In this document: positions 1 through 64,000 of the stretch, piece by piece | Numbering within the stretch: the stretch's first letter is position 1 | How the letters are laid out: the number at the start of each line of letters is the position of its first letter | Notes under the pieces: generated by a model | What the model saw: the letters and a program-made list of their open reading frames with translations, nothing else | What the model was told of the DNA's origin: nothing | Databases searched by the model: none | Translations under genes and position numbers: made by a program | NCBI GenBank assembly: GCA_944386755.1 | Contig: CALXCF010000003.1 | Span: forward strand, 41,442 to 105,441 | Direction: 5' to 3' | Source: an uncultured Clostridia bacterium | Lineage (GTDB): Bacteria > Bacillota > Clostridia > TANB77 > CAG-508 | Length of the DNA stretch: 64,000 nucleotides

Positions 1-499
<499 letters not shown>

Positions 500-570
500 T
501 CAAGATTTTCAATAAATTGCTTAGATTTGTTTGCTATTCTCTAAGGTCCGTCCCTAAATCCCTGTTTTTA

Positions 571-598
571 GGGATTTTTAGGACCGTCCCCTAATCCC
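571..598 (-). repeat. Hairpin repeat of the GGGACG-loop family, copy 2, over the ATPase stop codon
   Basis: On the minus strand GGGATT (593-598) pairs with AATCCC (571-576) around a loop containing AGGGGACGGTCC. A second half copy with GGGACGGACC follows at 545-563. The element supplies the last codons and TAG stop (591-593) of the P-type ATPase gene and could act as its terminator. Confidence 0.55.
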
Positions 599-3317
599 CT
601 TTTACAGTATTTATTTTAAATAACTTAAATAGTTCTACTATTATTAATGGCGCTATAATTAATCCAATTAATTCAACAATATTTTCTGTTGGTAATACTG
701 GTATACTAAATACATTTCTTAATGCTGGTACAAGTAATATTATTAACATTAAAGCTGCAGAACCAAGTGTTGCCCATATTAGCTTGCTATTGCCTTTTAT
801 TCCTGTTTTAAATATTGATAATTTATTATTTCTTATACTATATACATGCACTAGTTCTGAAAAAGCAAGTGTTACAAATGCCATTGTTTGTCCTACTTCA
901 ATTTTTGATTCATCTAATGTTAATCCATCTATTGGTGTAGTTGTTGTAGCTAATCCTATCATAAATGCTGCAAGTGTTAGTAATCCTATCATTACTCCTT
1001 GATAGATTACTCTCCATGTCATTCCTTTTGTAAATACTCCTTTTCCTGGTTTATTTGGTTTTCTATTCATTATGTCTTTATTTGCTGGGTCAAATGCTAA
1101 TGCTAATGCTGGTAAAGAGTCTGTTACTAGGTTTATCCATAATATGTGTATTGGTAATAAAATTTCTAAATGTGCTATATCTGTTATTCCAAACCAATTT
1201 GCAAATAATGGTGTACATAATGTTGCTAAAAATAATACTACAATTTCTCCAACGTTACTTGATAATAAAAATTGTATTACTTTTAAGATATTATCATAAA
1301 TACGTCTACCTTCTTCTACTGCTGATACTATTGTTGCAAAGTTGTCATCTGTTAATATCACATCTGCTGCTTCTTTTGCAACATCTGTTCCTACAATTCC
1401 CATTGCACATCCTATATCAGATGTTTTTAATGCTGGACTATCATTTACTCCATCACCTGTCATAGCAACTATTTCGCCATTTTTTTGCCATGCTTTTACT
1501 ATTCTTACTTTATGCTCTGGTGAAACTCTAGCATATACTGAATAATGTCTTACATTTTTCTCTAAATCTTCATCTGACATTTTTTCTAATTCTGTACCTG
1601 TTATTGCTTCATCTTCATTTTCTAATATTCCTAATTTTTTAGCTATTGCTGTTGCTGTAATTTTATGATCTCCTGTTATCATTACTGTTTTGATTCCTGC
1701 TGTTTTACATTTTTCTACTGCTTTTTTAGCTTCTTCTCTAGGGGGGTCAATCATTCCTACCATTCCAATAAATATTAAGTCATTTTCTATTGATTCCATT
1801 TCTTCTTTTGATGGTTCATGGTCTATTTCTTTATATGCTCCGGCAAGTACTCTTAAAGCTTCTTTTGCCATTATTTCATTATTTTCTCTTATTGTTTTTG
1901 TATAATTTTCTAAGTCTTGTTTTATTTCTCCATTTAAAAGATAGCTATTACATCTATTTAATAATTCATCTACTCCACCTTTTGTAAATACAACATATTT
2001 TCCATTTACTTTATTTACTGTTGTCATTAATTTTCTATCTGAATCGAATGGTATTTCCTCTACACGTGGCATTTGGTCATATATACTTGGGTCAAAGTCT
2101 AATCTAAATGCCATATCTACTAAAGCTGTTTCTGTTGGATCTCCTGTTAGTGTTCCATCTTTTGAAATTTTTGTATCATTACAAAACATATTTACATATA
2201 CTAATTTTTTAATATCTTCAGTGATATTGTTTTTATATTCCTCTAAATCTTTTGTTTCTGAATTTATAAAGATTTTTTCTACTGTCATTTTATTTTGTGT
2301 TAAAGTTCCTGTTTTATCTGAACAAATTACTGTTGCACTTCCTAAAGTTTCAACTGCTGGAAGTCTTTTTACAATTGCATTCCTTTTAACCATTTTTTGA
2401 ACACCAATTGCAAGTACTATTGTAGATACTGCAACTAGACCTTCTGGTATTGCTGCAACTGCAAGTGATACTGCTGTCATAAACATATGGATTGGTTCTT
2501 TTCCTTGTATTAAACCAACTATGAATATAAATACACAAATTACCAATGCTGCAATTCCTAATGTCTTTCCTAATTTATTTAATTTATCTTGAAGAGGTGT
2601 AGTTTGTTCATCTGCTTGATTTATCATTCCAGCTATTTTTCCAACTTCTGTTGTCATTCCTGTTTCAACTACTATTCCTTTTCCTCTACCATATGTTACT
2701 AAACTTGATGAAAATAACATATTTAGTCTATCTCCTAAACTTGTTTCTTCATCATCTATTTTTTCTGTTGTTTTTTCAACTGGTACTGATTCTCCTGTTA
2801 ATGATGCTTCTTGCGATTTTAAATTTACTGCTTCAATGATCCTTAAATCTGCTGGAATATAGTCTCCTGTATCTAAGACTACTATATCTCCTGGTACTAA
2901 TTCTTTTGCTGGAATTACTGTTACTTCTCCATTTCTAATTACTTTTGATGCATGGTCTGTTAGTTTTTGAAGTGCCTCTAATGATTTTTCGGCTTTTGCT
3001 TCTTGAGTTACTCCTATTATTGCATTTACTACAACAACTATTAATATTATTATTGTATCTGTTATTCCTTCTCCTTCTGCAACTCCAACTACTCCAGATA
3101 CTATTGCTGCAATAATTAATACAATTATTGAGAAGTCTTTAAATTGGTCTAAAAATTTTTGAAATAAACTTTTTTTCTTTTTTGATTTCAATTCATTTAG
3201 TCCATATTTTTCTCTTCTTTTTGCAACCTCCTCAGTTGTTAGTCCTTTTTCTAGATTTGTCTCTAGTTCTTTTTCTACTTCTTTAACATCCTTTTGAAAC
3301 CAATTGCTATTTTGCAA
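591..3317 (-). CDS. P-type Ca2+/Mn2+-transporting ATPase (P2 type)
   Basis: Membrane cation pump of about 908 residues, the usual length for SERCA/PMCA-like bacterial ATPases. Visible motifs are TGES (about 174-177, actuator), PEGL in M4 (291-294, ion site), DKTGTLT with the phosphorylated Asp (334-340), KGG (446-448, nucleotide binding), TGD (548-550) and GDGVND (621-626). Ten or so hydrophobic segments are spread in the usual 4+6 pattern. The start is TTG at 3315-3317, placed by AAGGAG ten bases upstream; the ATG a few bases upstream is out of frame and quickly stops. A yybP-ykoY-like leader precedes it, and pumps of this type under that riboswitch export Mn2+, so Mn2+ is a likely substrate beside Ca2+. 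The last two codons come from an inserted repeat. Confidence 0.9.
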   Translation of the reverse strand: MQNSNWFQKDVKEVEKELETNLEKGLTTEEVAKRREKYGLNELKSKKKKSLFQKFLDQFKDFSIIVLIIAAIVSGVVGVAEGEGITDTIIILIVVVVNAIIGVTQEAKAEKSLEALQKLTDHASKVIRNGEVTVIPAKELVPGDIVVLDTGDYIPADLRIIEAVNLKSQEASLTGESVPVEKTTEKIDDEETSLGDRLNMLFSSSLVTYGRGKGIVVETGMTTEVGKIAGMINQADEQTTPLQDKLNKLGKTLGIAALVICVFIFIVGLIQGKEPIHMFMTAVSLAVAAIPEGLVAVSTIVLAIGVQKMVKRNAIVKRLPAVETLGSATVICSDKTGTLTQNKMTVEKIFINSETKDLEEYKNNITEDIKKLVYVNMFCNDTKISKDGTLTGDPTETALVDMAFRLDFDPSIYDQMPRVEEIPFDSDRKLMTTVNKVNGKYVVFTKGGVDELLNRCNSYLLNGEIKQDLENYTKTIRENNEIMAKEALRVLAGAYKEIDHEPSKEEMESIENDLIFIGMVGMIDPPREEAKKAVEKCKTAGIKTVMITGDHKITATAIAKKLGILENEDEAITGTELEKMSDEDLEKNVRHYSVYARVSPEHKVRIVKAWQKNGEIVAMTGDGVNDSPALKTSDIGCAMGIVGTDVAKEAADVILTDDNFATIVSAVEEGRRIYDNILKVIQFLLSSNVGEIVVLFLATLCTPLFANWFGITDIAHLEILLPIHILWINLVTDSLPALALAFDPANKDIMNRKPNKPGKGVFTKGMTWRVIYQGVMIGLLTLAAFMIGLATTTTPIDGLTLDESKIEVGQTMAFVTLAFSELVHVYSIRNNKLSIFKTGIKGNSKLIWATLGSAALMLIILLVPALRNVFSIPVLPTENIVELIGLIIAPLIIVELFKLFKINTVKGD

Positions 3318-3375
3318 TTTTCATCAACTCCTTATTTATATATTGTATATTTTAAACAATTTTGTAAATAATATT

Positions 3376-3530
3376 ATAAAAATATAAAAGAGACTTTTAA
3401 AAGGTTGTACAAATTTTGATTTGTGTCTCCTTTTAAAAGTCTCGCTTACTATTTATTTTAGCTTACTAACCAGATACTTTTTGAATATCGCGTCTGTTGA
3501 TTAGTAATTTTAAGCTACTCCCTTTTAATT
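3376..3530 (-). promoter_or_regulatory. yybP-ykoY-like (Mn2+) riboswitch with terminator
   Basis: The minus strand carries AAAAGGGAGTAGC (3514-3526), then ATCAACAGACGCGA, a TTACTAA/TTAGTAA hairpin and GCGAGACTTTT (from 3445). These match the remembered conserved blocks of the yybP-ykoY family. GAGACTTTTAAAAGG (3429-3443) can instead pair with CCTTTTAAAAGTCTC (3390-3404) in a perfect 15-bp stem followed by TTTTATATTTTT, an intrinsic terminator. The two folds exclude each other, as expected for transcriptional control that turns the ATPase gene on when Mn2+ binds. The assignment is from memory of the consensus and no covariance search was run. Confidence 0.75.
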
Positions 3531-3547
3531 CTATTTCATACTATATT

Positions 3548-3558
3548 TGGTGACCCCT
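3548..3558 (-). repeat. Distal att-like repeat (tRNA-Glu 3' end copy)
   Basis: The 11-mer TGGTGACCCCT is identical to the end of tRNA-Glu at 12000-12010. The flanking bases differ and no other tRNA part is present, so it is a repeat rather than a tRNA remnant. It lies just upstream of the ATPase riboswitch. Confidence 0.55.
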
Positions 3559-3733
3559 GCCATATCATAACCTCTACAACACCTGAAATCACTATGTTTT
3601 CATTTCTTATTGAGAGTTAATATGTAAGGTTTTAATTTATACTTTATTAATTCCTTTTAATCTTTCTTACTATTTTTTACAATTATAACATTCTATTTTA
3701 AAAATCAATAATGATATACTATTAATTTGCAAA

Positions 3734-4054
3734 TTAAGCTACTTTTATCCCCGTATTCATAACTTCTTGAACAAAAGGATTTGAAGCACTTATATAATCC
3801 TCTGTTGATATTGGGTGTGGCTCTATTCGTGTATCTATCTTCCAAGTTAAACCTATTAGCTTTGCACCATCTTCAATAATATCATTAAAATCACTTGAAA
3901 CAATTGCTATATCTATATCACTCTCTTCATTTTCTGTTCCTTTTGCATAAGAACCAAACAATATAATTGCCTCTATCTTATAATATTGACTTATCTTTTC
4001 TATATATTTTTGTATAGATTCCATTATTGATTTTTCAATAAACTTTTTAGCCAT
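3734..4054 (-). CDS. mntA: MNT-type minimal nucleotidyltransferase (antitoxin of HEPN/MNT pair)
   Basis: A 106-residue protein with the nucleotidyltransferase signature GSYAKG (residues 34-39) followed by SDIDI (metal-binding Asp at about 46 and 48) and a later IDTRIEP segment. In HEPN/MNT modules the MNT protein neutralises the HEPN RNase, in studied cases by adding AMP to it. The gene overlaps the end of the HEPN gene by 31 bases and has its own GAGGAGG ribosome binding site, a typical two-gene toxin-antitoxin layout. It lies at the left end of the mobile island, where it may help retain the island. Confidence 0.85.
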   Translation of the reverse strand: MAKKFIEKSIMESIQKYIEKISQYYKIEAIILFGSYAKGTENEESDIDIAIVSSDFNDIIEDGAKLIGLTWKIDTRIEPHPISTEDYISASNPFVQEVMNTGIKVA

Positions 4055-4425
4055 ATTCTAACCTCCTCAATATTTTTTATTTGCATAGCAGTATATTCAT
4101 CAGTACATTTTTTGTTGAAACTCTCTTTATAATCATCATATCTTGCACTTATATTAAACTGTGTAATTATTTGTAATTTTTCAACTTGCTCATCTGTTAA
4201 ATCTAAATTGCATTTTTCGGCAAGAGCTAATAAGTTATGAGATTTCATTGTATATGGATTTTCTTTATTGTTTTTTGCATATAACCCTTTTAATAACTTC
4301 TCTACTACCAAATGACCAAAAAATAAACTGTAACTATTTTTTTTACCTTTATATAAATATTTCATTACATTATAATCTTCTTCACTACTATTTATCCAAT
4401 ATTCCATTAAATTAATATTATCCAT
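4024..4425 (-). CDS. hepT: HEPN domain protein (toxin of HEPN/MNT pair)
   Basis: A 133-residue all-helical protein with the HEPN pattern: SSEEDYNVMKYLYKGKKNSYSLFFGHLVVEKLLKG near the N-terminus and ISARYDDY near residue 95. HEPN proteins paired with MNT partners are RNases or inactive relatives. The classic R-x4-6-H active site is not obvious here; Arg-Tyr at about 96-97 is the best conserved part, so activity is uncertain. It is the first gene of the pair, with GGTAGGTGG before the ATG. Family confidence is good because of the fused context with the nucleotidyltransferase. Confidence 0.8.
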   Translation of the reverse strand: MDNINLMEYWINSSEEDYNVMKYLYKGKKNSYSLFFGHLVVEKLLKGLYAKNNKENPYTMKSHNLLALAEKCNLDLTDEQVEKLQIITQFNISARYDDYKESFNKKCTDEYTAMQIKNIEEVRIWLKSLLKNQ

Positions 4426-4536
4426 TTATACCACCTACCTCTATAAAAGTTATCATTATTATAGCATTATTTATAATAATTTACTATAAAATTATAAAAA
4501 TTTTCAGAGAAATTTTATAAAATATTAAATTTTCTT

Positions 4537-4575
4537 AACCTTAATCACTATCATCAATTAGGAGTGATTAAGGTT
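4537..4575. terminator. 13-bp perfect stem-loop upstream of the HEPN gene
   Basis: AACCTTAATCACT (4537-4549) pairs perfectly with AGTGATTAAGGTT (4563-4575) over a 13-nt loop, followed by TTTTATATAA on the plus strand. It could be a terminator or a cruciform. No gene reads into it from the left, so the role is unclear. Confidence 0.4.
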
Positions 4576-4600
4576 TTATATAAAATACATCTATTAATAA

Positions 4601-4665
4601 TTATTAATATTTTCTAATATTTTTAATTATTTTATAAAAATTATTAATATTTCTAAATATTTTTT
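4601..4665. repeat. Two AT-rich direct repeats
   Basis: TTATTAATATTTTCTAATAT (4601-4620) recurs 40 bases on as TTATTAATATTTCTAAATAT (4641-4660), both followed by a T run. They lie between the HEPN promoter region and the oriT-like hairpins. They could be remnants of iterons or protein sites of the mobilisable element, or just AT-rich drift. Confidence 0.35.
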
Positions 4666-4701
4666 GCTAATTTTTACATTAATTAGTTTACAAAAATAGT
4701 C

Positions 4702-4770
4702 ATAGGGCTTTGCCCTATCAAACAGAACACTTTCGCATGAAAGTGTTCTAATATGTTATAACACTTAAAC
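4702..4770 (+). other. oriT-like hairpin region upstream of the MobV relic
   Basis: Three dyads lie in 70 bases: ATAGGGC/GCCCTAT (4702-4718, 3-nt loop), AGAACACTTTC/GAAAGTGTTCT (4724-4749, 4-nt loop) and AGTGTT/AACACT across the last arm to about 4765. A relaxase gene of the MobV type starts 40 bases downstream. MobV origins of transfer are small inverted repeats just upstream of mob, so an oriT or its remnant is a reasonable reading. Inference from position and structure only. Confidence 0.5.
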
Positions 4771-4808
4771 ATTTTCAAAAAAAATAAATTATTAGGAGGT
4801 ATTTAATC

Positions 4809-5288
4809 ATGAGTTATGCAATTATAATAAATACTAACTATAAAATGAAAAACTTACCTGGTATATATAGACATAATGAAAGAAAAAATACTAATTATTC
4901 TAATAAAGATATTAACAAAAGTAAGTCAAAAGAAAACTATTCGATAAAATCTCCTTCTACTACTTATACTAAACTATTTCAATTAATTAAAGAAAAATAC
5001 AATTTAAAAGGACAAATTAAATCTGTAAGTAATGTCGCTTGTGAATATATAATTACATCTGATAAGGATTTTTTTGATAATATTGGCATAGAAGAAACAA
5101 AAAGATTTTTTAAGTCTGCATATTCTTTTGTCTGTAATTAGAAGCAAGAAAACTTATCTTTAAGAAAAAGAATAACAAAACTTAAAAATTATATAAAAAA
5201 TATATTTCACATTTTGCAAACCTGTTTTAATATTCCTAAAAAAACTTTTCTAAATCTTTTATCTAATCATGAAAAATATATTAAATAA
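4809..5288 (+). pseudogene. MobV (Mob_Pre) relaxase, internally deleted and with in-frame stop
   Basis: The first 45 residues match the MobV start (MSYAI..., then N-x-Y-S-N-K-D-I-N and ENYSIK). Residues 75-110 match a segment further on (ACEYIITSDKDFFDNIG, then KRFFKSAYSF). The part between and the HxH metal site of the relaxase are missing. After a TAG at 5139-5141 the same frame stays open for 48 codons, reading KQENLSLRKRITKLKNYIKN and on, like the coiled-coil C-terminus of MobV proteins. So an N-terminal and a C-terminal piece survive with an internal deletion and an amber codon. A good ribosome binding site (AGGAGG) remains. It marks the island as derived from a mobilisable plasmid or element. 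Confidence 0.7.
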
Positions 5289-5392
5289 TAAATACAATTT
5301 ATATATATGTTTATTTTCGACAATATAGTATTGCCTTTTACTATGTGATTTTATTATAGAATAATATAAAATTTATTAGGAGTTTATGTGTT

Positions 5393-5650
5393 ATGAGTGG
5401 TAGTAAAAAGTTAAATAATAAATCAAATGTAATTTCTGAAAATTTTAAAAGATTTAGACAAGAAAGTGGATATTCACAAAGCAAATTATGTGAAAAATTA
5501 GAATTAATGGGACTACAATTATATAAAGCTGATATTTATTCAATAGAACATAATAAACGCTCTGTAAAAGATTTTGAACTATTAGCTTTTTCTATTGTAT
5601 TTAATAAACCTCTTACAGAATTTTTCAAAGGTGTTAAAGATTTTGAATAA
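5393..5650 (+). CDS. Small XRE-family HTH regulator 1
   Basis: An 85-residue protein with one HTH_XRE domain: NFKRFRQESGYSQSKLCEKLELMGLQ forms helices 1-3 and SIEHNKRSVKDFELLAFSIV the C-terminal half. It closely resembles XRE regulator 2 at 10.2 kb, sharing the pattern S-V-K-D-F-E-L-x-A. The two genes bracket the DGR genes. AGGAG lies ten bases before the ATG and a stem-loop terminator follows at 5691. A role as local repressor of the DGR or island genes is inference. Confidence 0.8.
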   Translation: MSGSKKLNNKSNVISENFKRFRQESGYSQSKLCEKLELMGLQLYKADIYSIEHNKRSVKDFELLAFSIVFNKPLTEFFKGVKDFE

Positions 5651-5690
5651 TGATAAGAAAAATATATTATAAAAACTGAAACTATTTATT

Positions 5691-5735
5691 TGAATGTAGT
5701 TAATACAAAATTAGCTACATTCATTTTTTATTTTT
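5691..5735 (+). terminator. Terminator after XRE regulator 1
   Basis: TGAATGTAG (5691-5699) pairs with CTACATTCA (5715-5723) and is followed by TTTTTTATTTTT. The loop holds the stop codon of the convergent gene at 5711. Confidence 0.65.
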
Positions 5736-6028
5736 AAACCATCTATTACCCCTATTTTATATGCAATATATTTTTCTTCTTCTACATATATATTTTTTGC
5801 CTTTTCTAATTTTTTATCAATACTTTTCTTACATAAACTTAAAGATAAAAAACTTTTACCTTTCTCCATATTTTCAAGATATTTTAAATAAACTTTCTTT
5901 CTATTTTTTATATCTAATTTAATATCTTCTAATTTATTATACTTATCTAAAATATCTAATATATCAATAAATTGAGCTATCATAAAAATTTCATTATCAT
6001 TTAATTCTTTTTTAATATTATTATCCAT
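5711..6028 (-). CDS. Hypothetical helical protein in the DGR island
   Basis: I do not recognise this 105-residue protein. It is Lys/Glu/Ile-rich, predicted all-helical, with the middle segment LDILDKYNKLEDIKLDIKN and a cluster SFLSLSLCKKS. The start is set at ATG 6026-6028, because the in-frame TTG at 6043 overlaps the GGAG site that serves this ATG. It is divergent from the MutS-like/RT operon and shares its promoter region. Position suggests an accessory or regulatory part of the DGR. It is not clearly Avd, since another gene fits Avd better. Confidence 0.55.
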   Translation of the reverse strand: MDNNIKKELNDNEIFMIAQFIDILDILDKYNKLEDIKLDIKNRKKVYLKYLENMEKGKSFLSLSLCKKSIDKKLEKAKNIYVEEEKYIAYKIGVIDGLKIKNECS

Positions 6029-6079
6029 TTTCTTCAACTCCAACTTTTTTTATAAATTTTATCATTTTTATAATATTTT

Positions 6080-6111
6080 GGCAAGACTTTCTTGCCGTTT
6101 TATGTTATAAT
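6080..6111 (+). promoter_or_regulatory. Operator-like dyad and -10 box before the MutS-like/RT operon
   Basis: GGCAAGA-CTT-TCTTGCC (6080-6096) is a 7-bp dyad in otherwise AT-rich DNA, and TATAAT follows at 6106-6111. A repressor bound to the dyad would cover the region where the -35 element should be. Candidate binding site for one of the two XRE proteins (inference). Confidence 0.45.
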
Positions 6112-6156
6112 ATTTTTGAAAATTTAATTTTTAATATTACTATTGGAGGTTTTAAG

Positions 6157-6576
6157 TTGAGTAAATTATATAATACATATCTTGAATTAAAGAAACAAGA
6201 TGAAGAAATAATATATTTATTTAAAAGTGGTATATTTTTTATTGCACTTGATAATGATGCTTATACTTTATCTAAATTTTTTCATTTTAAAATAGCAAAT
6301 TTAACTGATAATGTTGTAAAATGTGGATTTCCTTGTGCTAGTTTTAATAAATATTCTAAATTATTTTTATTACATCATTTAAAAATAAAAATAATAGAAC
6401 TAGATAATAAAGTTGTATATCAATTTAAAGACTATGTACTAAATATAAAAATAACAGAACTATTAAATGATATAAAATCTATCGATATCAACACATTATC
6501 TATTCAAGAAGCCTATCAGTTTATAGAAAATCTAAAAAACAAAGTAAATAAAATTAATAATGAGGATATTATCTAA
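6157..6576 (+). CDS. MutS domain I-like (MSL) DGR accessory protein 1
   Basis: A 139-residue protein resembling the N-terminal mismatch-recognition domain of MutS: YLFKSGIFFIALDNDAYTLS corresponds to MutS FYRMGDFYELFxDDA, and VVKCGFPCASFNKY to the MAGIPYHAVxxY segment. The Phe-x-Glu DNA-reading motif is replaced by F-F-I. No other MutS domain is present. The start is TTG 6157, with GGAGG seven bases upstream. The stop overlaps the start of the reverse transcriptase by one base (TAATG), so the two are translationally coupled. MutS-like accessory genes have been described beside some DGRs; the function is unknown. Confidence 0.7.
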   Translation: MSKLYNTYLELKKQDEEIIYLFKSGIFFIALDNDAYTLSKFFHFKIANLTDNVVKCGFPCASFNKYSKLFLLHHLKIKIIELDNKVVYQFKDYVLNIKITELLNDIKSIDINTLSIQEAYQFIENLKNKVNKINNEDII

Positions 6577-7529
6577 TGAAAAGAAAAGGATATTTATATC
6601 AAAATTTGTACAAATTTGAAAATATACAAAATGCTTTTAATGAAGTATGTAAAAATACAAAAAACAAGAAAAAAGTTGCTAGATTTAAGGAATATAAATG
6701 TATATATATTTCAAGAATATATAACATATTACAAACAAAAACATATAAACCTGGTCCATATAATGTATTTACAATATATGAACCAAAGAAAAGAAGAATT
6801 GTAAGCCAAAACATGCAAGATAAAGTTATAAATCATTTAGTGGCAAGACATATACTTTATCCTGCACTTCTTCCTTGTCTTTTAGATGTAAATGTTGCAA
6901 GTAGAAAAGGATTAGGTACAAGTAAAGGCATTAGATTAACCATGAATTTTCATAGAATTTGTAAAGTAAAATATAAAACTTACTATATATTAAAATGTGA
7001 TATTAGTAAATTCTTTGCAAGTATAAATCATGATATTTTAAAAGAAAAATTAAGAAAAAGAATTAAAGATAAAGATGCTTTAAAAATTGTTTTTGATATT
7101 ATTGATATTGAAGAAAATGGACTTTCAATTGGTGCAATGACAAGTCAAATCCTTGCCATATTTTATTTAAATGACACGGATCACTTTATTAAAGAAACAT
7201 TGAAAATTAAATACTTTTTAAGGTATCAAGATGATTTTTTGCTGTTTCATCCTTCAAAACAATATTTAAAATATTGTTTAAATGAACTAGAAAAGTTTTT
7301 AGAAAAGGAAAAATTAACATTAAACAAAAAGACTAGAATTTACAAAAGTACAAATAAATTTATCTTTCTAGGTAGAAAACCTAATGGGAATTATGCTAAA
7401 TTTAGAGATGTTAGAAGAAAGATTAAAAAGAGAATTTATTTATACAGAACAGGACAAATACAGCTCTCTGGTCTTATTAGCTCTATTATATGTTATAAAC
7501 ACTTATGTAAAAAAGGTAGTAACTACTAA
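6576..7529 (+). CDS. DGR-type reverse transcriptase
   Basis: A 317-residue reverse transcriptase that makes adenine-mutagenised cDNA from the template repeat. Motifs: PKKRRIVSQNMQDKVINH (about 70-87), the ILKCDISKFFASI block with catalytic Asp 142, IGAMTSQ (185-191) and YQDD (217-220). The I-G-x-x-x-S-Q form instead of Q-G-x-x-x-S-P is the hallmark of DGR reverse transcriptases and separates them from group II intron enzymes. No maturase or endonuclease domain follows. The template repeat lies 180 bases downstream on the opposite strand. The gene ends inside a small GGTAGTAA/TTACTACC hairpin (7515-7542). All catalytic Asp residues are present, so the enzyme looks intact. Confidence 0.93.
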   Translation: MKRKGYLYQNLYKFENIQNAFNEVCKNTKNKKKVARFKEYKCIYISRIYNILQTKTYKPGPYNVFTIYEPKKRRIVSQNMQDKVINHLVARHILYPALLPCLLDVNVASRKGLGTSKGIRLTMNFHRICKVKYKTYYILKCDISKFFASINHDILKEKLRKRIKDKDALKIVFDIIDIEENGLSIGAMTSQILAIFYLNDTDHFIKETLKIKYFLRYQDDFLLFHPSKQYLKYCLNELEKFLEKEKLTLNKKTRIYKSTNKFIFLGRKPNGNYAKFRDVRRKIKKRIYLYRTGQIQLSGLISSIICYKHLCKKGSNY

Positions 7530-7708
7530 TCTAATTACTACCTTAAAAATAGTTATAAAATATACTCCCTTTCGAATACTAATACCTACTAACAAATATA
7601 TTTATCTATTTTTACTTTATACTTAAAAATTTTAAGTAATGGACATAGTTTGTTTCTATATTATCTCTTATACAATCATTAATTGTATAACCACAGTGTA
7701 TAGAAGCT

Positions 7709-7865
7709 ACTGGGCGAAAACCATTCGTATTACTGTTGTTGTTCGTGTTACCGTTAGAATTGACATTGCACAAGTTGTTGTTGTTCAAGTTACCAGAAGT
7801 GTTAACATTGCGTACATTGAAATTACTGTTGTTAGAGTTAGAGTTGACATTACGAGAGGCTAACC
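7709..7865 (-). repeat. DGR template repeat (TR)
   Basis: 157 bp that align without gaps to the variable repeat at 8796-8952. The 24 differences all fall at T on the plus strand, that is A in the transcript read on the minus strand. Read in the frame of the target gene the TR is full of AAY (Asn) codons, giving LASRNVNSNSNNSNFNV and so on up to GFRPV. The last 25 bases at the 7841-7865 end and the first 15 at 7709-7723 are identical to VR; the latter (TGGTTTTCGCCCAGT) is the expected initiation of mutagenic homology. It starts 19 bases after the avd stop codon and is antisense to the end of the RT region. Confidence 0.95.
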
Positions 7866-7884
7866 TTTAACAACTATGCCCTTT

Positions 7885-8229
7885 TTATTTTATACTTTTT
7901 ATCCAACCATTTGTATACTTGATTATATCTTCAATTCTATTGCCTAATTTAATATATTTTTTATTATTTATTATCATCTTGTCATAACATAAATTTAGTA
8001 AAAAATCTAAAATCTTAATCTTTGCAATTACTTTTTCTAAAAGTCCTTTTTTGTTTTCTACATTACTTGTAGTATTTGCTTCATAACATAATTCTAATAA
8101 ATCATAACTATTAGTTCTTATCCTATTTTTTAATTCTATATCTTTTTTTGAAAAATTACTTAATTCTTTATCTATTGCAATTATTAAATTTCTAATAAAA
8201 TTAATTACTTGGAACTTTTCTTCTTTCAT
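7885..8229 (-). CDS. avd: Avd-like DGR accessory protein
   Basis: A 114-residue, four-helix-type basic protein: KFQVINFIRNLIIAIDKELS, then a helix with RTNSYDLLELCYEANTT, then NKKGLLEKVIAKIKILDFLL and a last helix. This fits Avd, the four-helix bundle (S23-like family) that forms a pentamer and binds the RT and template RNA. It overlaps the upstream MutS-like gene by 29 bases and is followed directly by the template repeat, which is the usual avd-TR order. Family assignment rests on size, helical pattern and position; sequence similarity to Avd is low by eye. Confidence 0.7.
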   Translation of the reverse strand: MKEEKFQVINFIRNLIIAIDKELSNFSKKDIELKNRIRTNSYDLLELCYEANTTSNVENKKGLLEKVIAKIKILDFLLNLCYDKMIINNKKYIKLGNRIEDIIKYTNGWIKSIK

Positions 8230-8656
8230 TTATTATTTCTTCCATTTTACTTATTATTTCTTTAAAACTTTCATTTCCGATATTCTCTATTAAAAAATTA
8301 TTTATTTTATCTATTCTTATTTTACAATTTATATATTTTCTAGCTTTCTCAAAATATTTAGAATATGTATTTAAGTTCTTATTATCATATATTTCTTCTA
8401 CTTCATAATTATTTCTTCTATCTAATATTAAATAATTTATTTTATTATCTTCTAATTTTGCAATTACTTTATTTATACTACTTTCTGGAAATCCACACAT
8501 ATGTACCTCTTCTACTTTTTTTAATTTGTATTCAAATAAATATGAAACTATATATGCATCTTTTCCATAAACCTGGTAAAACTTTCCTATTTTTACAAAA
8601 ACTATTTCTTCCTTATGTACTTGTTTTACTACTTCTATTACATTTTTTATTCCCAT
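8201..8656 (-). CDS. MutS domain I-like (MSL) DGR accessory protein 2
   Basis: A 151-residue protein with a clearer MutS domain I: FVKIGKFYQVYGKDAYIVSY matches the MutS block around GDFYELF, and VHMCGFPESSINKVIAKL matches MAGIPYHAVENYLAKL. The Phe-x-Glu motif reads F-Y-Q. It is a paralogue of the 6157-6576 gene. The start is ATG 8654-8656, five bases after AAAGGAG; the upstream in-frame GTG at 8674 would overlap that site. It sits between the variable target gene and avd in one minus-strand operon. Possible role in handling mismatched cDNA/DNA hybrids, which is inference. Confidence 0.75.
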   Translation of the reverse strand: MGIKNVIEVVKQVHKEEIVFVKIGKFYQVYGKDAYIVSYLFEYKLKKVEEVHMCGFPESSINKVIAKLEDNKINYLILDRRNNYEVEEIYDNKNLNTYSKYFEKARKYINCKIRIDKINNFLIENIGNESFKEIISKMEEIINERRKVPSN

Positions 8657-8678
8657 TCTATCTCCTTTTTCCACAGCC

Positions 8679-8710
8679 TGCTCGGGAAGACACTAAGCCT
8701 TCCACGAGCA
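8679..8710 (-). other. Stem-loop between the DGR target gene and the MutS-like gene
   Basis: TGCTCG-GGAAG (8679-8689) pairs with CTTCC-A-CGAGCA (8699-8710), eleven pairs with one bulge and a 9-nt loop. It is GC-rich against an AT-rich background. It lies about 90 bases past the VR end, further than the VR-proximal hairpins known to aid target recognition in DGRs. It may be a partial terminator or an RNA processing site. Confidence 0.5.
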
Positions 8711-8722
8711 CTTTCTATTATT

Positions 8723-9907
8723 CTACTCTATTACATATGGATTTTCACTATTTCCATCTCCACTGCTGATTACGACATCAGATGTTAGAAGAAAAACTGG
8801 GCGAAAACCATACGCAAAACTGTAGTAGTCCGCGTAACCGTCAGAACTGACATCGCACAAGGAGTTGCCGTTCAAGCTACCAGAAGTGCCAACATTGCGC
8901 ACACTGAAATAACTGTAGTAAGAGTTAGAGTTGACATTACGAGAGGCTAACCATGTGTATCCTGATGTTGCATTTAATCCTAAAGCTTTTAGTTGATCTA
9001 CATCTTCTTTATAATTTGTATCTGCTACTTTAAATTTTCCATTCCAGCTATATGTTTCTAAATAATCATATGTTCCCGTATACATACCAGAAGTATCTTC
9101 TTGAAATTTTCCGTTTTCTAATGTTGCTATACTTCCTAAGCTCCTTGCATCTTTTGCTATTCCTTTTTCATCCATGTATTCGCTTGCTCTTTCATTTAAA
9201 TTGTTTACCACATTATTATATGATGTTGCTGCTTTTTTGAAATTATCACTTAATGTTAAACTTCCGTCATAAAAAAAGTCGTTTACTGTTACTTTGTCAT
9301 CTCCATATCCTAATGTTACACTTGGAACTACTCCATTATCTGCTGTTATTATTTGTAATCCGTGTGTTTCGTCATTATAAAGCACTCTACAAAGCATATT
9401 ATTATACATTACATATGGGCTTTTATCTTTTGCTTCCTCTCCATCTGGATTTACTTTTAATACTTCTCCTGCTGTTTTTGATGTTTCTTCTCCACTTAAA
9501 CTTGTTATATATAATTCTTCATATGATACTTCATATCCACTTGGTGTTGTTATACCTGTTTCTGTAAAACCTTTGTAATATTTATTTTCATTGTTTTGAT
9601 TTGCTGCTTCTAATATTTCTTGGACTTTTTCTGGTGTATTTACTGTTGAATCTTCTCCATTTTCTAATTTTTCTGCTATCCAATTCGCTATATCTAATTG
9701 TGCTTGTTCTTTTACTGATGCTTTTTCTGTTTGTTCTTTTGCATCATTTGCTCTTGTTAATATTCCATTCTCACCTGTTAATGTTGCAATACTTACTCCT
9801 GCTAATATCAAAAGGACAATAATTGTAATGACAAGGGCTATTAATGTTATTCCTCCTTCTTCCTTTCTCCTTTGTTTTAATGGTGTTTTTTCTCTTTGTT
9901 TTTCCAT
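8723..9907 (-). CDS. DGR variable target: prepilin-like surface protein with C-terminal variable domain
   Basis: A 394-residue protein diversified by the DGR. Residues 1-17 are basic; the prepilin motif EEGG is followed by ITLIALVITIIVLLILAGV, a type IV prepilin N-terminus with cleavage expected after Gly19. The usual Glu5 of the mature pilin is absent. A helical linker with KEQTEKASVKEQAQLDIANW follows, then a large extracellular region. The variable repeat covers residues of about 319-371 (LASRNVNSNSYYSYFSVRNV to GFRPV), with Tyr, Ser, Gly, Asp and Ala where the TR encodes Asn. The GFRPV end is typical for C-type-lectin-fold DGR targets. Good ribosome binding site (AAAGGAGG). Likely exposed on a pilus or pseudopilus (inference). 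Confidence 0.9.
   Translation of the reverse strand: MEKQREKTPLKQRRKEEGGITLIALVITIIVLLILAGVSIATLTGENGILTRANDAKEQTEKASVKEQAQLDIANWIAEKLENGEDSTVNTPEKVQEILEAANQNNENKYYKGFTETGITTPSGYEVSYEELYITSLSGEETSKTAGEVLKVNPDGEEAKDKSPYVMYNNMLCRVLYNDETHGLQIITADNGVVPSVTLGYGDDKVTVNDFFYDGSLTLSDNFKKAATSYNNVVNNLNERASEYMDEKGIAKDARSLGSIATLENGKFQEDTSGMYTGTYDYLETYSWNGKFKVADTNYKEDVDQLKALGLNATSGYTWLASRNVNSNSYYSYFSVRNVGTSGSLNGNSLCDVSSDGYADYYSFAYGFRPVFLLTSDVVISSGDGNSENPYVIE
8766..8781 (-). other. Small hairpin just past the VR
   Basis: CTGAT (8766-8770) and ATCAG (8777-8781) form a 5-bp stem with a 6-nt loop, 14 bases beyond the 3' end of the VR. DGRs often need a short hairpin near this position for target recognition. 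The stem is short, so this is only a candidate. Confidence 0.35.
8796..8952 (-). repeat. DGR variable repeat (VR)
   Basis: 157-bp copy of the template repeat at 7709-7865 inside the 3' end of the target gene. Compared with TR, 24 adenines (minus strand) are changed: 13 to G, 10 to T, 1 to C. There are no changes at G, C or T. Most fall in the first or second position of AAY codons, so nearly every change alters an amino acid. This is direct evidence of past adenine-specific mutagenic retrohoming. Confidence 0.95.
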
Positions 9908-10124
9908 TAATTTGTTCCTCCTTTGTTTTTATTACTTACTTTTCTATTTTATGTATTTTGTTTATACATACTTTACTATTTTATATCATATTACTTCATA
10001 TTTTTTCAATACTTTTTATATTTTTTATTCATTTTTATTCTTTTTTTTACTTATTTATATGTTCTTTATTATATTTCTCAGAAAATTTAGTTTTATTCAT
10101 TGTTTTAATTGTTTTTAAGTTTGC

Positions 10125-10171
10125 GTGTATTGTTTGTACACATTGTAGCATAAAAATTATTATAAAATCAA
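10125..10171 (-). promoter_or_regulatory. Promoter and dyad upstream of the DGR target gene
   Basis: On the minus strand TTGATT (10166-10171) and TACAAT (10142-10147) are 18 bases apart. The dyad GTGTA-N7-TACAC (10125-10141) follows directly over the expected start site. The leader to the gene start at 9907 would be about 230 nt and is very U-rich. The dyad is a candidate operator. Nothing else is evident in the 9908-10242 gap. Confidence 0.45.
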
Positions 10172-10242
10172 TAAAAATTGTAAAATTTTTTTATTTTATT
10201 TTTTCATAATTGATTTTTTGTTGATTTTTGGAGGTTTTCTGT

Positions 10243-10488
10243 ATGAAAAAATTTAATGATAACCGTAATGTTATTGGTAATTTAATTAAAGAATATAGAG
10301 AGAAAAAACACTATTCTAAAATGGAATTATCTCGTAAATTAGAATTATTAGGTATTGAACTTGATAGATTTGAATTATATAAAATTGAAACTTGTAAAAA
10401 AAGTGTTAAAGATTTTGAATTAATTGCTTTATGTGTTGTTTTAGATATTGATTTTGATGAATTAAAAAAATTAATTGAAAATTATTAA
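10243..10488 (+). CDS. Small XRE-family HTH regulator 2
   Basis: An 81-residue HTH_XRE protein: NLIKEYREKKHYSKMELSRKLELLGIE, then YKIETCKKSVKDFELIALCVV. It is a paralogue of the regulator at 5393-5650. The start is ATG 10243, eight bases after GGAGG at 10230-10234; an in-frame TTG at 10228 overlaps that site and is rejected. It is divergent from the DGR target gene and their promoter regions face each other. A hairpin terminator follows immediately. Likely an autoregulator that may also control the target gene (inference). Confidence 0.8.
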   Translation: MKKFNDNRNVIGNLIKEYREKKHYSKMELSRKLELLGIELDRFELYKIETCKKSVKDFELIALCVVLDIDFDELKKLIENY

Positions 10489-10522
10489 ATCACACATTTT
10501 TTTGATGTGTGATTTATTTTTT
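10488..10522 (+). terminator. Terminator of XRE regulator 2
   Basis: AATCACACAT (10488-10497) pairs perfectly with ATGTGTGATT (10505-10514) and is followed by TTATTTTTTT. Confidence 0.85.
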
Positions 10523-10619
10523 TATCTACTTTTTCCCTTAAAGGTTTTATATGTTTTATTTCTTCTTATAGGGAAATTTCTGGAATATATAGCATAGCTG
10601 TATTCCTAAATTTAATTAG

Positions 10620-10656
10620 CTACTACCAGATAGTAATTTGGTAGTAGTTATTTTTT
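10620..10656 (+). terminator. Second stem-loop in the XRE2-integrase gap
   Basis: CTACTACCA (10620-10628) pairs with TGGTAGTAG (10639-10647), followed by TTATTTTTTA. The rest of the 10523-10908 gap is AT-rich, with no gene seen. Confidence 0.55.
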
Positions 10657-10908
10657 ATTATAGTTATATCTAACTGTGTTTCATATAAATCAACAAATAT
10701 ATGAATTTTGATTAATTCTCTTAAATTTTGTTAATTATTTCAAAAATTCATTTCTAATTTGTTTCATCTTATGAGATTTTTACTATCTTTTAGTTTATCT
10801 CTCTGCCTTTTTTATTTTTTGTCTCATTTAGTGATACACTATATCTTTTTGACCTTGTTTTTGTAACATGCTAACATATTATTAACAAATTGAATTGGAG
10901 GAATTAAA

Positions 10909-11766
10909 ATGTTAGAAAAAAATACTATTAATTCAAACACTACAAAAGAAATAGATATATTTTTAGATTGTACTTTTTCTAAATTGGGTTTAAATTATGC
11001 TAATTTAGGTATCAAATATTTAAAAGAAGTTATAAAGATTGCATATTTTAATAATTCAAATGACTTAAAATACAAAGAATTATGTGATATAGCAAGTAAA
11101 TCATTAAATATATCTATTACAAATCTTACAAGTAATATTTATAACTCTATAAACTCTATAAATGTTAATCTTGCTAAAAGAAATTTTAAAGATATTTTTA
11201 ATATTGATTTTGATTATTTTTATATATCACCAGCTTTAACATATAATGATATTGATTTAAAAAACCAAAGAATACATATAAACAAAACATTAACTAAGAA
11301 TAAGGAAAATAAAACTATAATGGGTAATTCTACTAAAACATATGCAGGTATAAGAGAAGTCCCTGTTCCTAACTCTTTATATCCCCATTTAGTAGAACAA
11401 ATGAGAATATCAAGGGAATTTAAAAATAATCCCGAAAAACTTTTATTTAAATCTAATAAAAATAACTATATAGAAACCCAAGATGTTAATCGAGCTTTAA
11501 AATTAGTATTAAAATATAATTGGGGTATTAATGATATTACAACTCATAATCTGCGTCATACATATGGAACACGCTGTATTGAAGCTGGAATGCAACCTGT
11601 TGTATTACAAAGGTTGCTTGGACATACAGATATTAGCACTACTCTTAATACATATACAGATGTATTAAGTGAATTTAAAAAAGAAGAAATTGAAAAATTA
11701 AATGATTATTATTTACAGAAAGATTTATTACCTGAGAAAAATAATTCTGATGAAATGCAAAGATAA
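10909..11766 (+). CDS. Tyrosine recombinase-like protein with Spo0A-C-like N-terminus
   Basis: A 285-residue protein. Residues of about 110-255 are a tyrosine recombinase catalytic domain: TYNDIDL, GIREVPVP, then H213-N-L-R216-H-T-Y-G, LLGHTDIS with His239, and the nucleophile Tyr249. Box I (usually G-L-R-x-x-E), with the first catalytic Arg, is missing: the match begins exactly after it. Residues 17-100 instead resemble the DNA-binding C-terminal domain of Spo0A: FSKLGLNYANLGIKYLKEVI, then IASKSLNISITNLTSNIYNS. The chimera should not be a normal integrase; it may be a decayed or repurposed one. It lies next to tRNA-Glu with a GGAGG site before the ATG. The Spo0A-like call is by eye. Confidence 0.7.
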   Translation: MLEKNTINSNTTKEIDIFLDCTFSKLGLNYANLGIKYLKEVIKIAYFNNSNDLKYKELCDIASKSLNISITNLTSNIYNSINSINVNLAKRNFKDIFNIDFDYFYISPALTYNDIDLKNQRIHINKTLTKNKENKTIMGNSTKTYAGIREVPVPNSLYPHLVEQMRISREFKNNPEKLLFKSNKNNYIETQDVNRALKLVLKYNWGINDITTHNLRHTYGTRCIEAGMQPVVLQRLLGHTDISTTLNTYTDVLSEFKKEEIEKLNDYYLQKDLLPEKNNSDEMQR

Positions 11767-11778
11767 CTCAAAAATCAA

Positions 11779-11850
11779 AATTGGGAGTAATTTTGTAAAA
11801 ACGTTGGGAGTGATTGGGAGTGATTTTTTAAAATGTTGGGAGTTTATATG
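11779..11850 (+). repeat. TTGGGAGT short repeats between integrase and tRNA
   Basis: TTGGGAGT occurs four times, at about 11781, 11804, 11813 and 11835, the middle two in tandem as TTGGGAGTGATTGGGAGTGATT. Repeats of this size beside an integrase gene and its tRNA target resemble arm-type integrase sites. The function is inference. Confidence 0.45.
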
Positions 11851-11967
11851 CGAGTAAATACTGAAAAATGATAAAAAATATTGAGAATTATTAAAAAATG
11901 CTAAAAAATATCATCCTCTAACCCCCTCTACTTTTCAGTATTTCTCAGCATCTTTCAAAAATTTAAA

Positions 11968-11998
11968 AAATCAGTAAATTTCAAAAATTCACTGATTT
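11968..11998 (-). terminator. Terminator of tRNA-Glu
   Basis: On the minus strand AAATCAGT (11991-11998) pairs with ACTGATTT (11968-11975), followed by a T run. It starts right after the CCA end of the tRNA. If the island was inserted at this tRNA, this terminator came with the element. Confidence 0.7.
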
Positions 11999-11999
11999 A

Positions 12000-12074
12000 T
12001 GGTGACCCCTACGGGAATCGAACCCATGATTCCACCTTGAGAGGGTGGCGTCTTAACCGCTTGACCAAGGGGCC
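12000..12074 (-). tRNA. tRNA-Glu (CTC)
   Basis: The minus strand gives a full cloverleaf: acceptor GGCCCCT/AGGGGTC (one G-U), D arm with GGTCAAGCGGTTAAGAC, anticodon stem CCACC/GGTGG with loop CTCTCAA, and the T arm GGGTTCGATTCCC. The anticodon CTC reads GAG. CCA is encoded at 12000-12002. It lies 3 bases from the stop of the Mini-III gene on the same strand. It is the apparent insertion site of the island. Confidence 0.95.
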
Positions 12075-12077
12075 TTA

Positions 12078-12506
12078 TTAATACTTAATATTTATATCAT
12101 TTTTTTTGCCATTCGTCAACCGTTTTAAGATTTCTTTTATTCTTTTATTTTGATTAGTTAAATATAAATAACCAATTAGTGCCTCAAAAGCAGTAGCATG
12201 CATATATTCTTGAACATTAGAATTTTTAGGTAAATGATGATTTTCTGCATTTCTTCCTCTTCTAACTATATCTTTTTCTTCAGCAGTTAATTCATCATAT
12301 ATTTTTTGTAATAATTCAGCTTGTGCTTTTGCTTTAACATATTTTATTGCTTCTATATGTAATTTATGAGGTTTTAAATTTGTTTCATTAATTAATTTTG
12401 TCCTGATATATAATTCATAAACACAATCTCCTACATATGCCCAAGTTAATGGTGATAACAAATTTACTTCTTCTGTAGATTTTTTTATTTCAAATAATTC
12501 TTCCAT
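12078..12506 (-). CDS. mrnC: Mini-ribonuclease III
   Basis: A 142-residue RNase III-fold enzyme without a dsRNA-binding domain. In Bacillota it matures 23S rRNA ends. The signatures LTWAYVGDCVYELYIRTKL (about 21-38, with the metal-binding Asp) and ATAFEALIGYLYLT (catalytic Glu/Asp region near the C-terminus) are clear, plus RRGRNAENHHLPKN. It starts 2 bases after the rbgA stop, with GAAGG upstream, so it is co-transcribed with that ribosome assembly gene. Confidence 0.95.
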   Translation of the reverse strand: MEELFEIKKSTEEVNLLSPLTWAYVGDCVYELYIRTKLINETNLKPHKLHIEAIKYVKAKAQAELLQKIYDELTAEEKDIVRRGRNAENHHLPKNSNVQEYMHATAFEALIGYLYLTNQNKRIKEILKRLTNGKKNDINIKY

Positions 12507-12508
12507 TT

Positions 12509-13423
12509 TTATACCTTCTTTTTTTCAATTGTAATTCTACCTAACTTTCCATTCTTAAATTCATCTAATAAAATTTTAGCTGTTTTTTCATCATCAATAT
12601 TTCCACCTGATATTATACAACCACGTTTTTTTCCGATTTCTTGCATTACTTCATAAATGTTAATATTTTCTGCTTGTTCTTGTCCTAATATTTGTTCAAT
12701 ATATTTTTCATCTAATTTATATCGCTCACATAACAGTTTTCTTTCATTTTTTAATAAGAATTTTGTTAACTCATAAGCTATTTCAATTCTTTGTAACACA
12801 TCTTCTTTAATTGTACCTGTAAATGCTAAGTGTAATGCAACTTCTTCACTTTCAAACTTTGGCCATAATACACCTGGCGTATCTAATAACTCGATATTTT
12901 CATTAATCCTTATCCATTGTTTTTGCTTTGTTACTCCTGGTTTATTTCCTACTCCGGCTGTGACTTTTTTTGATATTCGATTTATAAATGATGATTTACC
13001 TACATTGGGGATTCCTAATATCATTGCTCTTATTTTTCTACCAATTCTTCCTTTTTCAGCTTGTACTTTTAATTCTTTACTCATTATTTGTTCGACTTTT
13101 TTTATGCAATCCTGTATACCCTTTCCTGAATTTGAATCTGTTAGTACTGCTGGTATTCCTTGTTCCTCAAAATATTTTATCCATTTTTTGTTTTCAACAT
13201 CATTTGCCAAATCAGCTTTATTTAATACTACTAATTTTTTCTTATTCTTTGTTATTTGCGCTATATCTGGATTCTGGCTTGATATAGGTATACGTGCATC
13301 TAACAATTCAATTACTATATCTACTAATTTTAAATCTTCTGATATTTGCCTTCTTGTTTTTGCCATATGCCCTGGATACCAGTTAATGTTCATCCTATTT
13401 TCGTTAGTTTCATTTTTATTCAT
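12509..13423 (-). CDS. rbgA: Ribosome biogenesis GTPase A (YlqF/RbgA)
   Basis: A circularly permuted GTPase needed for late 50S assembly. INWYPGHMAKTRRQISEDL is the family N-terminus. The G motifs appear in permuted order: NKAD (G4), then GIPNVGKSS (G1) and DTPGVLWP (G3). The C-terminal ANTAR-like part ends with KKRGCIISGG and GRITIE. The start is ATG 13423 with AGGAAG eight bases upstream; the longer open frame to 13474 is only read-through of an inserted hairpin repeat. It forms an operon with mrnC. Confidence 0.95.
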   Translation of the reverse strand: MNKNETNENRMNINWYPGHMAKTRRQISEDLKLVDIVIELLDARIPISSQNPDIAQITKNKKKLVVLNKADLANDVENKKWIKYFEEQGIPAVLTDSNSGKGIQDCIKKVEQIMSKELKVQAEKGRIGRKIRAMILGIPNVGKSSFINRISKKVTAGVGNKPGVTKQKQWIRINENIELLDTPGVLWPKFESEEVALHLAFTGTIKEDVLQRIEIAYELTKFLLKNERKLLCERYKLDEKYIEQILGQEQAENINIYEVMQEIGKKRGCIISGGNIDDEKTAKILLDEFKNGKLGRITIEKKKV

Positions 13424-13472
13424 CGAAATCACTTCCTGTTTTTTATTATACAAAATGTTTCCTCGCAAGGAC

Positions 13473-13506
13473 AATGTCGCATGAGAAACGTCCCCAATGC
13501 GACATT
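13473..13506 (-). repeat. Hairpin repeat of the GGGACG-loop family, copy 3
   Basis: AATGTCGCAT and ATGCGACATT form a perfect 10-bp stem around the 14-nt loop TGGGGACGTTTCTC. The element overlaps the TAA stop (13505-13507) of the membrane protein gene upstream and ends 50 bases before rbgA. Confidence 0.7.
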
Positions 13507-13990
13507 ACAATGTTCTATAATTATTCTTATCTGCTCTTTCATCTAACTGTCTGTCAAATTTTTCGTTTGCATAAAACCAGTCTGTTTTCTTATCTTTTGG
13601 ATGTGCTTTTCTATTTTTATCTAATAGTAAATCTAATAATACTGCTATTGGTAAAGCCACACCTAATAATGATATAAACATATTCATATATAATGTTATA
13701 TCTATTATGCTATCTCCTTGATTAAATAGTGTTGTAATTCCTGACATTAAATTTGTTCCAAAATATAATCCATATGCTACTAAATATATTAAAGCACCAA
13801 CTATCTTTCTTTTTACAATTAATATCATACATACCAAAACTACAAATAACAATATTATTTCCATTTGCTGATTAAATGGCGCAATTCCTCCTAAGTCTTG
13901 CCCAATCTCATGCATAAATGCCACTATCATTCTAAATACCCAAAACATAGCAACAAACATTACTAATAATATAGTTGAAAACTTTTTCAT
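13505..13990 (-). CDS. Four-TM membrane protein, function unknown
   Basis: A 161-residue integral membrane protein that I do not recognise. Hydrophobic segments lie at about 4-26, 44-62, 66-84 and 101-124. A charged cytoplasmic tail follows with KKTDWFYANEKFDRQLDERA, a well-ordered segment that could bind a partner. GAGGTGG precedes the ATG. A hairpin repeat overlaps its stop codon. It is in the same direction as, but upstream of, rbgA/mrnC; an operon is possible. Confidence 0.7.
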   Translation of the reverse strand: MKKFSTILLVMFVAMFWVFRMIVAFMHEIGQDLGGIAPFNQQMEIILLFVVLVCMILIVKRKIVGALIYLVAYGLYFGTNLMSGITTLFNQGDSIIDITLYMNMFISLLGVALPIAVLLDLLLDKNRKAHPKDKKTDWFYANEKFDRQLDERADKNNYRTL

Positions 13991-14017
13991 TTGTTATCCA
14001 CCTCTTATTTTCAACGA

Positions 14018-14323
14018 CTAGTCTACAAAGTCAAAATCATCTTTAAATTTTTCTTTAAATATTTCAAATACTTTATTTAAAGTATCCTCATCTTCGATAC
14101 TAACATAACTTTCTTCATCTAAATCATCATCAGTATCCTCTACTTTCAATATTACTACTTCTCCTTCTTCTTCCTCTCCTTCTTCTGTAACTGGTAATAA
14201 CACAACATATTCTTCATCATCTAAATCTATTAAATCTAAAAATTCAAATTTAACTTCATTTCCTTCCTCATCATTTAATATTATTATATTATCTAATTCC
14301 TCTCCATCAAAATTCTCTTCCAT
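14018..14323 (-). CDS. DUF1292 family acidic protein
   Basis: A 101-residue very acidic protein, with D/E runs such as EEGEEEEGEVVILKVEDTDD. The pattern IILNDEEGNEVKFEFLDLID and EYVVLLP matches the DUF1292 (YrzB-like) family, commonly found in Bacillota near ruvX and ireB, as here. The start is ATG 14323 with AAAGGAG eight bases upstream; the open frame begins six codons earlier, but that start contains the ribosome binding site. Function unknown. Confidence 0.85.
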   Translation of the reverse strand: MEENFDGEELDNIIILNDEEGNEVKFEFLDLIDLDDEEYVVLLPVTEEGEEEEGEVVILKVEDTDDDLDEESYVSIEDEDTLNKVFEIFKEKFKDDFDFVD

Positions 14324-14417
14324 ACTTAATTCTCCTTTCATTTTTTTTAATTTTAATATTTATTAATTTAAATTATAATAACTTAATTTATTACTTTTTA
14401 AAATAATTTTATTTAAT

Positions 14418-14594
14418 TGCTAGATATTATATTTAAAAATTTTTGCAGTACTGCGTAGCGACCAAACGAGCCTGTTAAGGCGAGTGCGATTGGAGCAACT
14501 TTCTTTCTATCAAAAGAAAAATTTTATTTTTCTTTTGATAATTAGTTGTTGCGACAACAAAGTACAAAAAAATCTTTAAATATAATATCTAGCA
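14418..14594. repeat. 177-bp palindromic (MITE-like) element
   Basis: Perfect 20-bp terminal inverted repeats: TGCTAGATATTATATTTAAA at 14418-14437 and its complement at 14575-14594. Inside is a second perfect 14-bp hairpin (TATCAAAAGAAAAA, 14508-14540), GTTGT/ACAAC and GCAGTACTGC dyads, and a GC-richer stretch with GCGAGTGCGATTGGAGCAAC. No protein is encoded and no target duplication is evident. It lies 6 bases beyond the ruvX stop and probably also ends that transcript. Confidence 0.6.
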
Positions 14595-14600
14595 TCATGC

Positions 14601-15021
14601 TTATTTTTTATTCATGTACGTCTCTAAAATATAAACAGCAGAAATTGTATCAACTAAATCCTTTTTTTTATGCTTGTCCACATCCAAAAAATTCATAGTT
14701 CTATGTGCTTCAACTGTTGTCAATCTTTCATCCACAGTTTCAATTTTTATTTTATTATACTTACATTTCAATTTATGAACAAACTCTCCGAGTTGCCTTT
14801 GCCCTTTCAGAAATATCACCATTCATATGTAATGGCATTCCTACTACAATCGTTTCCACTTCATTATTATATCTTTCTAATATTTCATCCAGTTTTTTTA
14901 AAACAATTTTATCAGAACCTTTTCTTTGTATTGTTTCTAAACCTTGTGCTGTTATATTTAAAGCATCTGTTATTGCAATTCCAACTCTAGCTTCTCCATA
15001 ATCTATTCCTAATATTCTCAT
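14601..15021 (-). CDS. ruvX: Putative pre-16S rRNA nuclease / Holliday junction resolvase YqgF, frameshifted
   Basis: An RNase H-fold protein that trims the 5' end of 16S rRNA. The first frame (15021 down) gives MRILGIDYGEARVGIAITD and VVGMPLHMNGDISERAK. The second frame (to 14601) gives QLGEFVHKLK, the catalytic ETVDERLTTVEA and DTISAVYILETYMN. Together they make a full protein of about 139 residues. The switch needs loss of one G in AAGGCAA (plus-strand CC at 14796-14797). The gene starts right after the ireB stop, so it is the expected ireB-ruvX operon. The break is either a sequence error or a recent mutation. Confidence 0.85.
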
Positions 15022-15022
15022 A

Positions 15023-15277
15023 TTAATCTTCTAGTCCTATATAATTTTTTACCATTTTTTCTAAAAGTTCATCTCTTTCAATAGTTCTTATTTTATTTCT
15101 TGCATCATTATAACTCGTTATATATGTTGGATCTCCTGACAATATATATCCCACAATTTGATTAATTGGATTATATCCTTTTTCAACTAATGCTTCATAT
15201 ACTTCTTTTAATATTTCTTTAGATTTTGTATTTTCTTCTCTTTCTACTTTAAAGCTCATTGTTTTATCAAATTCCAT
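15023..15277 (-). CDS. ireB: IreB family regulatory phosphoprotein (UPF0297)
   Basis: An 84-residue protein matching the IreB family over its whole length: [14 protein letters not shown] with the conserved N-terminal Thr region, [20 protein letters not shown], and [23 protein letters not shown]. In Enterococcus, IreB is a substrate of the Ser/Thr kinase IreK and influences cephalosporin resistance. AAGGAGG precedes the ATG. It is directly followed by ruvX, as in most Bacillota. Confidence 0.95.
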
Positions 15278-15293
15278 ATTATATACCTCCTTT

Positions 15294-16427
15294 TTAAATA
15301 TTTGTTATATCACTTTCATTTGCTGGTGCATTATCAAGATATTCTTCTAATCTTTTTAAAACTTCTTCTAATGCTGTTCCTTTATAATATGAAGATATTA
15401 CTATATTGATTTTTGGTATAGCAATTTCTGAATTTCCCTGAGTTTTCTTATTTCTTTTAGTAACATCTAAGTTCAATTCTTCAACTTCTTGTTCTGTTAA
15501 TTCTATTTTCATTGTTTCGATTTTTTCTTTTATTTCGTTTAAAAAATCTGCTACACTATTTGATTCTACTCCTGAAAATGCAATTACAAATTTTGGTCCC
15601 ATATATCTAACAAATACATATTCATTTGACAAATTTTCTTTTACATATCTACTTATCTCAGTAATTACTTTATTTCCAAGCTCCCTACAATATTTCTTAT
15701 TTATTTCTTGAATATTTATTATTTTGAACATACATATTGTAGAAATTGTGTACTGATCTATTATTTTCTTTCCCTCTCCATATAAATATTCTTCTGAATA
15801 TAAGCCCGTAAATAAGTCTTTTCTTACTATTGATTCTAGAGTCTTTTGGTGTACTACTGTTTTTAATACTGATACTATATTTTCTTTTATAACTTCTAAA
15901 ACCGTTGTATCTACATTGTCAAAATCATGTGGTGTTCCACTTTCAATAATCCAATACCCAATATATACATTATCTATATATAATGGAAAGAAGATTGCAG
16001 ATTTTGCTCTTCCAAATTCTGCTTCTTGATATGGTAATCTTTCATTTTCATTATTTACTGTAACATATTTTGGTGTTGCTGTTTCTATACTATCTTTAAA
16101 CATATCAACACTTTGCAAATTTTTCATAGCTTCCCAGTGTTTTGGATCAACATTTGATGCTTTTACTTGATATTCTGCTCCGTCAAATACAACAATAGTA
16201 GAATATTTAATTTCATATCGTTCAATTAAAATTTCATTAATTTTTCTGATTTTTTCATCTACTGTAGAAGTTTCTCCAATTGCATTCATAAAGTCTTGCA
16301 CAACATACAAATTTGTTATTTTTTGATTCATGTTTTTAAATTTTTGTATTTTTTTGTGTATTGTTACATTATATACTATTAGTCCAATCACTATTAAAAC
16401 TAATATTACTACTACTGCTATTATCAC
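15294..16427 (-). CDS. Membrane-anchored GAF plus degenerate GGDEF protein
   Basis: A 377-residue protein: one TM helix (about 2-22), a coiled linker, a GAF domain (about 50-190, with [20 protein letters not shown] and [20 protein letters not shown]) and a GGDEF-like fold (about 200-365, starting [12 protein letters not shown]). The active-site loop reads RYMGPKF where cyclases have R-Y-G-G-D-E-F, so it should not make c-di-GMP. The start is GTG 16425-16427 with GGAGG ten bases upstream. It directly follows the CpaE-like gene, so it may share a sensory or localisation role with it. Confidence 0.8.
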
Positions 16428-16458
16428 GACTATTTTACCTCCTCAGGTTCTTTATTAT

Positions 16459-18927
16459 TTAATATCTTCTTTTCATCTGATCTAAAGTATTATTCATATT
16501 TGGTGAAAAAACATTATTTCCAGTATTTACTGAAGGTGGTTGATAAGCTACTTTTCTATTATTAACTACTGGATATATCATATTTCCAAGTTCTTTTAAT
16601 GTTTGCATAAATACTTTAGAATATCCTTTTAAAGAAATATTACACTCTATAACACTTTGTAAATATTGAACATAAACCTCTTCATCTAATGGTATAGATA
16701 CATATTTTATTAAACTTCTATCAAATAACTCTGTCATAAAAGACATTGCTGGATCATTATAGTATGCCATTCCACCAATAATTGTCTTATCTGAAACACC
16801 TCTTATTCTTACGGTTTTGTTTAAAATTATTCTCAACTTTTTCTCATCTAGAATATTTTTAGCTTTTAATTCTCTTAAGAAGGCTGTTAGTGGTTGTATT
16901 GTTAGTATATCATATGTTTGCACTAAATATGTTTCTTGTGATTGCTTAAAATATCCTACTGGTGAGTCAAAATCTGTATCTATTAATATTAAAGAATATG
17001 TTTTTAATAATGTTTCTAATATTTCATCAACTTGATATATATCTTCATTTTCATCTGGTAAAGAAGTATAAACTGTTAAATTTTTGTTTACTACTATTCC
17101 ATTTGTAATTCCTTGTGTTAAACCAGTTATGCTTTTAGCTGCAGTTAATCTTAATTCTTCTTCATTTTTTGTGTAAATATAATATGAATTTCTATTTTTA
17201 GTTGTATCTAATATAGCTGTATTTACTCCAATTGATGACATCAATTCTGCTATATTATTAACCATAAATGATGTTCCATTTTTGCTTGTTCCAACAAATG
17301 TAACAATTTTTTTATCAGGTGTTAATAAACTTGATAAATCTTTTGTACTTTCATATTGATTACTTCTTTGTGGTTGCCCACTAACATTGTTTGTAGTTGT
17401 ATTATAATTATTATAGCTATCGTTGTAATTGTTATAATTTGTTACAGAATTTGTTGGTTGATATTGTGAATAATTTTGAGTCTGATTAATTATATTTAAA
17501 TCACTCTCATCTTTATCATCAAATCCTGGTAATACCGCATCCTCATTATTATCCTGCACATCATCAAATCCTGGCAATACTGTATCATCATTATTTTCTT
17601 GTACTTTGTCAAATCCTGGTAATACTGTATCATCATTACTTTCTTGTACTTCGTCAAATCCTGGCAATACTGTATTATCGTTACTTTCTTGTGCATCATC
17701 AAATCCTGGTAATACCGTATCATCATTCTCTATATTTTCAATTTTAGTTTCAACTTCTTCTGGAAGTGGATTTTTTCTTGGTCTTCCTCTTTTTTTCTTT
17801 ACAGGTGGCTCAGTATTTGTTACAACAGGATTTTTTCTTGGTCTTCCTCTACCTCTTTTTACTGGTTGTACTACCTCTGGTTCTTCTATCTTTTCTGGTT
17901 CTTGTACAACACTTGGTATTTCTATAACTTCCTCTTTTGGTTCTTCCACATCATTAAAATCAGATAAATTTAATGTATTAACATTATCATTCTGTATTGA
18001 TTCAGAAGGATTTTCTAAATCAGAATTTCTTCTTTCCTCAATTGCATCATTATTTGTCGTTTCTTCTGGTTTACGGCGAGACAATTTCTTTGTTCCTGCC
18101 ATATTTACAGAAGATGGTATTACTACTGGTTTTGACATTATAACTTCTCTATTTTTTGGTTTTAATAAAGTTTCACTTGGTCCTTCTTTTTGTTCTTTTT
18201 TAGTCTGTCTTAAATTTTTAGATACACTACTATTAAATGACATTATCTGTTGATATTTAGGTGATTGTTCCTCTAATACAGCTCTAACATTTAAAGGTAA
18301 AAATTTAGAAATAATTCTTAATTGTGTATCATTATATTGTGCAGCAATATTATTAAAACTATCTACATATCTATCTTCATTTTTTCCTAATCTTTTATAA
18401 TGTGCTATTATATTTTGTATTTCCATTTCGCTGACATCGTTTTCATTTTCAGCTTGATAATTTACTTCTTCTGAATCGATTTGATAATATGCTTTAGCTT
18501 CTTTTTTTCCACGAGGTCTATTTATCAAACGGCAAACTTCATCAACACTTCTATCATTTCCTATTATAGCATTATACACTCCAATACCAAATAGCTTCAC
18601 TAATATTTGCTCTGATTTTGTTCTTCTATCTGCACAAATCAAAATAATTGGTATATCATTTCCTTTTACATTTGATGCTTCATCACTAATACCATCTAGT
18701 TTTTCAAATATAAATTTATCAATTTGATCATATTGTGTATGTGTAAAAGCCTCCAAATCTTCACTTATTACAATTCTATCATAAGTTTTATCCTTCTGTA
18801 ATTCTTTCAATATTGCATTAAAGTAATAAACATTTTTATATGATATTATCTGTTTATATTGTTTTTGATATTTCTTTACAATAGATTCTGATATTTCTTC
18901 ATTACTTACAGCAAATAAGACTTTCAT
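16459..18927 (-). CDS. CpaE/TadZ-like protein with AT-hooks, five internal repeats and a degenerate P-loop
   Basis: An 822-residue protein. Residues 1-150 look like an atypical receiver domain (KVLFAVSNEEISESIVKKYQ, IPIILICADRR). A long disordered middle has two AT-hook-like motifs (KRGRGRPRKNP and KKKRGRPRKNP), then five copies of a 14-16-residue repeat with the core V/T-LPGFD. The last third is a MinD/ParA-like ATPase fold (KKIVTFVGTSKNGTSFMVNN), in which the Walker A lysines are changed. Receiver plus MinD-like domain is the CpaE/TadZ layout for polar pilus assembly. Neighbours are a small VirB2-like membrane protein and a GAF/GGDEF protein. The assignment is by architecture. Confidence 0.65.
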   Translation of the reverse strand: MKVLFAVSNEEISESIVKKYQKQYKQIISYKNVYYFNAILKELQKDKTYDRIVISEDLEAFTHTQYDQIDKFIFEKLDGISDEASNVKGNDIPIILICADRRTKSEQILVKLFGIGVYNAIIGNDRSVDEVCRLINRPRGKKEAKAYYQIDSEEVNYQAENENDVSEMEIQNIIAHYKRLGKNEDRYVDSFNNIAAQYNDTQLRIISKFLPLNVRAVLEEQSPKYQQIMSFNSSVSKNLRQTKKEQKEGPSETLLKPKNREVIMSKPVVIPSSVNMAGTKKLSRRKPEETTNNDAIEERRNSDLENPSESIQNDNVNTLNLSDFNDVEEPKEEVIEIPSVVQEPEKIEEPEVVQPVKRGRGRPRKNPVVTNTEPPVKKKRGRPRKNPLPEEVETKIENIENDDTVLPGFDDAQESNDNTVLPGFDEVQESNDDTVLPGFDKVQENNDDTVLPGFDDVQDNNEDAVLPGFDDKDESDLNIINQTQNYSQYQPTNSVTNYNNYNDSYNNYNTTTNNVSGQPQRSNQYESTKDLSSLLTPDKKIVTFVGTSKNGTSFMVNNIAELMSSIGVNTAILDTTKNRNSYYIYTKNEEELRLTAAKSITGLTQGITNGIVVNKNLTVYTSLPDENEDIYQVDEILETLLKTYSLILIDTDFDSPVGYFKQSQETYLVQTYDILTIQPLTAFLRELKAKNILDEKKLRIILNKTVRIRGVSDKTIIGGMAYYNDPAMSFMTELFDRSLIKYVSIPLDEEVYVQYLQSVIECNISLKGYSKVFMQTLKELGNMIYPVVNNRKVAYQPPSVNTGNNVFSPNMNNTLDQMKRRY

Positions 18928-18930
18928 TTG

Positions 18931-19386
18931 TTACCCCCTTCCAAATTTTACGAACACTGCAAATGCAAGTGGTAATATTTGGCATATAATTAAAATTGTT
19001 ACAAAGGTTACAATCAGTGCCATACCTTTTTCCAATGTATCTAACTTTCTAACACCTATTACATATTGATGTATTGCTCCAATTGCAATTCCTAAAAAAC
19101 ATAATGGAATACTATAAATACGCACTAAATTTAATATGTAAGCTACTGTTCCATATACATCTGAACCATACTTTTCTTTATAGTCCTCTAATGAATTGGC
19201 TACATTTTCTTTTAATTCCACTAATTGACTTTCTGTTTCCTCATCAATCGCTCTATCTGTAGTTTCATTTTCTATTACTGCATTATTTCCTTCTGCTGCA
19301 TATGTCATATTTGCTCCAAATACTGAAATAATTAGCAGTACTATCATAATTGTAGCTATCAAATATTTCTTCATTTCCAATTTCAT
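18931..19386 (-). CDS. Small secreted/membrane protein, TrbC/VirB2-like layout
   Basis: A 151-residue protein with a signal peptide (KKYLIATIMIVLLIISVFG, cleavage after TYA/AEG likely), an acidic helical region and two C-terminal TM segments around IPLCFLGIAIGAIHQYVI and ALIVTFVTILIICQIL. A signal peptide plus two hydrophobic helices resembles TrbC/VirB2 pilins, but similarity is structural only. It lies 3 bases upstream of the CpaE-like gene, so they are one operon. ATG 19386 is very close to AAAGGA; ATG 19374 is the alternative start. Confidence 0.6.
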   Translation of the reverse strand: MKLEMKKYLIATIMIVLLIISVFGANMTYAAEGNNAVIENETTDRAIDEETESQLVELKENVANSLEDYKEKYGSDVYGTVAYILNLVRIYSIPLCFLGIAIGAIHQYVIGVRKLDTLEKGMALIVTFVTILIICQILPLAFAVFVKFGRG

Positions 19387-19492
19387 TCCTTTCTAAGTTT
19401 TTAACAAATCCTGTTTTTACTTGGTAAATATTACTATTCTTTATTCTTGCTATTATATCATACAATAAATAATAAAAAATAGCAAGAATTTT

Positions 19493-20750
19493 TTACAATT
19501 TATTATATAAATATTTCATAGTTGTATATACACTATTTGCCCAATTTTTATCTGTTGCATATTTTTTATTAATTCCACTTAATGTTGGTCCATTATAGTA
19601 TTTTCCAGATGCTGTTTCCCCACTATATATGCTTGTACCTGCTGGATTTAAATAATACTTAACAAATACTCTTGCTATAAGATCTATACATTCTGAATAA
19701 TCTGAAAATGTATATGCTCCATTATATGGATTAGAATCATATGCGCCATACCCAAATAAATTATATTTTTCTTGAGCAATTTTTGATGTTCCCCAGGCAC
19801 TTTCATGTATTCCTACTGCTGCTACAAATACTCCATTTATATTATATTCTTTTTCAATATAATAAAAATATTCAGCATTTTGTTCAAATATCTTATTTTT
19901 ATCTTTACTATCAGACAATATAGTTTTAAACTGTTCTAACGTTAATCCACTAGGTTTATTTAATGCCATTCCAAAACTTAGAGTTGATAACAATTCCGAT
20001 TTACTTTTTTGACTTGTAAAAGTATTTATATTTGAAGAATTCTTTTCTGCTTCTTCTTGGGCATAATTTCTATAAGTTGTAGCCTCTTTCTTTACATATC
20101 CAATTGTAGTACCTGACCTAATTCTATACCATTCACCTTGAATTTCTAAAACCTTTAATTCATCGTTTTGAGATAATGTAGCAACTTTTTGTGACTCTTC
20201 ACTTGGCTCTACCATAACAGATAGCCTATCAGATGTAACATATACTGTGTCTCCTACTTTTACCTCATAATTACTTGCTCTTCCGTGTGCCAGTTCCAAC
20301 TTCTACAATTTTATTAACAGCTGCTTTAGTAATTTTTGCAGAAACTTGTTCTTCACTTATTAGCGCGTCATTTTCATATGTCTTTTTTGTTGTAATTTGT
20401 TGTTTTCCTTTTCTTCCTTCTTGCGTTACTTGTAACGTGCCTTTTGGAAGACTTGCATTGTTTTTATATTTCGTTATAAATTCTAATTCTACTTCTTCTA
20501 CTGTATATTCTTCTTTTATTGCTTCTTTACTATTATTTTGTATGTATGAATCTATATCTATTTTCTCTGCTTCGCTTAATTCTAAATCATTGACAGGAGA
20601 ACTTACTTCTGTTGCATAAACTACACTTTCTCCGAAATAATAGTGATAAAAAATGATTATATAGAATATACTAATAACAGCTATTGAAAAAATAATTATG
20701 TTTTTTAAAGTAAAAAATATGTACTTCTTTTTCTTATCTTTTGCTTTCAT
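19493..20750 (-). CDS. Cell wall glucosaminidase with G5 and SH3 domains, frameshifted
   Basis: Membrane-anchored peptidoglycan hydrolase of about 418 residues. The first frame has a TM anchor (FTLKNIIIFSIAVISIFYII) and a G5 domain (YTVEEVELEFITKYKNNASL to VNKIVEVG). The second has an SH3 domain (VYVTSDRLSVMVEPSEESQK to IGYVKKEATTY) and a GH73-type N-acetylglucosaminidase domain (AAVGIHESAWGTSKIAQEKY, with the catalytic Glu in HES). Joining needs loss of one G in ACTGGCAC (plus-strand CC at 20290-20291), giving VEVGTAHGRAS. ATG 20750 is preferred over the upstream GTG. Frameshift or sequence error. Confidence 0.8.
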
Positions 20751-20968
20751 TATAATCACCTAACACTATTTTACCTTTTCATTGTTTTTTTGTCAATTTA
20801 CTTTTCTGCTTTTTTTAAGTTTTGTTCTTGGTAAATTTTGTTTATTTTCATTTTTGAAAATTTATTCTTATATTGTATATAACATTTAAATTTTGTATTG
20901 ATTTTATTCGATTTTTATAATATTATAGCTATATATAATTGTTCATTTAGGAGGAAATAAAATTATTT

Positions 20969-21850
20969 ATGAATAAAAATAATAAAAAAATAAAAGAAAA
21001 AAATACAAAAGCTAAAAACATACATAATAAAGGAAATATCAATAAAACTATTGATAATAAGAAAAAAGTGTTAAGTATCATCACTTTAGTTCTATTTATA
21101 TTAGTAGTGTTTTTAGCATTTTTAGTACTTTCAAAAATAGTATTAAAAACTAATTTTGAAAAATCAATTTTACCATTTGCAAATAAGAATAGTGAAACTA
21201 TTTTTAACATTAATCAAATTGTTTTGTTTAGTAATTGTGATGCAAAAAACAAAAATATTTCAACTACAAATTATACTTTAGAAAATATTTATCAATATAC
21301 TGATATTGCGTTTTTTATAGATTCACCTCAAGAAGAAAAAACTTCTAAAAACACACTAAAAGATGTTACAATTGAAAATATTAATTTTTCAACACCTCCA
21401 TCAATGGGAGAACCTGCACTTTATTTTAAAAGTATCACTAACTTTGCCAAAAGTGAATTAAATGACGAAAACAAAATTCAGGATAAATTAGATTTTTCTA
21501 TAACTTCAGAAGATTCGACAGATTTATCTACTCCTGTTTTATATAATAATTTAGCAAATCCTATTACACTTAGTTATATTAATTCTAATATAAAAACTGA
21601 TTATACAATTACTGATACTTCAACACCTATTACTTATGATGGTACTCTTTTAAGTAGATGTGCTGTTCCTTTAGATGATATCAGCTGTAGTTTTTCTTTT
21701 GATGTTTTTGTTATAAATAATCAAGATGAGAAGTATAAATGTACAGTGTTTATTGATGTTCCATTGTCTTCAGATGAAGGTTCTATCGATAGTAATGGTA
21801 ATGTTACTTTAAAGAAAAATGTAAATTTTAAATTTTTTAGAATTGAGTAA
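20969..21850 (+). CDS. Membrane-anchored extracellular protein, function unknown
   Basis: A 293-residue protein: a basic N-terminus of 30 residues, one TM helix (VLSIITLVLFILVVFLAFLV, about 37-58), and an extracellular Ser/Thr/Asn-rich region with Cys pairs (SNCDAK; RCAVP, SCSFS, YKCTVF). Family not recognised. The C-terminal part (PITYDGTLLSRCAVPLDDIS) resembles a beta-sandwich. It is divergent from the glucosaminidase gene. The ribosome binding site (AGGAGG) is 14 bases from the ATG, rather far. A 182-bp palindromic element begins at its stop codon. Confidence 0.7.
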   Translation: MNKNNKKIKEKNTKAKNIHNKGNINKTIDNKKKVLSIITLVLFILVVFLAFLVLSKIVLKTNFEKSILPFANKNSETIFNINQIVLFSNCDAKNKNISTTNYTLENIYQYTDIAFFIDSPQEEKTSKNTLKDVTIENINFSTPPSMGEPALYFKSITNFAKSELNDENKIQDKLDFSITSEDSTDLSTPVLYNNLANPITLSYINSNIKTDYTITDTSTPITYDGTLLSRCAVPLDDISCSFSFDVFVINNQDEKYKCTVFIDVPLSSDEGSIDSNGNVTLKKNVNFKFFRIE

Positions 21851-22030
21851 AGAATTAATTATTAAATTTTATGAAATTACGAATGCGAATGTAAGGATAA
21901 TACAAATTATTTAATTATAAAATAGGAGAATCTCAAACTTGCTTTGAGAGGTGCCTGCTTTATAATTTTAAAATTTGTTTATCCTGAAATGTTAGCCGAG
22001 TAATGAATAAAATTTAATAATTAATTCTTT
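21849..22030. repeat. 182-bp palindromic (MITE-like) element
   Basis: Perfect 24-bp inverted ends (21849-21872 and 22007-22030, starting AAAGAATTAATTATTAAATT). Within are an imperfect arm around AGGATAATACAAATT / AAATTTGTTTATCCT and a CTCAAA/TTTGAG hairpin near the centre. The whole can fold into one long hairpin. It overlaps the TAA of the upstream gene and lies 49 bases before the acyl-CoA ligase start. Size and design match the element at 14.4 kb, but the sequence is different. Confidence 0.6.
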
Positions 22031-22078
22031 GCAAGATAATAAAAAGTATAAAAAGAAAAAAGGAAGGATGGATTTTAT

Positions 22079-23819
22079 ATGAAAAAGGATGTACCAGTTG
22101 CAGAGCAATTAAAGAAAAAATATCATAAAACAGAAGAAGTTACTAATTTTAAGGACATGTTATATCGTTCTGGAGATATCTATCGTTCTAGGACTGCTTT
22201 TAGAAGAAAAGATAAAGAAGGTAAAATTTATTCAGTTACATATGCTGAGTTTAAAAATGATGTTGTGGCTTTAGGGACAAGTCTAATTGAAAAAGGATTT
22301 TTAAATAAACGAATTGCAGTTATAGGAAAAAATACTTATGAATGGTGTGTTTCATATTTAGCTGCATCTATTGTTGGAATTGTTGTTCCTATTGATAAAG
22401 AATTGCAACCTCATGATGTAATTAATTTTATGAATGTTTCACAAGCTGTTTGTATTTTAGGTGATTCAAAAAATCTAGATAGTATTTTAGATAATATTGA
22501 AAAAGTTGAAAATCCTGATACAATCTTTGTTCCTTTTGATTCAAAAAAGGATATAAAAAATTCATATATAAATTTATTAAATGCTGGCAAAAAATTATAT
22601 GAAGATGGTAATCATTCTTTTGATGATATAAAAGTAAATCCTGATGAATTACGTATTTTGCTATTCACATCTGGTACAACAGGTAGTGCAAAAGGAGTTT
22701 GTCTATCTCAAAGAAATATTTGCTCAAATATCTTATCAACTTATGGAATTGTAAAAGTTAAAAGAAGTGACTTATTCTTCTCTGTTTTACCCTTACATCA
22801 CACATATGAATGTACTTTAGGATTTTTATTACCAATATATAGTGGTGCAAGTATTGCTCATTGTGAAGGTTTAAGACACATTGTACAAAATATGCAAGAA
22901 TTTCACCCTTCTGTTATTTTGTGTGTTCCTCTATTGTTAGAGAATGTTCACAAAAACATTATTAAAAATATGAATAAATCTTTACCAGAAAAATATAGAA
23001 AAGAAGATGGAAATCCTTTTATGCGGTTTGCCTTCAATCATGAAAACAATTGTTAGAAATAAAGTAAAAAATACTTTAGGTGGAAGATTAAGAGTATTTA
23101 TTGTAGGTGCTGCTGCTATGAATCCAAATATTATTGCTGATTTTAAAAATTTACATTTAAAAACTTTGCAAGGATATGGTTTAACTGAATGTTCACCATT
23201 AGTTGCTGGAAATACTGATTATTTTCAAAAAGATGACGCAGCTGGACTTCCTATTCCAAATGTAGAATATAAAATAGATAATCCAAATGATGAAGGTGTC
23301 GGAGAAATTATTGTTAAAGGTCCTAATGTTATGCTTGGTTATTATGAAGATGAAGAAAAAACTAAACAAACTATTGTTGATGGTTGGTTTCATACAGGTG
23401 ACTTAGGAAGAATTGATGAAAATGGTTATTTATATATTACTGGCAGATGTAAAAGTGTTATCGTAACTAAAAATGGAAAAAATATTTATCCGGAAGAGGT
23501 TGAATATTATTTGAATGATAATCCTCTTATTTCTGAATCAGTTGTTCTAGGTATCCACAAAGATGATGATGATGAAACATATGTTAATGCTCAGATTTAT
23601 CCTAATATTGAGGCAATTACAGAGTATTTAAAAGGTAGTGTTCCTACTAAAGAAGAAATTTGGAAACTTATTTCTGATGTTGTTTCTAGTGTTAATAAAA
23701 AGTTGCCTAATTACAAACATATTAAGAGTTTTGGTATTAGGGATAAGGAGTTTGAAAAGACTACTACTCAAAAAATTAAGAGGTATGGAGATAATATGAA
23801 GGTTGATGGAAAGCAATAA
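22079..23819 (+). CDS. Long-chain acyl-CoA synthetase (AMP-forming), frameshifted
   Basis: ANL-family ligase of about 580 residues that activates fatty acids with ATP and CoA. The first frame has the P-loop LLFTSGTTGSAKGVCLS (about 197-213) and LPLHHTYECTLGFLLP. The second has GGRLRVFIVGAAAMNP, YGLTECSPLVAGN, WFHTGDLGRIDENGYLYITG and NGKNIYPEEVE. A single extra G in ATGCGGTTTG (23025-23026) breaks the frame; removal gives MRLPSIMKTIVRNKVKNTLG, the family pattern. AAGGAAGG precedes the ATG. It follows a palindromic repeat. Confidence 0.85.
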
Positions 23820-23955
23820 TTAAAACTGCTTGCGAAAATTTATTAATTATATTTAAAATTACATATTTATCACTTATTTTAGATAATTTTTTAAAAAGTC
23901 ATAAAAAACTGAGGTAGAAAACTATTGACATTGAGCCAGAATTGTTTATAGGCAA

Positions 23956-23989
23956 CAAAAAAATCAACCAGATTTTATTTTCTGATTGA
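23956..23989 (-). terminator. Terminator of tRNA-Leu
   Basis: On the minus strand TCAATCAGA (23981-23989) pairs with TCTGGTTGA (23964-23972, one G-U), followed by seven T. The 23820-23955 stretch before it shows nothing else. Confidence 0.8.
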
Positions 23990-24033
23990 CATTTGTATTT
24001 ATCTGCTTCTATTAGTTCGAACAGAAACGTCAT

Positions 24034-24117
24034 TGGTGCGGATGAAGGGACTCGAACCCCCACGCCGTTGGCACTGGTTCCTAAGACCAGCGCGTCTACC
24101 AGTTCCGCCACATCCGC
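24034..24117 (-). tRNA. tRNA-Leu (TAG)
   Basis: A minus-strand class II tRNA with acceptor GCGGATG/CATCCGC, an anticodon stem with loop CTTAGGA (anticodon TAG), a long variable arm (TGCCAACGGCG) and the T arm GGGGTTCGAGTCCC. CCA is encoded at 24034-24036. A U-tract terminator follows. Confidence 0.95.
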
Positions 24118-24208
24118 ATATTTACTTGACAAGATTTATTTTAGCACATTTAAAGTTTTCCTGTCAAGCAATTTTTCATATTTTTCACATTAATCTCGTT
24201 TTTTTAAT

Positions 24209-24400
24209 CTATTTCACAAAATAGATTATTAAACCACCAACTATTGCAACAATAAAACCTAATATCTTCAATCCACTTGTTGCCTCATTTTGATCACCAA
24301 AGCCAAAAAACTTTTTTGTCAAGATTCTAGCATCATAAATCATTATTATACCTAATAATACAATTAAAATCCCTATCAAAATTCCTATTGCTTGTAACAT
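24209..24400 (-). CDS. Small two-TM membrane protein
   Basis: 63 residues with two hydrophobic helices (AIGILIGILIVLLGIIMIYD and LGFIVAIVGGLIIYF) joined by a short loop, ARILTKKFFGFGDQNEATS. Small proteins of this layout are common in Clostridia, but I cannot name the family. AAAGGATG precedes the ATG. It is downstream of recN on the other side of the intergenic space and transcribed towards tRNA-Leu. Confidence 0.65.
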   Translation of the reverse strand: MLQAIGILIGILIVLLGIIMIYDARILTKKFFGFGDQNEATSGLKILGFIVAIVGGLIIYFVK

Positions 24401-24497
24401 TTTATCAACATCCTTTTATTTTATCTATTCTAATAATACTATCTCACTAGTCAAAAGTCAAGCAAATTAATAAGTATTTTGTTAGTATTTAAAACTC

Positions 24498-26130
24498 TTA
24501 TGATGCTTTTTTGTTTCTCAATTCAATTGCATATCTCATACTAATCTCATTAACCTCTCCAGAAGAAATACGAGCAATTTCTTCTATTACTTCATTTTCT
24601 TCTAATAACTTTATTTTAGTTTTTGTTCTATCTACTGTTGTTTCTTTGCTAATAAAATAATTATAATCTGCCATTGCTGCAATATTTGGTAAATGAGATA
24701 TACACATTACTTGATGTTTCTTTGATATTGATTTTAATTTTTTTGCTACTGAATTTGCAGCTTTTCCACTAATTCCTGTATCAATTTCATCAAATATAAT
24801 TACTGGTACATTATCTGTGTCTGCCAATACTTTCTTTATTGCAAGCATTGTTCTTGACATTTCTCCACCTGATGCTATTTTTGTTAATTCTTTTTCATCT
24901 TCTCCTTTGTTTGTTATAATATAAAATTTCACAACGTTTTTACCTGTTTTTAGATATTCATTTTCTAAATATTCTACCTTAACATTTATTTTTGCATTTT
25001 TCATTTCTAATTCTGCTAACTCTTGATTTATACTTTCGCTTAATCTAATGGCATTTTCTTGTCTTAATATATTCATTCTATTTGCTAGAATATCCATTTT
25101 TTTTTCTACTTCTTTTTGTTCTTTTCTTAATTTGCTATTATATTCTTCTAAATTATCAATATGTTCAATTTCTTCTTTTATTTCTTCATTATACTTTAAA
25201 ATTTCTTCTATTGTATTCCCATATTTTCTTTTTAAAGAATAAATTAAATTTAATCTTTCTTCAACATAATCTCTTTCTTCTTCATCGAAATATATGTCGT
25301 TTTTATACTCATTTACATCTCTTGATAACTCTTGTAATTCATAATATATACTTTTTAAATCAGTAGATACTTTTTCATATTTATTATCAATCATCTCTAT
25401 TTTTTCTAAAGCTCTAATTGCCATACTAATACTATCAATTCCATTTTCAGAAATTAATTGATCTGCTTCTTGAAGATTTCCGCACTATCTTTTCAGAATT
25501 AACTATCAATTTTCTTTTCTCTTCTAGCTCCTCTTCTTCTCCTACTTTTAGTCCTGCTTCTTCAATTTCTTTTACTTGATATTGTAACAAATCTAATTTC
25601 CTTTGTCTTTCTTTTTCATCACCAAAATTATTTGCTAGTTCTTGCTTGATATCACAATATTTATTATATAACTCTTGATACTTTGATTTTTCTTTAAAAA
25701 TCTTATCGCCAATAAATCCATCTAAATAATTCAAATGTAATTTACTATCTAATAAGTCTTGGTTATCATTTTGTCCATGTATCTCAATAAATTGTTTCAT
25801 AAAGTTTTTTAACTCTGTAACTGTTACCATTCTTCCATTTATCTTACACATGTTTCTTCCATTTGCATATATTTCTCTTGAAACAATAATATTACCCTCT
25901 ACTGAATTTTCATTTTCAGGCTCATATAAGCATAGTTCAACAAAGGCGTATTTTTCTCCTTTTCTTATCATATCTTTAGGAAATCTTCCTCCAGATACCA
26001 TTTGTAAAGAATCAATTATTAATGTCTTTCCGGCTCCTGTTTCTCCTGTTAATACATTTAGTCCTTGTTGAAAATCAATGCTTAAATCTTCTATTATCCC
26101 TATATTTTTTATATGTAAAGTTGTAATCAT
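24498..26130 (-). CDS. recN: DNA repair protein RecN, frameshifted
   Basis: SMC-like ATPase acting early in double-strand break repair, about 543 residues as read. The first frame has LHIKNIGIIEDLSIDFQQGL with Walker A GETGAGKT (about 29-36), INGRMVTVTELK and IHGQNDNQDLLD. The second has the coiled coil, signature GGEMSRTMLAIK, Walker B VIIFDEID and HLPNIAAMAD. Joining needs one G less in GTGCGGAAATC (plus-strand CC at 25480-25481), giving IVRNLQEADQLISENGIDSI. The start is ATG 26130 with AGGAGG. It has its own promoter at 26178-26206. Confidence 0.88.
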
Positions 26131-26159
26131 ATTGTTTCCTCCTATCAATTTTATAGTTC

Positions 26160-26228
26160 GAAAAAATGTTCGTAATTATTGTATCTTCAATTTTAAAAAT
26201 TGTCAATACTTTTTACGAACATTTTTTC
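26160..26228 (-). promoter_or_regulatory. recN promoter enclosed by a 16-bp inverted repeat
   Basis: TTGACA (26201-26206) and TACAAT (26178-26183) are 17 bases apart on the minus strand, a near-consensus promoter for recN. It lies in the loop of a perfect inverted repeat (GAAAAAATGTTCGTAA, 26160-26175 and 26213-26228). The repeat contains CGAAC/GTTCG but not the CGAAC-N4-GTTCG SOS box. It may act as a terminator for hemW and a regulatory site for recN. Confidence 0.6.
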
Positions 26229-26231
26229 ATT

Positions 26232-27398
26232 TTAAACAAATTCTTCCCAAACTATATTAGCTAAATCCAGTCCCTTATTAGTCAACCTTATACAATCGCC
26301 ATCAATTGCTATAAGTTCTTCATTTACCAACTTTTCAAGCTCTTTTCTAAACAAGAAAATAGGATTCTCCACAAACTTCTCTTTAAACTTTTGAATTGAA
26401 ACACCTTCAATCTTTCTTAAGCCCAATAGCATATATTCTTTTATTTTATCTTCTAAACTTTGAACTTCATCAACAATTCTAATATCACTTTCTTCTAATT
26501 CACTTCTATTGAAAAAATCTTGTACATTAATATATCCCTCAATATTACTTGTATTTCCATATCTAACACCGTTTAGATATGAATATGCAGCTAGTCCTAA
26601 TCCTATATATTCTTTTTGTTCCCAGCAATTCAAATTATGTCTTGATTCTTTTCCTTCTTTAGCAAAGTTTGAAATTTCATAATGATTATATCCGTTTAAT
26701 TCTAATGTATTTTTCACATACCAATACATTTGCCTTTCTAATTCTTCATCTGGCAATTGTAATTCTTTGTTATTTATCAATTGCTCCATTTTCGTGTTTT
26801 CTTCCACAATTAAGGAATATACACTAACATGTGTTGGATTTAATTTTATAATTTCATTTAATGAATCTTTAACATCACTTATTGTTTGATTAGGTAATCC
26901 TATCATTAAATCAACATTTATATTTTCAAAACCAACTTTTTTCACAGTATCATATGTATCTTTAAAATCTTCAAATGTATGTATTCTTCCAATTTCTTTT
27001 AAAAGTTTGTTATTTGTACTTTGCAAGCCAATGCTTAAACGATTAATTCCTATTTCTTTATATCTTTTTATTTTCTCTTCATCTACTGTTCCAGGATTTA
27101 ATTCTATTGTGATTTCTATATCTTCCCATTTAGTTTGATTTTTCGGAATTTTTTGTTTTATTTTTTCTAAAATTTCTTGTATCTTTTCACTTGGTATCTT
27201 TGATGGTGTACCTCCTCCGATATATATTGTAGTTATATTATATTTTGATAAATCATAGCTATCAATTTCTCTTTTCAGTGTTTCAGCATATTTTTCTATA
27301 TATCCCTCTTTGTTTGAAAAAGATACAAAGTCACAATAATAGCATTTTTGCTTACAAAAAGGAATATGTATATATATTCCTAGTTCTTTTTCTTGCAT
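26232..27398 (-). CDS. hemW: Radical SAM heme chaperone HemW
   Basis: A 388-residue protein formerly annotated as oxygen-independent coproporphyrinogen III oxidase. The 4Fe-4S motif is PFCKQKCYYCDF (about 13-24) with C-x3-C-x2-C, followed by TTIYIGGGTPS, ELNPGTVDEEKI and NRLSIGLQSTNNKLL. The HemW-like C-terminal domain (YMLLGLRKIEGVSIQKFKEK) ends with a winged-helix segment. Binds heme for delivery to apoproteins. AAAGGAAG precedes the ATG. Confidence 0.92.
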   Translation of the reverse strand: MQEKELGIYIHIPFCKQKCYYCDFVSFSNKEGYIEKYAETLKREIDSYDLSKYNITTIYIGGGTPSKIPSEKIQEILEKIKQKIPKNQTKWEDIEITIELNPGTVDEEKIKRYKEIGINRLSIGLQSTNNKLLKEIGRIHTFEDFKDTYDTVKKVGFENINVDLMIGLPNQTISDVKDSLNEIIKLNPTHVSVYSLIVEENTKMEQLINNKELQLPDEELERQMYWYVKNTLELNGYNHYEISNFAKEGKESRHNLNCWEQKEYIGLGLAAYSYLNGVRYGNTSNIEGYINVQDFFNRSELEESDIRIVDEVQSLEDKIKEYMLLGLRKIEGVSIQKFKEKFVENPIFLFRKELEKLVNEELIAIDGDCIRLTNKGLDLANIVWEEFV

Positions 27399-27436
27399 TA
27401 TTTAAACTTCCTTTCTATACATAGCCAAAATTGTAA

Positions 27437-28315
27437 TTATTTTTCAACTAGTTCATTTGATATTTCCATTATCTTTCTTAACCTATAATTAACTCCTGAC
27501 TTTCCTATTGGAACTTTTAACTTTTTGCCTAATTCAATTAAAGACATATCAGGATTTTCTAATCTAAGTAAAGCTATTTCTTTCAAGTTGTCATCTAACT
27601 TTTTAAATTCACCATTTTCCTGCAATTTTCTAATTGCTGCAATTTGTTCAATTGATGCATTTATAGTTTTATTTAAATTAGCTGTTTCACAATTTACTAG
27701 CCTGTTTACCTTTCCTCTCATTTCTTTTTGAATTCGTATATCTTCAAATTTCATAACAGCTTTTGCTGCACCAATTAGTGCCAAAAATTTAGATATTTCT
27801 TCTCCTTCTTTTAAATAGATATAATATTTATTTTTAGCCTCCATATATTTTGCTTTTATTCCCAATTCTAAAAGTAAACTTAAGACAATATTCATATTTT
27901 GCTCATTTGTAACTTCCATTTCTAAATGATATTCCTTTTCTGGATTATTTATAGATCCTGCTCCCATAAATGTTCCTCTAATTATTGCCTTTTTTTCTTC
28001 TTGGTTTTCTGGTATTTCTTTAATTTTTACTATCTCTTTGTCATATTCTATAAAGTCTATTTCTTTTGTTTTTAATGTTATTACAAAGTTTTTCCCCACC
28101 ATATCAATAGAATGGTTTATATCTAAATTGGCTAATAGTTTTGAAAAACGGTTTATGTTATAATCACTTTCTGTTGAAAATTTAATTTCTTTATTATTTA
28201 CTATATTTATATTGCCTGATATTAAATATCCAACTAATTCTTGCTTTACTATGTTTTTATTTGACAAATTACTATTTTTGTTTAATTCTTGCTTTATATC
28301 AGATGAAAATGACAT
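27437..28315 (-). CDS. whiA: DNA-binding protein WhiA
   Basis: A 292-residue protein: a degenerate LAGLIDADG-type domain (about 20-195; FSTESDYNINRFSKLLANLD, IRGTFMGAGSINNPEKEYHL, IYLKEGEEISKFLALIGA) and a C-terminal HTH (MSLIELGKKLKVPIGKSGVN, then YRLRKIMEISN). WhiA controls sporulation genes in actinomycetes and affects division in Bacillota. AGAGGAGATG precedes the ATG. It is in line with hemW and prmC. Confidence 0.95.
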   Translation of the reverse strand: MSFSSDIKQELNKNSNLSNKNIVKQELVGYLISGNINIVNNKEIKFSTESDYNINRFSKLLANLDINHSIDMVGKNFVITLKTKEIDFIEYDKEIVKIKEIPENQEEKKAIIRGTFMGAGSINNPEKEYHLEMEVTNEQNMNIVLSLLLELGIKAKYMEAKNKYYIYLKEGEEISKFLALIGAAKAVMKFEDIRIQKEMRGKVNRLVNCETANLNKTINASIEQIAAIRKLQENGEFKKLDDNLKEIALLRLENPDMSLIELGKKLKVPIGKSGVNYRLRKIMEISNELVEK

Positions 28316-28340
28316 TTTGCTTCATCTCCTCTTACTACTA

Positions 28341-29216
28341 TTAATATTTCTCGTCCATTAAATTTGTTAGCATACCTAATTTAGTAATAACGATTCTATC
28401 ATTATCAAATAAATCTTTTTTACTATATGTATCAATATATTTTTCCTCTTTGTTAATTAAATCAATAACTTCATCTTTTTGGTCATATCCAATTTCTAAA
28501 CATAGGTATCCTTTATATTTTAAATATTGATATGCATTTCCTATGATTTTTTTATAAAAATCTAATCCATCATTACCACCATCTAGCGCTATTATTGGCT
28601 CTCTTTTTACTTCTTCATCTAAAGTTTTTATAACTTTTCTTTTTATATATGGTGGATTTGATACAATAATATCATATTTTTCTTCTGAAATATTTTGAAA
28701 TAAATCTGAACTTACAAATGTTATTCTATCTTCAACATCATTGTTCGTTGCATTTAGCTTTGCAATGCTTAATGCTTTTCTACTTATATCTGTTGCAGTT
28801 ATTTGACTGCCTTCAATATATTTTGCAAGTGATACCGCAATTGCTCCACTGCCTGTACATAAATCTAATATTTTTTTTGCATTAATATTTTTAGCTAGTT
28901 TTATAACTTCTTCAACTAAGATTTCTGTATCTGGTCTTGGAATTAATACATTTTCATCAACATAGAACATCAATTTCATAAATTCTTGCTGATGTGTTAT
29001 GTGTTGCAATGGCACACCTTCTATGAGTTTTTTTATTAGTTTGAAATAGTCTACATTTTGCCTTAATGTTAGCTGCTTGTCATCATGTACTAATATGTAT
29101 TCTCTTGGTCTATTTAATATATATTGCATTAGAAGTCTTGCTTTTAGGTTTGGCTCTTTTACATCATTTGTTTTTAGTTTTATCATTCCTTTTCTCATTG
29201 CTTCTTTAATTTGCAT
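28341..29216 (-). CDS. prmC: Peptide chain release factor N5-glutamine methyltransferase
   Basis: Methylates the Gln of the GGQ motif in release factors. A 291-residue protein with the PrmC N-terminal helical domain (LLMQYILNRPREYILVHDD), PRPDTEILVEEVI, the SAM site ILDLCTGSGAIAVSLAKYI and the catalytic NPPY (in IVSNPPYIKRK), then LEIGYDQKDEVIDLI. The start is ATG 29216 after GGTAGGTG; the open frame begins three codons upstream at a GTG within that site. Confidence 0.93.
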   Translation of the reverse strand: MQIKEAMRKGMIKLKTNDVKEPNLKARLLMQYILNRPREYILVHDDKQLTLRQNVDYFKLIKKLIEGVPLQHITHQQEFMKLMFYVDENVLIPRPDTEILVEEVIKLAKNINAKKILDLCTGSGAIAVSLAKYIEGSQITATDISRKALSIAKLNATNNDVEDRITFVSSDLFQNISEEKYDIIVSNPPYIKRKVIKTLDEEVKREPIIALDGGNDGLDFYKKIIGNAYQYLKYKGYLCLEIGYDQKDEVIDLINKEEKYIDTYSKKDLFDNDRIVITKLGMLTNLMDEKY

Positions 29217-29305
29217 ATATATCACCTACCTTACATGTTTTTATTTTACTATAACATATCTAAAATATCAAGAATTTTTCGAGGTCCGTCCCTTAATCCC
29301 TAAAA

Positions 29306-29340
29306 AGAGGGATTTTTAGGTCCGTCCCCTTAATCCCTCT
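29306..29340 (-). repeat. Hairpin repeat of the GGGACG-loop family, copy 4, over the ftsH stop
   Basis: AGAGGGATT (29332-29340) pairs with AATCCCTCT (29306-29314) around a loop with AAGGGGACGGACC. A second GGGATTAAGGGACGGACC half copy follows at 29282-29300. The element provides the last codons and the TAA stop (29330-29332) of ftsH, just as copy 2 does for the ATPase gene. Confidence 0.6.
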
Positions 29341-31144
29341 CTTCAAAAATACTATTAAATTCTTGCTCATTAATTTTCTCTTTCTCAAGCAAAACATTAG
29401 CAATTGCATCTAGCTTATCTCTGTGTTCTTTTAATAAAGTTTGAGCATCATTATATGCTGTGTCTATCAATATTTTTACTTCTTGTCCAATTTTATCTCC
29501 AATATTCTCTCCAAACATTTGCATTTCATAAGGTTCTTTTCCTTGGAAGTCTATTGGACCTAAAGTGTCACTCATTCCATATTTTGTTACCATATCTCTT
29601 GCAATTTTTGTTGCAACCTCAATGTCATTGCTTGCTCCTGTTGATATGTCATCTAATACTAATTTTTCTGCAGCTCTACCTCCAAGTAATGCTATTAATT
29701 TTTCTTGCATTTCTGTTTTTGATATATAGTATTTATCTTCATCAGATTTATACATTGTATATCCACCAGCAACTCCTCTTGGAATAATTGAAACTTCTTT
29801 TACATTAGTTTGTGTTGGCAAATATCTACTTACAACTGCATGTCCTGCTTCATGATATGCTGTTAATTTTTTATCTTTATCTGAGATTACTCTTGTACGT
29901 TTTTCTAGTCCAACTGTTACTTTTTTAACAGCTTCTTCTATATCTTCTTCTTCAATTCCTTCATGTTTATTCTTTGTAGCTAATATTGCTGCTTCATTTA
30001 AAATATTTGCAAGTTCTGCACCTGTAAATCCTGCTGTATCTTCTGCTACACTTTCTAGATTCAAGTCATCTGATATTCTTTTGTCTTTTGCATGTATTTT
30101 TAATATTTCCAATCTTCCTTTTAAATCAGGAGTTGGTATTGTAATTTGTCTATCAAATCTTCCTGGTCTTAATAGTGCTTTATCAAGCATTTCTGGTCTG
30201 TTTGTTGCAGCAAGTACAATAATTGTTTCTTCTGAACTAAATCCATCCATTTCAACTAACAATTGGTTTAATGTTTGGTTATTTTCTGTCTCTGCTCCAC
30301 TATTTGATGTTCTTCTTGAACCTATTGCATCTATTTCGTCTATAAATACTATACATGGAGCTAGCTTTCTTGCTTTTTCAAATAGTTTTCTTACTCTTGA
30401 TGCTCCAAGTCCTGCAAACATTTCTATAAATTCTGAACCACTCATTGAAATAAATGGTACATCTGCTTCTCCTGCTATTGCTTTTGCAATTAATGTTTTT
30501 CCTGTACCAGGTTTTCCATATAGTAGAACTCCTTTTGGAATTTTTGCTCCCATTTTTGTATATTTTTCTGGTCTTTTTAAGAAATCTACTATCTCAATTA
30601 ATTCTTGTTTTTCTTCTTCTAAACCTGCTACATCTTCGAATTTTACCTTTGTTTTTCTTTCAGTATCATCATATACTTTCCCTTTTTCTCCTAATCCTTG
30701 CATCTTGAAAATCATTATAAATAATGCAAGCATTATTGCTGTTGGAAGTAAACTTACTATTACAGATGGAATTTGTGATATAACACTTCTAGGTTTTTGT
30801 ATTAATTCCATTTCATTTCCTTCTGCAATTCTTTGTTGTACTAATTCCATGAAGCTTTCAGTGTTTGGAACTATAACTGTTTTTTCTTCATCAACATTTT
30901 TTTGTTTTACTTTTACTGTTGTACTTCCTACTGTCATTTCTATTTTTTCTATATTACCATAAGATATTTCTTTTATTAAATCTGTATATGCCATAGTGTT
31001 TTCTTCACTATCTTTTTGGTTTTGCATTAAATAAAATGCTAATCCAAATAATATGGCAAGTAATACTAATAATAATATAATTAATGCCCACATTTTTTGT
31101 GATTGTTTTTTATCCTTAGGTTGTTGTTTTTGCTTTTTACTCAT
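29330..31144 (-). CDS. ftsH: ATP-dependent zinc metalloprotease FtsH
   Basis: A 604-residue membrane AAA protease. Two TM helices (about 19-40 and 128-147) flank the extracytoplasmic domain. AAA: Walker A YGKPGTGKT (209-217), pore segment FAGLGAS, Walker B IVFIDEIDAIG, second region of homology ATNRPEMLDKALLRPGRFD. The protease site is HEAGH (431-435). It degrades misassembled membrane proteins and regulators. The short C-terminus (EFNSIFEERD) is partly encoded by an inserted hairpin repeat. AAAGGA precedes the ATG. Confidence 0.96.
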   Translation of the reverse strand: MSKKQKQQPKDKKQSQKMWALIILLLVLLAILFGLAFYLMQNQKDSEENTMAYTDLIKEISYGNIEKIEMTVGSTTVKVKQKNVDEEKTVIVPNTESFMELVQQRIAEGNEMELIQKPRSVISQIPSVIVSLLPTAIMLALFIMIFKMQGLGEKGKVYDDTERKTKVKFEDVAGLEEEKQELIEIVDFLKRPEKYTKMGAKIPKGVLLYGKPGTGKTLIAKAIAGEADVPFISMSGSEFIEMFAGLGASRVRKLFEKARKLAPCIVFIDEIDAIGSRRTSNSGAETENNQTLNQLLVEMDGFSSEETIIVLAATNRPEMLDKALLRPGRFDRQITIPTPDLKGRLEILKIHAKDKRISDDLNLESVAEDTAGFTGAELANILNEAAILATKNKHEGIEEEDIEEAVKKVTVGLEKRTRVISDKDKKLTAYHEAGHAVVSRYLPTQTNVKEVSIIPRGVAGGYTMYKSDEDKYYISKTEMQEKLIALLGGRAAEKLVLDDISTGASNDIEVATKIARDMVTKYGMSDTLGPIDFQGKEPYEMQMFGENIGDKIGQEVKILIDTAYNDAQTLLKEHRDKLDAIANVLLEKEKINEQEFNSIFEERD

Positions 31145-31198
31145 TTTTTCAATTCCTTTCTTTTATTCAATTTTAATTGTAATTATTTTTCAACCGTA

Positions 31199-32293
31199 TT
31201 AGGCTCCTGAACCTTGAGGCTCTTCCCCTCGCTTTCCACTTTGTTTCTCCTCTTTTTTCTCTTCTTTTCTATCTTTCTCTTTTCTTTCCTTCTTTTCCTT
31301 TTCCCTTTGTTCTTTCTCTTTTTCTTCTTCCTCTTTTTGCTCTAATTCTTTCTTAACAATTTCCTGAGCCTCTGCCAATTTCATTAATTCTGCTTGTCTC
31401 TTAATGTACTCTGACTTTAACAAGAATATCGCAGCTATCAAGTAAATTGCAGCCACTGTAACATACATTACTTGGAAATATTCCATAGTAAATGGTACAA
31501 ATATATTAATTGCAATATACATCATATTTAGTATTGTTGAAAGAGTTAACGAATATACAGCCATATTAAATACTGCTACAAATCTCATTCTTATTTTTGC
31601 AATCCAGGTTACTAAATATCCAAATACTGCTAAGAAAACTGCATTTGATAGTGTTGTTAGTAGATACATTGCAAAACTATATACAAATATTGTTAAAAAT
31701 ATACTTATATAAAAATTGTACATTTGAGAACTACTTATATAATTTATTAAATCTTGTTTATTAAACTCTGTAATTCCTATTTGATTTAACATTTGATCAT
31801 ATTCATAGCTAATTGTTCCTGAAATACTACTTGTTTTTACTATAACTCTATTATTCAAAACAACTATTCCATCACCGCTTTGTTCTATCTCAGAAATATA
31901 TTGATTTACTGTTTGTTGATCTTCTGTTTTTGTATCTATAATTGCTTTTCCTACATATGAATCTTCTGCTGAAATAGTAATTGGATTTTCAGAATCAACA
32001 CTTAAAATACCATCACTATATGAAAATTCAGGAAATTCATTTTGCAAATATGCTACTCCTTCTTGTAATATTTGATATGCTTGATACATTGAACCAAAAC
32101 ATAATATAATTGCAAGAATTGCTACTACTTTGCAAATATATGAAAATGCTTTTCCTAACCCTTGTGCCGCCATTTCTGGATATCTCTCTATTTTTGTAAT
32201 TGAATACCAAACTTTTTTGAAAAAACCTTGTTTTTTTACTTCTTCATTTTCTACTTTTTCTTTAATTTCTTCTTTTTTGTTGTTTTCTTCCAA
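31199..32293 (-). CDS. DUF1189-like membrane protein with charged C-terminal tail
   Basis: A 364-residue protein: charged N-terminus, TM helix (about 51-70), extracellular region with NPITISAEDSYVGKAIIDTK and VVLNNRVIVKTSS, then four or five TM helices and a long Glu/Lys coiled tail (about 300-364). The layout and the FKKVWYSITKIERYPEMAAQ start resemble DUF1189 proteins. The start is TTG 32291-32293, ten bases after AAAGGA. The tail is low-complexity and probably cytoplasmic. It lies between alr and ftsH on the same strand. Confidence 0.65.
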   Translation of the reverse strand: MEENNKKEEIKEKVENEEVKKQGFFKKVWYSITKIERYPEMAAQGLGKAFSYICKVVAILAIILCFGSMYQAYQILQEGVAYLQNEFPEFSYSDGILSVDSENPITISAEDSYVGKAIIDTKTEDQQTVNQYISEIEQSGDGIVVLNNRVIVKTSSISGTISYEYDQMLNQIGITEFNKQDLINYISSSQMYNFYISIFLTIFVYSFAMYLLTTLSNAVFLAVFGYLVTWIAKIRMRFVAVFNMAVYSLTLSTILNMMYIAINIFVPFTMEYFQVMYVTVAAIYLIAAIFLLKSEYIKRQAELMKLAEAQEIVKKELEQKEEEEKEKEQREKEKKERKEKDRKEEKKEEKQSGKRGEEPQGSGA

Positions 32294-32312
32294 CTTTTCT
32301 CATTCCTTTCTA

Positions 32313-33431
32313 TTATCTATAATCCCTTTCAACACTAGAATCTACAAACTTTGGATTAATAGAAAAAATTGCTTTATCTCCTATTTTTACATCTTTATTT
32401 GTAACATCACATGTGACATGATATGTTCCTATTCGGCCTAGTATCTTACAATTTTGATTATTTAGTTTCACATATTTAGCCTGTTTTTTGAAGAAATCTT
32501 TCACATCTCTTACTATATATCTTAACTTATCAACTGTCCTGAACATATCTCTATCATTTGTTATATTTATTCCATCCATATATCCACAAGGTACAATTGC
32601 AACTTTAGTATCTTTTTTTGTAGTGAATGTATTTGAATATCCTATGTTAAATCCTTTTGGAAGTTCTTTTATTTCAGATACTTCTGACTCCATATATCCA
32701 ACCTTTTTTAGTCCTAAAGTATTAGAAAAAGACAATCTTCCCAAAAATGCTGAACCAACACGTACAGCATTTAAATGCATATATGGAAATTTTACAAATG
32801 CTGATGAGTTACATATATGTAACATTCCTGTTTGTATATCATTCATTTTTAAAACTTCAATTACATCGATAAATCTTTTAAATTGTAGTTTAGTATATTT
32901 ATCATTAAAAAAGCTAACAGAAAAATGAGAAAATGTCCCCTGAATTTCTATATTTTTCATCTCTTTTAAAGCTTGTATCATTTCTTCTCTATTCGAGTAT
33001 ATAAATCCATATCTTCCAAAACCTGTATCGATTTTCAAATGTGCCTTAATTTTTTTATTTTTCTCTTTTGCCACTTCTTCTGCTATTTTAATATCATTTT
33101 GTGAACCAATTGTGATAATAATGTTGTTATCTACTAACTTTTCAACATCTTCCTTTATTGCAGTTGATGAAAGCATTAATATTTTTTCTTTTATTCCGTT
33201 TTTTCTTAATAATAGTGCTTCATCTAATGTTGAAACTGCAAAGAAATTGATTCCATTATCAATCAAAAACTTTGTGTATTCTACAATTCCTAATCCATAC
33301 CCATTTCCTTTTACCACAGCTATAATAGTTAGTGGTTTTCCGTTATCATCTTGTCCACTTTTTTTTGCATGTTTTTTTATCTTTTCTATATTATGTCTTA
33401 AATCTTCTTTATTTATTACTAACTTATTCAT
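32313..33431 (-). CDS. alr: Alanine racemase (PLP-dependent)
   Basis: A 372-residue fold-type III PLP enzyme making D-Ala for peptidoglycan. IIAVVKGNGYGLGIVEYTKF holds the PLP Lys (about 41); LKIDTGFGRYGF, TFSHFSVSFFNDKYT, HICNSSAFVKFPYMHLNAVR and CGYMDGIN follow the family order. The G-N-G-Y-G-L-G variant of the usual A-N-A-Y-G-H-G puts it in a divergent Alr group; another amino acid racemase is possible. The start is ATG 33431 after GAAGGG. Confidence 0.85.
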   Translation of the reverse strand: MNKLVINKEDLRHNIEKIKKHAKKSGQDDNGKPLTIIAVVKGNGYGLGIVEYTKFLIDNGINFFAVSTLDEALLLRKNGIKEKILMLSSTAIKEDVEKLVDNNIIITIGSQNDIKIAEEVAKEKNKKIKAHLKIDTGFGRYGFIYSNREEMIQALKEMKNIEIQGTFSHFSVSFFNDKYTKLQFKRFIDVIEVLKMNDIQTGMLHICNSSAFVKFPYMHLNAVRVGSAFLGRLSFSNTLGLKKVGYMESEVSEIKELPKGFNIGYSNTFTTKKDTKVAIVPCGYMDGINITNDRDMFRTVDKLRYIVRDVKDFFKKQAKYVKLNNQNCKILGRIGTYHVTCDVTNKDVKIGDKAIFSINPKFVDSSVERDYR

Positions 33432-33457
33432 TGTACATTTTCCCTTCAAAACAGATT

Positions 33458-34522
33458 TTATTTTTTCTTATTTTTTAATTTCATTTTGAATTGTCTTAAT
33501 GTTCTAAATGTTTTTTCTGAAAAACGATACAATTTATATGTTAATGGCTTATATGGCATATATACTTCTCCAATAAATTCTGTAAATGTTGCTCCAAAAC
33601 CTTGTTTAAATCTATATAATCCATATTGTGGATGGTTTTCATCAACTACTCCAGAAACACCTCTGAAGTCATATATATCATCATGTCTTGCTATTGCCAT
33701 TTTAATCATTTCCCATTGCAATAAATAATTAGGCATCAAATTTCTATGTTGATTACTGCTTGCTCCATACAAATACCATGTTTTGTTTCCATAGAAAATT
33801 GGAATAACTCCTGAAATTGGTTTTCCATCATAATATGCCATTAAAACTTTCATATGGTCACCTAGGTAATCATACATTTTTTCAAAATATTCTAATGGAC
33901 GAATTATAAATCCATCTCTTGCTCCTGTTTCTATCATTATTTTGTGAAAATCTTTTAAATCTTCTTTTGTTCCTTCTTTTACTGTTACACCTTTTCTTGA
34001 GGCTAGTCTGATATTATATCTCCATTTTTGTTTAAATCCTGCCATTATTTCTTCTTCTGTCTTACCCTTAATGTCTAATCTAAATACATATCTTGGTTGA
34101 ATTTCATCTTTAAAATCTTTTGCATCATCTTTTATTTTATATCCTAAGTTAGTTACAACATCTCTAAATGTTTGGTCATCACTAACTATATCTGGCTCCA
34201 TTCTTAGTACAAATGCATTATATTTTTTTGCTAGTTCTTTTGCTCCATCTGTTAATTGTTTCATTACTGATATATCATGTATGTCACAAACTGGTCCTCT
34301 TGATGAATACATTAGGTTTCCGAATATTGGCATTTTTCTAATCCATACACATAGTGAACCTATTATATTTCCATCTTCATCTTCTGCTAGTATTACTTCT
34401 GGTTTCCAGTTTGGCTTTTTTACTTCTGCCCATTCTAGTGATTGTTGAAAGTTACATCTTTCATGTCCTTCTAAAAATTTTTTATATTCTTTTTTTGATT
34501 CTTCATCTGTTACGAATCTCAT
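33458..34522 (-). CDS. FemAB-type peptidoglycan bridge transferase
   Basis: A 354-residue tandem GNAT-fold enzyme of the FemAB/FemX family, which adds amino acids from tRNA to lipid II side chains. Evidence: FQQSLEWAEVKKPNWKPEVI, MYSSRGPVCDIHD, KWRYNIRLASRKGVTVKEGT, PNYLLQWEMIKMAIARHDDI, YDFRGVSGVVDE and GLYRFKQGFGATFTEFIGE. The start is ATG 34522 with AGGGGG upstream; the ATG nine codons earlier lacks a ribosome binding site. It is followed by alr, a coherent cell-wall pair. Confidence 0.88.
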   Translation of the reverse strand: MRFVTDEESKKEYKKFLEGHERCNFQQSLEWAEVKKPNWKPEVILAEDEDGNIIGSLCVWIRKMPIFGNLMYSSRGPVCDIHDISVMKQLTDGAKELAKKYNAFVLRMEPDIVSDDQTFRDVVTNLGYKIKDDAKDFKDEIQPRYVFRLDIKGKTEEEIMAGFKQKWRYNIRLASRKGVTVKEGTKEDLKDFHKIMIETGARDGFIIRPLEYFEKMYDYLGDHMKVLMAYYDGKPISGVIPIFYGNKTWYLYGASSNQHRNLMPNYLLQWEMIKMAIARHDDIYDFRGVSGVVDENHPQYGLYRFKQGFGATFTEFIGEVYMPYKPLTYKLYRFSEKTFRTLRQFKMKLKNKKK

Positions 34523-34721
34523 TCTTTTATTTTTCCCCCTTGATTTCATTGTATTTTATTTTGTTTTTGCTTTTTCTTTTTTATTATTTACATTATATTC
34601 GTATTTTACACTATATCACAAAATTTTACAAGTAATTTATTTGGTTTTATAGATTATTATATATAAATCTTGTAAAAAAATATTTATAAATTATATATTA
34701 TAAAAATATTTTTTATTTCTA

Positions 34722-34750
34722 TTGATTTTCAAACATATGTTTGATATAAT
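34722..34750 (+). promoter_or_regulatory. Promoter with palindromic operator for the MazF-like gene
   Basis: TTGATT (34722-34727) and TATAAT (34745-34750) are 17 bases apart. The spacer is filled by the perfect 16-bp palindrome TCAAACATATGTTTGA (34729-34744). It resembles Gram-positive LexA boxes (CGAACATATGTTCG) with one changed base per half. A repressor bound here would block RNA polymerase. Confidence 0.65.
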
Positions 34751-34776
34751 GTTGTCAAAATTAAGGAGCTGATGCT

Positions 34777-35472
34777 ATGAACGAAGATAAAATCAAGTTA
34801 AAAAATAATGTTATCCTTCATAAAGATAATTCTTTAAATAGATTAGACTTATCTTTTTTAAAACATATAGAATTAAGCGAATATAAGAAAAGTGAATTGT
34901 TGGCTTATTGGATACATGACTTTGCTGAATATCACGATGAAGAAAGAACATTTAATATTTCAAAATCCGGTATATATTCTCGCGGTGATGTCATAAAAGT
35001 AAATTTAGGATTTAATATTGGAAATGAATTAGGAGGATTACATTATTGCATTGTTTTAAATAAGTATGATAATAGTAGAAATGGTGCTTTAAATATTATT
35101 CCATTAACATCTAGAAAAGATAATAAAAAATATGATTCTTCTTCTGTAAATCTTGGAAAAGAACTTTACAATATATTTCAAAGTAAAATAGAAAAAGAAA
35201 AACTCAAATTGCAACAAATATTAGTTGAATTAGAAAAAATAAAAAATATACCTATTAACATTCAAAGTACCATCGAAAAAGAACAAAAATATATTGCAAA
35301 AATGGAAAAAGAAATTGGGAAAATGCAAAAAGATAGTATTGCATTAATTAATCAAATAACGACAATTAGTAAACAAAGAATCTTTAAAGATACTGTCAGA
35401 AGAAATGTAAAAATATCCAATAATTCACTTGATTTAATAGATAAGCAAATTACTAAATTTTTCACAAAATAA
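34777..35472 (+). CDS. MazF/PemK-like protein with C-terminal coiled coil
   Basis: A 231-residue protein. The centre has the MazF/PemK beta-barrel start: SRGDVIKVNLGFNIGNELGG, then LHYCIVLNKYDNSRNGALNI and IPLTSR. After it comes a long coiled coil (about 130-215, KEKLKLQQILVELEKIKNIP, KEQKYIAKMEKEIGKMQKDS), far longer than a plain toxin of 110 residues. No antitoxin gene is adjacent, so it may be a solitary RNase-like protein. Its promoter carries a LexA-box-like palindrome, and a terminator follows. AAGGAG precedes the ATG. Confidence 0.7.
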   Translation: MNEDKIKLKNNVILHKDNSLNRLDLSFLKHIELSEYKKSELLAYWIHDFAEYHDEERTFNISKSGIYSRGDVIKVNLGFNIGNELGGLHYCIVLNKYDNSRNGALNIIPLTSRKDNKKYDSSSVNLGKELYNIFQSKIEKEKLKLQQILVELEKIKNIPINIQSTIEKEQKYIAKMEKEIGKMQKDSIALINQITTISKQRIFKDTVRRNVKISNNSLDLIDKQITKFFTK

Positions 35473-35487
35473 AATTTCTATATAAAA

Positions 35488-35516
35488 GGAGAGTTGCTAA
35501 TGAACTCTCCAAAATC
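35488..35516 (+). terminator. Terminator of the MazF-like gene
   Basis: GGAGAGTT (35488-35495) pairs with AACTCTCC (35503-35510). The following tract is AAAATCATTT, so termination may be weak. Confidence 0.5.
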
Positions 35517-35678
35517 ATTTAGGCTCCCGTCTTACTACAAAAGTAGTAGAGGGTTAAGTTAAATATATTCTAACATATAATATTTAACTTGTCAAACTAA
35601 TTTGACATTAATATTATATGAGCATTTATTGGAATTATACATTTTTAAAGTGAATATTTTCGATGTTATCCTTTTTCC

Positions 35679-35705
35679 TTTAAGGTGACAAATTGTCACC
35701 TTAAA
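35679..35705. repeat. 27-bp perfect palindrome
   Basis: TTTAAGGTGACAA-A-TTGTCACCTTAAA, 13-bp arms with one central base. It sits between the MazF-like gene and the tRNA-Gly pair. It may be an operator-like site or part of an element; no gene promoter is evident beside it. The remaining gap (35517-35678) holds only short AT-rich hairpins such as TGTCAAA/TTTGACA. Confidence 0.5.
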
Positions 35706-35727
35706 ACTTCAAAATCACTTTCATTTC

Positions 35728-35758
35728 AAAAAACTTACGAACCATATTAATTCGTAAG
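35728..35758 (-). terminator. Terminator of the tRNA-Gly pair
   Basis: On the minus strand CTTACGAA (35751-35758) pairs with TTCGTAAG (35734-35741), followed by six T. Confidence 0.75.
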
Positions 35759-35768
35759 CTTTATAACT

Positions 35769-35842
<74 letters not shown>

Positions 35843-35869
35843 ATATTAAATTACAATTATCAGGATTGT

Positions 35870-35943
<74 letters not shown>

Positions 35944-36047
35944 AATACTCTCCTCCTGACATTTATAAATTATAAAGGTTTTTTTTTATTTTGTCAATAC
36001 CTATTTTAAAAAAATTTTAAAATAGGTATTATGTAAAATTTTGTTCA

Positions 36048-36608
36048 TTAAATATTCTTGTTTTTTATATAACTTTGAGTAAATTCTTCTTTTAAAATAT
36101 CCATGCTAATTCTATCATAGTATTTTCCATTAATAAATTCAGATTTTCTCCTTCTTCCATACTCTTTAAATCCACATTTTTTATAACATGCAATTGCTCT
36201 TTCATTAAATGATAATACATCTAATTTAATATTATTTAGATTTAAATAGTTAAATCCATAGTCCAATATTAATTGTATTGCCTCTGTTCCATACCCTTTA
36301 TTTCTTGCTTCTTTTTCACCTATAAAAATTCCAAGTGTAGCTGTTCTATTAGTATAATTAATATTCTCTAATCCTATACTACCTAATAATTTATCTGTTT
36401 TTAATTCAATTATTCCGAATGTCGCTTCATCTTTTGTATGTTTTTCTAAATATTCCTTCTCTGATTCAATTGTAACTAGAGCTCCGCTTCTTCCTAAATA
36501 ATCCGTTGTTTCAAAATCATTTAACCACTCTGTGAATTTTTTTACATCTTCTGTACTTCTTGGTGATAAGTAAATTTTTTCTCCTAATAATTTTTTAAAA
36601 TATTTCAT
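36048..36608 (-). CDS. GNAT family N-acetyltransferase (RimJ/RimL-like)
   Basis: A 186-residue acetyltransferase. The acetyl-CoA site is visible at GEKEARNKGYGTEAIQLILD, with LGSIGLENINYTNRTATLGI before it and NERAIACYKKCGFKEYGRRR after it, the RimJ/RimL pattern. The substrate is unknown. The start is ATG 36608, nine bases after GGAGG; an ATG at 36617 abuts that site. It is the last gene of an operon after a methyltransferase and a second GNAT gene. Confidence 0.85.
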   Translation of the reverse strand: MKYFKKLLGEKIYLSPRSTEDVKKFTEWLNDFETTDYLGRSGALVTIESEKEYLEKHTKDEATFGIIELKTDKLLGSIGLENINYTNRTATLGIFIGEKEARNKGYGTEAIQLILDYGFNYLNLNNIKLDVLSFNERAIACYKKCGFKEYGRRRKSEFINGKYYDRISMDILKEEFTQSYIKNKNI

Positions 36609-36613
36609 TATAA

Positions 36614-37089
36614 TCATCCTCCTACTTCCATTTCCATATTTAATCTTTGTACTTTCATTCCTTGAGCTTTATAGAATTCTATTGCTTCTTTATTAAAACT
36701 CCAACAACTTAATTCCATTCTATTACATTTTAATTCCTTTGCAATTTTATTCATCTCTTGTATTAATAATGTTCCAACACCTTTTCTTTGACATTTTTTA
36801 TCAACCACTATTTTTCCAACATATAAAATTTTAGCATTTTCTAAATTTATATGATTTTCTACTTCTTTAATTCTGAAAATAACTAATCCGCACACTTTTC
36901 CTTATCATTTACTGCTACAATCATTTTTCTTTCTTTACTTTCTAGCACTTCTATAACTTCACTTTCAACTTCTTTTTTGGTTGTTTTCTTAAAGATATCT
37001 GGTCTATTTTTACAATGTAATTCTTGTGCTTGCATAAGTAATTCTATTAACTCTTTTTTATCTTCAATTCTTGTTTCTCTAATTTCCAT
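36614..37089 (-). CDS. GNAT family N-acetyltransferase, frameshifted
   Basis: The first frame gives MEIRETRIEDKKELIELLMQ and KERKMIVAVNDKEK. The second gives CGLVIFRIKEVENH, then KCQRKGVGTLLIQEMNKIAK (acetyl-CoA loop Q-R-K-G-V-G) and NKEAIEFYKAQGMKVQR. Together about 158 residues, a normal GNAT. The frames join if one base is added near AAAAGTGTGCGG (36891-36897). This is the opposite sign to the other frameshifts in the window. The start is ATG 37089 with GGAAGTGG upstream. Confidence 0.75.
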
Positions 37090-37105
37090 ATCACCACTTC
37101 CTATG

Positions 37106-37891
37106 CTATATTTTTTCAACTATTTCCAATATATGAGAACTATATCCCATTAAATCTTTTCTTTTGCAATTTTTCAAATGATAATCCAAGAATATCTCAA
37201 ATTCTTCATCAATCATTTTGTTAACATAATCTGCCATATTGGGTGCAAACCCATCTGTTGCAACTGTTTCTAGTTCTTTAACCTCATATTTTTTCATTAA
37301 TTTACTAAAATCATCCACTTTGAATGTAGCAAATATTTCTTCCTTCAATTTAGGCATATTCCAGTTATCATCACATATTTCCTTTAATCGTTTTAAATTT
37401 CCTTTTCTTACTCCATAAGAATATATTACCGAGTCATCTGTTAGATATGCAATAAAAATTTTTCCCCCGCTTTTAGTTACGCGAATAGCTTCTTTTATCG
37501 CTTTATCTATATCAAGTTCATCATATAAATGATATAACGGACCTAAAACTAGAGTAATATCAAATATATCATCCTCAAGGCTATTTAAGTCTAGTGCATT
37601 TCCTTGAATAGCATTTATTTTCATATCTTTTGTTATTTTACTTTTAAATATTTCTAAATTTTTATTAATCAACTCTACACTATATACCTCAAATCCTTTT
37701 TTAGCATAATGTATTGAATATCTACCTGTTCCTGCACCTATTTCTAGTATTCTATTTCCTTTTTCTAAATATTTTTCAATATATTTAGTTGTTGTAATAA
37801 ATTCTATTTGATGTGCTTTATCTTTTATCAGTCTTGAATCTTCATCATAATTATTATAATATTCATTTAAAATTTTTTCTACTTCATTCAT
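37106..37891 (-). CDS. Class I SAM-dependent methyltransferase
   Basis: A 261-residue protein with the SAM motif NRILEIGAGTGRYSIHYAKK (about 45-64), VYSVELINKNLEIF, NAIQGNALDLNSLEDDIFDI and ITLVLGPLYHLYDELDIDKA. These fit small-molecule or antibiotic-type methyltransferases of the Methyltransf_11/25 group; the substrate is unknown. It heads an operon with two acetyltransferases and follows a leader with a terminator, an arrangement seen for inducible resistance genes (inference). AGGGG precedes the ATG. Confidence 0.85.
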   Translation of the reverse strand: MNEVEKILNEYYNNYDEDSRLIKDKAHQIEFITTTKYIEKYLEKGNRILEIGAGTGRYSIHYAKKGFEVYSVELINKNLEIFKSKITKDMKINAIQGNALDLNSLEDDIFDITLVLGPLYHLYDELDIDKAIKEAIRVTKSGGKIFIAYLTDDSVIYSYGVRKGNLKRLKEICDDNWNMPKLKEEIFATFKVDDFSKLMKKYEVKELETVATDGFAPNMADYVNKMIDEEFEIFLDYHLKNCKRKDLMGYSSHILEIVEKI

Positions 37892-37922
37892 TTTATCCCC
37901 TCCATTATCTATATAATCAAAA

Positions 37923-38060
37923 AAGCCTCACTAAGAAATCTCTATTAAGACTCCTTAGCAAGACTTATTAATCTTACCTTCTGTGTAAGTAATCAATATT
38001 ATAACTACCCTGTATCGCTCAAGTTCCAACTCTTAGATACACTCTTAATTTATGTTTTAA
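37923..38060 (-). promoter_or_regulatory. Structured leader with terminator before the methyltransferase operon
   Basis: The minus strand between the ABC ATPase stop and the methyltransferase start holds GTATC/GATAC arms around AAGAGTTGGAACTTGAGC, a CTTAC/GTAAG hairpin and a 13-bp stem (37954-37966 with 37923-37935) followed by TTTTTT. It may be an attenuator, or just the ABC gene's terminator plus a promoter. It matches no riboswitch class I can name; T-box motifs are absent. Confidence 0.5.
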
Positions 38061-38105
38061 ATTTTATCATATAATTTAATTTCTGTCAACAGTATTTTAC
38101 ATAAT

Positions 38106-40001
38106 TTATTTCTCAATTTCGTCATTTTCCTTTTCTTTAATCTTTTTTTCTCTCATAACACCATCATCTTCTATGTAATAATGTTTATCAACATATTTTT
38201 GTGCTAAATCTACTCTATGTGTTACAACTATTCCCATTGCTCCTACATCTTTAATTGCTTGTATAATTGATTTTAGCTGTTTCTCTACCAATTTGTCTTC
38301 AACATTTCCAACTGGTTCATCTACTAATATTATTGACGGATTTTCCGTGGTTCTATATAAAGCCTGAGCTAGTGACAATCTCTTTTTTTGTCCTGTTGAA
38401 AATTGATTATAGTCTTTTGAAGATAATTCTGTTTCTATTTTCTCGCTGTCTAATTTTACTTCTTGTAATACCTCTCGTAATTTTTGCTTTTCCTCTTCTG
38501 ACATCTCTATTAGTGTCTCTTTTCCTGTTATTTGTTCTAGCACATTAGAACTTGTCCCCAATTTTTTATCTGCTTTTACCGCTATAAATTGTTTTCCTAA
38601 TTTATCAACACTTTCTTTTCCATCTATTAATATTGCATTTCTATTATTTATATCTCCCCTTTTTAATAATCGTATAAATGTACTTTTTCCAGCTCCAGAT
38701 TTACCCGATAGCAAAGCCACTTCTCCTTTTTTTATTGAAAACTCCGGAACTTCTATTTCAGTTCTATATCTTATTTTTCCTGTTTCATTACTTTTTTGTT
38801 GATAAAATTTTCCTTTAAAATCTTTTATTTCCAATTTTTCAAATGGTTTATGTATTTCAACTAACGGGTCTTGTTTTTCTTCTATTTGACTTACTATGTT
38901 CTCCATTTCTTTTTCATATTCTCTTAATCTTTCATTTTCATGTTGGAATTTATACATAGAATTGATACTATCCATAATATTTCTTATTAAATAGTTATTT
39001 TGATTTATTTCTAGCAATATCTGTGACAAAGTTTTAGCATCCAGTTTTTCCGCTTTCTTTAATTTTCCTGCTCCTATTACACCTGTCAAAACTGACATTG
39101 ATATAACATCAATTGCTTTCATCAAATTAACTTTATCTTCAATTTTCATCTCTTCACTACTAGCTTTGTATATATTATCTTCTATATTTTTTAATTTATC
39201 TCTTTCTTCAACGCCACTCACTGGCTCATTTTCAACTAAATCTCCTTCTAATCTTCCTATATCTCTTCTTGTATCTCCCACTTTTTCTTTGTAATTCTTT
39301 GTGAAAAATCTTCTTCCAAGCAAAGTCCCTACACTAACCAGTCCACTTATTCCTAAAGCTTTTGCTGTACTTTTCGAATTTTTACTCTCACTATAAATTG
39401 CTCCTAAGATACTTACTAAACTCATTCCTAATCCTAGATATGTAGAAAATTTATTATCTTGTATGCGATGTAATTGATTTTCATAATCTCTAACTATGCT
39501 AGCAATTTCTCTTTCTGTCATTGATATCTCTATTTCTACTTCCTTTTCTTCTCCATCTTCACCTATCTCTTTTACTATACGTTTTCTTGTAATCACACCA
39601 TCTCTTGAATTTTGTACTATTTCATACATATTTTTTAAATTAGCAATTTCTCTTTCTGTATCATATTTTGAATACATATTATCTTTATACATATTTAGGA
39701 AATCATACAAAGGTCCTTTACCTATTCTTAATAGAGTCATAAGTTTTACTGTTTCGGGCTTTAAATCTTCATTTGAATTTAGATTTCTAAAAACTGCATC
39801 TACCCCTACATCACCTAAAACTTGTAAAAATTCTATTCCTCTAATTAGATACTTATAATCCGAATTTTTGAATGTGCCACTTTTAAATTTTTCAATTCGT
39901 TTATGTTGTCTTTTTTTAGGTTTATTCCCTAAATTTCCTCTTATTTTTGAAGTTATAATTTTAGCCGTTTCACCTATATTTGGAGTATATCTCTTTCCCA
40001 T
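38106..40001 (-). CDS. Unusual ABC ATPase with a long N-terminal region
   Basis: A 631-residue protein. The last 230 residues are an ABC ATPase: Walker A LLSGKSGAGKSTFIRLLKRG, signature QFSTGQKKRLSLAQAL, Walker B SIILVDEPVGN, switch His in VVTHRVDLA. The N-terminal 380 residues are mainly charged helices with three weakly hydrophobic stretches (YLGLGMSLVSILGAIYS, ALGISGLVSVGTLLG, VISMSVLTGVIGAG), fewer than the six TM helices of an exporter. It may be a degenerate exporter or a soluble/peripheral ATPase. AGGAGG precedes the ATG. It is upstream of the methyltransferase operon. Confidence 0.7.
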   Translation of the reverse strand: MGKRYTPNIGETAKIITSKIRGNLGNKPKKRQHKRIEKFKSGTFKNSDYKYLIRGIEFLQVLGDVGVDAVFRNLNSNEDLKPETVKLMTLLRIGKGPLYDFLNMYKDNMYSKYDTEREIANLKNMYEIVQNSRDGVITRKRIVKEIGEDGEEKEVEIEISMTEREIASIVRDYENQLHRIQDNKFSTYLGLGMSLVSILGAIYSESKNSKSTAKALGISGLVSVGTLLGRRFFTKNYKEKVGDTRRDIGRLEGDLVENEPVSGVEERDKLKNIEDNIYKASSEEMKIEDKVNLMKAIDVISMSVLTGVIGAGKLKKAEKLDAKTLSQILLEINQNNYLIRNIMDSINSMYKFQHENERLREYEKEMENIVSQIEEKQDPLVEIHKPFEKLEIKDFKGKFYQQKSNETGKIRYRTEIEVPEFSIKKGEVALLSGKSGAGKSTFIRLLKRGDINNRNAILIDGKESVDKLGKQFIAVKADKKLGTSSNVLEQITGKETLIEMSEEEKQKLREVLQEVKLDSEKIETELSSKDYNQFSTGQKKRLSLAQALYRTTENPSIILVDEPVGNVEDKLVEKQLKSIIQAIKDVGAMGIVVTHRVDLAQKYVDKHYYIEDDGVMREKKIKEKENDEIEK

Positions 40002-40053
40002 TCTATTCCTCCTTCATTTTGGTTTACATATATATTTTACCATATTTTGCTAT

Positions 40054-40101
40054 AAAAATAAACCTATATTATCAAACTTTTTAATCTAATAATATAGGTT
40101 T
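40054..40101 (-). terminator. Terminator between the CDF exporter and the ABC ATPase
   Basis: AAACCTATATTAT (reverse strand of 40089-40101) pairs with ATAATATAGGTTT (40060-40072), 13 bp, followed on the minus strand by ATTTTTATAG. It ends the transcript of the CDF gene. Confidence 0.75.
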
Positions 40102-40127
40102 ACTTCATTTTTCCTCATTTCGTTTAC

Positions 40128-40217
40128 AAGATGTGTCCCAAAATGGACAAAAATGTCCAAACGGAAACGTCCCCAAATGGACAAAATGTCGCAAGAGAAA
40201 CGTCCCCAATGCGACAT
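40128..40217 (-). repeat. Hairpin repeat of the GGGACG-loop family, copies 5 and 6
   Basis: Copy 5: ATGTCGCA (40210-40217 on the minus strand) pairs with TGCGACAT (40186-40193) around a TTGGGGACGTTTCTC loop. Copy 6: TGTCCA/TGGACA (40154-40183) around TTTGGGGACGTTTCC. A third short TGTCC/GGACA hairpin ends at about 40134. The array abuts the stop codon of the CDF gene at 40217-40219. The stem of copy 5 is almost the same as that of copy 3 near rbgA. Confidence 0.65.
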
Positions 40218-41380
40218 CAAACATATGAACATTCTACTTTTGGTACTGCATAGTATTTAGGATTTTCACTATGTATTTTTTGTTGTACTTGCACTTTTAA
40301 TTTATCACTATCAACTTTTTCTTCTCTTGGTATAACTAAATCAAATATTAAGTTTATTCTTCCTCCACCATTAGTCATTCTAAAATCATGTATTGAATAG
40401 TTTTCATTAATTTCTTTTACTATTTTTTCTGTTATTTCTCTCATTTTATTAATTTCTTCGTCATCAACTTCTATTGGGTCCATATGTATTGTTGTTATAC
40501 AATTGAATTCTTCATAAATGTCTTGTTCCATCTGGTCTATTATGTCATGTGCCATACATATGTCACTATTTGCTGGGACTTCTGCATGAAAGGATACTAT
40601 TTTTCTTCCTGGTCCATAATCATGTATCATCATATCATGTATTCCTACTATCATATCGTATTTTTTAGTGAATTCTTCTATTCCTTTTACTAATTCTGGG
40701 TCTGGTCTTGCACCTAATAGAATGTCAACAGTTTCTTTTAATGCTTTAAATCCTGTAAATAATATGAATATTGATACTAATATACTTACATATCCATCTA
40801 TTGATATATTCGCAAATTTTGCTACAATTGCAGATAATAGAACAACAAATGTAGATATTACATCTGATATGCTATCATATGCATTTCCTTTTATTGCTTC
40901 TGAATTAATTATTTTTGCTATCTTTTTGTAGAAGAAAAATAACCATAGTTTTGCAATTATAGCTATCACTAATATTGTAATTGTTATTGTGCTTATATCA
41001 GGCATTACTGGATTTATTATTTTATCTATTGAAGATTGAAATAATTCAATTCCAACTAATATTATTAACATATCTACTATAAATGCTGCTATATATTCCA
41101 TTCTTCCATGTCCCCATGGATGGTCATCATCTACTTTCTTTTGTGACATCTTGAATCCTATCATTGTTATAACCGATGAACCTGCATCTGTTATGTTATT
41201 TAATCCATCTGAAATTATTGACATTGAGTTTGATATTATTCCAACGGCCACTTTTGTTACTGATAGTATAAAATTTACTACTATTCCTGTTAGGCTTGAT
41301 AGTGTTCCATATTTTGTTCTTACTTTTGCATCTTTTACGTTTTTATCTTTTATAAATAATTTGATTAAAAAATTTGTCAT
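40217..41380 (-). CDS. Cation diffusion facilitator (CDF) metal exporter
   Basis: A 387-residue protein with six TM helices: SLTGIVVNFILSVTKVAVGI, SIISDGLNNITDAGSSVITM with the metal-site Asp residues, DDDHPWGHGRMEYIAAFIVD (CDF signature), AFPYDSISDVISTF-type second metal site (NAYDSISDVISTFVVLLSAI), then a C-terminal cytoplasmic domain (IHDMMIHDYGPGRKIVSFHA) and an extra C-terminal region of about 90 residues. It exports Zn2+, Fe2+ or Mn2+; the D-D-N-D pattern does not decide which. GGAAGG precedes the ATG. Confidence 0.9.
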   Translation of the reverse strand: MTNFLIKLFIKDKNVKDAKVRTKYGTLSSLTGIVVNFILSVTKVAVGIISNSMSIISDGLNNITDAGSSVITMIGFKMSQKKVDDDHPWGHGRMEYIAAFIVDMLIILVGIELFQSSIDKIINPVMPDISTITITILVIAIIAKLWLFFFYKKIAKIINSEAIKGNAYDSISDVISTFVVLLSAIVAKFANISIDGYVSILVSIFILFTGFKALKETVDILLGARPDPELVKGIEEFTKKYDMIVGIHDMMIHDYGPGRKIVSFHAEVPANSDICMAHDIIDQMEQDIYEEFNCITTIHMDPIEVDDEEINKMREITEKIVKEINENYSIHDFRMTNGGGRINLIFDLVIPREEKVDSDKLKVQVQQKIHSENPKYYAVPKVECSYV

Positions 41381-41394
41381 TGTCTTTCCTTCCT

Positions 41395-42336
41395 TTATTT
41401 TTTCTTTAATTTTGCTACAAAAAATCCTTCCATATTTTTTGATGGTAATATCCTTATAGCTTTATTTATGCTGTCATCTAAACCATCATTAAATCCTTGC
41501 ATTTTTTCTTTAAAATCAATATTTATATCTAACAATTTCACATTAAAATTTTCAATTGCCCATTGTAAGACATTTTCATTTTCATCTTTATTCAAAGTAC
41601 ATGTGGAATATACCATCATTCCATTCGGCTTTAAAGCAGTATATGCACTTTTAAACAGTTTTTTCTGTAATTTTGCAAGTTCTCTTACTGTTCTTTTTGA
41701 CCAATTCCTATAAGTGCCAACATTATTTCCTAAAAACCTTCCTTCACCACTACATGGTGCATCTAATAGTACTTTATCAAATTTTTCTTGATATTCTTCT
41801 CCTACTTTTTCTCCTCTATTATTTATTACTTCTACTATATTTGCTCCCTGTTTTTCAATATTATATTGTAATCTCTCACATCTAATTTTATCTAATTCAT
41901 TCGCTAAAATATATCCATCATTTTTCATCATTACTGCCATTTGTGTTGTTTTACTCCCAGGAGCTGCTGTTAAATCTAATACCTTTTCTCCTGGTTTAGG
42001 ATTTAAAACTAATGGTGGAACCATACTTGATAAACTTTGCAAATATATGTATCCTTTTTCATATATATCTAATTTTTGAATTTCTTTTTCATTTGCGTTT
42101 TTTATTATTAATGCATCCTTATACCATGATACTCTTTCAAATTTAATATTTTTTTCTCTTAAATATTTCATTAATTCTTGTATATTGTATTTTATTGTGT
42201 TTACTCTTAATGTAGTATTTCTTTCTCCTAACATTCCTGTTAATATTTTGTCTACCGTAATTGGTGTATATTGCTCATATAATTCATCTACAAAGTCTTT
42301 TGGTAGTTTTCTTTTTAAGTCTAATATTGATAGCAT
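41395..42336 (-). CDS. RsmB/RsmF-type rRNA m5C methyltransferase
   Basis: A 313-residue NOL1/NOP2/Sun-family enzyme. The SAM motif is GEKVLDLTAAPGSKTTQMAV; the two catalytic Cys are in LLDAPCSGEGRF and VYSTCTLNKDENENV; it ends with the short GFFVAKLKKK. It lacks an N-terminal NusB-like domain and a C-terminal PUA domain, so it is closer to short RsmF-like enzymes. Product: 5-methylcytosine in rRNA. TGGAGG precedes the ATG. It is followed by the CDF gene. Confidence 0.9.
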   Translation of the reverse strand: MLSILDLKRKLPKDFVDELYEQYTPITVDKILTGMLGERNTTLRVNTIKYNIQELMKYLREKNIKFERVSWYKDALIIKNANEKEIQKLDIYEKGYIYLQSLSSMVPPLVLNPKPGEKVLDLTAAPGSKTTQMAVMMKNDGYILANELDKIRCERLQYNIEKQGANIVEVINNRGEKVGEEYQEKFDKVLLDAPCSGEGRFLGNNVGTYRNWSKRTVRELAKLQKKLFKSAYTALKPNGMMVYSTCTLNKDENENVLQWAIENFNVKLLDINIDFKEKMQGFNDGLDDSINKAIRILPSKNMEGFFVAKLKKK

Positions 42337-42342
42337 TTAGTT

Positions 42343-42873
42343 TTACCTCCATATGTCTCCATTAATAAATTTTGTTAATGCCATAATGAATGCATTTCTT
42401 GTTAAATCAATTCTTGATACTTCTTCTTTTGTTAGACAACTAATTCCACCTTTTCCTTTAGATAATTCATTTCCACTAAATATTCTATCCATAACTTTTC
42501 CTAATTCTGTTTCTTTAATTTCTTCTATGTATTTATCTGGAATTGGAAAACCTTGGCTTGTCCCAATGCTTTGAATCCCCTCATTACTTTCTACAACTGC
42601 TAAATTTATATCAATCCATCCTCCTAATAGTTTTGTTATTCCTGCTTCACTTGAAATATAGAAATCCGCTTCTATATTATTTTTCTTTGCATATTCTTTT
42701 AAATTTTTTACTCTATTTTTTGCTCCTTGTAATATTTCTTCATCAAATGGTTGCTCTCCTACTTCTGAATCTACTGCAATTCCTTCTATTTCAACATTAT
42801 CAAAATATTTTTCAAATGCTTCTTTTGCTCCTTGTATTTTCCCCGGATTTTTTGTCCCCATTAGGATTTTCAT
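42343..42873 (-). CDS. Inosine/xanthosine triphosphatase (YjjX/DUF84 family)
   Basis: A 176-residue house-cleaning NTPase that removes ITP/XTP. MGTKNPGKIQGAKEAFEKYF is the family N-terminus; DSEVGEQPFDEEILQGAKNR, ISSEAGITKLLGGWIDINLA, GTSQGFPIPDKYIEEI and GISCLTKEEVSRIDLTRNAF are conserved blocks. It overlaps the HAD gene stop by one base (TAATG), so the two are coupled. It is one of three NTP-cleaning enzymes within 10 kb. Confidence 0.9.
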   Translation of the reverse strand: MKILMGTKNPGKIQGAKEAFEKYFDNVEIEGIAVDSEVGEQPFDEEILQGAKNRVKNLKEYAKKNNIEADFYISSEAGITKLLGGWIDINLAVVESNEGIQSIGTSQGFPIPDKYIEEIKETELGKVMDRIFSGNELSKGKGGISCLTKEEVSRIDLTRNAFIMALTKFINGDIWR

Positions 42874-43454
42874 TATTTTTCCAACTCCTTTATATACCTA
42901 TATATTTCTCCCCAATTATATAAGACTTTTATATAATCATTTTCTTCTAAATCATATGATGGTGCATCTTTTAAATATATTGTTTTTATTTTAGATTTAG
43001 CAATACTTTTGCATTTATCATATGAATCATCAATCATTATATCAATATGTTCTTTAACACATACTTCATCTTTATTTTCAGTTGCCCAATAAAATTTATC
43101 AAATATCTCCATTCCTTCATTTTTAAATCTTTCTTCTGTAATTTTTATCATATCCTTATTTATTCCGCCTCGTGCTGTTATTAACACTAAGATATAACCT
43201 TCTGCTTTTAAAAGTTTTAATACTTCTTTTGCACCTGGCATATAATTTGATTTTACAACAATTTGTTTATGATATTTTTCTATAAATCCTTGTATTTCTT
43301 CTTCTGTCCATCTAAATCTTTTTTGAAATTTTAATTCTTGATTATTTATTTTACTATTTTTCTTTAAATCTATTACATCATATAATTCTGAATATACTCT
43401 ATATTCTTTTTCTGAATCAAATACTACTCCATCTAAATCTATACCTATTTTCAT
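42873..43454 (-). CDS. HAD-superfamily 5' nucleotidase-like phosphatase
   Basis: A 193-residue HAD phosphatase: motif I GIDLDGVVFDSE (Asp5, Asp7), motif II LVLITARGG, motif IV HIDIMIDDSYDKCKSIAK. It resembles NT5C-type deoxynucleotidases and YqfW-like proteins. Coupling to a DUF84 NTPase and proximity to Ham1-like enzymes suggest nucleotide clean-up. AAGGAG precedes the ATG. The substrate is not known. Confidence 0.82.
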   Translation of the reverse strand: MKIGIDLDGVVFDSEKEYRVYSELYDVIDLKKNSKINNQELKFQKRFRWTEEEIQGFIEKYHKQIVVKSNYMPGAKEVLKLLKAEGYILVLITARGGINKDMIKITEERFKNEGMEIFDKFYWATENKDEVCVKEHIDIMIDDSYDKCKSIAKSKIKTIYLKDAPSYDLEENDYIKVLYNWGEIYRYIKELEK

Positions 43455-43467
43455 AAAAAACTTCTCC

Positions 43468-43881
43468 TTACAATACTTTATCTTTATCGAAAATTTCTAT
43501 CCATCCTAATTTAATGAAATCTATTACTTCTGTATAGCACTTTACTTCTTTGCTTGGCTTATTTAGTAACCATATTTTTTTATCTTTATTATGATTTACT
43601 TTTTGTACCATAGTATAACTTAATTCTGCAAAAGTTTCTGCACCAATATATCCTTCTATCCCATTTTTCTCTCCGTTAAGTACAAATAAAATGTCTGTTT
43701 CATCTAAAGATTTAAAAAATTTCAAATAAACTTCTTTATATACTTTTTCATTTTCTTGGTCTATTTTTTTAGGATAATTTATTACTTGATATCCCTGTTT
43801 TTCAAAATAGTTTTTCCAATCTTCTATTTCTTTTTCAAATTTGCTACTACAAGCAATTACTAATTTTTTATTTTCGACCAT
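43468..43881 (-). CDS. Nucleoside 2-deoxyribosyltransferase-like protein
   Basis: A 137-residue Rossmann-like protein: KLVIACSSKFEKEIEDWKNY at the start, YLKFFKSLDETDILFVLNGE and YIGAETFAELSYTMVQ, which matches the G-x-x-x-E-x-x-x-A segment of deoxyribosyltransferase-like families. The true substrate is unknown. AAAGGTG precedes the ATG. It lies between a HAD phosphatase and a Ham1-like pyrophosphatase in one operon. Confidence 0.7.
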   Translation of the reverse strand: MVENKKLVIACSSKFEKEIEDWKNYFEKQGYQVINYPKKIDQENEKVYKEVYLKFFKSLDETDILFVLNGEKNGIEGYIGAETFAELSYTMVQKVNHNKDKKIWLLNKPSKEVKCYTEVIDFIKLGWIEIFDKDKVL

Positions 43882-43895
43882 TTTATTACACCTTT

Positions 43896-44504
43896 CTATT
43901 TAATTCTTTTTATAGTACTTACTATAAATTCAACTACACCATCTTTATTAGTTTCTTCTCTACTCTTTCTTTTTTCTTCTTCTGTCAATTCTAACCAATA
44001 TTTATTATTCTCTGGCATAACAGATATCGAATCTAAAGGATATCCAGAATTTCTTTCTTTACATGCTTTGTCTACAAGATAGAAATTACTTTTACTCCAA
44101 CTATATTCCTTGATTTCTTCTCCATTATATATCACCATACCGTATACCCATTTAGCTGTTAATTTTCCACCATATTGTTTTGCTAAATTAGTATAATACT
44201 CTATCATTTCGTCATCATTTAATTCTTTACCATTAATCCTTCTTACATGTGTTCCAGGTTGTTTTTCATCTGGTAATTCTTCTATTAACAAATTATCATC
44301 CATTCCAATGGTTACAATTTTTGTTGCATCATAATATGCTTTTGCTTTGATATATGCATTTTCAATTGCATTTTTCCCGTTTTCATCTATATCTAGTTTA
44401 AAATCTAAATCTTTTATTGTTATTAGTTCTATTCCTTTTTCTTCTAGCGTCTTCTTATATTTTCTGACCTTTGCTGGGTTTGTTGTTGCAAATAATACTT
44501 TCAT
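43896..44504 (-). CDS. Ham1/RdgB-like non-canonical NTP pyrophosphatase
   Basis: A 202-residue ITPase-fold protein: VLFATTNPAKVRKYKKTLEE (the nucleotide-entry Lys region), ENAYIKAKAYYDATKIVTIG with MDDNLLIEEL where RdgB has the A-D-D-S-G-L segment, and PLDSISVMPENNKYWLEL near the C-terminus. It is a divergent relative, not the housekeeping RdgB. The start is ATG 44504 after AAAGGG. It heads the nucleotide-related operon at 42.3-44.5 kb. Confidence 0.8.
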   Translation of the reverse strand: MKVLFATTNPAKVRKYKKTLEEKGIELITIKDLDFKLDIDENGKNAIENAYIKAKAYYDATKIVTIGMDDNLLIEELPDEKQPGTHVRRINGKELNDDEMIEYYTNLAKQYGGKLTAKWVYGMVIYNGEEIKEYSWSKSNFYLVDKACKERNSGYPLDSISVMPENNKYWLELTEEEKRKSREETNKDGVVEFIVSTIKRIK

Positions 44505-44535
44505 TTTTACTATCCCTTTCATTATAAAATCTATA

Positions 44536-45924
44536 CTACATAATCCAATTTTTAAATATCTTTACTGTATCTGGTTCATTTTCAATATAATTAAATAATA
44601 TATCTAAAATACCACTATAAATTTTACATCTATATTCTTTAGGATTTTGTGAAAAAATATTATTGTCTTGTGCTAAATTTATAACAGGGCATGTTCCGCA
44701 ATATGGCATATATATGCAAGTAGCACAATATGGTAAGCATTCTATACATGATGATATACACATCGCTTTTGTACAATCACATTGCATTAATTCTTTATAT
44801 GTATTCGTATAGACATTTCCTACTTTAAAGCTATCATCTCCCATTTCGGATAACATTCTTCCCTCATCACAAGTATAAACATTTCCATCATAATAATATG
44901 CCAGTTGCCCAATAGCTCCACCACAAGGCGAACGTAATTCCATATAATTTACAGGTTGGTTTAATAATATTTTTTTCAAAAATATATTACTATGCCCTTC
45001 TGATAAAAATATTCCTTGTTTGTTTTTTTCTATTATATAATCTAAAACTTTTTTGTAAAATTCTAAGAATGCTTCTGCATCATATCCAATATTGTTCCAA
45101 TTATTATCAGCTTTTCCTAATCTTGTTAGTGGTCTAATAAATATACTTTCCAATCCTAAATTTATATATTCATCTACAATTTCTTTATACTTATTTAAAC
45201 TATATTTTGTCGTTGTTTGAATGGCATTTACTTTAATTTGTTTTTCTTTTAATATTTTTATTTTATTTACAGTTTCATTATAAGAATCTTTATTTTTATA
45301 TGGTCGATTTATATTTTGCAATTCTCTATTGCCATCTATTGAAGTACATATTGACACCTGGTTTTCTATAAAAAACTCTATCATTTCGTCTGTTAACAAT
45401 GTTAAATTTGAAACTAAATTGTATTCTATAAACTTTCCATTTGAAATTCTCTTTGAATATTCAACAATATATTTGATTGTTTCAAAATTCATTAAAGGCT
45501 CTCCACCTTGAAATTCAAAAGTTAAATACCTACTTGGTGAATCCATAGCAATATCTACGGCTCTTTTAGCAGTTTCTTTTGTCATATTATAATTCTCATT
45601 TTGATTTAAGTTTCCAGCTTGACAATAAATACAATTAAAATTACAATTTTTACTCACTACAAATATATGCAAAGTGGTAGGAACTAATAAATATTCTTTT
45701 GTCCTTCTTAATTGCACCGCCTGATTAGTTGCAAAGATTTCTCCACTTCCTTCATAGATAAATCCTTTTTGCAATAATTCTATTTTTAATTCTTGTTTCA
45801 GCTTCTTTCTCTGCAATAAGTCTTTGAAATCCTCTTTTGATAGAAATGCATATTTACCTATATCATTTGTTATTAGATAATTATTTTCTTTTTCTTTAAA
45901 ATTAAAATAATTTAATTTGTACAT
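44536..45924 (-). CDS. hxsB: His-Xaa-Ser system radical SAM maturase HxsB
   Basis: A 462-residue radical SAM/SPASM enzyme. The N-terminus (LITNDIGKYAFLSKEDFKDL, then RTKEYLLVPTTLHIFVVSKN) is typical of HxsB. The 4Fe-4S motif is C-N-F-N-C-I-Y-C; MDSPSRYLTFEFQGGEPLMN follows, and the SPASM Cys-rich end includes CISSCIECLPYCATCIYMPY. It should modify the repeat protein HxsA encoded downstream in the same cluster. AAAGGT precedes the ATG. It is the last gene of the hxs operon. Confidence 0.85.
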   Translation of the reverse strand: MYKLNYFNFKEKENNYLITNDIGKYAFLSKEDFKDLLQRKKLKQELKIELLQKGFIYEGSGEIFATNQAVQLRRTKEYLLVPTTLHIFVVSKNCNFNCIYCQAGNLNQNENYNMTKETAKRAVDIAMDSPSRYLTFEFQGGEPLMNFETIKYIVEYSKRISNGKFIEYNLVSNLTLLTDEMIEFFIENQVSICTSIDGNRELQNINRPYKNKDSYNETVNKIKILKEKQIKVNAIQTTTKYSLNKYKEIVDEYINLGLESIFIRPLTRLGKADNNWNNIGYDAEAFLEFYKKVLDYIIEKNKQGIFLSEGHSNIFLKKILLNQPVNYMELRSPCGGAIGQLAYYYDGNVYTCDEGRMLSEMGDDSFKVGNVYTNTYKELMQCDCTKAMCISSCIECLPYCATCIYMPYCGTCPVINLAQDNNIFSQNPKEYRCKIYSGILDILFNYIENEPDTVKIFKNWIM

Positions 45925-45937
45925 TTTTTTACCTTTC

Positions 45938-47098
45938 TTATTTTATTGGTTTTACTTCTATATCTTTAACATTGATTGTCGAATTAAAAAATCCTCCACA
46001 ATTTTCTTTTGCTCGGCATTCCTCACATTTTTCTTTATATCTAATTTTATAATCAGTTATACTTCTATGTGCTACACTGTATAATCTTTCATCTAAATTA
46101 CATAATGGAAAATTATATAAATTAGTAATTATTCCAGATTTTATTATTGTTATACATGCTTTATACAAATATTCTTTTACTTCTCCAAAGTTAATCCATA
46201 CTTGTTCTCTATTTTTATAGGCATTTCCTGTCATTTCTAGTGCCATTATATTTACCATTTTAACTTCTGGAAGTTCTTTCACTATGAAATTTGCAATTTT
46301 CTCTAGATATTTATAATTCTTTTTTAATACTACTACTCTTATTTCAACATCAATATTTTTCTCTATTAACTTTTTTATTCCTACAACTGCTTGTCTAAAA
46401 CTTCCTTTTACACGCGTTATTTCGTCATGCATGTCTTCATTATCAGCATAAATAGGTATTGCTATTCTTGTATTATTTGGTATGCTTTCTTCTAATTTAT
46501 TTGTAAAATCTGTATTTGAAAATACTCTTCCATTAGTTAATATTAAAAATTCTGTATTAGGTAAGTATCTTTTACATTCTTCTAATAATTTTAACAAATT
46601 CTCTTTTAAGAGTCCAGGTTCTCCTCCTGTTATCGTTATGTGTTTTGTATCATCTGGAATACATCTTATTTGTTCTAATAGTTTCTTGATATCTGGATTT
46701 TCTTTTGTGTTTCTGACAGCATCTGAATCAGGACACATAATACAGTTTGAGTTACACTGATTTGTTACAACTATCGCATTATCCTCTGAATCATCTCTAT
46801 ATAATACTCTTATTGTTTTATTGTTTACTATTTCAACAACATCGAAATCTAATAAAGATTGATAATCTTTTACATGACTACAATAATTTATTTTATTCAA
46901 ATCTATATTTTTAGGCTTATTGTCAAATATATATCCCTTATAACCTTTTTCAAATAAATCTATATTTTCATCATCTAAAACCTGTATATACTTCTCTTTG
47001 TCAAATACATTTTTATTTTTAATTATTTTCCCGATTATATATTTATCCTCATTTCTTATAACAATATTACCTTTTAATATTAATGGTCTATTATTCAT
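45938..47098 (-). CDS. hxsC: His-Xaa-Ser system radical SAM maturase HxsC
   Basis: A 386-residue radical SAM protein. HxsC-like features: IRVLYRDDSEDNAIVVTNQC leading into C-N-S-N-C-I-M-C, HITITGGEPGLLKENLLKLL, FLILTNGRVFSN, IPIYADNEDMHDEITRVKGS and a C-terminal Cys cluster (EKCEECRAKENCGGFF). It pairs with HxsB 14 bases downstream. AAGGAG precedes the ATG. The modification chemistry is not known to me. Confidence 0.85.
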   Translation of the reverse strand: MNNRPLILKGNIVIRNEDKYIIGKIIKNKNVFDKEKYIQVLDDENIDLFEKGYKGYIFDNKPKNIDLNKINYCSHVKDYQSLLDFDVVEIVNNKTIRVLYRDDSEDNAIVVTNQCNSNCIMCPDSDAVRNTKENPDIKKLLEQIRCIPDDTKHITITGGEPGLLKENLLKLLEECKRYLPNTEFLILTNGRVFSNTDFTNKLEESIPNNTRIAIPIYADNEDMHDEITRVKGSFRQAVVGIKKLIEKNIDVEIRVVVLKKNYKYLEKIANFIVKELPEVKMVNIMALEMTGNAYKNREQVWINFGEVKEYLYKACITIIKSGIITNLYNFPLCNLDERLYSVAHRSITDYKIRYKEKCEECRAKENCGGFFNSTINVKDIEVKPIK

Positions 47099-47108
47099 AT
47101 TTATCTCC

Positions 47109-48146
47109 TTAACTATACAACTTAAGAATAAAAAATAGTATCTCCCCAGCTAACATAAATGGTGCAAATGGCATATGTCTTACTATTACTATTGTCTCTT
47201 TTCCTTTTTTTGTTTTACTCCATCTTTTAATACTTTCTACTTCCTCTTCTGTAAGTCTTGAATCTGTAGTTTCTGTTGTGCTTTTTGGCAATCCTTTTAC
47301 TTTCGAACTATAAAATTTTAACACGCTCCCAAATGATAAAATCATTCTTGGTTTTAAATCTTCTACTTTTATTTCTTCATAGTTATATTTTTCAGATATA
47401 CTTCTAAATATCATTATTATCAATACCAATAATAATATTTTTATATCAAAATTATATATATCTAATCCAAACACTATATAATATATAATATTGCATATTA
47501 AAAATATAGAACCTACTATTATCGATTGTTTTTCTACTCTAATAACTCGATAGACGAAAATTAATATTAGCATGTTACATATTAACATTAATCCAGCATT
47601 ATTAACTCTAAACTCATTAAAAAATTTCAACGTTATGTTATTTATAAATAATATGATAAAATATCCCATAAGGTATCTTATGATAAACTCTTTTATTTCT
47701 GCTTTTCCTAATTTTAATTCTTTTACTTTTTTTATTCTTTCTTTATCTTTACTCCATAAATATATCGTCTCAAAAAAAACATAAATAAAAGCTGTCCCAA
47801 ATATCATAATTAATAAATATAAAGCTGGAAATACATTTTTTGTCTCAACTTCATATAATTCATATGGTATCATTGTCACAATTGCTAAAAATAATTTGGC
47901 ATCTCCTGCTGCCCAAACTTTAAAATAATAAAATAAGAATGAAATTACTACACTAATTCCTAAGTTAATTAAATAATTTCCTATATACATTACTTCTATT
48001 TCATTCCATAAAAGTACATATACAATAATAGCAACTATTACTGCGTATACTATATTTTTATTGTATATTTTTTTACTCTTTAAATCTGTAACAGATGATA
48101 TAATTCCTAAGACTATTGCAATAAAACTTTGAATATATACTAACAT
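47109..48146 (-). CDS. A24-type prepilin peptidase-like membrane protease in the hxs cluster
   Basis: A 345-residue protein with about eight to ten TM helices. Both aspartates of A24 prepilin peptidases are present: IISSVTDLKSKKIYN (Asp21) and WAAGDAKLFLAIV (Asp82). An unusual extra half contains a soluble segment (RLTEEEVESIKRWSKTKKGK) and ends with MPFAPFMLAGEILFF, similar to the F-x-P-A-I-x-x-G block of TadV/CpaA. Being between hxsC and hxsD, it probably processes HxsA or a related protein. It could also serve the DGR prepilin-like protein (speculative). Confidence 0.8.
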   Translation of the reverse strand: MLVYIQSFIAIVLGIISSVTDLKSKKIYNKNIVYAVIVAIIVYVLLWNEIEVMYIGNYLINLGISVVISFLFYYFKVWAAGDAKLFLAIVTMIPYELYEVETKNVFPALYLLIMIFGTAFIYVFFETIYLWSKDKERIKKVKELKLGKAEIKEFIIRYLMGYFIILFINNITLKFFNEFRVNNAGLMLICNMLILIFVYRVIRVEKQSIIVGSIFLICNIIYYIVFGLDIYNFDIKILLLVLIIMIFRSISEKYNYEEIKVEDLKPRMILSFGSVLKFYSSKVKGLPKSTTETTDSRLTEEEVESIKRWSKTKKGKETIVIVRHMPFAPFMLAGEILFFILKLYS

Positions 48147-48148
48147 TT

Positions 48149-48565
48149 TTAATCCTCTTTATCTGTATATTTATCAAACCAATTTACTGCAACTTCATCT
48201 AAACCATATTCTTCCTTTTGTGTAGCATTATTTTCTTCTTTTTGATTATTTTCTAAATCTATACATGTTGTATATAATGCTCTACCTACAATTAGTTCTC
48301 TTAAATTTTTAGTTTCAATAGCAATATTATATCTTAATGACTCTCTTAGAAATTCATTGTATAGTTCTCCTATTATTTTTTCTAAATTTTTCTTATTTTC
48401 TTTTAGTACCATTTGAACTATTATTTTATCTTTATCACTACTTATTTTTATATAAGTTTCTTCCATAAAATTCGCTAATGCTTTTTTTACAGATACTAAT
48501 GGATATATATCTTTTGATAATAATATCTCAGCATAATTATCTTTTATTGTATAAAATTTTTCCAT
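48149..48565 (-). CDS. hxsD: His-Xaa-Ser system protein HxsD
   Basis: A 138-residue protein. YAEILLSKDIYPLVSVKKAL, then the central KIIVQMVLKENKKNLEKIIGE and LRYNIAIETKNLRELIVGRA, fits HxsD, a small protein with a beta-alpha fold always found with HxsB/HxsC. The acidic C-terminal tail (about 110-138) is extra. It is two bases from the peptidase gene, with AAAGGAG upstream. Role in the pathway unknown, possibly substrate binding. Confidence 0.75.
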   Translation of the reverse strand: MEKFYTIKDNYAEILLSKDIYPLVSVKKALANFMEETYIKISSDKDKIIVQMVLKENKKNLEKIIGELYNEFLRESLRYNIAIETKNLRELIVGRALYTTCIDLENNQKEENNATQKEEYGLDEVAVNWFDKYTDKED

Positions 48566-48577
48566 CTCTTTACTCCT

Positions 48578-49009
48578 TTATTCTATTTCTGGTGTTGATG
48601 GTGGTATTTGCGGTTTCTGAAAATCTGGTAATTGTTCTGTTTGGACTGTGTTAACTGTTGAACTAGAACTACTATTAACAGCAGCTGAACTACTGTGATT
48701 ACTATGAGTAGTTGCAGAACTACTATGACTACTATGTGTTGAACTACTTTGGTGGCTTTGATGACTTTGATGACTTACATGTCCTCCAGAAGATGAAGAA
48801 TGTGATGAGTGAGAAGAATGAGATCTATGAGATGAATGTGACCTATGAGCTCCAAACACTTCATCTGCAAAAAGTATACCTGCAATAAGCAATAAAGAAC
48901 CTACTGTCAAAATTTTTCCCCTGCTTATATTCCCTTCTTCTTCATATAAAAAATCACTTATTTTTCTATTTATTTTTGGAATTAATTTTTCCCCATTTTG
49001 TTTTTTCAT
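48578..49009 (-). CDS. hxsA: His-Xaa-Ser repeat protein HxsA
   Basis: A 143-residue protein: cytoplasmic basic start, TM helix (ILTVGSLLLIAGILFADEVF) and an extracellular stretch with about 13 H-x-S units (HRSHSSHRSHSSHSSHSS, later HQSHQSHQS and HSSHSS), then Ser/Thr-rich and Pro-rich ends. It is the presumed substrate of HxsB/HxsC. The start is ATG 49009 just after GGAGG; an in-frame ATG four codons upstream overlaps that site. The DNA here is a low-complexity tandem repeat and may vary between strains. Confidence 0.85.
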   Translation of the reverse strand: MKKQNGEKLIPKINRKISDFLYEEEGNISRGKILTVGSLLLIAGILFADEVFGAHRSHSSHRSHSSHSSHSSSSGGHVSHQSHQSHQSSSTHSSHSSSATTHSNHSSSAAVNSSSSSTVNTVQTEQLPDFQKPQIPPSTPEIE

Positions 49010-49023
49010 AACTTCCTCCATTA

Positions 49024-49773
49024 TTACTTTTTATATTCATTATCGCTCCATGTTCCTGTATACTTATTTCCGTCTTTTGTATATGTTCCTTGCCCATTAA
49101 ATTTATTTTCTGAAAATTCTCCCACATAAGTATCACCATTTACAAATGTATATGTGCCTTGCCCAGACATTTTGTCATTTTCCCAGTTTCCTTGATATAT
49201 ATCACCATTTGCAAATGTATATGTGCCTTGTCCACTTCTTTTTCCATTAACAAATGTTCCTTCATAAGTTCCTTGTTGCGGAATTGTCAACTTTCCTTGA
49301 CCATTTATCTCGTCGTTTAAGAATTGTCCTTCATATATAGTTCCATCATTCCACTCGTATTTCCCAGAACCTTCCTTTTTTCCATCTATTCTTTCTCCCG
49401 TATATTTTCCATTTGTCTCTGTAATCGCCAATGTTACAGATTTATCTATTTCGGTTTGATTTATTGTGTCGCTAATATTATTATTGGTAATATAGTTATT
49501 AGTTTGGTTTTCATTTTTTTCTTGCTCCGGTAAATTTACTCCCAAAACAAGAATAAATATAATAATCAAAACATTTCTAATAATTTCATAATTCTTTATT
49601 TTTTCTTCATCATTGAATTTGTTTTTTATTTTTTGATTTATTGGTGGTAATAAAATAATTCCAGCAATTAATATCAGTATAGATGGTATTACAATCTGAT
49701 CTGCATATACAAAAAATGTAATAATAAAAAGTATTCCTATTATCCATGATAATGTTCTTTTTACTTTTTCCAT
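49024..49773 (-). CDS. Membrane-anchored MORN-repeat protein
   Basis: A 249-residue protein: two or three TM helices at the N-terminus (about 7-52 and 67-82), a linker, then five to six MORN repeats of the form Y-x-G-x-(F/W)-x-x-G/D-x-x-x-G-x-G-x-Y (YEGTFVNGKRSGQGTYTF, YQGNWENDKMSGQGTYTF and so on). MORN arrays are beta-hairpin scaffolds. It lies 14 bases before hxsA and starts the operon, so a link to surface display of HxsA is likely. Confidence 0.85.
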   Translation of the reverse strand: MEKVKRTLSWIIGILFIITFFVYADQIVIPSILILIAGIILLPPINQKIKNKFNDEEKIKNYEIIRNVLIIIFILVLGVNLPEQEKNENQTNNYITNNNISDTINQTEIDKSVTLAITETNGKYTGERIDGKKEGSGKYEWNDGTIYEGQFLNDEINGQGKLTIPQQGTYEGTFVNGKRSGQGTYTFANGDIYQGNWENDKMSGQGTYTFVNGDTYVGEFSENKFNGQGTYTKDGNKYTGTWSDNEYKK

Positions 49774-49898
49774 GAGTTTTTCCCCCTTTTATTTGGCCAA
49801 ATTATATCATAACTCGACTTTTTTCTCAATATTATTTACAAATTTTTCTATTAAACACTATGTTGTTGTTTTCAAAAATAATTTCACTTAAATATGCT

Positions 49899-49948
49899 AA
49901 AAATCAGTCAAATTTATAGATTTTATCTATATTTATTGACTGATTTTT
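49899..49948 (-). terminator. Terminator after the Ppx-like gene
   Basis: AAAAATCAGTCAA (reverse strand of 49936-49948) pairs with TTGACTGATTTTT (49899-49911), 13 bp, followed by a T-containing tract. Confidence 0.7.
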
Positions 49949-49971
49949 ATTGAAGTGCTTAATTTAAATAT

Positions 49972-50865
49972 CTATTTTTGAGCCTTCTGCATTTTTAATC
50001 CATCTTCCATATTTATTTTTGTTGGTATAATATATTTTGCATCAATTTTATGAGAAATCAAATTAGTAATTACTTTCATTGCTCTTGAACCATCAAACCA
50101 TTTAGGATTATCACTATTTTTTCTAATTTTATCTAAAGAAGTTACTAAAGCATCTCTATCATAATTGTCACTCATTTCAGTTGTTATCTTATATTTTTGA
50201 TTTTCATTTTCATATAAAGTATTCTTCATTAATTTATATCCTGCATTATTGTACCAATATAAATGATCTCCACCAGCTAATATCAAAACCTCTGCCTTAT
50301 TATTTATGTCATTAATAAATTTATCAACATAGTTATAAACATCATTAAAAGAACAACTTGGAACATCATTTTTTAGGCTTTCAAATTTGCTTGTAATATC
50401 GACGACTCCAAAATTATAATATTTTTTATCAATAATTTTTTTATTATTTACAAATATAAGTTCAATAGAGCCTCCTCCACCTATAAAAATGCAAATGTTC
50501 CCATTATATTTAATATTGTTATAACAGCCTAGTGCAGTATAATTTGCTTCATCTTCTTGAGATACAACTTGAATTTTTAAATCAAATTTATCACTTAATT
50601 TTTTATTAATTTCATCTAATTCTTCTTTAGATATATTTCTAAATATACTACAACCATAAATATTTATGTTTTTTGTATAATTTAAAACATTTTTTATAAC
50701 TTCATACAATTTATTTAAATCATTTTCATTGATTTTGTTCTCGTCCTTATAATTCTTTTTGAATTCTATTGTATCTGTTTTTTCATATATTAATTCTTCA
50801 TTTTTGTATATGTGTGTTTTAGTGTTGTTACTTCCTATTTCTATAATAGCAAACATTTCATTCAT
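49972..50865 (-). CDS. Ppx/GppA phosphatase-like protein
   Basis: A 297-residue protein of the ASKHA (actin-like) fold: FAIIEIGSNNTKTHIYKNEE matches the Ppx/GppA phosphate-1 loop, SQEDEANYTALG the region with the catalytic Glu, and ICIFIGGGGSIELIFVNNKK the phosphate-2 loop. Polyphosphate/pppGpp hydrolysis is the family activity. Sequence is divergent and the C-terminal HD domain of long Ppx proteins is absent. TGAGGGGAG precedes the ATG. A terminator follows. Confidence 0.82.
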   Translation of the reverse strand: MNEMFAIIEIGSNNTKTHIYKNEELIYEKTDTIEFKKNYKDENKINENDLNKLYEVIKNVLNYTKNINIYGCSIFRNISKEELDEINKKLSDKFDLKIQVVSQEDEANYTALGCYNNIKYNGNICIFIGGGGSIELIFVNNKKIIDKKYYNFGVVDITSKFESLKNDVPSCSFNDVYNYVDKFINDINNKAEVLILAGGDHLYWYNNAGYKLMKNTLYENENQKYKITTEMSDNYDRDALVTSLDKIRKNSDNPKWFDGSRAMKVITNLISHKIDAKYIIPTKINMEDGLKMQKAQK

Positions 50866-50887
50866 TTTTTACTCCCCTCAATTCTTT

Positions 50888-51646
50888 TTATCTTTCTTGA
50901 CTTTCTTTTTCCTTAAATCTTTCTGGAACATCTATCTCAAAAGGTACTAACCTTCCATCCTGTACAACATTAAGTTCAACACCAAAATGATTCATTCCAT
51001 CTCTTGATAGTTCTTCATGCCTAATATATAGTGGAAATATTACTTTATTCATTAAATCTCTAAAAATATTTATATCTATTCCATTGTATCTTTTAGGTAC
51101 TGCTTCAAAAATTTCATCCTTTTTATCTGGATAAGCATCAAGTAAAAATTTAATTCTTGCTTTCGCAGTTTCAATATATTGAGTTTCATTTATTTCAGTT
51201 TTTTTATATTTTCTTACAGCTAAGTCATTCATAAAAGGAACTTCTTTCCAAGGTATAGCCCAACTTTCATGACTTCCCTTTCCTCTACTTAGTATTCCAC
51301 AATCAAAGCTGGGACCCGCATAATCTATATACACATAATCACCTATCTTGATGTCTAAATTAAATCCTCCTCTTGTATGTATTCTTTCATTTGTTCCTTC
51401 TTTTAAATCTTCCAAGATTATTACTGCATCTGGAACTAATTTTTTTACATCTCTAATATATTGATTAACTCTATCTCTATGAAATGTTTGTCCCTCTGGA
51501 AGTTTACTTTCTATTCCTCTAGGACTGTCACACCTAACAGTCATCATATTTATTGGGAATTCATCTTTTACTTTTTCCCAATCTTCTTCAAAATTTATAA
51601 CATACATCTTATTTAATGGACTTAATTCAGGCAAATATTTTTCCAC
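50888..51646 (-). CDS. Hypothetical protein beside NTP-cleaning genes
   Basis: A 252-residue soluble protein that I do not recognise. Ordered segments are MMTVRCDSPRGIESKLPEGQ, AVIILEDLKEGTNERIHTRG, YVYIDYAGPSFDCGILSRGK and HFGVELNVVQDGRLVPFEID. The mix of conserved Arg, Asp and His suggests a nucleotide- or sugar-binding enzyme, but this is only impression. The start is GTG 51644-51646, nine bases after AAGGA. It is upstream of the Ppx-like gene and co-directional. Confidence 0.6.
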   Translation of the reverse strand: MEKYLPELSPLNKMYVINFEEDWEKVKDEFPINMMTVRCDSPRGIESKLPEGQTFHRDRVNQYIRDVKKLVPDAVIILEDLKEGTNERIHTRGGFNLDIKIGDYVYIDYAGPSFDCGILSRGKGSHESWAIPWKEVPFMNDLAVRKYKKTEINETQYIETAKARIKFLLDAYPDKKDEIFEAVPKRYNGIDINIFRDLMNKVIFPLYIRHEELSRDGMNHFGVELNVVQDGRLVPFEIDVPERFKEKESQER

Positions 51647-51834
51647 TAATGATATTCCTTTACATTTTTATACTGATTAATTAATGGTATATGTTCTTTT
51701 TTACTTAAATCTAAAATCATATTCAACATCCTTACTTTTAATTTTTCTTGTAGTATATCATAGATTTGCATTTTTCTCAACAAATCCGATAAATTCCGCA
51801 GTAAATATTTAAAATTCCAAACAAAAATAAGCAT
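51646..51834 (-). CDS. Possible short ORF or gene remnant
   Basis: A 62-codon open frame ending on the GTG start of the next gene (LSKKEHIPLINQYKNVKEYH at its end). The C-terminal half looks protein-like, but there is no convincing ribosome binding site and the N-terminus is rich in Leu/Arg. It may be the tail of a lost gene. Low confidence. Confidence 0.25.
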   Translation of the reverse strand: MLIFVWNFKYLLRNLSDLLRKMQIYDILQEKLKVRMLNMILDLSKKEHIPLINQYKNVKEYH

Positions 51835-51900
51835 CAGTATATTTATACCGATACTTAATAAGTTATTTAGTAATCTTTTTCATTTCTTTTGTATATATAA

Positions 51901-52476
51901 TTAGTTAAGTACATTATTTTTATACCATTTTGCAAATTCTTGCATGGAATCTACCGATTCATATTTTATTCTATTTGTTCTCTCTTCATCTGTCATTTGT
52001 GCTAAAGTTTTATCATATCCATAAGGTTTATAGATGTACCATAAATCTGACCATTTTTTATCTGTATCATTTCCTAATATTTGTTTTGCTAATGTCCCTT
52101 CATGTCTTCCCATAAATTGATGCAATTCTTTTCCATCATAATAAGATAAACATTCTGTAAATCTACAACTTCTATTTTCCTTTTCTTCCATTAATTTTAA
52201 TATACCGTCAATCCCTATAGTATCTAGAGTAAAATTTACAAATGCTCTTGGAAAACCATCTAATTCATCTATCCAAAATCCACAATCTAAAGAAATACAA
52301 GGTTTATTTACTAATTTATATGCTTCCATAACTTTATGTTTCGAAATGTATTTTATATCATCACTTCTTGGTTCTTCTAACTCATATTCATATATTTTAA
52401 AATTAACTCCTTTTAATTGATTTTTTGCGGCTTCTATTTTTCCTTTATTATGTGTTACAAATACAATTTCTTTCAT
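51901..52476 (-). CDS. Ham1-like non-canonical purine NTP pyrophosphatase
   Basis: A 191-residue ITPase-fold protein: IVFVTHNKGKIEAAKNQLKG (N-terminal S/T-x-N-x-x-K motif), EEPRSDDIKYISKHKVMEAY, ISLDCGFWIDELDGFPRAFV (the A-D-D-S-G-L/P-G region modified to L-D-C-G-F-W) and KTLAQMTDEERTNRIKYESV (the A-E-L-x-x-x-x-K-x-x-x-S-H-R region). It is a paralogue of the family at 43.9 kb with different substitutions. It overlaps the upstream hypothetical gene by 29 bases. GGGAGAGGG precedes the ATG. Confidence 0.85.
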   Translation of the reverse strand: MKEIVFVTHNKGKIEAAKNQLKGVNFKIYEYELEEPRSDDIKYISKHKVMEAYKLVNKPCISLDCGFWIDELDGFPRAFVNFTLDTIGIDGILKLMEEKENRSCRFTECLSYYDGKELHQFMGRHEGTLAKQILGNDTDKKWSDLWYIYKPYGYDKTLAQMTDEERTNRIKYESVDSMQEFAKWYKNNVLN

Positions 52477-53554
52477 CTTTTTCCCTCTCCCACTTTGGCA
52501 ATTCAGAATCTAACTCTTTAAATCCTTTTTTTACAATTTCAATATTAACAGTTGATAATCCCATCTTATTCATTTGTTCTATTTGCTGAATTAATATATT
52601 TAGTATTTCATCCGCCTTTTTTTCATCTAAACGCCTCTCTAATGTATAAGGAATCAACATGTCTCCTAACATTACAAATAAATCTTCACCAAAGAACAAA
52701 TTAGAATTAAATTCTTTTTCTAATTTTTTATAACCTTTGGTATTTTTTAAATATTCTAGTGTAGAATATTTTATATATTCCTCTTTAGTATATTCTTTAA
52801 TATCTTTATTTCCTTTTACAATTTTTTTGGCATATTTTTCATCAATTAAATTATTATAAATAAATTGCAAACTTCCAGTTGATTTTTCTATTTTTATATT
52901 TGCTATTCCAAAAAATGTACAAAACATTACTAAGTATTTTGCCAATTGTTCTTTAGTAATTCCTTTATAAAATTTTTCTAAAATATGATAAACTTTTCTT
53001 GTTTTTATTGCTCCATATACTTCACACATTCCAGAAATTATATCCATTTTTTCGTTTATATCTTTGTTCTTTTCTATTACATTTTTATCTTTTACATATT
53101 CCTTCATTTTTTTAATATATGGAATCGAAATTACTAATTTATTATTTTTACATTCCATAAATGCCATTCCAAATAACTTAAATAAAAAGTATCTATGTAT
53201 GTCCATTAATTCTTGTATGTCACTCTCATCTAGATTTATTTCTATAAAGCCATTTGTGGGTGTTTTTCTGATGCATTCAATTACGTATTTTGGCATGTAC
53301 TTTATATTTTCTTTTAAAATTGTGTCATAATTTTCTAATATATATTTTTTTATATCTTGTTGATTTATTTTTGTTTCTTTTTCTGGATTCATAATTATTT
53401 GTGGTAATAAAAATCTCATTCGTTCTTCGTTATTTGTATCTAAAAGATATTCTTCAAAAGTTTTATTCTTTTTTACTTTATCTTTTGACATTTCTTTTAT
53501 ATCTTCGATCAATTTTTCTCTTTCGTCTTCTAAAAGCTCCTCATATTCTTCCAT
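52448..53554 (-). CDS. Large hypothetical protein, starts inside a recombinase remnant
   Basis: A 368-residue helical protein, not recognised. Segments include FLLPQIIMNPEKETKINQQD, ILENYDTILKENIKYMPKYV, FYKGITKEQLAKYLVMFCTF and FFGEDLFVMLGDMLIPYTLE. The middle may be a winged-helix array. The first 5 codons overlap the 3' end of the truncated serine recombinase gene, and no clear ribosome binding site precedes the ATG. So the real N-terminus may have been lost at a deletion junction. Confidence 0.6.
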   Translation of the reverse strand: MEEYEELLEDEREKLIEDIKEMSKDKVKKNKTFEEYLLDTNNEERMRFLLPQIIMNPEKETKINQQDIKKYILENYDTILKENIKYMPKYVIECIRKTPTNGFIEINLDESDIQELMDIHRYFLFKLFGMAFMECKNNKLVISIPYIKKMKEYVKDKNVIEKNKDINEKMDIISGMCEVYGAIKTRKVYHILEKFYKGITKEQLAKYLVMFCTFFGIANIKIEKSTGSLQFIYNNLIDEKYAKKIVKGNKDIKEYTKEEYIKYSTLEYLKNTKGYKKLEKEFNSNLFFGEDLFVMLGDMLIPYTLERRLDEKKADEILNILIQQIEQMNKMGLSTVNIEIVKKGFKELDSELPKWEREKDERNCICNT

Positions 53555-53939
53555 ATCTAATTGCTACATTTTTCTCTTTTAGCATTCTTACATATTTTAG
53601 AGTATCTAATGTATTTCTTGCAAATCTTGATATTGATTTTGTTAGTATTAAATCAATTTTTCCATTCATACTATCTTGTATCATTCTCATAAAGTTACTT
53701 CGTTTGTAATCTTGTGTTCCTGATATTGATTCATCTGCATATACTTCTACAAAAGACCATTCTATATTTTTTGATATTTTTTCATTGTAGTATTTTACTT
53801 GTGATTCAAAACTGTTTAATTGGTCTTCTGAATCTGTGCTTACTCTTGCATATGCTGCTACTTTTAGCTTTCGATTTATTTGCAACCCTGTAGTTCTATC
53901 TATTCTTCCTTGTACTTTCTCTATAACTTGAACTTCCAT
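53541..53939 (-). pseudogene. Serine recombinase, truncated after the catalytic domain
   Basis: 132 residues of a resolvase/invertase-type domain: VAAYARVSTDSEDQLNSFES with the catalytic Ser in the R-V-S-T motif, WSFVEVYADESISGTQDYKR and LILTKSISRFARNTLDTLKY. After KEKNVA the family sequence stops and IRYGRI ends the frame. Large serine recombinases run on for about 350 more residues with zinc and DNA-binding domains, all missing. It is the remains of an integrative element of the Tn4451/TndX kind, with a deletion joining it to the next gene. Confidence 0.8.
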
Positions 53940-53986
53940 TAATCCTCCATTCTGTTAGAGAGAACCCTGTTTGGATTATACACTAT

Positions 53987-54193
53987 TTAAAAGTTAAAAT
54001 CAATCTCGTATTTTTCTAGTTTATATTCCTTTATGATGTTCTCTTTTGCTTGTTTGTATATTTTTTCATCTATTAGTTTGTCTTTGTATATCCTATTTAA
54101 AAGTATTATTTCAATACTTCCATTTAATAAATTATCATCTACCTCATCTTGTAATAGCTTAGTGTTTATCTTTTGTTTTTTAATATTATCCAT
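53987..54193 (-). CDS. SHOCT-like small protein beside recombinase remnant
   Basis: A 68-residue protein with the pattern NRIYKDKLIDEKIYKQAKEN, similar to the short C-terminal SHOCT-type helix pair often encoded just upstream of large serine recombinases in mobile elements. The start is ATG 54193 after GAGG; a frame extension to 54211 is possible. Function unknown. Confidence 0.55.
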   Translation of the reverse strand: MDNIKKQKINTKLLQDEVDDNLLNGSIEIILLNRIYKDKLIDEKIYKQAKENIIKEYKLEKYEIDFNF

Positions 54194-54203
54194 AAGTCGT
54201 ACC

Positions 54204-54485
54204 TCATACATCTTTCGTATTTTCTACAATATTTATAATGTATTCTTTTATTTCTTTGTTTGGTATGTCATTAAAATATTTTGCTATTTCTTCTTGTGTA
54301 AAAATTATTTTCAAACTTTTTTCATTTTTATAACTTTCTAATTTGTCTTTACTTAGAATATAGTTTTCACCTAATTTTTTGCTTTTTCTAAAATCTCTCT
54401 TTATTTTTTTAGCTATGCTATCTGTAATTTCGTAATTATAATTTTGTATTATTTCTGCTATCTTATATTGATTTTTCTTATCCAA
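54204..54485 (-). CDS. Small hypothetical protein of the recombinase cluster
   Basis: A 93-residue helical, basic protein: YKIAEIIQNYNYEITDSIAK, KKIKRDFRKSKKLGENYILS and IFTQEEIAKYFNDIPNKEIK. Not recognised. It overlaps the SHOCT-like open frame and follows the ParB-like gene by 15 bases, so the four genes form one transcript of mobile-element origin. Confidence 0.5.
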   Translation of the reverse strand: MDKKNQYKIAEIIQNYNYEITDSIAKKIKRDFRKSKKLGENYILSKDKLESYKNEKSLKIIFTQEEIAKYFNDIPNKEIKEYIINIVENTKDV

Positions 54486-54500
54486 AAAACTTATATGTTC

Positions 54501-54935
54501 TTATGGATTTATTCCTAGCTTTTTATTATTTACAAGTTCTTGTAATTCTGGTATTAAATAATTTAATCTTAAGTATTTTTGAAATGTTCCATTGCTAATA
54601 TTTTTATCTTTGCAAATTTCTTTTCTATTTTGGTTATATTCTTCAAAATATTTCTTATATTTTTTTGCTATTTCCATTGGTGTATTTGGTGTTACACTAA
54701 ATGTATTAATCATATTTTCATTTTCATTTTTATGTTTGTGTTCTATTCTACTTTCCTTTATGACTGGCTCATAATCTTCTCCTAGTATGTTTAAAACTTC
54801 TTCTTTGCTAATCCATTCCATATTAACACTTTCTAGAATTTCTCCCACTTCGAGTTTTTCTTCCATCATTTTTTTGACCTTCTTTATCTCTTCTTTTTTG
54901 TAATAATTTATTAGTAATTGATTTGTTTCTGCCAT
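54501..54935 (-). CDS. ParB-like HTH fragment of mobile-element origin
   Basis: A 144-residue protein. The last 70 residues match the central HTH of ParB/Spo0J-like proteins: TPMEIAKKYKKYFEEYNQNR, then KNISNGTFQKYLRLNYLIPE and LQELVNNKKLGI, where full proteins continue. The N-terminal ParB box (with G-E-R/R-x-x-A) is not evident and the protein stops early, so it is probably truncated or specialised. The start is ATG 54935, eight bases after GGAGG. Confidence 0.6.
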   Translation of the reverse strand: MAETNQLLINYYKKEEIKKVKKMMEEKLEVGEILESVNMEWISKEEVLNILGEDYEPVIKESRIEHKHKNENENMINTFSVTPNTPMEIAKKYKKYFEEYNQNRKEICKDKNISNGTFQKYLRLNYLIPELQELVNNKKLGINP

Positions 54936-54969
54936 AATCAAAACCTCCATATACTTTATTTAAAAAACA

Positions 54970-55020
54970 GAAAGCAAGAAAAAAAGTTAGATTTTTTCTC
55001 TAACTTAGTTTCTTGCTTTC
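54970..55020. repeat. Nested stem-loop upstream of the ParB-like gene
   Basis: An outer 12-bp perfect stem (GAAAGCAAGAAA 54970-54981 with 55009-55020) and an inner 7-bp stem (AAGTTAG 54984-54990 with 55000-55006). In the 5' region of the minus-strand gene it could be a terminator of incoming transcription or a leader. The 55021-55400 stretch holds no gene I can support. Confidence 0.55.
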
Positions 55021-55400
55021 AATTTTTCGTATTAAGATAATATCATCTTGTTTTTTATACGTCAATGAATGTTTTTTGAAACAATTTTGAAATTTTATTT
55101 TGAATATAAATAATAATTTTATATTATTTATAAAATACACTATGTATATTTCTTATACATCTAATGTATTTTATAATACTAACAATGTATTTCATTTATG
55201 AATATTCTGTTTGTTTTTTATTACATCTCAGTTATATCAAGCATTTTTTCACTTTTTATTTCTCTGTACTTCTTCTGCATTTTTTTATCTTTTACAGAAG
55301 ACTAGAAAACTTGTTTTTCTATGTGTTTACGAGATACACTCTGTATCTCTTTCCTGCCTTTTAGTAATATTATTTAATTTACTTTTGATTTTTAATTTTA

Positions 55401-55512
55401 TAAGTCAAATTTTTTAATTTTTTTGACCCAAAATAATTTATAGGTCAAAAATTTCGATTTTTTTGACCTATAATTTTTTATAGGTCAAATTTTTTGATTT
55501 TTTTGACCTATG
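55401..55512. repeat. 40-bp tandem repeat, almost three units
   Basis: TAAGTCAAAT, TAGGTCAAAA and TAGGTCAAAT begin at 55401, 55441 and 55481; TTTTGACC[C/T]A starts at 55421, 55461 and 55501. Each unit is thus a TAGGTCAAA/TTTGACCTA dyad with an A/T-rich spacer, period exactly 40 bp. It lies between the 3' end of fic and the ParB-like promoter. Iteron-like or operator-like; no unique spacers, so not CRISPR. Confidence 0.7.
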
Positions 55513-55516
55513 GATT

Positions 55517-56653
55517 TTATTTTAAAAATAAATCTGTATATTTTTGGAAAGTAAAAATTTGATTTCTACTATATCCTGTTGTTTCTACAATAATATTATT
55601 TTCTAATAAACAATTAATAATATTTTTTATTGTTCCTTCTTTTATTTTTGTTATATCACATAATTTCTTTCTGTTAATCACAGGTTCATTATATAATACA
55701 TCTATTACTTTCTTTACATTATCAGATTTTACTGGTAAATTAACTATAACTTTATCCATTTCCATTGTAAGCTCAACTACATTTCTAAATTTTTCTTTGG
55801 CTGTTTTTGAGGTTTCTATAACCGCTTCTAAGAAAAATTTAATCCAAGCTATCATATCATTATGAGTTCTTACTCTTGTTAGCATATCATAATATGTATC
55901 TTTATTTCTTTCGATGTAATCAGAAATATATAAACAAGATTTATCAAGCATTCCTTTGCTTTGAATATATAATGGTATAAGTAGTCTTCCTATTCTTCCA
56001 TTGCCATCTAAAAATGGATGTATTGACTCAAATTGGTAATGTAAAATTGCAATTTTTATTAAGTCTGGTGTATCTATTTCTTCATTATTTATAAATTTTT
56101 CAAAATCTGTTAAACATTCTGCAATTTCAGTATGTGGTGGTGGAACATATACCGCATTACTTGGCATACTTCCTCCAATCCAGTTTTGTGATGTTCTAAA
56201 TTCTCCTGGTGTTTTATGTTCTCCACGAACTCCTTGCATTAATATTTTATGAAGTTCTCTTATTAATCTAGTACATACTGGAAACCCATTTTTTATTCTT
56301 TCTACACCATAGTTTGTAGCTTTTACATAGTTTTGTACTTCTTCCCAATCATCTCTTTTTTCTGGGTTAATATCTGTTACATCTAATAAATCTTCTTCTA
56401 CTGTCGTTCTTGTTCCTTCAATTCTACTTGATTTATTAGCTTCAATTTTTACATGCATTTTAATATATAAATCTACATTTGGTATCAATAATGAATAAGC
56501 ATTTAACTCTCCAATTTGTCTGTTGGCTTCTGCTAATAGTTTGTCCAATTTTGTGTCATCCCATCCCCAGTTATAGTTTATTTTACTAGGAATAAATGCT
56601 TTGTAATCATTCATTTTTACGTACTCGCCTGATCTGTATTCTTCAAGTTTCAT
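55517..56653 (-). CDS. fic: Fic domain protein (class II, with winged helix)
   Basis: A 378-residue protein. The N-terminal inhibition motif SSRIEG (S75-x3-E79-G80) blocks the ATP site in cis. The Fic motif is HPFLDGNGRIGR (212-223) with the catalytic His. Before it lie EFRTSQNWIGGSMPSNAVYV and PPPHTEIAECLTDFEKFINN, the usual Fic flap. The C-terminus is a winged helix (VIDVLYNEPVINRKKLCDIT). It likely AMPylates a protein, with activity relieved by some trigger. The start is ATG 56653 after AGGAG. It overlaps the GajB gene end by 11 bases. Confidence 0.92.
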   Translation of the reverse strand: MKLEEYRSGEYVKMNDYKAFIPSKINYNWGWDDTKLDKLLAEANRQIGELNAYSLLIPNVDLYIKMHVKIEANKSSRIEGTRTTVEEDLLDVTDINPEKRDDWEEVQNYVKATNYGVERIKNGFPVCTRLIRELHKILMQGVRGEHKTPGEFRTSQNWIGGSMPSNAVYVPPPHTEIAECLTDFEKFINNEEIDTPDLIKIAILHYQFESIHPFLDGNGRIGRLLIPLYIQSKGMLDKSCLYISDYIERNKDTYYDMLTRVRTHNDMIAWIKFFLEAVIETSKTAKEKFRNVVELTMEMDKVIVNLPVKSDNVKKVIDVLYNEPVINRKKLCDITKIKEGTIKNIINCLLENNIIVETTGYSRNQIFTFQKYTDLFLK

Positions 56654-58478
56654 TATCATCATCTCCTATACAAATAATTTCAACATCTAAATCATTTATT
56701 TCTTTTACAAATTTATTATAAGTATCGCTTGTAATTGCTACGCATAACATATCTGTTGGTCTTGTAAATCCTACATATAGTTTGTGAAGAAAGTTTTTTG
56801 TTGTTTTCAAGTTTTTATTAGTCCTTATGTGTTTTTCGAATACATTATCAATGTCATAGTATCCATTAAATGTTTCACAAACTAAAGTAGCTGTATGAGT
56901 TTCTCCTTTAACACTATGTATAGTTCCATAATCAATTTTAATTTTTTTCTCATTATTTTCAAAAATAAAATAATTACTATCTATGTTCTCCTTTTTTATA
57001 TCAATTGTTTGTTTATAAAAATATTTAATTCTATTATCTAAATATTCCTTATTAATTATTATTTTTTCTAGAGTATCTCTTATAATTAACTTTTCTAATT
57101 CACAAATATTTTCAAAGCTTGTATTTTTCATTATGCTTTTTAGAATTTTTTCTTTATCTATATATTTTTCTATTCTTTCAAAAAAATTATCTTTGTTGTC
57201 TATATGGGCATAGTTATTTAAATCAACAAATTTATAAGCTTGATATAAGGTTTCTAGCATACATTTATAAATACTATATTTATTTAAATTTTTCTTTAAT
57301 ATATATTCTACCTTTGATAATTTTATAGGTTTGGTTTCTATATCTATATAGTTATCTAATGTTATCTTTGTTTCATGCTGTTTTCTAACTGCTCCAATCA
57401 TTTTAAATATAGCGTTTTCTTTTTCATCTAGTTTATGTTTTATTATTTGTTTGCCAAATATTTCTTTTACTTTATTAATATTGTCATTATTAAATACAAT
57501 AACTTTCACTTTTATATTATTTTGTATTTTACCTTTCATACCTGTGTTTTTGACTTCAAAATGATTAGCAAATTCAGCAATATTAATAGAATTTCTTAAA
57601 GAGTTTTTTATTTTCAATTCATTTTCGATTTTCCATATAGTCTTATCATATATCTGTTGATTTGGGTCTCCTATTTTTTGAAAAGTAACGTTTTCAAATA
57701 ATTCATTTATAACATCATATTCCCATTCTCTTACATCTTGCATTTCATCAATTATAATATATTCAAATCTATTTTCTATATATTTTTTTATAAGTACATT
57801 TTCCTTTAAATATTTTAGAGATATTATAAAAACATCTTTAAAATTAAATATTCCTTCTTTTATTAGTTCTTCCTTTGCATTTATTATTGCCTCTTTATAG
57901 TCTCGACTTGTTGTTTCTTTCATACCTAGATTGGTATCTTCCATATTCAAATTCTTATAATATATTTTTATTCCGTCAGTGTATACTTCATCAAATCTAA
58001 AATCTTTCTTCTCCAATGTGTAAATTTTGTTCTTTAAAATCATATTTATTTTTTCTCTTAATCTCATTGCACAAAAATCATCATCAATACTGTCTAGTTT
58101 TTTATTAAATTTTGACATATACCAATCTCTAAAAATATATTCACCAACAAATTTTTGAATTGTTTTACAACAATTTGGATATTGATAAACTTTATGATTT
58201 ATTCCTAACTTTTTTTCAATTTCATTTACTGCTACATTAGTTAAAGATAAAACCGCTATCCCTTTTTGACTTTTTTTCTGTAATAATTTTTCTGTTAATA
58301 TATCTATTTTTGCACACATTAATGTAGTTTTACCACTTCCAGCACATGCAATAATATCCACATTATCCGTATATTTTATAGCATTTCTTCTTTCTAAATC
58401 AAATTTTCCTTTTGGTTTCAACAATTTATTTTCAGTTATATCTATATCTGCATCTGTTATAATAATATCTTTATTCAT
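56643..58478 (-). CDS. gajB: GajB-like UvrD-family helicase (Gabija)
   Basis: A 611-residue superfamily 1 helicase: Walker A VDIIACAGSGKTTLMCAKID (about 40-59), motif Ia GIAVLSLTNVAVNEIEKKLG, motif II RFEYIIIDEMQDVREWEYDV, motif III FQKIGDPNQQIYDKT, motif V VHSVKGETHTATLVCETF, motif VI KLYVGFTRPTDMLCVAITS. Start ATG 58478 after TTGGAG, overlapping the end of gajA by a few bases. In Gabija, GajB binds nucleotides or DNA ends and activates or assists the GajA nuclease against phage. It is longer than typical GajB (about 490 residues). Confidence 0.85.
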   Translation of the reverse strand: MNKDIIITDADIDITENKLLKPKGKFDLERRNAIKYTDNVDIIACAGSGKTTLMCAKIDILTEKLLQKKSQKGIAVLSLTNVAVNEIEKKLGINHKVYQYPNCCKTIQKFVGEYIFRDWYMSKFNKKLDSIDDDFCAMRLREKINMILKNKIYTLEKKDFRFDEVYTDGIKIYYKNLNMEDTNLGMKETTSRDYKEAIINAKEELIKEGIFNFKDVFIISLKYLKENVLIKKYIENRFEYIIIDEMQDVREWEYDVINELFENVTFQKIGDPNQQIYDKTIWKIENELKIKNSLRNSINIAEFANHFEVKNTGMKGKIQNNIKVKVIVFNNDNINKVKEIFGKQIIKHKLDEKENAIFKMIGAVRKQHETKITLDNYIDIETKPIKLSKVEYILKKNLNKYSIYKCMLETLYQAYKFVDLNNYAHIDNKDNFFERIEKYIDKEKILKSIMKNTSFENICELEKLIIRDTLEKIIINKEYLDNRIKYFYKQTIDIKKENIDSNYFIFENNEKKIKIDYGTIHSVKGETHTATLVCETFNGYYDIDNVFEKHIRTNKNLKTTKNFLHKLYVGFTRPTDMLCVAITSDTYNKFVKEINDLDVEIICIGDDDNET

Positions 58479-60369
58479 TCTCTTCTCCAACAAATTCTAT
58501 TGCATCTATTAAATACTTTATTTTATCATCTTTTTTTAATTCTTCCTTATATTTCTGTTTTTCTTCTATTGTTTCTTTCAAATTATATTCACTCTCAATC
58601 TTTTCGGCAAGAATTTGTGCTGTTATTGCTTTTGAAACTTTTTTATCTAGCATTTCCTCTTCATATATCTTTCGAGCAAGTTCATTGTCATCTAGTCCTT
58701 TATTTTTTTCTAAATATTTTTCTGCATTTTCCTTACATTCAATTATTTTTTTAACTGCATCAGGATATTTATTACTATTCTGTTCCTTTTCTGCTTCATA
58801 TATTGATTGTAATAATAATTTTCTATATTTTCCCATAGCTATACAATATTCCAAAGTCCTTTTAGGTGATACAAAAGTTCTTATATTATTTTTATAATCA
58901 TAATAACTTTCCTTTTCTTTTTTTGTGCGTTCTTCTCTTTCAATTAGCTGCTTTTCTGTTTCAATCCATTTTCCATCTTTATTCTTTTTTCTCCTAACAT
59001 CTAAATCTGTTATTATTGCTATTTTTATATTAAAAAACTCGCTCTCATCTTTTCTCTGAAATATCCTACTATATCTTAAAAAAGCAGTATTTCCAACATT
59101 TATTACCGATATTCCTTCACTCTCTAATGTTTTCCCTAATATAATTTTCGCAAGAACTGGTATTAATAAATTTTCTGCATCACCTTCTACAAATATGAGT
59201 TTTTTCGCAAAAAATAAATTAGCCTTTGTTACATCTAAAAATCTACTTAAAAATTTGTAATCTCCTTTCTCTAAATTAGTATACTTTTCTCCCATATTAT
59301 ATACATTATTATCTTTACAGATTAGCAAGTTTTCGATATTAACTTTTGAAGTTATATTTGGGCTATGTGTTGTCATAATGATTTGCCCATGTTCTTTCTT
59401 AGAATAATTTTCAGTTAGATAATTAATTAAATTTAGTTGTGTTTGTGGGTGTAAATGAGCTTCTATTTCTTCAATTAAAACTGTTTTTAATCCAAAGTAA
59501 CTAGAATTCTTTAATAATAAAAATTCTACTGCTGTAAATAGTAAATTTTCAATTCCTAATCCCTCTTTAGGAGAATCAAATTCTATGCTGACTCTTTCTA
59601 ATATCTCTTTTAATGAATTATCTTTAATTTTAAAATCAGAATTAGATTGTACGTCTCCTGCATTCATCTGTTCTATAAAATCATTTATTAATTCAATAAT
59701 AGATATCTCATTTTCTTGTCCAATTGGTTTGACTTTTATTTCTCTAGTCTTTAATTTTATGCTTTTATTAGCTTCTTTAATTATTTCTACTAGTTCATTA
59801 TTATCATCATCTTTTAAAATATCACTATCAAAATTAAGAAGAATTTGCGCTAACCTAGAATTCTTTTTTGCTACCATTTGATTTTCTGCATCTCTCAATG
59901 GTTTCAGAAAAACAACCTTAAAGAACTCTTTTATTTCTCCTGGTATCCTATATCCAATATCATCCTTTATATCACCAATAAATGTATCAAAAAATATTTT
60001 ATTTTCTTTATATTTTGCTATTGTCTCTATTTTTATGTATGGACAATATTCTGCATTTATACAATTTTCATTTTTTTCTTCAAAAGATAAAAATTCTAGA
60101 AACATTCCACCTTCTTTTTCATTAATACCTCTTATATAACATGTAATTTTAAATTCATTTTCATATTTTCCATTATTACAATAGAAATCCTCTCTTTCTA
60201 CTCTATAAAATTCATTTCCCTGTGTTCCCAATAGGATTCTCATTGCATCAATAATGGCTGTTTTTCCTGAATTATTTTCTCCTACAATTACATTTAAACC
60301 CTCATTAAATTTTATATTTAAATTTTTATATTTTCTAAAATTTTCTAACTTTAACTCTGATATATACAT
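58471..60369 (-). CDS. gajA: GajA-like OLD-family ATPase/TOPRIM nuclease (Gabija)
   Basis: A 632-residue protein: Walker A VGENNSGKTAIIDAMRILLG (29-48), ABC-type Walker B VLIEEIEAHLHPQTQ (about 297-311), switch MTTHSPNI, then a TOPRIM nuclease domain with LIFVEGDAENLLIP (Glu at about 395) and IAIITDLDVRRK (Asp455, Asp457). This is the OLD architecture. Paired directly with a UvrD-like helicase, it matches the Gabija anti-phage system. Retron- or PARIS-type OLD pairs are less likely, given the partner. GAGGGA precedes the ATG. Confidence 0.85.
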   Translation of the reverse strand: MYISELKLENFRKYKNLNIKFNEGLNVIVGENNSGKTAIIDAMRILLGTQGNEFYRVEREDFYCNNGKYENEFKITCYIRGINEKEGGMFLEFLSFEEKNENCINAEYCPYIKIETIAKYKENKIFFDTFIGDIKDDIGYRIPGEIKEFFKVVFLKPLRDAENQMVAKKNSRLAQILLNFDSDILKDDDNNELVEIIKEANKSIKLKTREIKVKPIGQENEISIIELINDFIEQMNAGDVQSNSDFKIKDNSLKEILERVSIEFDSPKEGLGIENLLFTAVEFLLLKNSSYFGLKTVLIEEIEAHLHPQTQLNLINYLTENYSKKEHGQIIMTTHSPNITSKVNIENLLICKDNNVYNMGEKYTNLEKGDYKFLSRFLDVTKANLFFAKKLIFVEGDAENLLIPVLAKIILGKTLESEGISVINVGNTAFLRYSRIFQRKDESEFFNIKIAIITDLDVRRKKNKDGKWIETEKQLIEREERTKKEKESYYDYKNNIRTFVSPKRTLEYCIAMGKYRKLLLQSIYEAEKEQNSNKYPDAVKKIIECKENAEKYLEKNKGLDDNELARKIYEEEMLDKKVSKAITAQILAEKIESEYNLKETIEEKQKYKEELKKDDKIKYLIDAIEFVGEENE

Positions 60370-60383
60370 AAAATTCCCTCAAT

Positions 60384-61082
60384 TTATTCATTAATTATAT
60401 TTAAAACTCTTCTATGATATTCCTCATCTTCTTCCTTTGCATCATATATGATATGCTCATTGTAATATTTAGATATTTTCTCATAATCATAAGATTTTCT
60501 ATCAGTCCATGATACCAAAAATATCTTTTTAATATCTTTATTGGTATATAAATTATCAATTCCATCAAATTTATTTTCTCTAATCATTGAATCTATTGGA
60601 TATACTATTGCAAAATCAAAATTAGAACTTGTTCTATTCCATGTATTTGTTGTATTGAATGTGTCAAACTCATAAAAGTTTCTTCCAATCTTTACTTTTT
60701 CTCCTGACTTAATTGTTTTCTTCTTCAAACCAGTCCAACCTACAAATTCTCTATTTTGTATATTATACATACTATTAGTTCTAAACAATACCTTTGCATT
60801 TTTAAAATTTCTATCTATGATAGCCATAATCAATTTATGTTTTTCATATTGATGCGTTCCAGTTACTAAAATTCCTTTGTCTTTATTATTGAAAAATTTT
60901 TCTATATTATTTATAAATTCTTGTTTATTGTTTTCCATATTTTTCCCTTCTTTCTTCACAATAATAATTTCTATATTTCGCTTATTAATCCTTGTTTTTT
61001 TCTTTGCTTTATAATACTTTTCTAATAATATTGCTTCCTTTTCTATGCCATATAGAGTTAATTTAACTAATTCTTTTTTCAT
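60384..61082 (-). CDS. Hypothetical protein next to gajA
   Basis: A 232-residue protein, family unknown. ILVTGTHQYEKHKLIMAIID resembles a P-loop region that has lost its G-K-T/S. Later AKVLFRTNSMYNIQN, FDTFNTTNTWNRTSSNFDFA and IKKIFLVSWTDRKSYDY suggest an NTPase-like fold. A shorter form starting at ATG 60938, six bases after AAGGG, is also plausible and would drop the basic first 48 residues. It sits 14 bases before gajA, so it may be a third, undescribed member of the defence operon. Confidence 0.55.
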   Translation of the reverse strand: MKKELVKLTLYGIEKEAILLEKYYKAKKKTRINKRNIEIIIVKKEGKNMENNKQEFINNIEKFFNNKDKGILVTGTHQYEKHKLIMAIIDRNFKNAKVLFRTNSMYNIQNREFVGWTGLKKKTIKSGEKVKIGRNFYEFDTFNTTNTWNRTSSNFDFAIVYPIDSMIRENKFDGIDNLYTNKDIKKIFLVSWTDRKSYDYEKISKYYNEHIIYDAKEEDEEYHRRVLNIINE

Positions 61083-61099
61083 TAATGTCAAACCTCAAC

Positions 61100-61912
61100 C
61101 TACTTTGATTTTTTTAGTAATTTATCTAAAAATAAAGCAACACCATCTTCATCATTGGATAATGTAATTTCATCAGCATTTTCTTTAACAATATTAATTG
61201 CATTATCAACAGCCACTTTATATCCTACTTGTGCAAACATTGATAAATCATTTACATCGTCACCAATTGCAATAGTTTCTTCTTTTTTTATATTTAAAAT
61301 TTCCAACAATTTTTTTACTGCATTTCCTTTATTGGAATCTATGTTTGCAATATCACAAAATATGGTTTTATCGTCCTTAAATTTTGTATCTAATAAACTT
61401 TTGTGCCTATTCTTTATTTCTACATTTTCTACTTTTTCAATTTTAGGTATTAATTTTTTTATTTTATCAAAATTACTATCTGCAATAGTACATTGAACAA
61501 CATCATTTTTATATACAAACTCTCTTATATCTTCTTTTAATTGTTTTTCTTGATCTAGATGTTTTACTTTATTTACTACTCTTCCTTCTCCAACATTCAT
61601 AATAAATCTAACATCTTCTGGATTTGCAATTTCATATAATTCTATGATAGCTTCCTTATTCATTTCATTAACATATAAGATTTTGTCTTGTTCATAATCA
61701 TATATATTTCCACCACTTGATGTAATAATATATTTACTTGCAAAACATTCTCTACTTATTTGTTCTGTATATTTTCTTGGTCTTTCAGAACATAATATAA
61801 CTAATATTCCTTTTTCACTTACCCTTTTTATTGTTTCTATTGTTTTTACTGACAAATTTCTATTACTATCCCTTAATGTCCCGTCAATATCTACAAATAT
61901 CGCTTTTATCAT
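61100..61912 (-). CDS. Cof-type HAD hydrolase
   Basis: A 270-residue HAD phosphatase of the Cof group: motif I FVDIDGTLRDSN (Asp), LVILCSERPRKYTEQISREC, the C2 cap (IITSSGGNIYDYEQDKIL and on), motif III/IV Lys and Asp in IAIGDDVNDLSMFAQVGYKV and AVDNAINIVKENADEITLSN. Acts on sugar phosphates or cofactor phosphates. The start is ATG 61912, eight bases after AGGAG; an in-frame GTG three codons upstream is too close to that site. Confidence 0.88.
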   Translation of the reverse strand: MIKAIFVDIDGTLRDSNRNLSVKTIETIKRVSEKGILVILCSERPRKYTEQISRECFASKYIITSSGGNIYDYEQDKILYVNEMNKEAIIELYEIANPEDVRFIMNVGEGRVVNKVKHLDQEKQLKEDIREFVYKNDVVQCTIADSNFDKIKKLIPKIEKVENVEIKNRHKSLLDTKFKDDKTIFCDIANIDSNKGNAVKKLLEILNIKKEETIAIGDDVNDLSMFAQVGYKVAVDNAINIVKENADEITLSNDEDGVALFLDKLLKKSK

Positions 61913-61941
61913 AGATTCCACTCCTATTTAATTCGTTAATT

Positions 61942-62757
61942 CTATTTTTTAAATTCATTTTTTCTATTTCTAAAAAATTCATAAAAGTATCTTACATTTT
62001 CAAGTTCACTCCATTTTTGAACTTTATAATCTTTTGTATCTAAATTATATATTTTAGCATTTAGAATTCCTAACATAAATGGCGAATGAGTTGCAATTAT
62101 AAATTGAATCCCTAAATATCTTGCCATTTTATTTATTTCTTCTGCAAGTTTTACTTGATTTTGTGGAGATAAAGAAACCTCCGGCTCATCTAGTAAATAC
62201 AAATTATCTGGTTCAATATTATCTTCTAAAATTTGCAGTGTTGTTTCTCCATTAGAATATTTATCTTGTGAAAATTCAAACCTTGCAAACTGCTTTCCAC
62301 CTTCTTTTGTCTGCAAAAAATCCTTTGCATTTTGCAATCCTCTTTCTCTTGCTAAATTACTTTCTATACTTTCTTGTAAAATTGCATCTTGTTGTATTTT
62401 CCTTATTTCATATAAGATTTCTTCACTTTTTATATATCTGCTATTTTCTGGTATTCTAGTTAATTTTCTACCATTTTCATTTTCTCCTAATTCATATTCA
62501 CATGTTGATGCATAATCCTCAAAATAATCTAATGTTCCAACAACTTTTGGATTACTTCGTTCTTTTCCTTTTAAATTTAATTTATGAGCAATGATATTTA
62601 GTATGGTTGATTTTCCAGAACCATTATTTCCATATAATACGGTTATATTGTCAAATATAAATATATCTGGCTCTTTATTTTGTAATACATTAAATGGATA
62701 TATATTATTATTTGTTATTTTGCTATCACTTAATTTAAATGTTTTTAGGTATATCAT
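61942..62757 (-). CDS. AAA/ABC-type ATPase, predicted stand-alone
   Basis: A 271-residue protein with Walker A TVLYGNNGSGKSTILNIIAH, an insert with arginines, Walker B NLYLLDEPEVSLSPQNQVKL and switch FIIATHSPFMLGIL, which is the AAA_21/AAA_15-type ATPase found alone or with nuclease partners in stress or defence contexts. No membrane parts. It ends close to the HAD gene. No strong ribosome binding site (AGGCAA). It resembles the ATPase half of the OLD-type protein 2 kb away but without a TOPRIM domain. Confidence 0.78.
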   Translation of the reverse strand: MIYLKTFKLSDSKITNNNIYPFNVLQNKEPDIFIFDNITVLYGNNGSGKSTILNIIAHKLNLKGKERSNPKVVGTLDYFEDYASTCEYELGENENGRKLTRIPENSRYIKSEEILYEIRKIQQDAILQESIESNLARERGLQNAKDFLQTKEGGKQFARFEFSQDKYSNGETTLQILEDNIEPDNLYLLDEPEVSLSPQNQVKLAEEINKMARYLGIQFIIATHSPFMLGILNAKIYNLDTKDYKVQKWSELENVRYFYEFFRNRKNEFKK

Positions 62758-62773
62758 ATATTGCCTAGCCTTT

Positions 62774-63133
62774 CTAGTTATTTTCTTTTTTCCAAGTCCT
62801 ATTTATATTTTCTTGTTCTTTTTCTTTTAAAGCTTTATATAAGTCAATATCTAGTTTATTGCATACACTACATAACACAATAAAAACATCTGCTACTTCA
62901 CTTTCTACTGTATCATAATGGTTAGCTTTATTTTTATCAATTCCCATATCTGTAGCATTTTTTCTTATTGATTTTGCAAGTTCTCCAACTTCTTCTAAAA
63001 GTAATAACATTGTTTTCTCTATTTCTTGATTTGAAAATCCTCTTATTTCTATCACATCTTTTATATATTTCTGTACTTCTTGCAATGTATTCTTTTCATT
63101 TAACTTATTCCATAAATCTAATTGACTATACAA
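62774..63133 (-). CDS. MazG-like nucleotide pyrophosphohydrolase
   Basis: A 119-residue all-alpha NTPase: TMLLLLEEVGELAKSIRKNA holds E-E-x-x-E and VESEVADVFIVLCSVCNKLD holds the E-x-x-D metal site. It hydrolyses non-canonical NTPs. The start is TTG 63131-63133, seven bases after AAAGGAAG. It precedes the AAA ATPase gene and follows cutA on the same strand. Confidence 0.85.
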   Translation of the reverse strand: MYSQLDLWNKLNEKNTLQEVQKYIKDVIEIRGFSNQEIEKTMLLLLEEVGELAKSIRKNATDMGIDKNKANHYDTVESEVADVFIVLCSVCNKLDIDLYKALKEKEQENINRTWKKENN

Positions 63134-63157
63134 TTTATTACTTCCTTTCTAGTTTAT

Positions 63158-63475
63158 TTATTTTGTTTCTTCTTCTATCCATTTTAAAAACTTTTCATTT
63201 CCATTTGTAATATCATAAGATATAATCTCACAAGTTTCGTAATCATGAATTTTTAATATTTCTTTTTCAACCTCTTTAAATAAAGTCTTTTTTGTTTTCA
63301 TTTGAATAAAAAACTCTGGTTCTTTTTCAATTTTTCCTTTCCACCAATATGAACTATTTATATTTATTACTTGGCAACAACAAACTAACCTTTTTTCTAA
63401 TAATGTCTCTATTATCTTGTCAGCAATTTCTTTTTTATTACATGCTGTTGTAATTATACAATATTCTTTTTCCAT
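63158..63475 (-). CDS. cutA: CutA1-like divalent cation tolerance protein
   Basis: A 105-residue trimeric signal-transduction-like protein (PII fold): CIITTACNKKEIADKIIETL, LEKRLVCCCQVININSSYWW, KIEKEPEFFIQMKTKKTLFK and the end IISYDITNGNEKFLKWIEEE cover the family from end to end. Linked to copper tolerance in E. coli; the real role is unclear. AGAGGTG precedes the ATG. Confidence 0.93.
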   Translation of the reverse strand: MEKEYCIITTACNKKEIADKIIETLLEKRLVCCCQVININSSYWWKGKIEKEPEFFIQMKTKKTLFKEVEKEILKIHDYETCEIISYDITNGNEKFLKWIEEETK

Positions 63476-63575
63476 AATCTTACACCTCTAACTTTCTAGC
63501 CACACTATATCACAAATTTACCTTTTCCTCAACATAATCACTAAAATTTGCATTAAATATATTGAATCTTTACTC

Positions 63576-63606
63576 AAAAAATAAAGCACCTATTATAAGG
63601 CACTTT
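63576..63606 (-). terminator. Terminator in the right-hand intergenic region
   Basis: On the minus strand AAAGTGCC (63599-63606) pairs with GGTGCTTT (63583-63590, with two G-U pairs), followed by ATTTTTT. It would end a transcript of the partial frame at 63755-63985. Between 63607 and 63754 I see nothing. Confidence 0.6.
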
Positions 63607-63754
63607 ACTTAGGATTCTCTTTAACTTTTAAATTTTATTTTTTAAATTCATATGTTCATCAACATACAACCATATCATATGGAGTACCCAGCATAGATAT
63701 ATAATCTCTGTAATTCTCTCACAGCAACTATTATATCAATTTCAATAATTCATT

Positions 63755-63985
63755 TTATATGTTTCCACACACCATATCTAAAACAACCTTAACATGAATT
63801 TCATTATTTTGTACTTTTTCTAATCCAAATCTACCTCTTTTATGAAACATTATTGTATCTTGAAAGTCAGTAAACTCTAGAATGACTGGCAATTCTTTAA
63901 CTCTAGCAACGCACAACACTCCACATGTGTGGTGGTCAGTCCGTTGAATGGTAGCCCTTAATGTGGTATCCTGACGGTTGACAGG
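63755..63985 (-). CDS. Unidentified partial or short ORF at the right edge
   Basis: The minus-strand frame from a TGA (63986-63988) to TAA 63755-63757 is open for 76 codons: TDHHTCGVLCVARVKELPVI, LEFTDFQDTIMFHKRGRFGL and EKVQNNEIHVKVVLDMVCGN. The composition is protein-like and less AT-rich than its surroundings. No clear start is visible, so it may be the 3' end of a gene broken by a frameshift or stop near the window edge. Family not recognised. Confidence 0.35.
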   Translation of the reverse strand, partial: PVNRQDTTLRATIQRTDHHTCGVLCVARVKELPVILEFTDFQDTIMFHKRGRFGLEKVQNNEIHVKVVLDMVCGNI

Positions 63986-64000
63986 TCAAAAGTTACAATT

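What the first reader, a model, noticed from the sequence alone, without database searches (positions are those of the whole stretch)
5393..10488. Complete DGR with proof of adenine mutagenesis in one genome
Reverse transcriptase with IGxxxSQ and YQDD, Avd-like gene, TR and VR are all present. TR (7709-7865) and VR (8796-8952) align gap-free over 157 bp with 24 differences, every one at an adenine of the TR strand (13 A to G, 10 A to T, 1 A to C). This cannot be explained by random drift and shows the system has worked since its last TR copy. The target is a cell-surface protein.
Basis: partly seen in the sequence, partly recalled or inferred. Interest (0 to 1): 0.9.

Follow-up and report, generated by a model that had tools for sequence, protein, structure and literature searches.

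The report
Inverted gene-diversifying retroelement with duplicated MutS-like gene
A bacterium, probably from an animal gut, carries what looks like a natural hypermutation machine that rewrites part of a pilin-like protein; its reverse transcriptase gene points the opposite way from its template, and this orientation has changed more than once among relatives.

Summary
TR 7709-7865 and VR 8796-8952 (read on the - strand) align gap-free over 157 bp with 24 differences, all at TR adenines. RT, Avd, TR and VR form a complete DGR. A cross-genome test agrees: two relatives with near-identical TRs have VRs differing at 29 of 47 TR-A columns and 1 of 99 others.

(1) RT is on the + strand; TR, Avd and target are on the - strand: an inverted DGR. 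Of 37 loci of this RT lineage 24 are inverted, 7 co-directional, 6 undetermined; orientation needs 3 changes on the RT tree, at least 2 forced. In L068 only the RT gene is flipped between syntenic neighbours. (2) A covariation-supported ~160-nt RNA follows the TR in both orientations, with a terminator-like site in 23 of 29 loci; it is a divergent relative of Rfam RT-14. (3) Two stand-alone MutS domain-I proteins (MSL); the one beside the RT is a distinct paralogue. (4) The target has a prepilin-type N-terminus. (5) The 1.59-Mb genome holds three more complete DGRs.

A new variant of a known kind.

The parts
6576..7529 (+). DGR reverse transcriptase, 317 aa, IGAMTSQ and YQDD
   Evidence: Pfam RVT_1 7e-18; PHROG 1423 3e-77; PDB 8ub7 1.8e-23; motifs
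6157..6576 (+). MSLa: stand-alone MutS domain I protein, 139 aa, directly upstream of and overlapping the RT gene
   Evidence: Pfam MutS_I 7e-11; one of 16 RT-side MSLs that form one clade, support 100/99
7545..7707 (-). Structured RNA 3' of the TR (P1 7705-7699/7660-7654, P2 about 7690-7681/7677-7668, P3 about 7638-7631/7627-7620, P4 about 7614-7545)
   Evidence: Alignment A1 and pair counts; model R1 152 bits (the window is one of the 24 rows the model was built from)
7513..7544 (-). Terminator-like site of the TR transcript, at the 3' end of the RT gene
   Evidence: Terminator scan; 23 of 29 loci have such a site after the RNA
7709..7865 (-). Template repeat (TR), 157 bp, 54 A, 23 AAY codons of 51
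7885..8229 (-). Avd, 114 aa
   Evidence: PHROG 3206 4e-18; bAvd 4e-8, below cut-off; DivGenRetAVD 6e-11, below cut-off
8201..8674 (-). MSLb: stand-alone MutS domain I protein, 157 aa, between target and Avd
   Evidence: Pfam MutS_I 9e-12; model pLDDT 89, the 50 PDB matches at E 0.001 or better are all MutS-family
8723..9907 (-). Target: 394-aa protein with prepilin-type N-terminus; VR near its C-terminus
   Evidence: Alignment; pilin matches in PDB, weak, best 0.015
8796..8952 (-). Variable repeat (VR)
5393..5650 (+). Small HTH protein upstream of the MSLa-RT genes
   Evidence: HTH_3 0.0025, below cut-off; kept in some relatives
10228..10488 (+). Small HTH protein, divergent from the target gene; it matches the relatives' copies of the first HTH at about 40% identity
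   Evidence: HTH_3 0.004, below cut-off; kept in some relatives
5711..6043 (-). 110-aa protein of unknown function kept beside MSLa in some relatives

Best explanation
A working, or very recently working, diversity-generating retroelement with the inverted layout. The TR is transcribed leftward, most simply at the end of the target-MSLb-Avd transcript, and ends in a structured RNA and its own terminator. RT is made rightward from a separate MSLa-RT transcript. RT and Avd bind the structured RNA, copy the TR with errors at adenines, and the cDNA replaces the VR near the C-terminus of a pilin-like protein. Shown: the parts, the adenine-specific differences here and between two relatives, the covarying RNA, terminator-like signals, and repeated changes of RT orientation. 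Inferred: that RNA, RT and Avd act together; the transcripts; that a self-contained, terminated TR RNA is what lets RT orientation change; that the two MSL proteins bind the mismatched cDNA:VR duplex and shield it from the host MutS; that the target sits on the cell surface.
For: 24 of 24 differences at TR adenines. 27 loci of the RT lineage with a detected pair: 542 of 586 differences at TR adenines (the detection required at least 75% at one base). Cross-genome VR test 29/47 against 1/99. RT nearer to a DGR RT than to group II RTs among solved structures, SQ motif. Inverted in 24 and co-directional in 7 of 37 lineage loci, 6 undetermined; RT alone inverted between window and L068. RNA: 95.7% of cells paired against 45-53% when slid, 124 doubly changed cells against 27.6 shuffled and 13-29 slid. 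Terminator-like site after the RNA in 23 of 29, controls 25 of 580 and 12 of 580. MSL: MutS Phe position F in 50 of 50 readable rows, Glu position E in 1 of 50; host MutS has GDFYE and a frame of 885 aa.
Against: No reads, strain series or RNA data: present activity, transcript ends and RT-RNA binding are untested. In 9 of the 27 loci the RT is broken, split or partial although TR and VR still differ mostly at A, so the pattern can outlive the enzyme. RT-less relics exist. Avd is below two curated cut-offs. The best NCBIfam profile of the RT is group II RT/maturase, though at 89 of 300 bits. By my criterion 6 of 29 loci lack the terminator, among them L068, the very locus with the flipped RT, and L080: 5 of 7 co-directional and 18 of 22 inverted loci have it, so insulation is not universal. 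The window RNA scores only 17.7 bits against RT-14. The C-type lectin fold of the target was not recovered. The MSL role rests on residues and fold alone, and deleting E. coli mutS did not change BPP-1 DGR repair frequency in one published assay (passage of PMC12875486; that reporter was an 18-nt insertion, not substitutions).
Confidence: 0.85

Rival explanations
1. A dead DGR: the TR/VR differences record past activity and the locus no longer diversifies.
For: 9 of 27 lineage loci have broken, split or partial RT yet retain an A-biased TR/VR pair; RT-less relics exist.
Against: In the window the RT, Avd, both MSL and target frames are open, RT motifs are intact, and there are 0 non-adenine differences of 24, whereas the relics L091, L092 and L094 carry 18, 35 and 13 in gapped alignments that include some flank (the gap-free core of L091 has 3 of 17).
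Confidence: 0.12
2. Two separate elements placed tail to tail: an RT of another use (MSLa-RT) beside a DGR target module that is served by one of the three other DGR RTs of the genome.
For: RT and TR are on opposite strands with separate upstream genes; the genome has three other DGR RTs.
Against: The layout recurs in 24 loci. The same RT lineage lies co-directionally behind the same RNA in 7 loci. The other three DGRs have their own TRs; those of L009 and L010 carry RT-14 RNAs, and model R1 matches none of L008-L010 at E up to 1.
Confidence: 0.05
3. TR/VR divergence by ordinary drift or gene conversion between duplicated sequences.
For: The two copies are in one locus.
Against: 24 of 24 at 54 of 157 positions, P 1e-13; 29/47 against 1/99 between genomes.
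Confidence: 0.005

Closest known systems
BPP-1 DGR of Bordetella phage (Brt, Avd, TR, Mtd)
   Same: RT with SQ motif, Avd, TR next to the avd gene (record annotation), structured RNA 3' of the TR (BPP-1: Rfam RF03022 at that place), VR near the target's C-terminus.
   Different: RT on the other strand; two MSL proteins; pilin-like target; YQDD in place of YMDD; the window RNA is not matched by RF03022.
'Inverted' DGRs, group 4 of Schillinger et al. 2012 (PMC3521204, section 15 read) and the G5 pattern of PMC6642488 (section 10 read)
   Same: RT on one strand; TR, VR and target on the other.
   Different: Those authors had three cases (Shewanella, Vibrio, Photobacterium) with clustered RTs and suggested a one-time event. 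Here orientation changes 3 times, at least 2 forced, within one RT lineage, with an RT-only flip.
MSL accessory protein of DGRs (PF01624; named in PMC10053308, passages seen)
   Same: Stand-alone MutS domain I beside DGR genes.
   Different: RT-side and Avd-side copies together in 14 of 37 lineage loci, the RT-side copy a separate clade; Glu lost with invariant Phe. Whether this was described before I could not check: the main survey was not held.
Rfam RF02921 RT-14 RNA
   Same: Same general order of helices; found 3' of the TR in two other DGRs of this genome; relative L068 scores 47.4 of 48.1 needed.
   Different: Window RNA scores 17.7 bits; model R1 does not match L008-L010 at E up to 1.

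Membership tests
Diversity-generating retroelement | RT of the DGR branch with [ILV]GxxxSQ motif | tested here: met
   IGAMTSQ; 8ub7 1.8e-23 against group II 6ar1 1.4e-11. Against: best NCBIfam profile is group II, far below its cut-off. The 13-row tree has one group II RT on a long branch, so it is weak on its own.
Diversity-generating retroelement | TR/VR pair with adenine-specific differences | tested here: met
   24 of 24; 29/47 against 1/99 across genomes
Diversity-generating retroelement | Avd or other accessory protein | tested here: met
   PHROG Avd 4e-18, though below Pfam and NCBIfam cut-offs; MutS_I twice, above cut-off
Diversity-generating retroelement | VR in a C-type-lectin-fold domain of the target | tested here: inconclusive
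   Model pLDDT 46, VR domain not modelled; no Pfam hit over a cut-off.
Diversity-generating retroelement | IMH / IMH* at the 3' ends of VR and TR | tested here: inconclusive
   In several relatives TR ends like GTAGCTTCTATA and VR like GTAGTTTCTCTA; in the window the match stops at CGCCCAGT.
Diversity-generating retroelement | VR diversification in living cells | not testable with these tools
   No reads or strains
Inverted DGR | RT on the strand opposite to TR, VR and target | tested here: met
Inverted DGR | RT clusters with the Shewanella/Vibrio/Photobacterium inverted DGR RTs | not tested
   Those sequences were not fetched
Rfam RT-14 | Score at or above 48.1 bits | tested here: not met
   17.7 bits
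MutS | Domains II-V with ATPase | tested here: not met
   139 and 157 aa, of the MutS domains only domain I is matched
Group II intron RT | QG..G-type motif (recalled) and intron RNA around the gene | tested here: not met
   No such motif in the window RT; no Rfam match in 4000-12000 up to E 5

The most novel reading that the evidence does not exclude
The template of this DGR lineage is a discrete, self-terminated guide RNA: TR plus covarying 3' module plus terminator. It is insulated from the RT gene, so the RT gene flips freely in evolution. A second, RT-linked MutS domain I paralogue that keeps the mismatch Phe but lost the Glu works as a dedicated shield against host mismatch repair, so that adenine mismatches in the cDNA:VR duplex survive.
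Probability: 0.3. Interest if true: 0.7.

Novelty: new variant of a known kind. Interest (0 to 1): 0.5.

Why it matters
DGRs are natural systems for targeted protein diversity. This lineage separates the template RNA from the enzyme gene, repeatedly, which helps to mark out the RNA that is needed. It would also make a question testable that is open to my knowledge: how DGR mutations escape host mismatch repair, with a conserved MutS-like protein whose key residues point to a mechanism. Four DGRs in a 1.6-Mb genome, with pilin-like target frames in at least three, suggest heavy investment in changing surface contacts.

Tried and rejected
Viral origin: one scan of viral contigs with the RT found no relative by tblastn, and the matches in 133 phage records are all under 60% identical, so a phage-borne element is not supported. 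More VRs in trans: in the own genome the TR matches only itself and the one VR; the other four hits are 15-23 bp. Programmed inversion of the RT: no long, near-perfect inverted repeats at the borders of the RT in the window or L068, only short A+T-rich ones. Target fold: the AlphaFold model is poor, so no fold search was made with it. RT-less target-VR/TR/RNA loci as active satellites: L091, L092, L094 are A-biased but carry 18, 35 and 13 non-A differences, and no RT of the lineage was found in G190 or G012 at 1e-30 (G190 has only RT fragments nearer to the L008 and L009 types; G012 has one 436-aa RT, not classified); I read them as decaying relics. Complete novelty of the RNA: withdrawn, because a relative scores 47.4 bits against RT-14. 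Module exchange between RT side and target side was noted but not tested by trees.

Dropped before counts: 5 duplicate loci, a C-biased repeat pair in L045 that is not TR/VR, two RT fragments under 180 aa, L046 from the RNA alignment (my pattern missed it; it and L054 have the RNA), 5 of the 29 rows from model R1, one truncated MSL row. Of the lineage matches I fetched 20 regions, not all.

Papers: PMC3521204 passages and section 15; PMC6642488 passages and section 10; PMC10053308, PMC10907252 and PMC12875486 passages only; PMC8144416 a term search without hits; all others search listings only. Searches, in an open-access library that lacks key DGR papers (the 2018 NAR survey was not held); I therefore claim no absence from print. 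The identity of 8ub7 as BPP-1 Brt and the roles of MutS Phe36/Glu38 are recalled; calls show only matching length, the aligned motif (E 0.09) and PDB titles of E38 mutants.
Full report
What is there. The window (64 kb of contig C3 of a 1.59-Mb, 41-contig genome) holds a complete DGR at 6157-9907. TR 7709-7865 and VR 8796-8952, read on the - strand, differ at 24 of 157 positions, all at TR adenines (24 of 54 A, 0 of 103 others). TR codons are rich in AAY (23 of 51). The VR lies near the C-terminus of a 394-aa protein; the TR starts 19 nt after the avd stop codon.

Gene content. Pfam finds RVT_1 (6576-7529 +), MutS_I twice above cut-off (6157-6576 + and 8201-8674 -) and a sub-threshold bAvd (7885-8229 -). 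PHROGs names the last 'Avd protein of DGR' at 4e-18. The RT's best solved relative is 8ub7, 1.8e-23, ahead of group II RT 6ar1 at 1.4e-11; it has IGAMTSQ and YQDD, against IGSLTSQ and YMDD in BPP-1 Brt. Against this, the best NCBIfam profile is group II RT/maturase (89 bits, far below its cut-off of 300); that library showed no DGR RT profile among the hits.

Layout. RT and MSLa are on the + strand; target, MSLb, Avd and TR on the - strand. This is the 'inverted' DGR of Schillinger et al. 2012 (section 15). The other three RTs of the genome lie in complete co-directional DGRs: TR/VR differences at A are 23 of 24 (L008), 22 of 26 (L009), 15 of 15 (L010); L008 shows no MSL.

Relatives. The RT was searched in 194 genomes of the genus: 99 have a match at 1e-30 or better; in 30 the best listed match is 50% identical or more, in the rest 31-41%, probably other DGR RTs but not each checked. 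21 loci came from genome contigs and none from viral contigs. After removing 5 duplicates I examined 40 loci, 3 of which are the other DGRs of the own genome. Of the 37 in the RT lineage, RT and TR (or Avd where no TR was called) are on opposite strands in 24, on the same strand in 7, undetermined in 6. On a tree of 38 RTs (two short fragments dropped, broken ones represented by their longest fragment, 12 of 35 inner branches unresolved) orientation needs 3 changes within the lineage; starred branches force at least 2 when outgroups are counted. Between the window and L068 the RT matches in one orientation while both flanks match in the other: the RT gene alone is flipped. L104 shows the L068 order of TR, RT and MSL with a broken RT. 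No inverted repeats at the RT borders suggest a programmed switch.

Mutation pattern in relatives. An A-biased TR/VR pair was found in 27 of 37 lineage loci (some of the other 10 are cut by contig ends): 542 of 586 differences at TR adenines. The finder kept only pairs with at least 75% of differences at one base, so this total is not an unbiased estimate. TRs of all pairs of loci were compared; one pair was over 95% identical, L069 and L070 from two genomes. Their VRs differ at 29 of 47 TR-A columns and 1 of 99 others (Fisher P 3.5e-17). Nine of the 27 loci have a broken, split or partial RT by my reading of the frames (182 of 202 at A) against 360 of 384 for the 18 intact ones.

Template RNA. 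Directly 3' of the TR, 29 loci (22 inverted, 7 co-directional; picked by a sequence pattern; L046 and L054 have it too) share a structured RNA. On alignment A1, 95.7% of cells pair (slid controls 45-53%), 28 of 45 pairs have a change on both sides, 124 doubly changed cells against 27.6 in shuffles and 13-29 when slid; helix 1 is the weakest at 88.7%, with one such pair of 7. A single-sequence fold of the window RNA has z -2.5, 2 of 200 shuffles folding as well. A terminator-like hairpin follows in 23 of 29: 18 of 22 inverted, 5 of 7 co-directional; it is missing by this criterion in L068 and L080 among others (controls 25 of 580 and 12 of 580). In the window it lies at 7544-7513, at the RT's 3' end. 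A wide Rfam scan found nothing; a narrow one gives RT-14 at 17.7 bits, while relative L068 reaches 47.4 of 48.1 bits. So it is a divergent relative of RT-14, which sits 3' of the TR in L009 and L010; the BPP-1 counterpart is RF03022. A covariance model built from 24 of the rows finds the RNA in 36 of 194 genomes.

MSL proteins. The predicted structure of MSLb is confident (pLDDT 89); the 50 matches at E 0.001 or better are all MutS-family. The phmmer alignment, weak by itself (E 0.09), puts 'GKFYQ' on the MutS 'GDFYE' position; the host MutS has GDFYE. Across 51 MSLs the Phe is kept in 50 of 50 readable rows and Glu in 1 of 50. The 16 RT-side MSLs form one clade, support 100/99; 14 loci have both copies. 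The host has a MutS frame of 885 aa and a second MutS_V protein of 827 aa. I infer that MSL binds mismatches without licensing repair; this is untested.

Target. The N-terminus GGITLIALVITIIVLLILAGVSIATL is prepilin-like; the PDB profile search gives geopilin 0.015 and MshA 0.1, weak but pointing the same way. The model shows one long N-terminal helix (residues 13-82) and leaves the variable domain unresolved.

Verdict. A real DGR, very probably functional until recently. As a DGR it is a known kind; the labile RT orientation, the orientation-independent TR RNA and the second MSL make it a new variant.

Noticed in passing
L111 (G052:C41) 3253-8231, - strand: Template array: eight tandem TR units (about 187 nt, spaced 496-728 bp, differing from each other also at non-A positions) with seven RT-14 matches, all below Rfam's cut-off, beside one VR; MSL, Avd and RT on the other strand. 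Where all eight TRs agree the VR differs at 14 of 32 A and 11 of 104 other columns, flank included. L113 (G191) has two such units.
   Followed up: partly
L049 about 2179-4800: A group II intron (RF02004 and RF00029, sense strand, 462-aa ORF) interrupts the DGR RT gene at or near the codons of YQDD: a retroelement inside a retroelement.
   Followed up: partly
L091, L092, L094: Target-VR followed by TR and RNA with no RT, Avd or MSL found in the stretch: A-biased but decaying RT-less relics or satellites.
   Followed up: partly
L099 8001-8346, - strand: Orphan TR-like sequence plus RNA with no target found beside it, in a genome (G153) that has the RT elsewhere (L068).
   Followed up: no
L054 4093-5233, - strand: Target reading frame runs into the RNA, with no Avd or MSLb found: looks like a deletion by recombination between VR and TR.
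   Followed up: no
window 4809-5141 and 10909-11766: Short MobV relaxase-like frame (110 aa; about 314 aa in L042) and a tyrosine recombinase with a weak, sub-threshold Spo0A-C-like N-terminus flank the DGR, hinting at a mobile element.
   Followed up: no
window 4692-10568 against L042: RT, MSLa, both HTH and Mob are 86-96% identical, but Avd 66%, MSLb 55% and target 31%: the target side diverges or is exchanged apart from the RT side.
   Followed up: partly
G000 contigs C4, C6, C15 (L010, L008, L009): Three more complete DGRs in a 1.59-Mb genome; the L008 and L009 target frames carry a pilin-like N-terminal stretch, that of L010 was not seen in the frame listed.
   Followed up: yes
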